A stretch of DNA of 38,860 bases from Methanobacteriota archaeon. Lineage in GTDB: Archaea > Thermoplasmatota > Poseidoniia > Poseidoniales > Poseidoniaceae. The notes under the pieces were generated by a model, which saw nothing but the letters and a program-made list of their open reading frames with translations, had not been told where the DNA came from and made no database searches. Location: positions 1 through 38,860 of the forward strand of contig JABJFI010000087.1 of assembly GCA_018662825.1 (NCBI GenBank). The letters run 5' to 3'. The translations under genes were made by a program, and so were the position numbers. Below are positions 1-38,860 of the stretch, piece by piece; position 1 is the stretch's first letter, and each line of letters opens with the position of its first letter.

Positions 1-157
1 GAGATGCTACGTATTCAATAATCTCATTTTTCAATCGATTTAATCGTGCTTGTTTCTGAACGCCGTTTCCTTTCATTGTTATCATATTCATTATGTTTGA
101 ACAGATATAACAAAACGGCGTGGGAATGCCATGGGGTCCCCGATTTAAACATTAAAA
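1..157. other. Edge region without a supported gene
   Basis: This is AT-rich sequence between the window edge and the stop codon of the first minus-strand gene. All three plus frames meet stops soon after the edge, so no gene enters from the left on that strand. The 63-residue ORF starting at 46 has no recognisable domain and runs into the tail of the opposite gene, so I treat it as chance. No RNA gene or clear TATA box was recognised. Confidence 0.5.
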
Positions 158-967
158 TCAACAGATATCAAGGATATCGGTCCATTTTTTCGAGGAGCCG
201 CGACGGAACATATTTTCATGAAAATCACGCTGGCTAATATGAACACATCGCGCCAAACGCCCCCGATTATCATAACAACCATATTGGGCATGAATTGGAA
301 CCATCACCTGTTTCAAATCTATTTGTGGTCCATTGAACACAGGTTCTTGAATCTGAACAGTTTCCATACTCCCATCCCAAACGACATCGTCGGCAGTTGG
401 CGGCAAAAGTGCTTCTGGTTCAAAATGCAACAAACCTTCCGCAGGCTTAACTGGCTTCCATGTACCTTTTCGCCCTTGGTCCAGCCAAGCAACCATCTTC
501 TTCATTTGGTCAATTGTAGCCAGTGCAAGATGTGATCTTTCCCACCAACCAACCGTTCGAGCCAATGTGATATGATGCACCCCTGGAGTGATTTCTCGAC
601 TATCGAGTCCGTCAGCATATGTCCTACATAAGCCTGAAAGACGTACTGTGTAAATTGGTAAAGGGCCCATCCCAATATCTTGCAACCGGTAGGGATTGGC
701 TAATTCGCCTAATAGAAGAAAGGGCCGACGTTCTTGCATTGAAGCGGCACCATGTTCAGCAAGAAGTTCTTCAACAGTCCCCGATTCACTCGAAAAAAGT
801 CCACAATATGATTGGAGATTTTGACCTGCAAGAATCTCATCATTCTCTTGAGATGGGAATTGAAGTGGCATTACTTCACTTGAACAAAAAAACACCGCTT
901 CTTGAGGTAAAGAGACAGGCGAGTTTGAGGGAGTATATGGCCAAAGCCTTGGCGAACTACCCGTCAT
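158..967 (-). CDS. Hypothetical protein, second gene of a zinc-ribbon pair
   Basis: I do not recognise this family. The track starts it at a GTG (985), but a strong Shine-Dalgarno-like GGAGG lies seven bases before the ATG at 967, which gives 269 residues beginning MTGSSPRLW. The protein looks soluble, with no signal peptide or membrane segment, and is rich in Trp, Pro and aromatic residues in its second half (for example TVGWWERSH). It lies about 40 bases downstream of the zinc-ribbon gene on the same strand, which suggests one transcript. Coding status is supported by length, by the ribosome binding site and by the absence of a better ORF on the other strand. No function can be assigned. 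Confidence 0.72.
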   Translation of the reverse strand: MTGSSPRLWPYTPSNSPVSLPQEAVFFCSSEVMPLQFPSQENDEILAGQNLQSYCGLFSSESGTVEELLAEHGAASMQERRPFLLLGELANPYRLQDIGMGPLPIYTVRLSGLCRTYADGLDSREITPGVHHITLARTVGWWERSHLALATIDQMKKMVAWLDQGRKGTWKPVKPAEGLLHFEPEALLPPTADDVVWDGSMETVQIQEPVFNGPQIDLKQVMVPIHAQYGCYDNRGRLARCVHISQRDFHENMFRRGSSKKWTDILDIC

Positions 968-1004
968 ATCCATGCCTCCATGCACTTGTTCATCAATTCA
1001 ACGC

Positions 1005-1475
1005 TCAAGCGTCGAACACAGTTTCTTGCAAACATTGCGGGCAAGTGACTTTGATTGGCCGAACATCCGGAATTCCAAGGGCGACTCCACAACCTGGGCA
1101 AATAATGGCTTGAGCGACAGCAGCCCGCCGCTGTGCCGCTTCTTGAGAGGGGTCATATTCAAACCGAAAATTCGATTTATCCAGCATTGTAGCCGTTGCT
1201 GGAAGAGTTGCCGCTTCTTTGACATCTGGAATAAAATGGGCAGTTGCAGTGCCGGAGGGGTCGTATTCTTCAGATGAAGGCGAATAGTTTTGAGATGGCT
1301 GTGTGGTAGAATTGAGCACTTCCATGAGTTCTGCTTCTGTAATGCCGTATTGTTTTGTCACGCGGTCAATTTCAAGCATTTGGTCATAGCCAGAAAGCGT
1401 TCGTAATGCTGAGAGTTCGTGTTCCGGAACATCTGCCATGACCTTCTCATGAACTTCTGTGTTTTGAGTGTTCAC
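1005..1475 (-). CDS. Small protein with C-terminal zinc ribbon
   Basis: A 156-residue protein with a polar, low-complexity N-terminal half and a C-terminal treble-clef/zinc-ribbon-like signature, CPGCG followed about 20 residues later by CPQC, ending close to the C-terminus. Such ribbons usually bind one zinc and mediate nucleic-acid or protein contacts; the actual partner is unknown. The track start is a GTG without a clear ribosome binding site. An ATG at 1439 (residue 13) is an alternative, with AAGG only two bases upstream. It is the first gene of a likely two-gene unit with the hypothetical gene downstream and is divergent from the CBS gene. I am confident in the ribbon and unsure of the start. 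Confidence 0.7.
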   Translation of the reverse strand: MNTQNTEVHEKVMADVPEHELSALRTLSGYDQMLEIDRVTKQYGITEAELMEVLNSTTQPSQNYSPSSEEYDPSGTATAHFIPDVKEAATLPATATMLDKSNFRFEYDPSQEAAQRRAAVAQAIICPGCGVALGIPDVRPIKVTCPQCLQETVFDA

Positions 1476-1598
1476 TTATATTGAGTCGACTGGTTTTGCC
1501 GGATGCCGGAAAGCAAAGACTCGGATGTGGAAGACAACATGTGGTCGAAACCCTTGAAAGGAAAGCGCGTTCGCCGGCGCAATGAAGGAGTGTCAAAG

Positions 1599-2081
1599 AT
1601 GGGCCAATCCAAACAACGAAAATTTACCCGAGAAGTTTTGTCGCAAATGTCTGCATCCGAACGTTCAGCTACCGCACGTTCGCTCACATGTGGAGAAACA
1701 ATGACCCAGCCTCATTGGATTTGGGAAGACAGTTCCATGGTTGAAGTCATCGAGAATTTGACGGAAAACAATTGGGACCACATTTTTGTCATCAATGGCG
1801 AGGGCGCCCCCCAAGGACGAATTCACGCCGTGGATGTTCTGAAAATAATCGCTCGCAAAACGGTCAATCGAGACATTGCTTGGATGCACGTCATCCCTGC
1901 TCAACAACTCGTGAACCAACCACCAATTACTGTAACTGAATCGACCTCTTTGCTAAAAGCAGGTGCTTTGATGCTCGCCCATGACCTAAATCAAATCGGC
2001 GTTGTTGACCGAAATGGCGCCTTGATTGGAGTCGTTGGACACAACACAATGGCTCGAAAGATGCCTAAGTTTATTCTCTGA
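1599..2081 (+). CDS. CBS-domain pair protein
   Basis: The protein carries two CBS motifs: the first follows SLTCGETMTQP and contains DHIFVINGEGAPQGRIHAVD; the second contains ITVTESTSLLKAGALML and IGVVDRNGALIGVVG. Together they should form one Bateman module that binds an adenine nucleotide or S-adenosyl ligand and regulates a partner; no catalytic domain is fused. The track start is an ATG at 1503 without a ribosome binding site. The ATG at 1599 has AAGGAG eight bases upstream, so I prefer it (160 residues). If the longer start were used, the protein would gain a very basic 32-residue leader. It is convergent with the DUF373 gene, whose stop is two bases away. Confidence 0.85.
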   Translation: MGQSKQRKFTREVLSQMSASERSATARSLTCGETMTQPHWIWEDSSMVEVIENLTENNWDHIFVINGEGAPQGRIHAVDVLKIIARKTVNRDIAWMHVIPAQQLVNQPPITVTESTSLLKAGALMLAHDLNQIGVVDRNGALIGVVGHNTMARKMPKFIL

Positions 2082-2083
2082 AA

Positions 2084-3205
2084 TCAGATGCCCCAGTAGC
2101 GTTCAGTTTGTGCTTGACGAGTTCTTAGTGAACGTACAATGGTCATAGCCATCCATAACACAACAATCCATATCATTGGAGATTGGAGGTCGTTGATAAT
2201 TTCTGGAACACTAAACTCATAGGATTCTCCACGCAAAACACGAGTAGATACGACCAATGCAGTATCTACGAATGAATATACCACCATGGCAAAGATACCA
2301 AGAATGAGTAAACGGCCAGAGAACGACCCTCGTTTGAGTCGCAACAACATGAAGCCTGCTGTTGAAGTCAAGAAGGCGATAACAATCCAAGCAAGTGCGG
2401 AATGCACCACTTCTAGCCACACAACAGATTTAGCGACAGTAGTAGTTATGTGAATATTGTATTCTCTATACCCTTCTGCAACAGCAAAAATAGCACTGAA
2501 TACCGTGGCAGTCCACAAAAGGGATGAGAACATTGCTGCATCAGCATTGTCCCGCATTTCTTGAATCACTTTATTGACGGTTGCTTCAATTCCAGCGCCT
2601 TTGCTTAGCAAATATAGGCCTGTTACTAGAGGCAAACCACCGATTACGACTCCGCCAATTTCGTTTGGTAACATTATACCAAGTCCGAAAAGTGCTAAAA
2701 CCAGGCCAACGGGAATCATAATTTTTGAACGCCATTTGGGGTCTTCGAGCGCCTTGACGATGTAGTAATAGGTACCTTCGATACCTTTCGATTGTTTGAC
2801 AATTATTTTCTCGACATGGTCAATTCGCACTTGTGATTGAAGTATCGGGAGAACCGACTCATCCTCTGCTCCGTCGGTTACAAGAATTGCTTTATCTGGT
2901 TGGAATGCTGCCACCACTTCTTCTAATTGAGCAGCAACAGCGCGGTCTGAACGAATTCCAACCTTTTCGTCACCAGTTAGAATAGCAATCTCCACTTCTT
3001 CTTCTTCTGAATTATTTTCAGCTAAATTGTCGTGTTGCGAAAGCGCCCCAAGAATAGCATTGGTATCACTTTCTTCAGGGTCAGCAATGCCAAGTTTAAG
3101 GGCGGCAGCCATAACTTGACGACGCCCGACAACCGGCCCACGAATGCCAGTTTTCACACCGAGATCATTATCTCGGTCGACAGTTAAAACAAGCGTTCGA
3201 GTCAT
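2084..3205 (-). CDS. DUF373 family membrane protein
   Basis: The N-terminal 150 residues match the archaeal DUF373 pattern: TLVLTVDRDNDLG at the start, GRRQVMAAALKLGIADPEESDTN, then GDEKVGIRSDRAVA and ILVTDGAEDE. The C-terminal 200 residues contain about six hydrophobic segments, beginning with IMIPVGLVLALFGLGIML. The family is an archaeal integral membrane family of unknown role; the soluble N-terminal part resembles a Rossmann-like nucleotide or metal-binding domain. An acidic run (NNSEEEEVE) sits in the soluble part. It begins at an ATG and lies about 70 bases downstream of the PriL gene on the same strand, so the two may be co-transcribed. Confidence 0.88.
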   Translation of the reverse strand: MTRTLVLTVDRDNDLGVKTGIRGPVVGRRQVMAAALKLGIADPEESDTNAILGALSQHDNLAENNSEEEEVEIAILTGDEKVGIRSDRAVAAQLEEVVAAFQPDKAILVTDGAEDESVLPILQSQVRIDHVEKIIVKQSKGIEGTYYYIVKALEDPKWRSKIMIPVGLVLALFGLGIMLPNEIGGVVIGGLPLVTGLYLLSKGAGIEATVNKVIQEMRDNADAAMFSSLLWTATVFSAIFAVAEGYREYNIHITTTVAKSVVWLEVVHSALAWIVIAFLTSTAGFMLLRLKRGSFSGRLLILGIFAMVVYSFVDTALVVSTRVLRGESYEFSVPEIINDLQSPMIWIVVLWMAMTIVRSLRTRQAQTERYWGI

Positions 3206-3272
3206 TGCAAATCACCGGTGGTTGTAGGAACCTAAGAACCCACCTGTTTCAAAGTCTTCGCGCGAATGCCCA

Positions 3273-4523
3273 TTATTCTGTGGAATCGGGTTGTTTTCCC
3301 TCAATCTCATCTTGAGTTGCAACCAGTGCTAACGCTTCCGCCTCTGCTCGCTGATTCTTCGCTTTCCAACGTTGCGTGGCGCGGATGTATTTGAGCGGAT
3401 GGTCAAGCCATGGCTGGTCACACAATCGGTCATCGCCAGGTAGAACAGGGCAATTGTGGTTGACTTTGAGTTTACCACAGCCCGATGGAGTGTACCCGTG
3501 CTGATACACATGATCAACTTGGTACGTAGTGGTGCTTTCACTGAAATCGGGAGCGCCCCGGAAGAAACCGACACAGGACTCCTTTGGCAACGCTAATGTG
3601 GCTGCCATTGAGGCAAGAAATAATCTTCCAAAGTGATTCAAATTCACGCCATTCGCTAATTCAGCTACTGCCTTTCTCATACAAGGGGGCCAATCATTTT
3701 CATCCGCACCAACCAAGGAAATTGCTTCTGATGCCTTGGTCGCCATAAGATTTCGAACCATTCCAACAGGTTCAGCAAGCCGAATTGCCAAATCCATGGT
3801 AATTTCTCCCATTTTTTCCAAAGCCTCGGCCTCGACACCAGACTTTATTCGTTCACGCAATAACCGTGAAAGTTTTGCCGATGAACCGTATTGCGGTTCT
3901 TCGAATAAGGTAACCCACCCCTCGTGTACATCACAATTGGGTAGCCTCCACCGTGAACCTGTAATCTTTGGACAAATCTCGATAAAATCACTCAGTCCAA
4001 TTTTCCACAACGGCCCAGATTGAGAGCGTCGCCTCTGTTGAAGGGCGCCACCATAATGTGCGGGCGACTCAGATGCTAAAGGCGTAGCGCGGTGCTCAAC
4101 TTGTTGGATATCTGAAATGTAGGTTCGAGCAATAATGTCGAGATTTTTATGATCTTTGATGAGTATTTGTTCTGCACGTGCCGCTTCAGCCTGAGCCCAG
4201 CGCGCAATGAGCCGTTCATCTTCCGAGGCGCATACAACTAAGCGCGCATAATAGAAAGAAAACGCTTCAATAATTCGCCCCTCTTCAGTGAATAAATCCC
4301 CACCAACAACTTCGACACCTTCTTTGGATTGTATTGAATCAATCAGGCGTATTCGGGCACGAGAGCGCGCCTTTTCCATCCAAGAACCATCCAATAATTC
4401 ATCCAAATCGATATTGTGTTCAACCGCCATACCCCTTATCCAATCACCTGCTTGAGGAAGGAATGGGTAGCGGGCAAACGTCACCTCGTCGTCCAGTACC
4501 GGAAGGGAACTTGGGACGGGCAT
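3273..4523 (-). CDS. priL: DNA primase large subunit PriL
   Basis: This is the non-catalytic large subunit of the archaeal/eukaryotic primase, which binds the PriS catalytic subunit and starts RNA/DNA primer synthesis. The N-terminal alpha-helical part begins with the typical ARYPFLPQA. The C-terminal part has four cysteines suited to the [4Fe-4S] cluster: C281 in PPCMRKAV, C317 in ESCVGFF, C349 in SGCGKL and C358 in HNCPV. The family signature APDFSESTTTYQVDHV lies between the second and third. Length (416 residues) is within the archaeal range. PriS is not in this window. The gene starts at an ATG only 49 bases from the divergent MptE-like gene. Confidence 0.93.
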   Translation of the reverse strand: MPVPSSLPVLDDEVTFARYPFLPQAGDWIRGMAVEHNIDLDELLDGSWMEKARSRARIRLIDSIQSKEGVEVVGGDLFTEEGRIIEAFSFYYARLVVCASEDERLIARWAQAEAARAEQILIKDHKNLDIIARTYISDIQQVEHRATPLASESPAHYGGALQQRRRSQSGPLWKIGLSDFIEICPKITGSRWRLPNCDVHEGWVTLFEEPQYGSSAKLSRLLRERIKSGVEAEALEKMGEITMDLAIRLAEPVGMVRNLMATKASEAISLVGADENDWPPCMRKAVAELANGVNLNHFGRLFLASMAATLALPKESCVGFFRGAPDFSESTTTYQVDHVYQHGYTPSGCGKLKVNHNCPVLPGDDRLCDQPWLDHPLKYIRATQRWKAKNQRAEAEALALVATQDEIEGKQPDSTE

Positions 4524-4572
4524 GGTATGCCTATGCGCGCCAACTGCATAAGAACTTCAACCAAAGTAACGG

Positions 4573-5322
4573 ATGGTTCATGTGCAGGCGTCCAACCGCC
4601 AAAACATGCATGATGCTCCAACACTGAATGCATTCCACATCCAAAACGAGGTGCGACAATCATTTGGTTGGTCTGAAGCCGACGACGCCGAAAGTGCAAT
4701 CCAACTACAAAATCACCTCGAAGAGCATGAAGATTGGTCACCTGCAAATCGAGAAAAGGCCTTTGAGCGGGTGAAAAAACAACTCTTGAATGCTGAACGT
4801 GTTGTTGTCATAGGGGCTGCAGTCGAGGAGAATGAAATCAAACACTTCAATCAATCTGGGGACGTATTTATTGCAGCAGATGGCGCAGTAGGCGCTGTTG
4901 AAAATTATTCTCAACTTGCATGTATTGTTTCAGATCTTGATGGCGGTGCATATCTAGATGCTGCAGCCAGCAAGGGGCAGACAATCATCGTTCATGCCCA
5001 TGGAGATAATCTCTTACAATGGAAAAAAACGCTTGCTGTGTGGGAACAGTATCCTTCTGTACCGTCACTTATTCTATCTCACCAAGTCACCAAAGCGATA
5101 TCAGGAATGTATAATTTCGGTGGATTCACTGATGGAGACAGGGCTCTTTGTTTCGCTCTTTCCTTGGGCGTTTCACCTGAGAGAATCCAGTTGATTGGGT
5201 TTTCAATAAATCGTATTGGCCAATGGTCTGGCATCACAAATGTCGATAATAAACTTCAAAAATTAGTATGGATGGAACGAATTGTTTCAGAATTAAAATT
5301 TGGCCACTTCATTAAGAAATAA
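4573..5322 (+). CDS. MptE-like 6-hydroxymethylpterin pyrophosphokinase (DUF115)
   Basis: The family transfers pyrophosphate from ATP to 6-hydroxymethyl-7,8-dihydropterin in pterin cofactor synthesis of archaea (methanopterin or folate-like). Diagnostic motifs are AADGAVGAV, the metal-binding-like VSDLDGG, VHAHGDN, and NFGGFTDGDRA near residues 185-195. All are in the expected order, and length (249 residues) is close to family members. The N-terminal 60 residues are more variable. An ATG at 4606 is an alternative start; neither has an obvious ribosome binding site. It is divergent from priL. Whether this organism makes a folate or a methanopterin derivative cannot be read from here. Confidence 0.85.
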   Translation: MVHVQASNRQNMHDAPTLNAFHIQNEVRQSFGWSEADDAESAIQLQNHLEEHEDWSPANREKAFERVKKQLLNAERVVVIGAAVEENEIKHFNQSGDVFIAADGAVGAVENYSQLACIVSDLDGGAYLDAAASKGQTIIVHAHGDNLLQWKKTLAVWEQYPSVPSLILSHQVTKAISGMYNFGGFTDGDRALCFALSLGVSPERIQLIGFSINRIGQWSGITNVDNKLQKLVWMERIVSELKFGHFIKK

Positions 5323-5359
5323 AACACACTACTAAAAAAAACAAAGGAAATTGAATATC

Positions 5360-5986
5360 ATGGAGCGTAGAAAACTGAATTTGATACTGTGGCCCATCGC
5401 CCTTATCCTCCTAAATTCCCTTTGGTTTGGAGTTTCAGATAATGCCGCACCACACGAGATTAATGATTATGAACATGCAATTGAAGAACGCACCATAACC
5501 CTAGCGGGAGTTTTTGGCCAAGACAAACCGATGCCTTCTGTGTTTGAAGTTGAATTCAAAGGCCTTTCAGTCGACGAGGGAGCAGTCGAATGGAAAATCT
5601 TTGACGATAAAGATAGAATTGTAGCTCAATGGGCAGGAGAATTAAATGATAAAGACGCTGGATGGGAGGGGGAATTAGAGCCAGGCGAATATCGATTCCA
5701 AACGACGACGGACCAAGGCATTATTACGAAACAAACACTGTATATCCAACCATTCGGCCCCTATGTTTTTGAGGGCCACCTCACCCTTTCTGTGATGCTT
5801 GTAATTATGGCATTCGGGGAAACACTTGTTCGTAAAAAAGGCGGCGAATATTTGTCCAAAAAGAACACAATGAACGCCCAAGTTACAGAAAAAGCACCCT
5901 TTTCTCAAAAGAAATATGGTATGCCTGAATACGACGACCTTCCTAGTGAAGATGACCCTTGGAGAACGCCAAAAGGTCTGCAATAA
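5360..5986 (+). CDS. Two-TM membrane protein with external domain
   Basis: The protein starts with a short basic stretch (MERRKLN) and a hydrophobic segment (LILWPIALILLNSLWFGV), followed by about 110 polar, acidic residues that look like a beta-rich external domain (ELEPGEYRFQTTTDQG resembles an Ig-like or jelly-roll edge). A second hydrophobic segment, LTLSVMLVIMAFGETLV, follows, then a charged cytoplasmic tail ending in DPWRTPKGLQ. I do not recognise the family. The track start is a TTG at 5351; the ATG at 5360 has AAGGA at an 11-base spacing and is preferred. The gene follows the MptE-like gene by 37 bases on the same strand. Confidence 0.75.
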   Translation: MERRKLNLILWPIALILLNSLWFGVSDNAAPHEINDYEHAIEERTITLAGVFGQDKPMPSVFEVEFKGLSVDEGAVEWKIFDDKDRIVAQWAGELNDKDAGWEGELEPGEYRFQTTTDQGIITKQTLYIQPFGPYVFEGHLTLSVMLVIMAFGETLVRKKGGEYLSKKNTMNAQVTEKAPFSQKKYGMPEYDDLPSEDDPWRTPKGLQ

Positions 5987-6091
5987 ATTGGTTGAGAAAA
6001 GAAATAGTTCTTCAGTTCAGCAAGAGTTTGAATATAGAAACGAACTGAAACGCGAGTGAAAAACAATCACATTCAAGTTGACTTGGCGAAT

Positions 6092-7582
6092 TCAAACCTT
6101 GAGGTTTGCTTGTCGAGCCATCAACACAATATTCATGCTGTGTTCCAGCATTGCTGCATTTGCCCATGCTTGGTCTAGGTCAGCGCCAACAGCGTAAGCG
6201 CCCATTCCGCGAATCACGACACAACGCATACTTCCTTGTTTGAGCGCTTCCAAAACCTGGCCCAAGAAATTCTCAGGATTATCTTCATCGGGATCGACAA
6301 TAATGACCTTGCCAATTTGCTCTTTTCCGGTAACATCGATAGGTTGTAGAAGTACCAAGTCCTTTTCACTACTTACAGCAGTTGTAGCCGCACCATGCGA
6401 ATGAATGACAGCAGCAGGGCCGCCAGTTACCATACTGACAGAAGCAAGAATTACTTCCATGATTCTCCAGTCCGAAGGAGCACCGCGCGGAGGATTTGCC
6501 TGTCCGAGCAATCCTGCACACAATCCACGCTCATCAAGCCGAGGAAGCATGGTTCGATTGCGTGTAGCAATCATAATCCCAAGATTTTCAGGATGAAGCA
6601 TTGCGATGGTGCCCATTGTAGCTCGAATGAGTTGTTCACGGTCGAGTTGCCGAGCAAGTCGAGCAAAATCACTGACAAGATAGGCTCCGATGACAATATC
6701 TTCGATCACTGCAGGAGGCATTGGTGGCGTTTCAAGTTCTTCAATTACTTCAGCAGCGCCCGCCATGGATTGGCGCAAACGTTCTACTTCAGCACTGAGG
6801 CGAGCAATTTCTTGTTCCGCAAGAAGTTCTTGTTCTGATTGTAGCGGCAGGTTCTCTTCAACAGGTTCTTTTTCTGCTGCAGGAGGTTCTTCCTCACCCT
6901 TCGGTTGTTCAGTTTCTTCAACTGCTTCTTCAGGTTCAGCGTCCGTAGATTTCTCTTCTTCTGCTGCAGGAGGTTCCTCCTCACCCTTCGGTTGTTCAGT
7001 TTCTTCAACTGCTTCTTCAGGTTCTTCCTCCTCAGATTTTTCTTCTTCTACTTCTTCGGTATTCTCTTCTTCAGCCGATTCTTCTATTGAATCAGATGGA
7101 GTTTCAGAATCGTCTTCAGCAGGTGCTTTCGATGGAGGCCCCGATGGTGGACCTGACGGTGGACCCGACGGAGGGCCTGACGGTGGACCGGACGGAGGGC
7201 CGGATGGAGGGCCGGACGGCCCTGTTGGCGCAGGCGCATCATCTTGTGATTCAGAAGCAGGGTCTTCGGACGGAGGACCAGACGGAGGACTAGACGGAGG
7301 GCCAGATGGAGGACCTGATGGAGGACCTGATGGAGGGCCGGACGGCCCTGTTGGCGCAGTATCATCTTCCTTTTCAGAATCTACGGCTTCTTCAGAAATT
7401 TCTTCTTCGACTTCTTCCTCTAAGGCAGGTTCCTCAACTGCTTCGACGGTTTCAACAACCTCTTCTTCAGGGGCTTTCTGTAGCTCACCTAAGCCTCCAA
7501 AAGCGGCATCAAGAAGGTTTCCAACTTGAGCATCCTTTTGCTCTTCTTTTGTTTGTTCAGCAGATGTTTTTTTTCCCGCCAC
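6092..7582 (-). CDS. Class II aldolase/adducin-like protein with repeats
   Basis: Residues 1-75 are acidic; two PPSG-rich tracts span about 79-106 and 120-151; acidic Glu-rich repeats span about 165-240; a coiled-coil-like segment lies at 245-275 (EQELLAEQEIARLSAEVERL). The C-terminal 210 residues resemble a class II aldolase/adducin fold: HPENLGIMIATRN, then AAVIHSHGAATTAVS with H394 and H396 in the metal position, and CVVIRGMGAYAVGADLDQA. The canonical third zinc histidine (usual motif NHG) is replaced by Met460, so aldolase chemistry is doubtful. The start is a GTG; no better in-frame start is available. Reaction and substrate are unknown; the repeats suggest a scaffold or an extended linker. 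Confidence 0.82.
   Translation of the reverse strand: MAGKKTSAEQTKEEQKDAQVGNLLDAAFGGLGELQKAPEEEVVETVEAVEEPALEEEVEEEISEEAVDSEKEDDTAPTGPSGPPSGPPSGPPSGPPSSPPSGPPSEDPASESQDDAPAPTGPSGPPSGPPSGPPSGPPSGPPSGPPSGPPSKAPAEDDSETPSDSIEESAEEENTEEVEEEKSEEEEPEEAVEETEQPKGEEEPPAAEEEKSTDAEPEEAVEETEQPKGEEEPPAAEKEPVEENLPLQSEQELLAEQEIARLSAEVERLRQSMAGAAEVIEELETPPMPPAVIEDIVIGAYLVSDFARLARQLDREQLIRATMGTIAMLHPENLGIMIATRNRTMLPRLDERGLCAGLLGQANPPRGAPSDWRIMEVILASVSMVTGGPAAVIHSHGAATTAVSSEKDLVLLQPIDVTGKEQIGKVIIVDPDEDNPENFLGQVLEALKQGSMRCVVIRGMGAYAVGADLDQAWANAAMLEHSMNIVLMARQANLKV
6872..7024 (-). repeat. Duplicated acidic segment in the aldolase-like gene
   Basis: The 22-residue unit EPEEAVEETEQPKGEEEPP(AAE) occurs twice with an 87-base (29-codon) period. 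The two copies are nearly identical in DNA as well as in protein, which indicates a recent duplication or gene conversion inside the linker. Confidence 0.85.
7130..7348 (-). repeat. PPSG-type tandem repeat tracts within the aldolase-like gene
   Basis: Two blocks encode tandem GPPS units (roughly residues 79-106 and 120-151), separated by a short acidic spacer. In DNA this appears as 12-base units such as GGACCTGATGGA repeated with synonymous variation. The variation between units argues for an old, selected protein repeat more than for a very recent slippage product. The second block ends with SKAPAEDD. Confidence 0.9.
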
Positions 7583-7614
7583 AGATAACGCCCCACACAG
7601 GCCACACGGCGCGG

Positions 7615-7622
7615 CTTAAATA
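7615..7622. promoter_or_regulatory. TATA-box-like element shared by tRNA-Asp and the aldolase-like gene
   Basis: CTTAAATA sits about 30 bases before the mature tRNA-Asp 5' end. Read on the other strand (TATTTAAG) it lies about 33 bases before the GTG start of the minus-strand gene. Both distances suit an archaeal TATA box, and no other AT-rich 8-mer is seen in this GC-rich gap. Inference from position and composition only. Confidence 0.5.
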
Positions 7623-7650
7623 GCGGTTGCGTAACGGAGGACTTGCTTAG

Positions 7651-7722
7651 GCCCGCTTGGTGTAGAGGTTATCATGCAGGATTGTCATTCCTGCGACCCG
7701 AGTTCAATTCTCGGAGTGGGCG
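7651..7722 (+). tRNA. tRNA-Asp (GTC)
   Basis: A full cloverleaf can be drawn. The acceptor strand GCCCGCT pairs with AGTGGGC, one pair being G-U. The anticodon stem CAGGA/TCCTG encloses the loop TTGTCAT with anticodon GTC. The T arm is CCGAG/CTCGG around TTCAATT. The discriminator base is G, as expected for Asp. No CCA is encoded and no intron is seen. Confidence 0.95.
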
Positions 7723-7818
7723 CCTACTTCTTCATTCCAAGAGATTTGAAATACCGTCATATTCCCATGTTTTTGGGTAGGGTCTTTACTTTTCATCCAA
7801 TTCATAGTTCTTGGGTTC

Positions 7819-7826
7819 TTTATATG
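7819..7826 (+). promoter_or_regulatory. Probable TATA box of the duplicated-domain gene
   Basis: TTTATATG lies 34 bases before the ATG at 7860, which would place the transcript start close to the start codon (short leader or nearly leaderless mRNA). The weak ribosome binding site in front of the gene (GAAGTGA) fits this reading. Confidence 0.5.
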
Positions 7827-7859
7827 GAGTTGAATTAACCAATTTGCTGAAGTGATATT

Positions 7860-8294
7860 ATGAGTGAAAAAACATACACCGTAGAAATAGCAGATGCCAC
7901 TGGACACAGCGTTGTCGAGATGACCAAGACCGACCTAATTGACCAGGCCTCAAAGAGCCAAGGCAGTTGGATTTTTGTTGACAACCGCATGGTTGCAGCA
8001 GACGAACTTGCGAACACAGACTTCGATGCCGCACAGCACATCCGCATGGTTCCAGCCCTTCAAGCAGGCAAAGGACCGAGCGAAGAAACAACCTATACCG
8101 TTGAAATCGCAGATGCCACTGGACACAGCGTTGTCGAGATGACAAAGAACGAAATCGTAGAACAAGCCAAGCAACAATCAGGTTCTTGGGTATTTGTCGA
8201 CAACTGTATGGTTGCCACAGATGCTCTTGCAAACACCGATTTGAGCCAAGCCCAACACATCCGTATGGTTCCAGCACTACTTGCTGGCCAGTAA
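7860..8294 (+). CDS. Tandem duplicated beta-grasp-like domain protein
   Basis: The 144-residue protein is two copies of a roughly 67-residue domain with a 73-codon period, about 70 percent identical by eye. Each copy runs TYTVEIADATGHSVVEMTK, a short helix, GSW(I/V)FVDN, and (A)QHIRMVPAL(Q/L)AG. The predicted order is strand-strand-helix-strand-strand, and each copy ends in a PAL-x-AG tail reminiscent of ubiquitin/ThiS-like beta-grasp proteins. The terminal Gly-Gly is absent (AGK and AGQ), so conjugation is not implied. The second copy has a cysteine (DNCMV) where the first has Arg. No named family was recognised; the fold is inference. The next gene downstream is rpoP. Confidence 0.85.
   Translation: MSEKTYTVEIADATGHSVVEMTKTDLIDQASKSQGSWIFVDNRMVAADELANTDFDAAQHIRMVPALQAGKGPSEETTYTVEIADATGHSVVEMTKNEIVEQAKQQSGSWVFVDNCMVATDALANTDLSQAQHIRMVPALLAGQ
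7890..8143 (+). repeat. Pair of identical 35-base direct repeats inside the duplicated-domain gene
   Basis: GCAGATGCCACTGGACACAG and the following 15 bases occur identically at 7890-7924 and 8109-8143, offset 219 bases (73 codons). Identity including synonymous positions points to recent duplication or gene conversion between the halves. Confidence 0.9.
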
Positions 8295-8379
8295 CCCGTT
8301 TTCAACGTCTGAACGCCACCGCCCTCAAGGGACACCTTCAAGAAAGGGTGGCGGGTCGCGTGGAATGGAGTCGAATACT

Positions 8380-8529
8380 ATGGTTGAACTCGTTGATTAC
8401 AAATGCGCCATCTGCGGAAACCTTGAATCGTTCCACCGTGAACGCAACGGAATCAGTTGCAAAGCGTGTGGTTCTCGAATATTCATGAAGTTGCGCCGAC
8501 AAGGCAACAAAACGATCAAAGCCGAGTGA
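8380..8529 (+). CDS. rpoP: RNA polymerase subunit P (RpoP/Rpb12-like)
   Basis: A 49-residue zinc-ribbon protein: YKCAICG (C9, C12), then ISCKACGSRIFMK (C27, C30) and a basic tail ending KTIKAE. This is the compact archaeal RpoP pattern, a small subunit of the archaeal RNA polymerase equivalent to eukaryotic Rpb12. The ORF track starts it at 8281 with a 33-residue unrelated leader. The ATG at 8380 has GGAG nine bases upstream and gives the family length, so I choose it; the ATG at 8365 is a second option. It lies about 85 bases after the duplicated-domain gene. Confidence 0.9.
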   Translation: MVELVDYKCAICGNLESFHRERNGISCKACGSRIFMKLRRQGNKTIKAE

Positions 8530-8587
8530 TTTCACTCAATTGACTCCCGCGCAGGGTTGAAAGACCTCTGGCAATAAGAGTGATTGT

Positions 8588-9733
8588 ATGTCATCTTGGC
8601 TCGCAGAGAAAGCACCTCTTATGTTTGAGGATTTATTGCTTCCAAAAGCAGTACGGGCCAACCTCCAGCACACTTCACTTCAAGCAAATCCACCTCATCT
8701 TCTCCTTTCAGGCCCCGCAGGAACGGGAAAAACTGCAGTATGGCGGCTCTTGGCGCGCCAAGTGCTTGGCCCCACATGGGAGGCACGAACACATATCCTT
8801 CAAGCACGTGATTTGTCGCGAACATCAGGAGCTATGGCAAAATTCGAAGAATTCCTCCGTCCCGAAGGAAGCGGTTCAGATGACACGCTCGCCGGCCGCA
8901 CAAGTCTCGATGCATTTGACCACACATTTTCTTCATCCACCGCCAATACTCCGCCGCCCGCAGGTCAAGAATGCAACTATGATTCTAATGAAAGGGCCCC
9001 TGTTTCACGATTAATCGTCATAGAGGATGCGGATTACCTCGGTACGATACGCCAATCCTATTTGCGAAGAATGATGGAAGTCAGCAGTGGTAGTGCACGT
9101 TTCATTTTCACCGCTCATACACCGTCTCGTATCATTGAGGCATTACGGAGCAGAACACAGCACGTCCGTCTCCCAATAATCCCCCGTTCTGAAATAGAAC
9201 GCCGCCTCCATGAAATTGTCGAAGAAGAAAACATCACGCCCGTGCGGGGCATTCTTGGCGACATCTCCCATGTTTCGGCAGGAAATCTTCGGAAAGCAAT
9301 TTTCATCACCGAAATCCTTGCACTGCGCATGCTTCTTGATGACCGCAAAAATTTGCAAAACCTCTTGGCTGCAACATCCTTGAGAGAAGTTCAACATGTT
9401 CTTGAAGAAGCATTGCGCAACCGAGTGCATGATTGGAGATGGGAAAAAGAAGGGAACAAGAACAAACGAGTTCTCAAAGGTGCAATGGGTGTTTTAGACC
9501 AGGTCATGGCAGAAAATAGTCTTGAAGCCGAAGACATTGTGACTCATTTCCATCATGTCTTGACCGAGGGAAGGTTGCATCTTAGTGAAGAAGTTCTTTC
9601 AGAAATCCTTCTCTCCCTATCTGTTTGTGATGTTGCGTTGCATAGATCGATGCAAGGCCGGATTGAATTAGAGAGATTTCTGTTCCAAGTTGCAGAAATC
9701 GGGCAAAGGATGGACATTGCGAAAGCGTCATGA
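8588..9733 (+). CDS. RFC small-subunit-like AAA+ ATPase
   Basis: This is an AAA+ clamp-loader-like protein. Walker A is SGPAGTGKTAVW (about 41-52) and the Walker B region is LIVIEDADYL (about 142-151, with EDAD where RFC small subunits have DEAD). A sensor-1 region FIFTAHTPSRII and the equivalent of the SRC arginine finger (LRSRTQHVRL, Cys replaced by Thr) follow. A 40-residue insertion with Ser/Pro-rich sequence lies between Walker A and B. The C-terminal 150 residues are helical, as in the RFC collar. It may be a divergent RFC subunit that loads PCNA, or a paralogue with another job; no second RFC gene is visible here. Start by ATG; no clear ribosome binding site. Confidence 0.82.
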   Translation: MSSWLAEKAPLMFEDLLLPKAVRANLQHTSLQANPPHLLLSGPAGTGKTAVWRLLARQVLGPTWEARTHILQARDLSRTSGAMAKFEEFLRPEGSGSDDTLAGRTSLDAFDHTFSSSTANTPPPAGQECNYDSNERAPVSRLIVIEDADYLGTIRQSYLRRMMEVSSGSARFIFTAHTPSRIIEALRSRTQHVRLPIIPRSEIERRLHEIVEEENITPVRGILGDISHVSAGNLRKAIFITEILALRMLLDDRKNLQNLLAATSLREVQHVLEEALRNRVHDWRWEKEGNKNKRVLKGAMGVLDQVMAENSLEAEDIVTHFHHVLTEGRLHLSEEVLSEILLSLSVCDVALHRSMQGRIELERFLFQVAEIGQRMDIAKAS

Positions 9734-9755
9734 AACCCCTTCGACAGGACCGGTT

Positions 9756-9829
9756 GGGCGTGTAGCATAGCTGGATAATGCATTGGCCTCCTAAGCCGAA
9801 GATCCCGGGTTCAAATCCTGGTGCGCCCG
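9756..9829 (+). tRNA. tRNA-Arg (CCT)
   Basis: The acceptor strand GGGCGTG pairs with TGCGCCC (two G-U pairs). The anticodon stem TTGGC/GCCGA encloses CTCCTAA, giving anticodon CCT. The T arm is CCGGG/CCTGG around TTCAAAT. The discriminator is G, no CCA is encoded and no intron is visible. It lies 22 bases after the AAA+ gene. Confidence 0.93.
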
Positions 9830-9903
9830 TAGAATCATCAGTTTTTGAGAGAAGTCAAAGGCAAGAGCCAAAGTAAGAGAGGCTTTGTCTTGGCACGAGC
9901 ATC

Positions 9904-11427
9904 ATGGTTGTCGACGGGAGCGGAGCGGGAGGTTCAGACGCGTATATACCTCTCCCAGACCCATATGGTGAAGGTTTTGAATACTCAGAAGACCCGATTG
10001 AAAACACACGTAAACAATGGTTCACGCTTGAACGCCGCCGTCTTAGGGCAGGACGAATTGCCCGCACCCCTTTCCTGATGATTTTGCGAACCTTAAGTGG
10101 TTTTTTCCTTGCAACCTTTGCATTTGCAAGCGTCATATATTCACCAATTATTGAGTCTGCCGATGGACTCATTTTCATGCTTATCCCCTTCGCCATTATT
10201 GCAGCTGGTCCAACTATTATCGCTGGAGAATCAGCATGGCAAGCCATGCAAGCACGAATTTCTTTGAGGGAACAAGGAGGAGTCCATGGCGGGAAGAAAC
10301 ATGCTTTGCGAGCCAAACCGGGCATGGACCGCATCATCGAAAGTCTCAGCGACCAACGCCGGAACAACGTTGTACTTTTGTTACTCTCGACATTAACAGT
10401 TACGCTAATCATCCTTGCATCAGCAGTCACATCCAATTCCTTGGCATGGAACCTCGCTCTTTTGGTTGCCATGACGCTTGGCATTGCCCAATCATTCCAT
10501 GGAATTTTCTCATATGGATTCATCCGTCAACTTGGAGACCCATTTCCCTCTCTCGTATTTCATGCACCGACTCATCATCCAACACAACTCGGCAGCGTCT
10601 TGGGTGATTTACTGGTCGCCCACCTTGACCCGGATTTATTTTTAGAATGGGAAGTCTGGCAGAAACAGTTCAAGAAAGCGCTGATTCCAGGCCACATTAC
10701 AAAACAGGCACTTGAACGACTCCTCTACATTTTACACCTCCATTCGGAGCAAGAAGTAGATACGAAAATGGCGTTTACTGAATTGAAATCATTCATCAAC
10801 GAAAATCGATTCGAAGCCCTTCTCCTCGATGAAGAAGCTAGATTCAACTGGCGTACAATTCAACGTCTAATCGCTCATTCAAGAGGCTGGCAACCCGAAG
10901 GGTTTCTTCTCCTTGACCGTTTACAAAACGACCTTCTTGCTGGAACACCACCTATGCTTCGGGCTGAATGGAGAATGGATGTGGCTTTGGCTGAAAATTG
11001 TTATGAAGGTGCGGGCAATCTGTTTATTGTCTTGAATAATCAAACATTTGAATCCCGGCATGTGCGAGTTGAAGTGTTAACGCCGAATGGTGAACCTGAA
11101 ACCCGTGACCACAGATTTGAATTGAGCGCATGTCCGCCACCTCAAAGCGCAGTGCTCCTTTCACATCCGACAGACGAAGATGCTTTGGATTGGATGCCAC
11201 GTTACCTTGAACGCGGTGTTGTCCTCTGGATAGGAGTGGCATGGCCAAGAAATTTCAACGGCCCTGCGGATGTTCAAGTTATACTCCGTGACGATGATGG
11301 TATTGTACTTGAATCCCAAGTGATTAGAACAATGATTCAACGGGCGACAGGGAATCAAATATCCCAAAGAATTAGAAAATTAGAAGCGGCTCGTAAACAT
11401 GGAGAGTTAGCATTACCGAACCTCTAG
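9904..11427 (+). CDS. Unknown four-TM membrane protein
   Basis: I do not recognise this 507-residue protein. It has an acidic/Gly N-terminus (about 1-55), two hydrophobic segments at about 60-108 (SGFFLATFAFASVIY; GLIFMLIPFAIIAAGPTII), a cytoplasmic-looking basic loop, and two further segments at about 153-205 (NVVLLLLSTLTVTLIILA; LAWNLALLVAMTLGI). A soluble C-terminal region of 300 residues follows, including a helical stretch (HITKQALERLLYILHLHSEQE) and a beta-rich end (GAGNLFIVLNNQTFESRHVRVE), which could be an Ig-like fold. It is read in the same direction as the flavoprotein, HIT and acyltransferase genes, so it may share their transcript. The ATG start has no strong ribosome binding site. 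Confidence 0.8.
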   Translation: MVVDGSGAGGSDAYIPLPDPYGEGFEYSEDPIENTRKQWFTLERRRLRAGRIARTPFLMILRTLSGFFLATFAFASVIYSPIIESADGLIFMLIPFAIIAAGPTIIAGESAWQAMQARISLREQGGVHGGKKHALRAKPGMDRIIESLSDQRRNNVVLLLLSTLTVTLIILASAVTSNSLAWNLALLVAMTLGIAQSFHGIFSYGFIRQLGDPFPSLVFHAPTHHPTQLGSVLGDLLVAHLDPDLFLEWEVWQKQFKKALIPGHITKQALERLLYILHLHSEQEVDTKMAFTELKSFINENRFEALLLDEEARFNWRTIQRLIAHSRGWQPEGFLLLDRLQNDLLAGTPPMLRAEWRMDVALAENCYEGAGNLFIVLNNQTFESRHVRVEVLTPNGEPETRDHRFELSACPPPQSAVLLSHPTDEDALDWMPRYLERGVVLWIGVAWPRNFNGPADVQVILRDDDGIVLESQVIRTMIQRATGNQISQRIRKLEAARKHGELALPNL

Positions 11428-11510
11428 TTATTAGATAAAAAACGCCGTTTGGGTTGTTTGCCGCCTACGGCGTTCCATGTAAATTTGGAGGTCGCTCAAG
11501 CGCGTTGCTT

Positions 11511-13175
11511 ATGGATGGGGGGCACTTGGGACAAATTACCGGATGTGAGACCTTGGAAGCATGGGATGTCATCATACTAGGCGATGGGCCAGCAGCCCTC
11601 CGTTCAGCATCAGAGGCTGCAAAGCAAGGCGCTACAACCCTAGTGCTTTCTGTTAATGCCCTTGGCAGTACTACACATTTCGCTCAAGACGGTCTTGCAG
11701 CACCTCTACAAGAATCAAATAATCGCAATCACCGTGAAGACACGATTCGAGCAGGTGTGTTCCTAAACGATCAGGACATCGTCGCTTCACGTTCTGCAGA
11801 TGCAAGTCGCCAAGTCGACCTACTCGAGCGATGGGGAGTTAATTTTCGCCGAGATGCTCATGGAATTCCTTTGGTTCGAAAAGCCCCTGGTCATGGAATG
11901 GCACGAAATGCAGATGCAGGAGATGCTACCGGCCGTGAAATACAACAGGTACTCGAAGAACAATGCATGCGCCATGGTGTTATTCGCCGAGGCGACCACC
12001 TCCCACTTTCTCTCATACATACCAATCAATCTGTCAGCGGAATTACGGTGGTAGATTTGGTAAATGGCCGAATAGTGGCTTTGCAAGCAAAGGCCATCAT
12101 TCTTGCAGATGGAGGGTTTGAAGGTGCATTCAGCCACGGTGCAGTAGGGCTCGGTCTTGACCTAGCGTTCCGCGCAGGAGTTCCATTGAGAGACATGGAA
12201 TTTATTGCTAACAGCCCTCTTGGTCTCAAAGATACCAACATGGTTTTGCCAGTCGGTCTTCTCCATGATGGCGCAACATTGCATGAAGCAAGCGGAGCAG
12301 ATTTAGAATTCGGCGAGGGGGGCCTAGATGCTATTTGCCAATCTGTGGCAAACGCATCACAACCTGTTCTTGACGCTCGAAATATGGATGCCTCTTCCAC
12401 ATGGTGGAGTGCACTTTTCCGAAGCGTCCAACAACGAACAGGCATCGATATGACTCGACAAACCGTTGCCCTTGAAATCCGTCCTTATTCGACACTTGGG
12501 GGAATAACGGTTGATGAAAAGGGACGAGCGATTCTTTCGACATGGTCCCGATGGTTTACAGGATTGTATGCCGCTGGCGATGCGGCCTGTTCCGGATTCC
12601 ATGGTGCCGATATTTTACCAGGTAACCACATGCTCGACGCCATACTTGGCGGTGCAGCTGCTGGTGCTGAAGCGGGTAAATGGGTTAAGCACCGTCAATT
12701 CTCAAATGCACAAGCAGCACATGAGGCTGAGCAAGCCGCACAGGCAGACCACGCCGCAGTTTCCGAACATTCTGAAGAAGGCGTTGTCCGTGTCGGTAAT
12801 GTTGTTTCAAAAGTCCGAGACGCAGTTCAAAATGCCCTCGGGTTCAATCGTAATGCAGCAGGTCTCGAATCAGCAATCGAATCATTGGAATCTGCCAGTA
12901 TTCTTGCTGAATCAATACACGTTGATCAATCGTCTTTGATTGCTAATACAAATCTCGTCGAAATCGCTCGCGTGCAAGCATCCGCTCGTCTTGCTCGTGC
13001 TTCTGCACAAGCAGCACTTGCCCGAAATGAATCTCGTGGATGTCATCATCGCAGCGATTTCACAGATTCAAACGATGAGCACCTCCATCACTACACTGTG
13101 AATCAGAAAGGTGAAGTCAAGACTTTGGCCCTTCGTAAGAGTAAGACTGGAAATTGGATTTTGCCCCCGCAATAA
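11511..13175 (+). CDS. SdhA/FrdA-family FAD flavoprotein, divergent active site
   Basis: The N-terminal dinucleotide-binding motif is WDVIILGDGPAALRSA (about 19-34). Family landmarks follow: GSTTHFAQDGLAA (the SHTVAAQGG region), a FAD segment GLYAAGDAACSGFHGADILPGNHML, and a C-terminal helical part with ESRGCHHRSDF. These match the succinate dehydrogenase/fumarate reductase/L-aspartate oxidase superfamily. By eye, the usual HPTG, active-site arginine and HY-x-GG positions read EFIANSPLGL, GGLDAICQ and YSTLGG, so the classical dicarboxylate site is not conserved. No SdhB/C/D genes adjoin. The track start is TTG 11454; I prefer ATG 11511, with TTG 11505 also possible. The substrate is unknown. 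Confidence 0.8.
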   Translation: MDGGHLGQITGCETLEAWDVIILGDGPAALRSASEAAKQGATTLVLSVNALGSTTHFAQDGLAAPLQESNNRNHREDTIRAGVFLNDQDIVASRSADASRQVDLLERWGVNFRRDAHGIPLVRKAPGHGMARNADAGDATGREIQQVLEEQCMRHGVIRRGDHLPLSLIHTNQSVSGITVVDLVNGRIVALQAKAIILADGGFEGAFSHGAVGLGLDLAFRAGVPLRDMEFIANSPLGLKDTNMVLPVGLLHDGATLHEASGADLEFGEGGLDAICQSVANASQPVLDARNMDASSTWWSALFRSVQQRTGIDMTRQTVALEIRPYSTLGGITVDEKGRAILSTWSRWFTGLYAAGDAACSGFHGADILPGNHMLDAILGGAAAGAEAGKWVKHRQFSNAQAAHEAEQAAQADHAAVSEHSEEGVVRVGNVVSKVRDAVQNALGFNRNAAGLESAIESLESASILAESIHVDQSSLIANTNLVEIARVQASARLARASAQAALARNESRGCHHRSDFTDSNDEHLHHYTVNQKGEVKTLALRKSKTGNWILPPQ

Positions 13176-13232
13176 TTAGAAATCATCGAAAATCCGGTGA
13201 ACTACTGAAAAGGGAAACCATGTGGCGAGGTT

Positions 13233-13673
13233 ATGGCCGAGCCAACATTGTTCGACCGAATTTTGGATAAAACCATTCCATCACATAAGGTTGCTGAAGG
13301 CGAATATTGGTACGCTTTCTTGGATATTTTCCCGCGTCGAGAAGGCCATACATTGGTCATCCCAAAGCAAAGTGTTCGCCGTCTTTCAGAACTTTCACAA
13401 TCAATGAGGGAGGCGTTGTTTAACGGCGTAGTAGAAGTACAACAAATTCTCTCCACCCATTTTGAAACTGAAGATTTTACCGTTTGCATTCATGATGGAC
13501 CGCTTGCCGGCCAAGAAGTACCTCATGTACATGTGCATGTCATTCCTCGTAACGCTGAAGATGGCGGCTCAACATTGCAAGCAATGTGGCCACACGCCCC
13601 TCCATTAGGCGGCGATGTAGATCACGAATCCTTGGGTTCTCTTTCTACTCAACTTCAAGAGGTGAAACAATGA
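13233..13673 (+). CDS. HIT-family nucleotide hydrolase/transferase
   Basis: The histidine triad motif HVHVHVIPR is present, preceded by VCIHDGPLAGQEVPH. The N-terminal half has the family's FLDIFPRREGHTLVIPKQ segment. HIT proteins hydrolyse or transfer nucleoside monophosphate groups, for example Ap4A, AMP-lysine or Fhit-type substrates; the exact substrate cannot be told. Length is typical (146 residues). The stop codon overlaps the next start as ATGA, so translation is probably coupled to the acyltransferase. GAGG sits just upstream of the ATG at short spacing. Confidence 0.93.
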   Translation: MAEPTLFDRILDKTIPSHKVAEGEYWYAFLDIFPRREGHTLVIPKQSVRRLSELSQSMREALFNGVVEVQQILSTHFETEDFTVCIHDGPLAGQEVPHVHVHVIPRNAEDGGSTLQAMWPHAPPLGGDVDHESLGSLSTQLQEVKQ

Positions 13674-15292
13674 GCAATTCTTCAAATCCACCTAATACCG
13701 ACCATCGCGGCGAAGACCTTCCCACACTTTCAAAGTCAGCAAAAAATATGCGGATGGATAAATTATTATCGACTCCAATTCCCTCATTCGAAGGCGATAC
13801 CCCTGGCTCCTTTTTCTGGTCCCATGTTGCTTTTTGGATTGCACGGCGCATTCTTGCAGTTCAGTTCCGAACAAGTGAAGTGACAGGCGTTGATACTCTC
13901 CCCCTAGAACGTGGAAATCTTTGCTGTGCATGGCACACTAACGGTCTCATCGACCCGCTACAGATAGTCCTTAAACACCCCAATAATTTTCTCATGGGTG
14001 GCCGCCATGATTTGGTTACACGCCCATTGCTCGGTTGGTGGACACGGAAATTAGCAGTGCAACCTGTGGTTCGTAAAGCCGAACTCTTGAGAGGCGGTTG
14101 TACAGAGGAAGAGGCTATACATTTGAATGGCCGTTCGCTTATGATGCTGGCGACAGGAATTTCAGCAGGTTTTGGGTGTGTTCTTTTCCCAGAGGGCACA
14201 AGCCATAACGAATCCTCATTGCTCCGGTTCAGAACAGGACCATTCCGAACTGTTTTTGCCGCTGCAGCGATTGCCAAAGCCAACGATCAACCCATTCCTG
14301 CCGTCATCCCACTCGGTTTGCATTTCAGAAGGCGCGATCATTTCCGAACTGATGTGTGGGTTGAATATGATGCACCTCATTACATCCAAGAAGATGAAAT
14401 TCCAAATGAACTTGTTCAAGCTGTTGCGAAAGGCAATTGGGTTGAGCCTGCGGCAGAAAATGTCTTCGCTCTTCGTGATGCTTTGCGTATCAAAATGGGC
14501 CCACTCACACCAAATACGCGAGATTGGGATGAATACCATGCCCTTCACCTGTTGGGGCATGTTGAGGCTCGTAGAGCCAGCCAACCACTACTTTCATGGA
14601 GAAAAGAAGTCGAGGCTGCACGTGTATTTCGTACTTTACTTCAACCAAAACTTCCAGATGAAAAAATAGTTGAAAATTCAGAACTTCCGGAGATTACGCA
14701 TCCCGTTTTCATGCCAGCCAAAGCAGTAGCAGGATTGCTTCAAAACAATCATCTCGATGGACGGGATTTGAATAATTCAGGAACAGATTTACGCAGATTT
14801 AATCCGGTTCGTGGATTGACAAAATTGATTCGACTACCTCTACTGGTAGCTATGTTACCATTGTTTTTGTTTTGCTTCCTGCCACAACTTGCTGTAGGAC
14901 GATTGCTTGGAGATTCAACCGATGAAGGCGTAGATGCCCGGACCTCGTATCATTTCCTTGCCGCGATGTTTGGCTCTCTAATGTTTTGGCCATTTATGGC
15001 CCTCGGGATAATGGGGATTGAAAGCATGTACCATAGTTCAGTAGAATCCATACTTGGATTCGATTGGTACCTGTTGTTCGGTACAACCTCTCTACACCAG
15101 ATTTTGGCCATGGTGGTCTTTTACCTCTCTCTTTTCCCTTGCTTTTGGTTCAGTGGCCGGACCTCGGCTTTGTTTTGGGACGATTGGTGCGATTTCAAAC
15201 AAACAATACGTCGTTTGAGGTTCAATGCTACAAATCGTCAAAACCTTCGCGGGGCACTAAAAATCCTTAACGAAGAAATGGACAAATTGTGA
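13670..15292 (+). CDS. PlsC-like acyltransferase with C-terminal membrane region
   Basis: The domain near residues 70-250 resembles glycerol-phosphate/lysophosphatidate acyltransferases. It has CAWHTNGLIDPLQ (histidine block, but HX5D instead of the usual HX4D), LLGWWTRKLAVQPV and FPEGTSHNESSLLRFRTGPF (block III equivalent of FPEGTRSR). After about residue 380 come three or more hydrophobic segments (LIRLPLLVAMLPLFLFCFL; AMFGSLMFWPFMALGIMG; ILAMVVFYLSLFPCFWF), giving 540 residues, much longer than simple PlsC. The track start at 13586 is out of context: ATG 13670 overlaps the HIT stop as ATGA and has an AGAGGTGA-type site upstream. The acceptor could be a glycerol phosphate or another membrane alcohol. 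Confidence 0.85.
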   Translation: MSNSSNPPNTDHRGEDLPTLSKSAKNMRMDKLLSTPIPSFEGDTPGSFFWSHVAFWIARRILAVQFRTSEVTGVDTLPLERGNLCCAWHTNGLIDPLQIVLKHPNNFLMGGRHDLVTRPLLGWWTRKLAVQPVVRKAELLRGGCTEEEAIHLNGRSLMMLATGISAGFGCVLFPEGTSHNESSLLRFRTGPFRTVFAAAAIAKANDQPIPAVIPLGLHFRRRDHFRTDVWVEYDAPHYIQEDEIPNELVQAVAKGNWVEPAAENVFALRDALRIKMGPLTPNTRDWDEYHALHLLGHVEARRASQPLLSWRKEVEAARVFRTLLQPKLPDEKIVENSELPEITHPVFMPAKAVAGLLQNNHLDGRDLNNSGTDLRRFNPVRGLTKLIRLPLLVAMLPLFLFCFLPQLAVGRLLGDSTDEGVDARTSYHFLAAMFGSLMFWPFMALGIMGIESMYHSSVESILGFDWYLLFGTTSLHQILAMVVFYLSLFPCFWFSGRTSALFWDDWCDFKQTIRRLRFNATNRQNLRGALKILNEEMDKL

Positions 15293-15340
15293 TATATCCT
15301 TGAGGGTGCTATTCAAACGAGAGGAGTGTTTACGATTACC

Positions 15341-15988
15341 ATGTCGGGTAAAGATGCGATGCTTAAAGTCCGTCAATGGATTGAACAAGAACGCCTTGTA
15401 GTGAAAGAGCAAAAAGATCCTCGAGCAGAAATGCACTTACTCATACGCTATCCACAAGGGCCGCAAGGCCATATGTTTGCAGTCGTAATACCGAAAGGGC
15501 GCGACTTAGTCGCCGTTTCGAGCATGACTCGTGTTGATGAAGGACAACAAAAAGAGATGTCCACCCACATGAAAGAAGACAAAGAAGCATGGTTGGAATG
15601 GATTCATGACGTACGCCTTCAATTGATTCGAACAAGTGTTGATTGGGGCATACACATGGGCCATGAAGGAGACCAAAAAGTGGGCCCCCTTCAAGCGTTC
15701 AATGTGAGCCTCCCACTTTGGTTTGACGGCCTCACAAAGAATGAATTCATGCATACGCTTCGAAAACTATGGCTTGCAAAACTTGGAATAATTCACGAAA
15801 TTAAATTCACACACGGGCCAGGAATTGGAAAGCCAGGTCCTGTTGATGATTGGGTGAAGGCAAAACGAGAGGGAAAGCAACCTCCTTCAAGTTCAAATGA
15901 AGGTTCTGACCAATCAACTCATCATGAAATAGAATTCGATGAAAAAATGTCTTTTGGCTCCGGATTCGACCCTTCTGAATGGGCATAA
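15341..15988 (+). CDS. Conserved-looking soluble protein, possibly DUF2299-like
   Basis: A 215-residue soluble protein. The N-terminal 150 residues alternate beta strands and helices (DAMLKVRQWIEQERLVVKEQ; MHLLIRYPQGPQGHMFAVVI; RDLVAVSSMTRVDEGQQ), a layout that recalls the archaeal DUF2299 family, but I cannot confirm membership. The C-terminal 50 residues are polar and probably disordered (KQPPSSSNEGSDQ). The track start is a GTG at 15326 that overlaps GAGGAG; ATG 15341 uses that site at a long 14-base spacing and is preferred with moderate confidence. It follows the acyltransferase by about 50 bases. Confidence 0.7.
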   Translation: MSGKDAMLKVRQWIEQERLVVKEQKDPRAEMHLLIRYPQGPQGHMFAVVIPKGRDLVAVSSMTRVDEGQQKEMSTHMKEDKEAWLEWIHDVRLQLIRTSVDWGIHMGHEGDQKVGPLQAFNVSLPLWFDGLTKNEFMHTLRKLWLAKLGIIHEIKFTHGPGIGKPGPVDDWVKAKREGKQPPSSSNEGSDQSTHHEIEFDEKMSFGSGFDPSEWA

Positions 15989-16066
15989 GCGGCCAAGTCA
16001 GGCTTTTGAAGGCCCACTAAAAAAAATGACTTGAATGGGTCGCGGTTAAGTAGCATGAAAGTCTGC

Positions 16067-16073
16067 TTTTTTT
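16067..16073 (+). terminator. T-rich tract, possible transcription terminator
   Basis: A run of seven T residues in the 109-base gap after the 215-residue gene. Archaeal termination often occurs at such tracts. It lies only about 25 bases before the next ATG, so it could instead be in that gene's leader. Confidence 0.3.
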
Positions 16074-16097
16074 CAGTCTAACCTTGGATGTGTATTT

Positions 16098-19000
16098 ATG
16101 AGTCAAAAAATTAAATCAGTCAGCCTTGTATCAATTATGTTGCTTTCCGTCCTCTCGACGTTGTTTTTAGCAACTCTAACTGCCACAGCAAATACCGTTG
16201 TTATTACCGAAGCGATACAGATTGTTGATGGTGGAACCTCCTCCGATACGCAAACAGCAGTCGGCTCCGACAGTGAAGGAAATGTTCACGTTGTTTGGGC
16301 CCGAAATAACCTCCACCTCTACTATTCCATGCTTTCACCACGTGGTGAAACATTGATTGATACCACCCAAATCACTAACCCAGGACTTCACAAGATTTGG
16401 CACCCTGACATGGTTGTCGATGAAAACGACAAAATCCACATTGTTTGGGCCGATAAATCCGCTCAACACAAAATCGTCTATACCGTTCTCAACCCATGGA
16501 AGGCTGCAATGGATGGTTCGGCTTCCGACGACACAACACTTTCTGCAATAAACGACCACGTTGTTTCAAGCCGTGCTCAAAACCGAGATTGGCCAGCAAT
16601 CGATATTGATAGCCAAGGTGGAGTCCACATTGCTTGGGAAGATTCCTATGACGAATTGGGCCGTTTCTTTAACCAACCTCAAATCTATTACACCATGCTT
16701 GTACCAGATGTTAGCACAGGTTCAGTCATCACCAACTTCGATGATACATTGCTCACACCAATCATTGGTCACAAGGGCCACCCCGACATCGTCGTCGATG
16801 CGAACGATTACGTTCAAATCGCTTGGGACGATACACGTGGCGGTAAGGTTGAATTAAACTTCATCGTCGATACATCGGGTTCGATGTATTCTGAATGGGC
16901 AGATATCTGCACTGTTGTTTACGGCGGAAACTTTGCTTCAGGTGGTTATTTCCAAGGTATTAAGCCAATGCTTGAAACTGCAAACATGACCGTTTACGAA
17001 ACAATTTACGGACTAGGAAACACACTTCCTGGTGCGGCAAGCTCAGGAAACTGTGCCGGATACAATCAGAATTCTGGTCCTCGAACCACACCTCTCGGAC
17101 AATTCCCGGGAGATGATTCAGGTGGAATTCGTAAGTTGCCGGGTACTGTTTACAATGGCAACACATATTCTGGATACTCTGGTGAAGACTGGGGCCCGGG
17201 TAGTAACTGGGCTTGCTTGTCTTGGAAAGACGCAACTGGCAACGTCCCAGGCAACCCTCCAACTCAAGACGACCACCGTTGGAACCCAAATGCAACAAAG
17301 ATTGTTATTCCTGTTTCCGATGAAGGGCCAAAAGATGGTGACCCATCTCAACAATCAGATGATTTGACATCAATTGAAGAGGCTCACGACAACTGTATCA
17401 ATGCAGGTGTTATCCCGGTCGGTCTTTACGGACAAGGATACGGTGGCGCTGGAAACATCCAATCCCACTTTATGGATCTCGTTCAATGCCCTAACAGCGT
17501 TGTTTCGACCTCAACCCGAAACTGTCCAGGCAATACACTACGCAGTTCCGATGCTGGCGGTCAAGCATATGAATTCCCATCCGGCTCCGGCGGCACCAAT
17601 GCAATGGCCCTATTGGTCGAAGCAATGGTTTACATCTCAACTAACAATTCTCGTGAAATTTACATGTCGGTTCTTGACCCCTATGGTAAGATGAATAACG
17701 ACCCTGGATGGGTGCCTGGTGCTACTGGACACTCCATCATTGGCGGGGCATATGCCGAGGATACAGGTGCTGGCGCAGACGGGCATCTTGTTGTTGTCAA
17801 TGACACACGCGTAACTATCGACGACGCTTACTCATTCCACCCATCTATTGGCGTCGATATGCAAGGAAACACACACATCGCTTGGATGGATGGCCGAAAC
17901 TATGGTTTCGAAAAGGGCGTCAACTACGAAGTTTTCTACACTAAACTGCGCTTGCAAGGAGCAGGTGCTTGGGATGGTGCAGACCAAGGACTTTCCACTT
18001 ATGCAATTAAGAAAATCCAAGACACACCAATTTCTACTGTTGAAGGAAACTCCGGACTTCCGGGTAATCGCCCATACGGTGGCAACTCAGTCTTCCCTGC
18101 ACTACTTACCGATGACCAAAACAACATCCACATTGCTTGGGTTGATTCAGCAAATGCAACAGCGGATGAAGAGATTCTCTACACTCGCTTGAATTCAACT
18201 GACCTCACAGGACCAGGCCTTACTGCATTGGACCCTTGGGAAGCAGTACCTGTAACATCTTGGGCAAGTAACAAACTTGGTCCAAATTCTGGTAGTCAAC
18301 CAAGCATAGGTATGCCTCCAGCGTTCTCCAATGATTTGGGTAGCGGTGCGCATATTGCTTGGTCAGATACCAATAAGTGTAGTGAAGAAGCCAACAATAA
18401 TAGGTTCACTATCTGTTATTCACACGTTCTTACAGGTCAAGTTGATGTTGAATTCCAAGACGGAGAAACATTCTATCACGTGATTGAACCAGGCCAGCAA
18501 ACCATCTACAATATGTCGATGAACAACTCGACACCAGGTCCTAAAGACCTCGTTGCAGATACATTTGGCCTCAACATTTCAGGAGTTCCTCAAAACTGGA
18601 CTGCAACACTATTCTTTGCAGATAATCACACGACTATTATGCCAGATACACCAATCTTCCTCGAAGGTGGCGAAGATATTCGCTTCTACATGCGTGTCCG
18701 TGCTCCATCGGTCTATCAGGCGGAAGCAGATCAAATAGCTGATATTTCGGTGACGGCAAAATCGTACAAAGACCCAGCAATTCAATCCGACTTGGTCACC
18801 CGTACTCTCATGGACGTTGTACATGGAATAAATCTCGACACATCTCACAGCATGGCAGATGTTGAACAAGGGCAAACTGCAATTTTCTCGATTACGATAA
18901 CCAATACAGGCAACGTTAATGACCGCTTCATCTTCTGGGACCCTTATACTTTGGAAGGGCAGCAAGAGTGGCTACTACCGTTTAATTGGGCTGTTAACTT

Positions 19001-21212
19001 CCCAACCAGTGTTGAGCTAGACCCAGGGCAATCAGTGACGAAGAACCTTGAAGTTCTCGTTCCAACATCTGAAGACCCCGGTGCCTTCGTGATTTATCTC
19101 AAAGGTTGGTCGGAAGGTGAACCAATCAAGTCCATAGAGAAGGGTACTTATGATGTTCTCGAACTTGGAGTATTTGTGTCAATACGTTCTACAGGAAATA
19201 TTGTAATGGATATCTGGGACCTTAGCGAAATGGTTGACCCCGGAGACTGTGTAATTTACGAAATCAACGTTACCAAGAATTTCGATTCTGGAAGTTTGGT
19301 TTTCGTCACACCCGGCGCCCCAGAAGCCAAGCCAGACAACATTTCAATGGATGCATGGCGCACTGACAATTGGGTAATGAACCTAGACTTTTCCAATGCC
19401 CCAGGAGGCAACTGGAACAACCAGGATTTTGAGCGACTGGAGGATATCAGTAAGCCAAGAGATTGGACGATTCCTCCCACTGCTGATTACATCAAATACA
19501 AAGTCGGTGTACAAGTATGTGCCCCAACAGGAGCATCCGCAGGACTTGGTCCAGCAGTTATTGTGAAAGCATATCTTGAAGGATACCCTCGTATTTCAGC
19601 TTCAAAGATTCTTTCGACCAATGTGAATCACGTGTTCTCTTTGCATGCAGATGCAGACATTGATGACGATGATAAAATGACGCTCAACGGTCAAGAAGTT
19701 CTGCCTGTTAACCCAGGTCAGCAAATCATTTTGCCGACAACGGTAACCAATCATGGAAATGGCCCTGATCGCTTTGATTATCGACTCGCACGAGTCACTG
19801 ACCCATCGGGCGTCGATGTTCTTTGGGATATTGAAATACCTCGTGAAACACTCAAGGAATTATCTAGAGATACTAACCAAATTTTCGATATTACTATGAA
19901 TATTCCAGATCAAGTTGAAGCAGGAGTTTACATGGTTGTCTTCCAAACTTTCTCTGAAGAATCATACCCTGATGCAAGCGGCCGTCTTACACGTCTGCGA
20001 TTTACACAATTAATTCCAGTCTATGTGCAGGAATTCTATGATATGCAAATCAGCATGGATTCAACGGTGGACAATGCAATCAAAACTTCAGCACCAGGAC
20101 GTATTGTCCGGTTTGAATTGAACATTACCAACAATGGAAACGTCCCTGATTGGCCAACCCTCAACAATCACACTGCGAACCGAGATGGTGAATCATTGAT
20201 TTGGACTGAGTTGCCTGGAATGGGCACACTCGACGGCTGGTCTGTTGAATGGCGATTGGTGAAACAAATTGGAACTGATTTGACAACCGAAGAGCAATGT
20301 GAAACCGTTGCCTCACTTGAAACCGTTACAGGAGAAGAAGACGCTGCAATTGATCCTGCAGTTGTCTTTGCTGATTTGAGCGACCGTTGTGTCTATCTTG
20401 AATCCGATGACAGGTATTTTATGCCGAAGATGGAACCTTATTCCACCTATCCAGTTGTTGCTATTGTTAAGGTTGCACCATCTGCTAAACTCGATACCCG
20501 AAGTATTGGTCTGAAGGTCGTATCTAAGATGGGTAACATGCTCGAAGGTGGCGACCATGATGATTCACCATCATGGGCTGATGAATTCCTCGACAGCAAT
20601 GAATTCATTGTTACACTACGCTTGCGTGCTCCAAACTTGATCATTGCAGATGTGAGTGTTTCTGACGATACAGGCGATGTTGATACAACCATCCCAATTC
20701 GTGTCATTCTTCGAAACGATGGAAATACACATGCAACCGACATTGAAATCGTTTTGTGTGAATATCCAGATGCTTCTGATACAGACACGATTAACGAAAT
20801 CAAATCAAACGGTTGTGATGATGAAAGTATAGTCATGCGCCAAGTTATCGGCGCACTTCTTGCACCAGATGATTCTGAAGATTACAAGGAAATTGAATTG
20901 GTTCTCCTTTACCCTGTCTCTGCAGGTAGTCACGGCATCTATGTTGTCGTCGACCCGTCAAATGAAATCGTTGAAACACAAGAAAGTGACAATATCAAAC
21001 CTGTTGAAAAGGAATTGAAATCAAGCGGTGGTATGCTGGATGTTGCCGGAGAAGTGATTGGTAAGACCGCTCTTCCATTCGCTGTAATTCTGTTGACCTT
21101 TGCTCTGTTTGGAGTTGTTTACCTCGTTGGACGTGGACGACGCCAAGATGTCTTAGACCGTAAGGCTGAGCAATCGTCTTTGGTATCCGTCTTGGCTGGA
21201 AACGACCTTTGA
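16098..21212 (+). CDS. Giant secreted protein: propeller with inserted VWA, CARDB-like repeats, C-terminal anchor
   Basis: The 1704-residue protein has a signal peptide (about 1-32, SLVSIMLLSVLSTLFLATLT). Seven blade-like repeats with the pattern HP-IVVD-x-N-x-HIAW-D lie at about 55-80, 102-132, 165-202, 228-248, 580-618, 665-700 and 733-775. A von Willebrand A-like domain (about 250-512) with the MIDAS motif DTSGSM (258-263) interrupts the fourth repeat. From 780 to about 1655 come Ig/CARDB-like units (ITNTGNVNDRF; LNITNNGNVPDW; VILRNDGNTHATDI; VDPSNEIVETQESDN). The last 45 residues hold one TM segment (LPFAVILLTFALFGVVYLV) and a short basic tail. It should be displayed outside the cell and may bind a ligand or partner through a metal ion. 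Confidence 0.92.
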   Translation: MSQKIKSVSLVSIMLLSVLSTLFLATLTATANTVVITEAIQIVDGGTSSDTQTAVGSDSEGNVHVVWARNNLHLYYSMLSPRGETLIDTTQITNPGLHKIWHPDMVVDENDKIHIVWADKSAQHKIVYTVLNPWKAAMDGSASDDTTLSAINDHVVSSRAQNRDWPAIDIDSQGGVHIAWEDSYDELGRFFNQPQIYYTMLVPDVSTGSVITNFDDTLLTPIIGHKGHPDIVVDANDYVQIAWDDTRGGKVELNFIVDTSGSMYSEWADICTVVYGGNFASGGYFQGIKPMLETANMTVYETIYGLGNTLPGAASSGNCAGYNQNSGPRTTPLGQFPGDDSGGIRKLPGTVYNGNTYSGYSGEDWGPGSNWACLSWKDATGNVPGNPPTQDDHRWNPNATKIVIPVSDEGPKDGDPSQQSDDLTSIEEAHDNCINAGVIPVGLYGQGYGGAGNIQSHFMDLVQCPNSVVSTSTRNCPGNTLRSSDAGGQAYEFPSGSGGTNAMALLVEAMVYISTNNSREIYMSVLDPYGKMNNDPGWVPGATGHSIIGGAYAEDTGAGADGHLVVVNDTRVTIDDAYSFHPSIGVDMQGNTHIAWMDGRNYGFEKGVNYEVFYTKLRLQGAGAWDGADQGLSTYAIKKIQDTPISTVEGNSGLPGNRPYGGNSVFPALLTDDQNNIHIAWVDSANATADEEILYTRLNSTDLTGPGLTALDPWEAVPVTSWASNKLGPNSGSQPSIGMPPAFSNDLGSGAHIAWSDTNKCSEEANNNRFTICYSHVLTGQVDVEFQDGETFYHVIEPGQQTIYNMSMNNSTPGPKDLVADTFGLNISGVPQNWTATLFFADNHTTIMPDTPIFLEGGEDIRFYMRVRAPSVYQAEADQIADISVTAKSYKDPAIQSDLVTRTLMDVVHGINLDTSHSMADVEQGQTAIFSITITNTGNVNDRFIFWDPYTLEGQQEWLLPFNWAVNFPTSVELDPGQSVTKNLEVLVPTSEDPGAFVIYLKGWSEGEPIKSIEKGTYDVLELGVFVSIRSTGNIVMDIWDLSEMVDPGDCVIYEINVTKNFDSGSLVFVTPGAPEAKPDNISMDAWRTDNWVMNLDFSNAPGGNWNNQDFERLEDISKPRDWTIPPTADYIKYKVGVQVCAPTGASAGLGPAVIVKAYLEGYPRISASKILSTNVNHVFSLHADADIDDDDKMTLNGQEVLPVNPGQQIILPTTVTNHGNGPDRFDYRLARVTDPSGVDVLWDIEIPRETLKELSRDTNQIFDITMNIPDQVEAGVYMVVFQTFSEESYPDASGRLTRLRFTQLIPVYVQEFYDMQISMDSTVDNAIKTSAPGRIVRFELNITNNGNVPDWPTLNNHTANRDGESLIWTELPGMGTLDGWSVEWRLVKQIGTDLTTEEQCETVASLETVTGEEDAAIDPAVVFADLSDRCVYLESDDRYFMPKMEPYSTYPVVAIVKVAPSAKLDTRSIGLKVVSKMGNMLEGGDHDDSPSWADEFLDSNEFIVTLRLRAPNLIIADVSVSDDTGDVDTTIPIRVILRNDGNTHATDIEIVLCEYPDASDTDTINEIKSNGCDDESIVMRQVIGALLAPDDSEDYKEIELVLLYPVSAGSHGIYVVVDPSNEIVETQESDNIKPVEKELKSSGGMLDVAGEVIGKTALPFAVILLTFALFGVVYLVGRGRRQDVLDRKAEQSSLVSVLAGNDL
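16845..17634 (+). other. VWA-like domain inserted in blade 4 of the propeller
   Basis: The segment starts right after AWDDTRGG of the fourth repeat with VELNFIVDTSGSM and ends before NNSREIYMSVLDP, which completes that repeat. It contains Cys pairs (ICTVVY, GNCAGY, NWACLS, DNCIN, VQCPN, RNCPG) and the late VWA-type strand TKIVIPVSDEG. Domain limits are approximate, from reading the translation. Confidence 0.75.
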
Positions 21213-21224
21213 TTCAGTGAACAC

Positions 21225-21989
21225 TCACAAATTCTTACGGGGTAGTGAGCCGAGCCAGAACCTAAGGTTTGAGTTGTTTGGAACAGCGACAATTTGTCCT
21301 GCTCGTTCCGACAGTTGACGTTCGAGCCTATTTCGAACTTCATCGAGTAAGGTTGCCATTTCAGTTTGTCCCAATTGTAACTCTCTGCGCAAATCGGTGA
21401 GATCTAATTTTCGCTCCGGAGCCTCGATAAGACTGTGAACCATTGTCCGTTGTTCATAGTGTTCAAAATCAGAATCAACCCCGGCAGAGATACGATTTCT
21501 AATATGCTGATGCAAGGCAATGACTGCGTCCCTTTGGGCATCAATATCTTCAAGAATTCCATTGAGATGTTGAATATGGGCCATACCTTCTCCAACAGAT
21601 ATTTTCTTGCGTCCACTCACGGATTGAACCACAGTTTCAGTTGCATTTGGTAATCTCTTAGAAAGACGCATGGGCCCTCCAGCAGGTAGACTACGTTGCT
21701 CACAAAGAAACAAATCGGGCCCCAAATCGATTCGGAGTGAAATCGATTGTTGAACACTGTATATCGTGCGTGGCGGGCCGCCCTTTTCACTTGCCACCTT
21801 CATTTTTGTTACGAAATTACCTCGCTCTAATTCGCGTAAATGTTTGACAATTGCTTGCTGACTCACATCGAGTAAATCGGCGAGCTGCATGGGGTAGTGC
21901 GGTTCACGAACCAATCGTTCGAGAATCTGACGGCGTAACTTGTTTTGAAGCAAGGTTAGGGCGGTATCAATATCTTCCACACTGCTCAA
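21225..21989 (-). CDS. ArsR-type winged-helix transcription regulator
   Basis: The N-terminal 90 residues form a winged helix: LQNKLRRQILERLVREPHYPMQLADLLDVSQQAIVKHLRELERGNFV followed by a wing (SEKGGPPRTIYSVQQS). This is the archaeal ArsR/HTH_20-like pattern in which the effector usually binds behind the DNA-binding domain. The rest (100-254) is helical (LNGILEDIDAQRDAVIALHQHIRN) with no metal-binding CxC motif seen. The track start is TTG; GTG at 21980 is another option. It is convergent with the giant surface-protein gene, its stop being 12 bases away. It could act on a neighbour, but no binding site was identified. Confidence 0.85.
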   Translation of the reverse strand: MSSVEDIDTALTLLQNKLRRQILERLVREPHYPMQLADLLDVSQQAIVKHLRELERGNFVTKMKVASEKGGPPRTIYSVQQSISLRIDLGPDLFLCEQRSLPAGGPMRLSKRLPNATETVVQSVSGRKKISVGEGMAHIQHLNGILEDIDAQRDAVIALHQHIRNRISAGVDSDFEHYEQRTMVHSLIEAPERKLDLTDLRRELQLGQTEMATLLDEVRNRLERQLSERAGQIVAVPNNSNLRFWLGSLPRKNL

Positions 21990-22105
21990 CTCGGAGTTAC
22001 CTAGACATAGGCACTCTTTGAAGGCGTCGCTTCAATCAAACTCACTAAACAACACTTGAAGACCAAGTCATGAAGGCTGAGATTGATAATCGAACATGCA
22101 TAATC

Positions 22106-23140
22106 TCACATATCGTCCCAAACAGCCCAGTCTCCAGATTCGGATTTTGGCTCCTTTGACTGAACCGATTTTCGCTGCACTGGCCTATTTGGTGTCACAC
22201 TCGTTCCATTGTCTCCACTATCCCAATCTGAAATTTCTTCAGTATTTACGACGGTTTTCTTCCCTACTTGTCGTACCACTTTTGGAGTATCGGCAAAGGG
22301 GTCTTCAACCTCTTGTATTCTTTCAGGGGTATCACCTCGCATAAAGGCATAAACTTGTTCGGTAGTCAAGAGAGTTCCTTGCATGACATCTTTTGAGCCA
22401 TCGACAAAGCCATCGTCACGTTCTATGCCCTCTTCGGGTAATTGAGCACCGGCATTTTGGTGAAGGGTGCTGTTAGAGTCTTTTAACGCAGCCATTAAAT
22501 CATCTTGGTTGTCAAATGATTGAAGCAACACTCCATCGTTATCAACAACTCTGAAGGTGCCATGAATCGCTTTGCTCCGTGCCGAATAGGCGAGAATCCC
22601 TGCAATAGGGAGAAAGAGAAATCCAAGACAACAGATGCCGAATCCAAATATAATTCCACTCGATTCATTAATACTTGGCGGCCAAGTCGAATCAGTGTGT
22701 ATCAACCAAACCGTTTGCCCTTCACATGTATCTTTAACACATGAACTTGAAGCCATCATTTCACCACTTTCTTCTGCAACCCATTGCTCTTGAATAGTGA
22801 ATGCCTCACCATCGGATGCCATAGGATTCCAATCTGAAAAGCATGATTTTGGAGCGAGGTCTTCGCTTGCAGCAGCAGACCCAACAATTGGTGTTAACGT
22901 GACTTCGAGGTCAGTCCCGCTTTCCAAAACTACAGCCATATAGCAATTTTTTTCTTCAACATCAAAAGTAGCCGAACCTTCTCCTTTTATTTCTGCGATT
23001 GAAATTTCTCTTGGATCAAATATGGAATCGATTGTTTCACTTTGGGAGTTTAGAAGAATCATTCCAGTAACAAGGAACAGGACTCCCAATATTGCTAATC
23101 TTGCGACCCAGGGGGAGCGCTTTTTCATTCCCTCGGCCAT
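22106..23140 (-). CDS. Two-TM membrane protein with long cytoplasmic tail
   Basis: The sequence begins MAEGMKKRSPWVARLAILGVLFLVTGMILL, a typical N-terminal anchor. About 130 residues of external domain with several cysteines follow (NCYMAVVLESG; SCFSDW; SCVKDTCEGQ), then a second hydrophobic segment (GIIFGFGICCLGFLFLPIAGILAY). A 140-residue acidic tail ends in SGDWAVWDDM. I do not recognise the family; the layout resembles the 208-residue two-TM protein at 5360, but no sequence similarity was established. It starts at ATG 23140; ATG 23128 is possible. It lies 42 bases downstream of the top6A stop on the same strand. Confidence 0.78.
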   Translation of the reverse strand: MAEGMKKRSPWVARLAILGVLFLVTGMILLNSQSETIDSIFDPREISIAEIKGEGSATFDVEEKNCYMAVVLESGTDLEVTLTPIVGSAAASEDLAPKSCFSDWNPMASDGEAFTIQEQWVAEESGEMMASSSCVKDTCEGQTVWLIHTDSTWPPSINESSGIIFGFGICCLGFLFLPIAGILAYSARSKAIHGTFRVVDNDGVLLQSFDNQDDLMAALKDSNSTLHQNAGAQLPEEGIERDDGFVDGSKDVMQGTLLTTEQVYAFMRGDTPERIQEVEDPFADTPKVVRQVGKKTVVNTEEISDWDSGDNGTSVTPNRPVQRKSVQSKEPKSESGDWAVWDDM

Positions 23141-23182
23141 GGTCTTGCCTCATCCATCATCCTCAATGAATCCTTGCGAGCC

Positions 23183-24280
23183 TTAAGCTAGTCCTAATTC
23201 AGCTAATTTTTCGGGCAAGTAGGTTTCAGTAACGAAGTCCAAACCGTACTTTGCCAAGGATTGTTGTTCCGCTTTCTTTCCAAGTTCCAACATCATATTG
23301 ATTTGTTCTTGCCACCAACTGTCGGCAAACCGAGGGTCTGAAAGTTCGGCATTCAATGCTTCAATATCTTTCTTCGACAAATCATCATTAGGTAAATCAT
23401 ATGCGACAATATCATCTGCAGTAATGCCGAGATAGGTGGCAGATGGAGTGGCAAGATATTCAGAAATATGGGCCGTTTTAATCGCACCATAAGCAATTGA
23501 AGCAAAAATACGGAACGACCACGGGTCACCGTCGAGGAACACAACAACAGGCAAATCCCATTCCTCACTCATCCGTTTCATAATACGTCGAGTTGAACGA
23601 GCAGGTTGCCCTTTGAGATGCAATAGCCCACATCGATATTCTTCATCAAATCCATTTTCAATCAAACGGTCGAACATACCACCAGTTTCAATCGCCATAA
23701 TGAAGTCAATATCGTGCTCAAGCAATTCTATTTTTTCGAGTTCGACATTGTAGGGTACACCGTATCCCGAATCTCCAACATCGTCTCGCGCATTGATTCG
23801 CATCCACTCGCCGCGACGATTACGTTCGCGCAATGTCAAGTTTCCAATCATCCTAGCGCCGTCTTCTTCAGGACGTAATTTGAAATCTTCACGCAAACAT
23901 TTTGTTACAATTTCTAAATCTTCAGCAAGATTATTTGAATCATTTTGACTTCCAAATTTGCCCATCCCCCATCCCTCGGAAATATAGTACATTTCTCTCA
24001 GGGTGGAAGACTTTCCAGCATCCAGCATTTCTTCAATGAATTCAACAACGTGTAATGCCCGAAGCAATTGTTTGGCTGAGCCAAGGCTGGTTGCATCACG
24101 AACAGATTGTTTTTTTCCATATTTGTAAACACCGAGTTTTTTATCAAAACCAATGTTATTTTTGGTCCTAACTGGAAGCGTCATTGTAGGAGGCTCGCCC
24201 TTGACGATTCGGTCATACATTTCTGCAACTACTTCATGCATGGCTGCCTTAGTTTCTTCTGGTGTGCGCATACGAGACAT
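23183..24280 (-). CDS. top6A: DNA topoisomerase VI subunit A
   Basis: The Spo11-like cleavage subunit of the archaeal type IIB topoisomerase. The catalytic-tyrosine region is [18 protein letters not shown] (Tyr98/Tyr99 from the chosen start), and the Toprim metal site is seen in [11 protein letters not shown] and [15 protein letters not shown] (Asp-x-Asp). It cuts both strands with 5'-phosphotyrosyl links and works as an A2B2 complex with subunit B to relax and decatenate DNA. The track opens at a TTG (24283); the ATG at 24280 shares its A with the top6B stop as TGATG, which shows tight translational coupling. Length (365 residues) is typical. Confidence 0.96.
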
Positions 24281-26379
24281 CAAACATCACCTCCAAACAA
24301 GGTTCGTTGGCCATCTGGAGGGCTAACAGAAGGTTCAACCTTTTCTTCAATAGCCTCAGACTTTTGTTCTGCAGGTTCGGTAGAAGTTTCGACCACTTCT
24401 GAATAATCCTCGGGGGATGCGATACCACTTTCCTTCAATAATTGTTCTTGGCGGCGAATTTCTTCAAGGAATTTCTCATCCATTTTTGTAGCCCCGATAA
24501 CATCTTGAGAGCCACGGAATAATACCTCAGTTTCCGTCCAATCACCGCGTTCTAATCCGCTTAAACTGTATGAGATAGTTATCTTTTCACCAGGTTGTAA
24601 CGAATCGAGTTTCCAGGCCCATACACCAAGTGCTTCCTTCCGCCCTCCAGTATCATTGTTTTCCATCGTCGCCCCAGACTTTTCAGGCCATGTGGCAAGA
24701 AGTGTGTAGGCTCGAACCCGGCTTGTATAATTGAACAAAACAATTTCGACATCGATATTCTTGGTTTCTTTATTCCATTCAGTCGTTGATTCTGAAATAA
24801 CAGCAGACATGATTTTGGTAATTGAGCCTGAGAGCTCCGGCACTGGGCGTTCAAGAATTTGTGCTGATTTTTCAGCAATAGCGGGTAAGATATCATTGAT
24901 AAGTTCGAATTTTTCCTTGGTCTTTGCCATTTTCTTCTTCTTTTCCAAATGCTTTCGTAAGCCACGCCCCATCTCAAGCATTGCCTTTCTCGCCTCTTCC
25001 ATCACTTCTGCATTATCGGCCAAGGCTTCTTTTGCTTCAGAAGTAAATTGAACATTAGTACTCGCAAGATGAACTAAGATTGCCGCAGGGCCTTTTGGAA
25101 CACCTTTCCCGCCGGCCTGATCTAATCCGTATTGTCGCCAATCAACACTTTCAATGGCTTTGGTGAGTAAACAGCCACCTTGTTGATACATTAGCGGCAC
25201 TCGGTTTGCAAAACGCAAGATTTCAACCGGTTTATCACCGGGCATACCGCCGCCAAAAATCAGACCAACTTCAACTTGGAATGGATTACCTTGTGTAACA
25301 CTGGGAACACGAGTAAGTGTTGTAATAAAGCGAGAATCAATGGTTTTTGATAGACCTTTTTTTATCAGTAATTCTTCGATTGGAGACAGACAATTTGTTG
25401 GAGGCTTGAGTAACTTCACAGGTAATGCATTGAATAACCGTTCTCCTTGGAAGGCTTCTAGAAGCGCACGAATATCATCGCCCTTGATGCTCTTCATTTT
25501 CCTAGTACCTTCGATTTCAGATGCTTGACACAATTCTTTGCGAGCACGATTGGTCACGCCAGAGAAATTATTGAGTAAAAAATGATTCAAATTCAGATCT
25601 TTTGATTCAGATACCATGCGTTGTAATTGACCCAATTCTATGCCGTGGGGATGTGGTTTGATGCTTTCGACCTTTGTTGGTAATCGTTCGGTTACACGAG
25701 TCCAGTGATGTTTTTCCCCTTCAGGGTCAATAAAAATAATCTCGGCATGCGGGTTAACGATGCTCGTCATACGAAGATATTGCCAAACACTTTGTCGGCC
25801 TTTCTGATACTTTGCTTTCATTTGAGCAGTAACTTCTGTACCGTGTTCCTTGCCAGTGCCATCTTCATTGTACCAAATCTCGCGCCCTGCATTCGATTTT
25901 GTTGCTTTGTTTTTACGAGTGTCCAGTCCTATATCCACAAAGGCAGCCGTAGGTTCAGTGGCAATTTTTGAGCGAACATGTGTCGTTTTACCGGTGGTTA
26001 ATTGGCAATACATCACAACCCCGGTAATTCCGATTCCTTGCTGGCCACGAGATTGACGAATCGCGTGGAAACGCGAACCAAAGAGAAGTTGTCCAAAGAC
26101 CTTCTCGATGCTCTTCTGTGGTATTCCTGGGCCGTTATCTTCAACGACCAATTTGACGATATCTTTCTTGGTATCGAGTTTAGTAATATGAATACGAATT
26201 GTGGGGAGTATTCGGGCCTCTTCACAAGCATCCAGTGCATTATCAACTGCTTCTTTTACTGCTGTAATGAGCGAACGTGCAAGGGAATCAAAACCTAGAA
26301 AATGCTTGTTTTTCTCAAAAAACTCAGATATTGCAACTTGTTTTTGATTTGATGCGAGTTTTTGTGCGATGCCAGCCAT
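24280..26379 (-). CDS. top6B: DNA topoisomerase VI subunit B
   Basis: This is the GHKL ATPase subunit of topoisomerase VI. Visible motifs are the N box EAVDNALDACEEA, the G1 box VVEDNGPGIPQ, the G2-type GQQGIGITG, and a central helix-two-turns-helix plus transducer part with the likely switch segment around GGKGVPKGPAAILVHLAS. ATP binding dimerises the subunits and drives strand passage by subunit A. A C-terminal tail (about 650-699) is Glu-rich, ending GQRTLFGGDV. I prefer the ATG at 26379 because GGAGGA lies seven to eight bases before it, over the track start at 26421. It is the first gene of the top6B-top6A pair. Confidence 0.96.
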   Translation of the reverse strand: MAGIAQKLASNQKQVAISEFFEKNKHFLGFDSLARSLITAVKEAVDNALDACEEARILPTIRIHITKLDTKKDIVKLVVEDNGPGIPQKSIEKVFGQLLFGSRFHAIRQSRGQQGIGITGVVMYCQLTTGKTTHVRSKIATEPTAAFVDIGLDTRKNKATKSNAGREIWYNEDGTGKEHGTEVTAQMKAKYQKGRQSVWQYLRMTSIVNPHAEIIFIDPEGEKHHWTRVTERLPTKVESIKPHPHGIELGQLQRMVSESKDLNLNHFLLNNFSGVTNRARKELCQASEIEGTRKMKSIKGDDIRALLEAFQGERLFNALPVKLLKPPTNCLSPIEELLIKKGLSKTIDSRFITTLTRVPSVTQGNPFQVEVGLIFGGGMPGDKPVEILRFANRVPLMYQQGGCLLTKAIESVDWRQYGLDQAGGKGVPKGPAAILVHLASTNVQFTSEAKEALADNAEVMEEARKAMLEMGRGLRKHLEKKKKMAKTKEKFELINDILPAIAEKSAQILERPVPELSGSITKIMSAVISESTTEWNKETKNIDVEIVLFNYTSRVRAYTLLATWPEKSGATMENNDTGGRKEALGVWAWKLDSLQPGEKITISYSLSGLERGDWTETEVLFRGSQDVIGATKMDEKFLEEIRRQEQLLKESGIASPEDYSEVVETSTEPAEQKSEAIEEKVEPSVSPPDGQRTLFGGDV

Positions 26380-26456
26380 GGGTATTCCTCCGACAAAGGT
26401 CCTCCTCTGTCCGAATGACATCGGGCCTATGTGGTAAGCAACCTTGTCGGCCGACG

Positions 26457-26464
26457 GTTTTTAA
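26457..26464 (-). promoter_or_regulatory. Weak TATA-like element upstream of top6B
   Basis: Read on the minus strand, ATTAAAAA lies about 80 bases before the ATG at 26379. It is the only AT-rich 8-mer in the second half of the gap towards the aconitase-family stop. Low confidence; the sequence is only a rough match to an archaeal TATA box. Confidence 0.3.
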
Positions 26465-26523
26465 TGTCTAATACCGAACATTATCAACGACCTTCTTTTC
26501 AGAATGATTCACACACGTCCAAA

Positions 26524-28512
26524 TTAATTGAACAATGAATCATTCCATGAGACTATGGTTCCCATGAATGCTGAAGCAGCAACGGTTAATGGGCTTGCTA
26601 GGTATAGTTTACCCGGCCCAGAACGTCCTTGGAAATTCCGATTTATTGCCGAAACTGTAACTTGTTCCGGAGTAATCGATACGCCCGGTCCTGCACCAAT
26701 ACAAGCACCACACCCAGGGTCGATGAGTTTGACACCAACCCTCGAAAACAAATCATGCCAACCCTGCTTTACTGCCAAGTCTTTGACAATACCAGAGCCG
26801 TATTGAATGTAGAAATCCACTCCTTCTTTGACGACCAAACCAGCATCTTCAGCGGCTTGGCACACTAGTGCATAATAGGCCACATCGTCGGCTTTTCCAG
26901 CAGTGCATGACCCGCCATATGCAATATTGATAGCAACCTCTCCGATATCAGCAATATTTGCGCCATTTGTTGGGTCACTTGGAATCCCTTTGTCAGGGTC
27001 TCCAGGATGAGCGACCATGGGTTGAATTTGAGACATATCAATGATATGTACGCCACCATGGTATTCGGCCCCTTCATCGGCTTGGACCGAGAGGCTTCTT
27101 TGCGTATCTCTATCTAGGTGAGGTTGTGATTGAATCATCCATTCAAACAGCAAGTCATCGGCTTCACAGATTCCAGTTCGACCCGAACATTCTGTAGCCA
27201 TGTTGCACAAAGTCGCCCGTTCATCGATAGAGAGACTTGCTAAACCATCACCTCCAAATTCCATGCTCCGATTCAAAGTCAATTCCTCACGTGCATGGTC
27301 GGCAAGGATGTAAAGGATGACGTCTTTAGCAGTACATCCAGGTGCGAGCATGCCCTTTAATTCAAATCGAATTGATTCTGGAACTTTGACGAAGGTAAAT
27401 CCAGAGCTTACCAAATTTGCGTATTCGGTTGCACCAACGCCCCATGTAAGGGCATTTGAAGCGCCACCCATGCAAGTATGCGAATCGGTGGCTTGGATGA
27501 AGTCGCCAACTTCGATGAATTCTTCACGAGCGACTTGATGACAGATTCCAGGCGAGACGCCATCTTTGGCAGAATAGTCTCGAACCGAGGTATGCTTTTG
27601 GAATTCAATTTGTAAATCTCGTAATGTTTGGACTTTATCCATATATTGGACAAACTTTGGATTGTGATGGGCATACAGCAAATGGTCCTCAAAAACAGCA
27701 AATTTACTCGGGTTTGGTAAGAAATAGTCTTCACCATATTCATTTTGAAGGAAAGTGTGGACTTGAGCAGTTGTGAATTCATGAGAGTATCCACCTTGAA
27801 CTTCGGCGATAACGGGGTCGCCCGGTTTTACACACTGCCTCTCATCTTGTCCAACAAGATTTCGGGCAATGATTTTCTCAGCCATAGTCATTGGACGTGA
27901 AGGGGTGTCAATCGAAGGAAGTACAATCTCTTTTGATTTGAGTGCTTTCGCAAATGCAAACAAACCACCTTTTTCAAGAATAATTTGTGTTACTTCATCA
28001 TAACGCGTTGTGAATTCTTCAAGAGCGATACTTTCGCCATTTTGCAACCGTTCAAGCATCGCATGGTCGCCCATTAGCTGGCCGAGATTGATGTTATTTT
28101 GCTGATGAATAGGAGCAAAGGAAGCAGCAATCACAATATTGATTCCAGCCCATCGTTCACATTGGGGTGCAGTTTCTCGAGACGACCCAGTACCTTTTCG
28201 TTGTCCGGAAACAATTACTTCAAAATTGCCGTTTTTCAATGCGTTTTCATTGAATACTCGAATGCCATCATGCATCAAACCAGCATAAGCATTTTTTGCA
28301 ATCTCAACAGGGTCGTGATCAAAACAAACCCATGCAGGAGTCATAACATCGGTGTTAATGTCATCAAGTAAGTCATCAATGGCCAAATCCTCCATTTTCA
28401 AATTGAGGCCATGGTACAATTGTTGTTTGATAAGATCAAGATCCTTGGTAAGGAAGAGAACCCTTTTTTCAGGATCGAGGGTGATTTTTGCCGGCGGCCA
28501 GTCCTCTCTCAT
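26524..28512 (-). CDS. Aconitase-family hydro-lyase, swivel domain fused before the catalytic domains
   Basis: A single 662-residue chain with the small-subunit swivel domain first (about 45-165, containing DDINTDVMTPAW and the substrate loop GTGSSRETAP), then the large catalytic domains (about 205-662). The [4Fe-4S] cysteines are C536 (GGSCTAGK), C601 and C604 (DPGCGACIG). ATDSHTCMGG and NRNFQGRSG are also conserved. Substrate could be citrate/isocitrate, 3-isopropylmalate or a related hydroxy acid; the sequence does not decide. The order matches AcnB without its HEAT domain. It begins at an ATG preceded on the coding strand by nine consecutive G residues, with no other upstream gene nearby. 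Confidence 0.9.
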   Translation of the reverse strand: MREDWPPAKITLDPEKRVLFLTKDLDLIKQQLYHGLNLKMEDLAIDDLLDDINTDVMTPAWVCFDHDPVEIAKNAYAGLMHDGIRVFNENALKNGNFEVIVSGQRKGTGSSRETAPQCERWAGINIVIAASFAPIHQQNNINLGQLMGDHAMLERLQNGESIALEEFTTRYDEVTQIILEKGGLFAFAKALKSKEIVLPSIDTPSRPMTMAEKIIARNLVGQDERQCVKPGDPVIAEVQGGYSHEFTTAQVHTFLQNEYGEDYFLPNPSKFAVFEDHLLYAHHNPKFVQYMDKVQTLRDLQIEFQKHTSVRDYSAKDGVSPGICHQVAREEFIEVGDFIQATDSHTCMGGASNALTWGVGATEYANLVSSGFTFVKVPESIRFELKGMLAPGCTAKDVILYILADHAREELTLNRSMEFGGDGLASLSIDERATLCNMATECSGRTGICEADDLLFEWMIQSQPHLDRDTQRSLSVQADEGAEYHGGVHIIDMSQIQPMVAHPGDPDKGIPSDPTNGANIADIGEVAINIAYGGSCTAGKADDVAYYALVCQAAEDAGLVVKEGVDFYIQYGSGIVKDLAVKQGWHDLFSRVGVKLIDPGCGACIGAGPGVSITPEQVTVSAINRNFQGRSGPGKLYLASPLTVAASAFMGTIVSWNDSLFN

Positions 28513-28733
28513 GTCCCCCCCCCAACCCTTTCAAGCGTTCAGTGTTCATAACCGGTTCGGGAAAATCCCTTGGACAAAAAATCAATAATTATGGGAAAAA
28601 CATATATTTTACAAGCCACAAGTTTAAGACTAAAGTTAATTAGATTTAAATATGGTTGGATGTCGGAATATAATAAGGTTCCCTAATGAGTTGAGCGATG
28701 ATGCTCGGCAAGGGTGAGAAATGAGGAATATAT
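28513..28733. other. Divergent promoter region between aconitase-family gene and tfb
   Basis: 221 bases with no ORF. It holds a nine-C run (28515-28523) just upstream of the minus-strand start, an AT-rich block near 28593-28607 (ACATATATTTTAC) that could serve the minus-strand gene, and a second AT-rich block with a TATA box for tfb. No RNA structure was recognised. Confidence 0.6.
28645..28652 (+). promoter_or_regulatory. TATA box of the tfb gene
   Basis: TTTAAATA, flanked upstream by TAGA, lies 82 bases before the ATG. A transcript starting about 25 bases further on would have a leader of roughly 55 bases, which fits the Shine-Dalgarno-like GAGG seen before the start codon. Confidence 0.55.
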
Positions 28734-29660
28734 ATGGACGAACAACAAGTAGAAGATATCGTAAAATGCAGTGACTGTGGAAGTCGAAATTTAACCCGTG
28801 ACGAAACTCGTGGTGAAGTCATCTGTGATGACTGTGGATTGGTGTTGGAAGACAACGTAATCGACCAAGGTGCTGAATGGCGTGTATTCTCGCCAGAACA
28901 AGGCGACCAACGCGCTCGAACCGGTGCTCCAATGACTGTCATGCTCCACGACAAAGGTCTCTCGACAGATATCGATTGGCAAAACAAAGATTACTCTGGT
29001 AAAACTATTAATTCACGTTATAGATCACAATTCTACCGTATGCGTAAGTGGCAAAAGAGAAGCAGAGTTTCCAACGCTACAGAAAGAAATTTGGCTATGG
29101 CTTTGGCCGAACTTGACCGTATGGCTAGCCGCTTAGAATTGCCTAAATCTGTTCGTGAAGCAGCAGCAGTCAATTACAAGAAAGCAGTCGATAAGAGACT
29201 TATTCGTGGCCGTTCTATCGAAGGGGTCGCAGCAGCGTCCCTTTACGCGGCTTGTCGCCAATGTGGTGTGCCCCGAACTCTTGATGAAATTGGTCAAGCA
29301 TCGCGTACAGGACGAAAAGAAATTGGTAGAACTTACCGTTTTATGGTCCGTGAACTTAAAATGAAGATCATGCCAACAGGTCCAGAAGATTACATTTCTC
29401 GATTCTGTTCTGGACTTGGATTGGATGCTGAAGTAGAAGCAAAAGCATACGAACTGATCAAAGCAGCTCAAGAGAAGGAATTGACCAGTGGTCGTGGACC
29501 TACCGGAATTGCCGCCTCTATCATTTACATCGCTTCGGTTTTGTGCGGAAAGCGTAGAACTCAACGTGAAGTTGCTGAAGTTGCAGGTGTCACTGAAGTC
29601 ACTATTCGTAACCGCTACAAGGAATTGATTCAAAACCTCAACATCGAACTTGATATTTGA
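28734..29660 (+). CDS. tfb: Transcription initiation factor B (TFB)
   Basis: TFB recruits RNA polymerase to the TBP-TATA complex. The N-terminal zinc ribbon has C12, C15, C31 and C34 (CSDCG and CDDCG). The B-finger/linker region ([23 protein letters not shown]) follows. Two cyclin-like repeats begin near 115 and 210; the first ends in [15 protein letters not shown] and the second in [14 protein letters not shown]. Length (308 residues) is typical. GAGG lies seven bases before the ATG. It is probably a general factor, but archaea of this group may carry several TFB genes and only one is visible here. Confidence 0.97.
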
Positions 29661-29693
29661 TTTGAGGACCTGTTGAAACCTTGAGGTCTCATC

Positions 29694-31178
29694 ATGGGTA
29701 AAGAGCGTACTAAGTTGTCTGAAAGCATCTTTGAGGCAGTTGCGACAGGAATGGTTGAAGCCTTGGAACGCGGCACACTTGCATGGCCCTTGCCACAACC
29801 TCCCATGATGGATCCCGATTTCCCACCGATACAGCCTATTTCTCCAAACTCAGTTATCGAACAAGGCCTTGGAATCTTACAAATGGACCGGGCAATGTTT
29901 GAATCAAACCTCAATACGGTTGTCGATTTGATTGTACCCCACCGAATGAATCTAAGTGATGATCCATTTGCTGTTCATCAAAAATGGCTTCACCGACGTG
30001 TTGACAAAGTAGCTGAACGACTTCTCTTTACTATTGCAACCGATTGGTTGGCTCAAGCTTTTGACCAATCCGCTCCAAACACAGACCGTTGGTGGCTTGC
30101 CATATCATTGATTAACGGATTATCCACAACCCCTTACGGTCAAGCAGTGCACCAAGGATACCATCTTGTCGAATCTATTGCTCTAGCAGAGCGCCCAGGA
30201 ACATGGCATACACAACCAGATACCGGCCCTCATCAATTGGAGTGGAATCCTCATGCGGTTATTCCTCGTAATTCAGGAGTAGTAGCACACGACGCGGGAG
30301 TTGAAGCAGCCCGATGGTTAATTGAAAAATTGGAAAATGATATCCTTGAACGCCGCCTTTTGGTTATGGAATGGGCACGACTACTTATTCAACGACCTAA
30401 CTTAGTCGAACCCCTTGGGCTCGAAACACTTCTTCTTCGTCGAGCAGCAGACCCTGAAGCAGAAGTGGCAGCTAGGGTTACTCTTTGCCTTGCAAAAGCG
30501 ATTGAACATAATCGTGACTCGGGCCTTGAATTAGCAAAACGACTCCACCAGCGTGATGAAACTCTTGTCAAACGAGGAATGGCGGATGTGCTAACACGAA
30601 TGTTCCGTCGCCTTGAGTGGGATGCTGTTCCGTTTTTGGATGATATGCTTGGTGACCAAGACGAAGGCGTTCTCGCCGCAGCAAGTTCAACTGTTGGCGA
30701 CTTAAGATTCCTTGACTCGGAATTATGGGCCGATACAATGGCCAAATTAGCGCACCACCCACTCCCTATTGTTCGTCGTAATCTAGTTCCTTTTTTGCGT
30801 GATTATATCGAGCAATACCCCGAAGATGAACGCCACCTTCTTCCTCTTCTATGGCAAGATGGTGATGAGGTGGTCCGCTCTCGAATGCGTGAATTATTGA
30901 TGCGAATGGAAGAAGTTTCCCCGGACCATTTTGCTGCCCGTCTCCAAGATTTCAAACAACAAGATTGCTCGCTTGAACCGCTATGGGCCTCATTCAATCA
31001 CCGCCGCCCAGAACGAAGTCAACAATGGCAATCTTGGTTTGCTGGCGAAGGGGAACAGCCGACAGCCCCCAAAATCCGCCCAGTTCTTCAAAGCGACATG
31101 GATGATTCAGGAGATTTGCCATCTGTGAAAGATGCGTATGAACTCTTAGACCAAGAACTCGGTTTTATTGATGATTAA
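29694..31178 (+). CDS. HEAT-repeat-like protein, function unknown
   Basis: A 494-residue soluble protein. The first 210 residues are helical with Trp-rich segments (HQKWLHRRVDKVAERLLF; DRWWLAISLINGL). From about 215 to 420 come helical hairpins of HEAT/armadillo type (LLLRRAADPEAEVAARVTLCLAKAI; PFLDDMLGDQDEGVLAAASSTV; DEVVRSRMRELLMRM). The C-terminal 60 residues are polar and acidic. Such repeats usually bind protein partners; no enzyme domain is seen. GAGGT lies about seven bases before the ATG, and the gene is 33 bases after tfb, so both may be on one transcript. Confidence 0.82.
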   Translation: MGKERTKLSESIFEAVATGMVEALERGTLAWPLPQPPMMDPDFPPIQPISPNSVIEQGLGILQMDRAMFESNLNTVVDLIVPHRMNLSDDPFAVHQKWLHRRVDKVAERLLFTIATDWLAQAFDQSAPNTDRWWLAISLINGLSTTPYGQAVHQGYHLVESIALAERPGTWHTQPDTGPHQLEWNPHAVIPRNSGVVAHDAGVEAARWLIEKLENDILERRLLVMEWARLLIQRPNLVEPLGLETLLLRRAADPEAEVAARVTLCLAKAIEHNRDSGLELAKRLHQRDETLVKRGMADVLTRMFRRLEWDAVPFLDDMLGDQDEGVLAAASSTVGDLRFLDSELWADTMAKLAHHPLPIVRRNLVPFLRDYIEQYPEDERHLLPLLWQDGDEVVRSRMRELLMRMEEVSPDHFAARLQDFKQQDCSLEPLWASFNHRRPERSQQWQSWFAGEGEQPTAPKIRPVLQSDMDDSGDLPSVKDAYELLDQELGFIDD

Positions 31179-31180
31179 CA

Positions 31181-31603
31181 TCACTCTTCTTCAGATAAAG
31201 GTGCCAATGGGCCTACTGTAACGAGCCCTACATAGAAGGCATTCAATATAACCAAACTTCCAATTAATGTGATAATCATTCCCGAAGGCTCAGGCATCCA
31301 TCCTGTAATTTCGAACCATGTTGTAACTTTGACAAAGAGCAAACACCCCAGTCCAAATACCAATACATCTCTCCATGTTTCTTTAGGAGATGCCCACAAT
31401 TCTATTGTTGGCGCGACTCCTTTTCGGTCAAAAGCCCATCGAAACCAAGCCAAATAAAGGCATAACAATCCAACTAGGCCAAGCATACCTCTCGAGAACG
31501 AACGAGAGTCCCAAGGTCCTTCAGGAGTAATATCGACAAAGGATTGACCAATCAAAAGAATGCCCATGACGGCAAATCCACGCCACTCAAGAGTTCTCCC
31601 CAT
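31181..31603 (-). CDS. Small multi-TM membrane protein
   Basis: Hydrophobic segments can be read at GFAVMGILLIGQSFV, GMLGLVGLLCLYLAWFRWAF, VLVFGLGCLLFVKVTTWF and IITLIGSLVILNAFYVGLVTV, giving four TM passes in about 140 residues, with an acidic C-terminus (PLSEEE). No family was recognised. The track begins at ATG 31657, which overlaps the divergent GalU start within a shared CATG. ATG 31603 leaves a promoter gap and has AGGG just upstream, so it is preferred. It is convergent with the HEAT-like gene, two bases apart. Confidence 0.72.
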   Translation of the reverse strand: MGRTLEWRGFAVMGILLIGQSFVDITPEGPWDSRSFSRGMLGLVGLLCLYLAWFRWAFDRKGVAPTIELWASPKETWRDVLVFGLGCLLFVKVTTWFEITGWMPEPSGMIITLIGSLVILNAFYVGLVTVGPLAPLSEEE

Positions 31604-31655
31604 ATCCCTAGGCAGAGGGGCGACGCTTGAAAGCCTACGCCATCCAGCAGGTCTC

Positions 31656-32522
31656 ATGGCGGCGGTTCAAGATGCCTTACTAGTTGCTGGGGGCCTTGGT
31701 ACTCGAATGCTGCCAACCAGCGCCTCAGTGGCGAAAGAAGCACTTCCATTGGTCGATGTCCCAGCACTCATCCATCTAGCGCGTGAAGCAGTTGCTGCTG
31801 GAGTACAACGCCTTCACATCATCTCCTCTCCAAGAAAAGATTTGAACGCCTTACTTGGCGACCATGCATGGCTTCAAGAAAAGCGACCGGATTTAGACCC
31901 TCAACTATTGTCGCCGTTTGCTGATGTCGAAGTTCACCTCCACATTCAACATCAACCGCTTGGACTCGGCAACGCTATCGAATGTGCCTTAGATGATATC
32001 GAAGGGCCATTTTTGGTGTTACTTGGCGACAATATTTTGCTTGATGAACACACCTCACCTAAAGGGTTTAAACCTTCAAAAGCGAGCATGAAATTAGTAG
32101 AAAATTTCGAAAAGAATGGACTTCCTTGCGTAGGTTTATTGGCGGTAAAACAGGAAGAAGTCTCCAATTACGGTGTTGTTCGACAAGAAGGGGAACGAAT
32201 TCTTGAAATCTGTGAGAAACCTACTCCGGAAAAGGCTCCATCAAATCTTGTACTATGTGGGCGTTATTTGTTTACTTCCGACACAAAAAATTTGTTGCAA
32301 CAATATGATGTAGAAACATATGGGGAACTTCAGTCGATTGCTATTCAGCAACATTGGATGAATAATGAAGGACTCCTTGGTGTTGAACTTACTAATTTTC
32401 AATGGTATGACTCTGGCAAACCTTTGCCATGGCTCCAAGCACAGGTTGACCACGCATTACGTCGTAATGACCTCTCACCCACTTTCAGAGTATGGCTTCA
32501 AGAGCGCCTTGACCAAATCTAG
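31656..32522 (+). CDS. GalU-type UTP-glucose-1-phosphate uridylyltransferase
   Basis: A nucleotidyltransferase of the GalU group. The nucleotide loop is LVAGGLGTRMLPTSASVAKEALPLVDVPAL; the metal-binding region is LVLLGDNILLDE; the C-terminal half has SNYGVVRQEGERILEICEKP, APSNLVLCGRYLF and QWYDSGKPL. It makes UDP-glucose (or another sugar nucleotide) for glycans. The track ORF begins at 31560, but the first 32 residues lack family sequence; ATG 31656 gives 288 residues, the family length. Its stop overlaps the stop of the convergent RNase HI gene by four bases. The sugar and nucleotide specificity are inferred from family resemblance. Confidence 0.9.
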   Translation: MAAVQDALLVAGGLGTRMLPTSASVAKEALPLVDVPALIHLAREAVAAGVQRLHIISSPRKDLNALLGDHAWLQEKRPDLDPQLLSPFADVEVHLHIQHQPLGLGNAIECALDDIEGPFLVLLGDNILLDEHTSPKGFKPSKASMKLVENFEKNGLPCVGLLAVKQEEVSNYGVVRQEGERILEICEKPTPEKAPSNLVLCGRYLFTSDTKNLLQQYDVETYGELQSIAIQQHWMNNEGLLGVELTNFQWYDSGKPLPWLQAQVDHALRRNDLSPTFRVWLQERLDQI

Positions 32523-33064
32523 CGTTGGCCAGGTTTCCAAAAAGAAAGTGGAATTGGAATTTCGCCTTGCGCTTTTCGAAGAGCTAAGTGATCAGCACGC
32601 TCATTCCAACGGTGCCCACGATGGGCTTTGACATGCTCCCAAGAAAGTGTTCTTAATTCAGAAACCGCATCCCAAAGGGCTTGAACATGAGCGACTAATT
32701 CACGGTTTGCTTTGGCTTTCCAAGCACCACATGCTAGATTTCCTGCATATTGTGAATCCGCCCGAATGATAGCAGCATCAGCCCCGCCTTCGACCAAGAG
32801 CCAACGAAGAGCAGCCGCAAAGCCGGAGAGTTCGGCGGTGTTGTTTGAACCTACAGTTGCCCCAATATAATTCTCATTTGCTTCATCAGTCACAACGATA
32901 TCAGCAAATTCTTCGTGAAGTTCTCCACTACCCCTACCTAAACCGGTGTCGCCAGTGACCACTACAACCGCCCATGCAGCCGGCGTATTTTCATCGACGT
33001 TTTGGTTGCCAAGACAAGAACCATCCACATAGAGGCTCCATCTGTGTTCTGACACGCCGGTCAC
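32519..33064 (-). CDS. RNase H type I
   Basis: This is an RNase HI fold protein that cuts RNA in RNA/DNA hybrids. The four catalytic acids are visible: Asp14 (YVDGSCLGN), Glu78 (SNNTAEL), Asp103 (RADSQYA) and Asp158 (NERADHLA). A histidine in KAHRGHRWN fits the flexible catalytic His loop. An insertion (about 40-70) between the first strands makes it 181 residues, somewhat longer than E. coli RNase HI. The start is a GTG that overlaps the gcvH stop as GTGA, so translation is coupled to gcvH. The C-terminal tail ends IPLSFWKPGQR. Confidence 0.92.
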   Translation of the reverse strand: MTGVSEHRWSLYVDGSCLGNQNVDENTPAAWAVVVVTGDTGLGRGSGELHEEFADIVVTDEANENYIGATVGSNNTAELSGFAAALRWLLVEGGADAAIIRADSQYAGNLACGAWKAKANRELVAHVQALWDAVSELRTLSWEHVKAHRGHRWNERADHLALRKAQGEIPIPLSFWKPGQR

Positions 33065-33444
33065 TCGCCAATCTCTACTTTGTAACCTGCAGCATCCATC
33101 AATGATGAAACAGCATCAGGGTCTTCCAAGACCATTCGAACAATCCAACCATCGCCATAAGGAGATGTATTCATGAGTTCAGGAGTATCTTCGAGTGAAT
33201 CATTGACTGCGGTTATTTCACCAGCAAATGGAGCAAAAATCGGGGAAGCCGATTTCACTGATTCTACAATGGCAAATTCATCCATTTCACCAAGAACTTC
33301 GCCTTCAGCAGGGAGTTCAATGTAAACAATATCGGTCAAAGCATGCTGTGCATGGTCGGTAATTCCAATGATAACTTCGTCCCCTTCTACGCGCAACCAT
33401 TCATGTTCTTTGGTATAGTACTGTCCATCTGGAATATCGCTCAT
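33061..33444 (-). CDS. gcvH: Glycine cleavage system H protein
   Basis: This is the lipoyl-carrying H protein of the glycine cleavage system; lipoate is attached to Lys64 in VESVKSAS. Other family marks are YYTKEHEWLRVEGDEVIIGITDHA, VYIELPAEGE and PYGDGWIVRM. The track ORF opens 47 residues earlier with unrelated sequence; ATG 33444 has GGAG nine bases upstream and gives 127 residues, the normal length. GcvT and GcvP are not in this window. The gene is followed by RNase HI with a four-base overlap. Confidence 0.96.
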   Translation of the reverse strand: MSDIPDGQYYTKEHEWLRVEGDEVIIGITDHAQHALTDIVYIELPAEGEVLGEMDEFAIVESVKSASPIFAPFAGEITAVNDSLEDTPELMNTSPYGDGWIVRMVLEDPDAVSSLMDAAGYKVEIGE

Positions 33445-33542
33445 CTTGTTCGTCTCCGATTTGTCGAAGCATCGGTATTTGATGAAGCCACCGCCTCGGA
33501 TGTTTCTTGTCACCGTCACTTTCTCGTCAATATTGAATGGTT

Positions 33543-33552
33543 GAATATATTC
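33543..33552 (-). promoter_or_regulatory. Possible TATA element upstream of gcvH
   Basis: GAATATATTC is a perfect palindrome about 100 bases before the gcvH ATG, in the 216-base divergent gap. It could act as a TATA box or as an operator-like site; position alone does not settle which. Confidence 0.3.
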
Positions 33553-33660
33553 AAGCACTGAATAAAACCCCTTATTCATCCCCATACGCGTCGCGGTTCT
33601 TATTAGCAGAAGAAGTTCGCTTCAGAATGAAGTCAAGCGACTTCAAGGGATGGGACCCTC

Positions 33661-34017
33661 ATGAGTAGAGCATTTAGAGAAGGCGTTGCGAAAAACAAGA
33701 GAATTCATGCTCCGATTCGTCGAAGAAACTGGAGCCCAGTTCGTGACCTTCAAGGTTTGAAATCCAGAACACAAACGATTGGTTCACAAATGGGCCCATT
33801 GGTTGAAATTCCGGCAATGGTTCGTATTGAAAATGAACATTGGATATTCGAGCGAATAGAAGAGGGCGTCTTGTACAACCTTACACATAAACTGATTCTT
33901 CATGACGCTGAAGGCGAGAAGGTCATAGGTGGTACCACTGACATGCGAACTGCAATCAAAGTTGCACAATGCATGGCTGAAAAAGAAAATCGAATCATTA
34001 TGATTCAACCGATTTGA
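33661..34017 (+). CDS. Small basic protein of unknown function
   Basis: 118 residues with a strongly basic N-terminus (KNKRIHAPIRRRNWSPVRD) and a more ordered C-terminal part (VRIENEHWIFERIEEGVLYNLTHKLILHD; TDMRTAIKVAQCMAEKEN). No family was recognised. AAGGGATGGG lies shortly before the ATG. The gene is divergent from gcvH and convergent with the Sec61-beta gene, with an eight-base gap. The basic leader may bind nucleic acid or ribosome, but this is only a guess. Confidence 0.75.
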   Translation: MSRAFREGVAKNKRIHAPIRRRNWSPVRDLQGLKSRTQTIGSQMGPLVEIPAMVRIENEHWIFERIEEGVLYNLTHKLILHDAEGEKVIGGTTDMRTAIKVAQCMAEKENRIIMIQPI

Positions 34018-34025
34018 ATTAAGAT

Positions 34026-34217
34026 TCAAAACAGGTCAAGAATCCACGAAACAACGCCTTGGTTGACGAGGTAGAAGAATGTCCCAAGTCCAATACACGC
34101 TGCGTAGACTTGGAAAGGAGTAATCTTCCAAGCATCTTCTGATTCTTCATCAAAATATCGAATAAGACCTGCAGCCTGTTGGATACCGCTGCCATCGGAT
34201 TTCTTCTTTGAAGCCAT
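34026..34217 (-). CDS. Sec61-beta (archaeal SecG-like) translocon subunit
   Basis: A 63-residue tail-anchored subunit of the SecYEG/Sec61 protein-export channel. The short cytoplasmic part has the diagnostic SGIQQAAGLIRYFDEESEDAW followed by KITPFQVY and one TM segment (ACIGLGTFFYLVNQGVVSWI). The track begins at a TTG; ATG 34217 starts MASKKKSDG and fits the family. The export of the giant surface protein in this window would need this channel. Confidence 0.93.
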   Translation of the reverse strand: MASKKKSDGSGIQQAAGLIRYFDEESEDAWKITPFQVYAACIGLGTFFYLVNQGVVSWILDLF

Positions 34218-34273
34218 GTGGACCAATCTCTGCGAGTTGCCACCCCTTTATCAACGCGACGCGGCACAACAAA

Positions 34274-35137
34274 CTACTCTTCTTCATGATTTGAAGTCAA
34301 ATCAACGAATGAAATCTCTTCATCAATGGACTCTTGGTCAAGGATTTTCCCCTGTGGAGTTTCATACAAATTCTCTGTTGAATGCACAGCGCTACCTTCA
34401 GGGTCTGCCTCAATGAAGTATGCTTCTGCCCGAGCGATAGCACGCTCAAAACCAGGAGCATTTCCGTCGGCAAGGGCACCTTTCGCCACCTCTAGATCAT
34501 ATTGAGCACTTTCAATAGACCTCTTCGCTTGTTCGGCAGTCCAATTCTTAGAATCACTCGTGCTCTTGATGCGCTTTTGAACAACTTTACCTTGTTCTTC
34601 AACCATGAATATTTGCTCATCGAATATCGAACGTGCAGTCTCAATAGCCCCCTTCCATGCCAGTTCATTCGTTTTGAGAGATACTCCCCCATCTTGTTTT
34701 GAGAGGTATTTCAAAGCAGAAGAGGAATGGAAAAACTCCCATGGCCGATGCCCGAGTGAGGCAGATAGGTCGAATAAGAGCCGAGCGTAAGATTCAGGCG
34801 AACCCTTGAGTTCGATTCGGTTGAGATAGCCTGAATTGAATAATCCTAAACCCCAATAAGAATCTGAAGAAATTATGAGTTGAAGCCCCCCACTCTGAGT
34901 TTTGAAAGTCCATTTTTGTTCATTAAATTTCGGTGGTTTGGAGAAGTGAGGAGTTTCAGGGTGGTCTAAATAGGCTAATGTATTGGTCGCAACATCCCCA
35001 AGGTACACAACTTTACTCGGTAGACGAAAGGATTTCGGCCTTAGATAATTAGTATCGTTTTCAACGCGGTGATTGGCTTTTGCATGGCCAACCTGTGCAT
35101 AGACAACCAGTACGCTCTCGCCCCCCCGGTTGCCCAT
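34274..35137 (-). CDS. Hypothetical soluble protein
   Basis: I do not recognise this protein of about 287 residues. The N-terminal 130 residues look like an alpha/beta domain (GGESVLVVYAQVGHAKANHR; GGLQLIISSDSYWGLGLF), and the C-terminal third is helical (WTAEQAKRSIESAQYDLEVAKGAL; FERAIARAEAYFIEADPEG) with an acidic end. ATG 35137 sits two bases after GGTGA; the track start at 35143 is the GTG within that site. It lies about 60 bases upstream of the Sec61-beta start, on the same strand. Confidence 0.72.
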   Translation of the reverse strand: MGNRGGESVLVVYAQVGHAKANHRVENDTNYLRPKSFRLPSKVVYLGDVATNTLAYLDHPETPHFSKPPKFNEQKWTFKTQSGGLQLIISSDSYWGLGLFNSGYLNRIELKGSPESYARLLFDLSASLGHRPWEFFHSSSALKYLSKQDGGVSLKTNELAWKGAIETARSIFDEQIFMVEEQGKVVQKRIKSTSDSKNWTAEQAKRSIESAQYDLEVAKGALADGNAPGFERAIARAEAYFIEADPEGSAVHSTENLYETPQGKILDQESIDEEISFVDLTSNHEEE

Positions 35138-35238
35138 GTTCACCGGGTTTCTTCTAACCTCATCAATTCAACCCCTCTTGAAAATGAGTCGAGAGAAGAA
35201 TTGATGTGATGCACCGGTATGGGGTGGTTGGTGGGCCT

Positions 35239-35808
35239 ATGGCTTCAAAGGGCAATTCAAAAATCGACGCGTTAACTGCACTTCCAGGAATTGGAGCTGC
35301 GACAGCAAAAAAATTAATCAGTGCTAAAATAGATACAGTGTCTAAAATAGCGTCTGCAGGTTCCAAAAAACTCCAAGATGCAGGCCTCAGTGCCGCAGTT
35401 GCAAAGAAAATTGGTGCCGCTGCAAAGACTGCTGACAAAGCCTCAAAGTCCGCCAAAAAGGCTGCGACCAAAGCCAAGACAGCAACCAAGTCCACCGCCA
35501 AGAAATCAACAGCAGCGGCTAAAAAGGCAGCAGCAAAAACGACGTCGGCTTCTAAAAAAGCAGCATCTAAGGCCAAGACAGCAACCAAGTCCACCGCCAA
35601 GAAAACCACTGCCGCCGCAAAAAAAGCAGCATCTAAAACCAAATCAGCAGCAAAGAAAGTGTCACAAAAGGCTTCCAAAGCAAAGAAGACCGCAGTTTCT
35701 AAGGCCAAACAAACCGTCAAATCTTCGAAGTCGACCGATGGCCGAAAAGGCTCTACACTCCGTGTTCCACGTAGTGTAACCGATATGCCATGGTTCAAGA
35801 AAAAGTGA
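35239..35808 (+). CDS. Helix-hairpin-helix protein with histone-H1-like Lys/Ala tail
   Basis: From ATG 35239 the first 50 residues hold a helix-hairpin-helix type motif (IDALTALPGIGAATAKKLISA; VSKIASAGSKKLQDAGLS). About 110 residues of Lys/Ala/Thr/Ser repeats follow (KKAATKAKTATKSTAKKSTAAAK), similar to the tails of histone H1 and bacterial H1-like proteins. The C-terminus is distinct (STLRVPRSVTDMPWFKKK). The protein is very basic and likely binds DNA without sequence preference, a candidate nucleoid protein. The track start adds 11 residues; ATG 35239 has GGTGG just upstream. The composition is unlike neighbouring genes. Confidence 0.85.
   Translation: MASKGNSKIDALTALPGIGAATAKKLISAKIDTVSKIASAGSKKLQDAGLSAAVAKKIGAAAKTADKASKSAKKAATKAKTATKSTAKKSTAAAKKAAAKTTSASKKAASKAKTATKSTAKKTTAAAKKAASKTKSAAKKVSQKASKAKKTAVSKAKQTVKSSKSTDGRKGSTLRVPRSVTDMPWFKKK
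35473..35604 (+). repeat. Identical 33-base direct repeats in the H1-like tail
   Basis: GCCAAGACAGCAACCAAGTC and the next 13 bases are identical at 35473-35505 and 35572-35604, a 99-base (33-codon) offset. This shows that part of the Lys/Ala tail expanded by duplication. Confidence 0.88.
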
Positions 35809-35865
35809 ATCGAGATTCCGCAATAATGCGTTAGCATTGAATACCGTCGTGGCACACAACCTTTC

Positions 35866-36048
35866 ATGCCCCGACGGAAATACGGCCGGTTGAGAAAAAC
35901 CGTCGAAACACCGTCAAAAGAAAATTGTTCACGTTGTCGTTCAGGCAAACATTGTCCGATTGAAGGTCATAGTGGGCAAGAAATAACTCCGCATCGCGAA
36001 TGGAGCGGCCCCCCATCTGTCAAGAAACGAAAACAAAAGCGCACGTAA
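35866..36048 (+). CDS. Tiny basic Cys protein, possible zinc binder
   Basis: A 60-residue ORF with basic ends (MPRRKYGRLRK; VKKRKQKRT) and a central CSRCRSGKHCPIEGH motif (C21, C24, C30, H35) that could bind one zinc. It lies between the H1-like gene and the recombinase, with its stop immediately next to the recombinase stop. No homologue is recognised, and its shortness makes the call moderate. The Cys/His pattern and the lack of a competing frame favour it being real. Confidence 0.5.
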   Translation: MPRRKYGRLRKTVETPSKENCSRCRSGKHCPIEGHSGQEITPHREWSGPPSVKKRKQKRT

Positions 36049-37146
36049 TCATTCAATGCCTATCGAACTGGTTGAAGGTGTAGTTTCAACGAGCTCATCA
36101 TCACTGTTCGTATTTGCTGCCGCAGCAGCCTCGAGCGTTTCCCGCGTAGCCTGAGCACGATGGTATACTTCGCGTAATGTTTGGTCTGAGATTTCCAGAT
36201 ACACTCGTGTTGTGGCAATGCTTGAATGGCCAAGAAGACGTTGAATTGTCACTAAATCTGCACCGCGTTCTAACAAACCCGTAGCAAAATTATGCCGTAA
36301 CACATGCGGCGTTAATTTCCCCTTCGGGAGGCCAGCCTCTCGAGCTAGAGAATCCATCAACCGCTGAACTCCACGAGGCTGTAGTCGACGCCCTGCTGAA
36401 TTCAATAGGAACGCAAAATCATCATCTCTGACCCGTGCTTCGCGAATTGGAATCCATGCATGAATGCGCTCAAGCGTTCTGCGAGTGAACAACACCAAAC
36501 GGTCTTTGTCCCCTTTCCCACCATAGACCCGAGCAGAACCATCTTCTAGATCGATATCATTTCTGTCAAGATTGCACACTTCACTCACCCGTAAACCTGT
36601 GTCAAGCATCATTGTTACGACAATCGAAGCAACCGGATTTTCACTTTTGGCTGAGGCATCCAAAACCATTGTCATTTCTCTTCGATTTAAAGTCCGAGGA
36701 AGCCGCTTTCCTGTTCGAGCTCGTACCAAATGGTCCGGCCAGCGATGACCAAGCCATTTGAGTAAATGACGTGCAGCAGCAAGGCGCGCATTGTAAGTGG
36801 TTGGACGCAAATCGGACAATCCATGTGTCCACCGGTCAATTCTCCCGTTAAGTGGCTCCATCCGTTCAGCCAATTCGTATACAGTCATTTTCTGATAATC
36901 TGACTCACTCAGAACATTTTCGTCAAGTAGGGTCGTTTCGATTAAAGCGCGTAATCCACTTGCATAGGATTTTTGCGTATTCAAGGATTTATTTTCCGCC
37001 TTCAATGTCTGCATATAACAATCGAGCCAAGGCAAATTTTGCATGTGGCTGAGACGCGGTGGAAGCGTGACTGAGGCATCATTTAGCCGTAGTTGGCTCG
37101 GCCTCAAAGCCTTGCGATTTCGCTCCTCTCTTCTCCGCGTATTCAT
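36049..37146 (-). CDS. Tyrosine recombinase of the XerC/XerD (XerA) type
   Basis: All six catalytic positions are seen: Arg186 (DTGLRVSEV), Lys211 (GGKGDKDR), His281 and Arg284 (TPHVLRHNFATG), His307 (LLGHSSIATT) and Tyr316 (RVYLEI). The N-terminal SAM-like core-binding domain is at about 38-145 (ENKSLNTQKSYASGLRAL). This fits an archaeal XerA that resolves chromosome dimers at a dif site, or an element-borne integrase. No att sites, tRNA junction or phage genes adjoin, which favours a housekeeping role. A short perfect inverted repeat lies just upstream. The C-terminal tail (DELVETTPSTSSIGIE) is extra. Confidence 0.93.
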   Translation of the reverse strand: MNTRRREERNRKALRPSQLRLNDASVTLPPRLSHMQNLPWLDCYMQTLKAENKSLNTQKSYASGLRALIETTLLDENVLSESDYQKMTVYELAERMEPLNGRIDRWTHGLSDLRPTTYNARLAAARHLLKWLGHRWPDHLVRARTGKRLPRTLNRREMTMVLDASAKSENPVASIVVTMMLDTGLRVSEVCNLDRNDIDLEDGSARVYGGKGDKDRLVLFTRRTLERIHAWIPIREARVRDDDFAFLLNSAGRRLQPRGVQRLMDSLAREAGLPKGKLTPHVLRHNFATGLLERGADLVTIQRLLGHSSIATTRVYLEISDQTLREVYHRAQATRETLEAAAAANTNSDDELVETTPSTSSIGIE

Positions 37147-37161
37147 TGGCGTTCACCGCCT

Positions 37162-37176
37162 CCCGCCTAGGGCGGG
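37162..37176. promoter_or_regulatory. Perfect inverted repeat upstream of the recombinase gene
   Basis: CCCGCC-TAG-GGCGGG is a six-base perfect palindrome with a three-base centre, 16-30 bases before the recombinase start on the minus strand. It could form a small hairpin in the leader or be an operator. No matching copy elsewhere in the window was noticed. Confidence 0.45.
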
Positions 37177-37289
37177 TGTGCATCCCGTGCTCCGTAGAGC
37201 AGAAGAGAAGAATACGGACTACCATATCAAACCACCGCGCGTTTACCCGAACGAGCAATCGAGATTTAGGCCTTCGGCTTGACACCGAG

Positions 37290-38543
37290 TTAAGCATTGG
37301 TTTCTTCAGATGAGGGGACATCAAAGGCTTTCTGTGGCACATCAAGCATTGCTTGTCGCAGTGAAGCCCTCAATTCGGTGAGTTCTCCATAGCAGATCAA
37401 CACATCCTCATATCGCAATTGTAGTTCATTGCTCGGATTCCACAGTAAACTGTTATCGCGAGAAAGAGCAAAGACAGGAATATCAATCTTTGATTTGAAT
37501 AAACTCGCCAGTGGCTGTCCAACAAGAATTGGATGATTTCGAATTTGAAGTGAAAGAACTCCTGCCCCAGGAACCGTTCGAAGCAATTGGTCGAGGTCTA
37601 CTTCTGAGAAAGCAGTTTCACTAGTGACATAATCGATAATCTCTCCAGCAACGTTGACGCCACTCGCTTTCTCGATTCCTTCGAGACCGGGAGACGAATT
37701 CACTTCGAGAACCAAAGGACCGTTCTTTGCTTCAAGTAAATCAACACCAGCAACATGTAGGCCAAGAACTCGAGCCGCCCGGCAAGCCGCCTCTTCGAAT
37801 TCTTTTGGCAAATCAACATTTTCAACCGTGCCATTGAGGTGGTAATTACTTCTAAATTCTCTTCCACGGGCCCGACGACGCATACTTGCAACGACACGGT
37901 CGCCGACTACCAAAGCCCGAATATCCGTTCCATGAGATTCTGCAATGTATTCTTGAATCAAGATTGAACGCCCAGTGAGTAATAATCCTTGAACAAGGTT
38001 GCGCGCTTCTCGGATGGTGTGCCGCAAAAACACACCTTGCCCTTGTGTACCTTGGGTGACTTTGATGACAACGGGTAGGCCACCAACAAAGTCAACTGCG
38101 GTTTCAACATCAATAATATCTCGAACATAAGTTGTTCGAGGAACTGGGATTCTGTTTCGGGCAAGAATTTGAGAAGCGTGAAGTTTATCTCGACTTTTGA
38201 GAATTCCTGCTCCAGTATTCGCAGTCCAAATTCCTAATTGCTCTAAATGTCGGAGTACGGCTACGCCGTGTTTGGTAATTGAATGCCCGATACGCGGAAT
38301 AACAGCATCATAATTGAACGGTTCACCGTTATGAAGAATGTCAATTCTTCCATCTGCAACGAATAATGAGAACTTCATTGGGTCTGCCACATAGGGTTTA
38401 AGCCCACGTTTTTTTGCCTCTTCGACTAACCTTCTAGTGCTGTAGAGGCGGGGACCTCTTGAAAGGATGGCAATTCGGAGGTCCACATCATTCGCAACCC
38501 CCCCATCGCGATTCACACTAGACTCCTCCATGAGTGTCGACAT
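37290..38543 (-). CDS. RimK-like ATP-grasp protein fused to an RCK_C-like domain
   Basis: The ATP-grasp core resembles RimK ligases, which add amino acids to a protein or peptide carboxyl. It has RIAILSRGPRLYSTRRLVEEAK (pre-ATP-grasp fold), LPVVIKVTQGTQGQGVFL (nucleotide loop), ILIQEYIAESHGTDIRALV and LVLEVNSSPGLEGIEKASG (metal-binding end). Residues about 325-400 resemble a TrkA/RCK C-terminal domain (GVLSLQIRNHPILVGQPLASLF; YEDVLICYGELTELRAS), a regulatory module found in ion channels. The track opens at 38681; the ATG at 38543 is preferred (417 residues) because the earlier residues overlap the divergent gene. Substrate and the ligand of the C-terminal domain are unknown. Confidence 0.85.
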   Translation of the reverse strand: MSTLMEESSVNRDGGVANDVDLRIAILSRGPRLYSTRRLVEEAKKRGLKPYVADPMKFSLFVADGRIDILHNGEPFNYDAVIPRIGHSITKHGVAVLRHLEQLGIWTANTGAGILKSRDKLHASQILARNRIPVPRTTYVRDIIDVETAVDFVGGLPVVIKVTQGTQGQGVFLRHTIREARNLVQGLLLTGRSILIQEYIAESHGTDIRALVVGDRVVASMRRRARGREFRSNYHLNGTVENVDLPKEFEEAACRAARVLGLHVAGVDLLEAKNGPLVLEVNSSPGLEGIEKASGVNVAGEIIDYVTSETAFSEVDLDQLLRTVPGAGVLSLQIRNHPILVGQPLASLFKSKIDIPVFALSRDNSLLWNPSNELQLRYEDVLICYGELTELRASLRQAMLDVPQKAFDVPSSEETNA

Positions 38544-38585
38544 TCCGCCGCGCCTTTCAAGTGCTCGCTTGAAATCGGGGTAAAC

Positions 38586-38860
38586 ATGACCGAAGAGGGC
38601 GCAGTCGCAGCGAGTGAAGAAATTCCCGTCGATGATGACCATGATGAAGTGGTTGAAATCCTTACTTTGGAACAACGTCAAGAAGAACTTGTGAAATCAC
38701 GATGGAATGTTTTTCTGTGGCTCGGTGTAGCGGTTTTGATGTTTACTTTTGCACTATTCCCAATGCCATTTAGTGCTGATTCAGAAGGGTTGTCAAATTC
38801 TGCACAGAAAGATATTGGGTTAGTATGGGGCCCATCTTTGCCAGGCGATGATTTGTTTGA
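38586..38860 (+). CDS. Partial membrane protein cut by the window edge
   Basis: An open frame from ATG 38586 continues past the last base without a stop. It is absent from the ORF track, probably because it is truncated. It encodes MTEEGAVAASEEIPVDDDHD, a charged stretch with many Glu residues, then a hydrophobic segment WNVFLWLGVAVLMFTFALF and a polar part. This suggests an acidic cytoplasmic N-terminus and at least one TM segment. The start lies 42 bases from the divergent RimK-like start, so they share a promoter region. Family unknown. Confidence 0.7.
   Translation, partial: MTEEGAVAASEEIPVDDDHDEVVEILTLEQRQEELVKSRWNVFLWLGVAVLMFTFALFPMPFSADSEGLSNSAQKDIGLVWGPSLPGDDLF

Follow-up and report, generated by a model that had tools for sequence, protein, structure and literature searches.

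A VWA domain nested within a propeller in a probable surface receptor or adhesin of Poseidoniales

The window analysed here, a stretch of 38,860 nucleotides from a Poseidoniales contig, contains on its forward strand an open reading frame (16098-21212) whose translation runs to 1,704 amino acids without an internal stop. The protein raises the question whether a VWA domain sits inside a single propeller at the surface of an archaeon and, if so, how this arrangement relates to that of the alpha-I integrins, the known case of a VWA insertion into a seven-bladed propeller, which is assigned to early chordates (PMC3192720; PMC4237329; PMC12422189). The order of its domains is a signal peptide, a propeller with the VWA nested in it, an Ig-like stalk, a C-terminal transmembrane helix and a short tail. 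In our view, the protein is probably anchored in the membrane in type I orientation and serves at the cell surface as a receptor or adhesin, with a BNR/RIVW-type propeller that harbors the VWA domain. Its features are the following.

16098..16190, + strand: signal peptide, residues 1-31, from hydropathy, with a basic n-region and an AxA end recognised by eye
16197..16844, + strand: propeller part 1, blades 1-3 and strands A-B of blade 4, residues 34-249, from motifs, model and blade HMM
16845..17642, + strand: VWA domain with MIDAS, residues 250-515, inserted within the B-C hairpin of blade 4, from the VWA-only model, Foldseek and the junction scan
16869..16883, + strand: MIDAS loop 1, DTSGS, residues 258-262, from conservation in the alignment of 50 relatives
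17184..17210, + strand: E-x-W-G-P-G-[ST]-x-W loop, residues 363-371, probable MIDAS loop 2 (S/T369), from conservation
17316..17324, + strand: MIDAS loop 3, SDE, residues 407-409, from conservation
17643..18467, + strand: propeller part 2, strands C-D of blade 4 and blades 5-7, residues 516-790, from motifs and model
18468..21047, + strand: Ig-like stalk, residues about 791-1650, from NCBIfam and Pfam matches
20631..20996, + strand: CARDB domain, residues 1512-1633, Pfam PF07705
21069..21131, + strand: transmembrane helix, residues about 1658-1678, from hydropathy
21132..21209, + strand: short basic tail, predicted to be cytoplasmic, with an RRxxxxxRxAEQSSL motif, compared across 42 diverse orthologues

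The initial annotation had read seven propeller repeats from the sequence, and this count stands: the core motif [HQ][IV][AV]W occurs seven times within residues 30-840 (at 64, 114, 177, 240, 593, 678 and 752), whereas 5,000 shuffles gave 0.02 copies on average and never more than two. Structure prediction had been proposed as a way to distinguish a nested from a serial order, and the AlphaFold2 model of residues 30-835, computed from an alignment with 49 relatives (pLDDT 86, pTM 0.82), positions the VWA within blade 4 and not in series with the propeller. In this model, each of blades 1-5 is made up of four strands (A-B-C-D), whereas blades 6 and 7 lack this regularity and show three clear strands apiece; blade 7 also scores poorly against the blade HMM described below. 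Foldseek searches against the PDB matched seven-bladed proteins over 700-850 alignment columns, thereby bridging the VWA insert. Among the matches were the PLL4 lectin (TM 0.61 by target), the PL25 ulvan lyase (TM 0.51 by target), a rhamnose-glucuronate lyase (TM 0.54) and CylK (0.40-0.42), all of which we take to be seven-bladed propellers. These structural matches suggest that the seven blades close into one ring; the N-terminal segment probably contributes the last strand of this ring. A profile search of the PDB sequences returned nothing significant; for the VWA, its best match was the integrin alphaM I domain with a non-significant E of 0.78.

Where precisely the propeller is interrupted can be delineated from both model and sequence. 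Blade 4 is broken after AWDDTRGG (residue 249) and taken up again at NNSREIYM (516-523), which leaves an insert of about 267 residues, and its strands in the AlphaFold2 model (A 226-233, B 239-245, C 520-526 and D 565-571) place the VWA in the gap between B and C. A blade HMM was derived from other Thermoplasmatota whose propellers are uninterrupted (23 blades; L099, L101, L102, L104 and L105). Against this HMM, the native blade 4 is incomplete (16.5 bits, model positions 2-29); with residues 249-514 excised, it becomes complete (23.9 bits, model positions 2-39). A scan of 1,806 junctions had its best score, 31.9 bits against a median of 20.5, when residue 249 was joined to residue 516. The interruption of the fourth repeat after AWDDTRGG, as initially proposed, is thus borne out by the restoration of the blade upon excision and by the position of the best junction, and the nesting of the VWA within the propeller is upheld by the model, the Foldseek matches that span the insert and the junction scan alike. 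Since the best junction lies at 249/516, the insert occupies the B-C hairpin turn, the position of the WxDxRxGNxxIYY turn of ordinary blades. The B-C and D-A loops of a propeller lie on the same face, and the VWA consequently projects from the face that bears the I domain in integrins, albeit from a different loop.

The identity of the insert rests on its fold. The VWA-only AlphaFold2 model (pLDDT 89, pTM 0.90) has the Rossmann-like VWA fold, and its Foldseek matches are led by the I-like domains of integrin beta8 (E 2.2e-4) and the I domains of integrin alphaM (TM 0.55-0.57 by target), with the VWAs of CMG2 and Rpn10 matched as well; the E-values are modest, only two lying at or below 1e-3. 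The VWA assignment made in the initial annotation is thereby confirmed. Pfam PF00092 found no match in the 1,704-residue protein at the gathering score. The sequence shows the MIDAS pattern DxSxS...T/S...D, and the residues concerned are highly conserved among 50 relatives: D258 and S260 are present in 49/50 and S262 in 47/50, D408 in 49/50 and E409 in all 50. W365, G366, P367 and W371 of the ExWGPG loop are likewise invariant (50/50) and S/T369 is found in 48/50, its assignment to MIDAS loop 2 being based on its position before a helix, that is, on sequence order. Six cysteines of the VWA are kept in 50/50 relatives.

Several paralogues depart from this pattern. In L073, L074 and L082 the MIDAS is degraded (DSSGG, DSSTG and PTNGY) while the rest of the VWA and the cysteines are retained; these proteins are perhaps metal-independent or non-binding versions, and metal-dependent binding is therefore not universal among the relatives. 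The Thalassarchaeaceae paralogues L076, L078 and L080 carry an extra segment of 137-248 residues inside the VWA, ahead of its last helix, which appears jelly-roll-like by eye in the alignment. From the same alignment, a segment of roughly 96 residues breaks this inner one in L076 and L078, so that three levels of insertion can be read.

The remainder of the protein agrees with the Ig/CARDB-like stalk and the C-terminal transmembrane anchor that had been suggested at the outset. CARDB (PF07705) is matched at residues 1512-1633 with 26.9 bits against a cut-off of 22.7, and further Ig-like matches fall below their cut-offs: NCBIfam choice_anch_T at residues 843-992 (69.3 bits, 0.7 under the cut-off of 70) and Pfam DUF7507 (919-981) and NPCBM_assoc/NEW3 (1205-1282). 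The highest hydropathy of the protein is found in the window at 1659, and its second hydrophobic maximum, beginning at residues 7-11, is that of the signal peptide. The C-terminal peak is followed by GRGRR and then by a partly conserved AEQSSL-like tail; the tail reads GRGRRQDVLDRKAEQSSL, and its RRxxxxxRxAEQSSL motif recurs, with variations, in a diverse set of 42 orthologues. The cytoplasmic location of the tail is predicted from hydropathy and basic residues. Mean identity amounts to 61-67% for the head and for the stalk domain next to it, as against 46-52% for the distal stalk.

The gene is near-universal in the order. Of 171 genomes sampled from the family, 164 have a matching orthologue, as do 114 of 116 genomes from the order Poseidoniales, and every well-completed genome in these two samples has a match; the matching public contigs are labelled Poseidoniales, Poseidoniaceae or Thalassarchaeaceae. 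The nested order, left part of the propeller, VWA, right part, is found in 155 of the 165 VWA-bearing open reading frames, a figure that includes loci shared between collections and hence represents fewer independent genomes. Four of the other ten are truncated at the ends of reading frames or contigs, and six are non-Poseidoniales sequences without a propeller. Matches outside Poseidoniales in the phylum sample are short, propeller-only or VWA-only, and across this sample and the 80 best-matching of the VWA's 296 relatives in the genome collection, the propeller and this VWA subtype occur outside the order only apart. No relative was detected in the viral contigs that were scanned. The gene order acyltransferase, DUF2299, propeller-VWA gene, HTH, topoisomerase VI A and B, aconitase (the latter counted only where the sequence extended that far) is kept from acyltransferase to topoisomerase VI in seven genomes representing both families. 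Collectively, distribution and gene order point to a single insertion of the VWA before Poseidoniales diversified, followed by vertical descent. The gene is usually single-copy in Poseidoniaceae; Thalassarchaeaceae genomes often possess one or two diverged nested paralogues in addition.

Some further observations concern individual loci. In the source contig, the conserved gene-order block spans 13586-26421, and a gene for a phage-integrase-family recombinase, which may be either a chromosomal enzyme of the XerC/D type or one borne on an element, is located at 36049-37146 on the minus strand. The nested paralogue L106 (G172 contig 42) has a stalk of thrombospondin type 3-like repeats and a C-terminal SAP-like match below the cut-off. 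A plain Poseidoniaceae version of the protein is encoded on a contig filed as a Rhodobiaceae bacterium (L142), which is most likely mis-binned.

Both building blocks of the head can be found separately. Homologous VWAs of the same subtype exist in another Thermoplasmatota family (L097, pairwise E 2e-16) and in delta-proteobacteria/Myxococcales (L110, pairwise E 7e-18); the VWA of L110 matches PF00092 with E 1.4e-4 and 22.6 bits, just under the 23.8 cut-off. The ExWGPG[ST]xW loop is a signature of this subtype common to bacterial and other archaeal VWAs, and L097, L098, L110 and L111 share with the Poseidoniales domain DTSGS, ExWGPG[ST]xW and P-I-S-D-E. However, their VWAs stand in series among Ig-like/CARDB domains and not inside a propeller, and neither the long loops nor most of the cysteines are present in them. 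The delta-proteobacterial proteins L110 and L111, about 3,400 residues in length, combine the ExWGPG VWA with repeated CARDB domains and also carry FG-GAP-like and NHL-like repeats, as named by eye. Conversely, the uninterrupted Thermoplasmatota propellers match HMMs of the Poseidoniales propeller, and L099 and L104 resemble the Poseidoniales protein in blade type, signal peptide, stalk domains and transmembrane helix (L099: propeller-CARDB-PKD-TM). They lack the VWA insert and thus represent the empty-site state.

The resemblance to the alpha subunits of alpha-I integrins (alphaM, alphaX, alpha2, alphaE and others) is extensive: both have an N-terminal seven-bladed propeller, a VWA/MIDAS domain inserted into it, an Ig-like stalk, a single transmembrane segment and a short cytoplasmic tail. 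The details differ. The I domain of alpha-I integrins is inserted between blades 2 and 3 (PMC3192720; PMC12422189), whereas the archaeal VWA interrupts blade 4 at its B-C loop. The archaeal blades are BNR/RIVW-like, in contrast to the FG-GAP/Cage blades with Ca-binding loops of the integrins, and FG-GAP families had no match in the archaeal protein or 50 relatives. Stalk domain classes differ from the integrin thigh and calf, and the VWA departs from the integrin I domain by its extra loops and six invariant cysteines. GFFKR is the membrane-proximal tail motif of integrin alpha subunits; no motif of this type is present in the archaeal tail. No beta-subunit partner is evident among the neighbours of the gene at its locus. 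Membership in the alpha-I integrins was rejected on insertion site, blade type and tail. Since insertion point, propeller type and tail all differ, the likeness speaks for convergence: the archaeal protein and the alpha subunit of the alpha-I integrins are analogous and not homologous, and the nested arrangement was apparently built independently of the collagen- and leukocyte-type integrins of chordates.

The PilY1 protein at the tip of type IV pili, which functions in surface sensing and adhesion, likewise contains a VWA with a MIDAS and a seven-bladed propeller (PMC13190605). Its VWA precedes the propeller in series and the protein is pilus-borne, whereas the Poseidoniales VWA is nested and its protein transmembrane-anchored. 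Membership in this group was rejected because of the serial order in PilY1 and because PF05567, the PilY1 propeller family, found no match in the Poseidoniales protein.

Judged from its sequence, the protein is most likely a membrane-anchored, MIDAS-dependent adhesin or receptor, and we propose it as a candidate for such a role; the "extended cell-surface adhesin or sensor" of the initial annotation fits this architecture. The stalk would hold the head away from the cell, and the propeller would serve as a rigid platform that turns the MIDAS face outward. The MIDAS would hold a divalent cation, abundant in seawater, and this cation would bind an acidic group of a ligand, probably one on particles, on algal or microbial surfaces, or on a surface protein of another cell. 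The partly conserved tail may provide a link to something intracellular.

Alternatively, the propeller might be the functional part of a glycan-binding or glycan-degrading head (lectin, lyase or sialidase-like), with the VWA only stabilising it or docking a partner. The best structural neighbours, PLL/PHL fucose lectins, PL25 ulvan lyase, rhamnose-glucuronate lyase, sialidases and CylK, are in line with this, marine polysaccharides are a plausible target, and the propeller may even be catalytic, as several of the Foldseek matches are enzymes. Nevertheless, we regard this as rather unlikely: the Foldseek E-values are weak and spread over many propeller families, so that they tell more about the fold than about what it does, and few features of the protein are as constant as the MIDAS residues and the six cysteines of the VWA. 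A receptor in which the pull of a ligand on the VWA is relayed via propeller, stalk and transmembrane helix to the tail and a cytoplasmic partner is a more improbable reading again. It could build on the partly conserved basic tail with its AEQSSL-like motif, on PilY1, which pairs the same two domains and senses surfaces (PMC13190605; PMC8806160), and on integrins, which do likewise with the same nesting (PMC12422189). However, no partner gene is found among the neighbours (DUF2299, acyltransferase, HTH regulator and topoisomerase VI), and the tail is short and variable, above all between the two families of Poseidoniales. That the protein is a major structural component of the envelope, its VWA making lateral metal-bridged contacts without a foreign ligand, is the least likely of these explanations: it is near-universal, usually single-copy in Poseidoniaceae, very large and extracellular, but known lattice proteins do not have the form of a head borne on a long stalk.

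Adhesion in MGII has been discussed in terms of archaella, thrombospondin and flotillin genes (PMC6461757; PMC6336850), and our text search of the open-licence literature found no description of the Poseidoniales propeller-VWA protein. With this protein, the archaea that are most abundant in the plankton of the surface ocean would gain a specific candidate for a surface receptor, one encoded in nearly all of their genomes. The insertion of a VWA into a propeller is presented in the integrin papers cited above as a chordate event of integrin evolution; with the nesting in Poseidoniales and both the free VWAs and the uninterrupted propellers elsewhere, an independent instance of domain insertion is now at hand. 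It is tempting, if speculative, to go further and suppose that Poseidoniales evolved an alpha-I-integrin-like receptor on their own, through one insertion that preceded their diversification, with ligand binding at the MIDAS and transmission across the membrane via the tail. If this tentative scenario is true, propeller-VWA nesting would have arisen at least twice, once in an archaeon.
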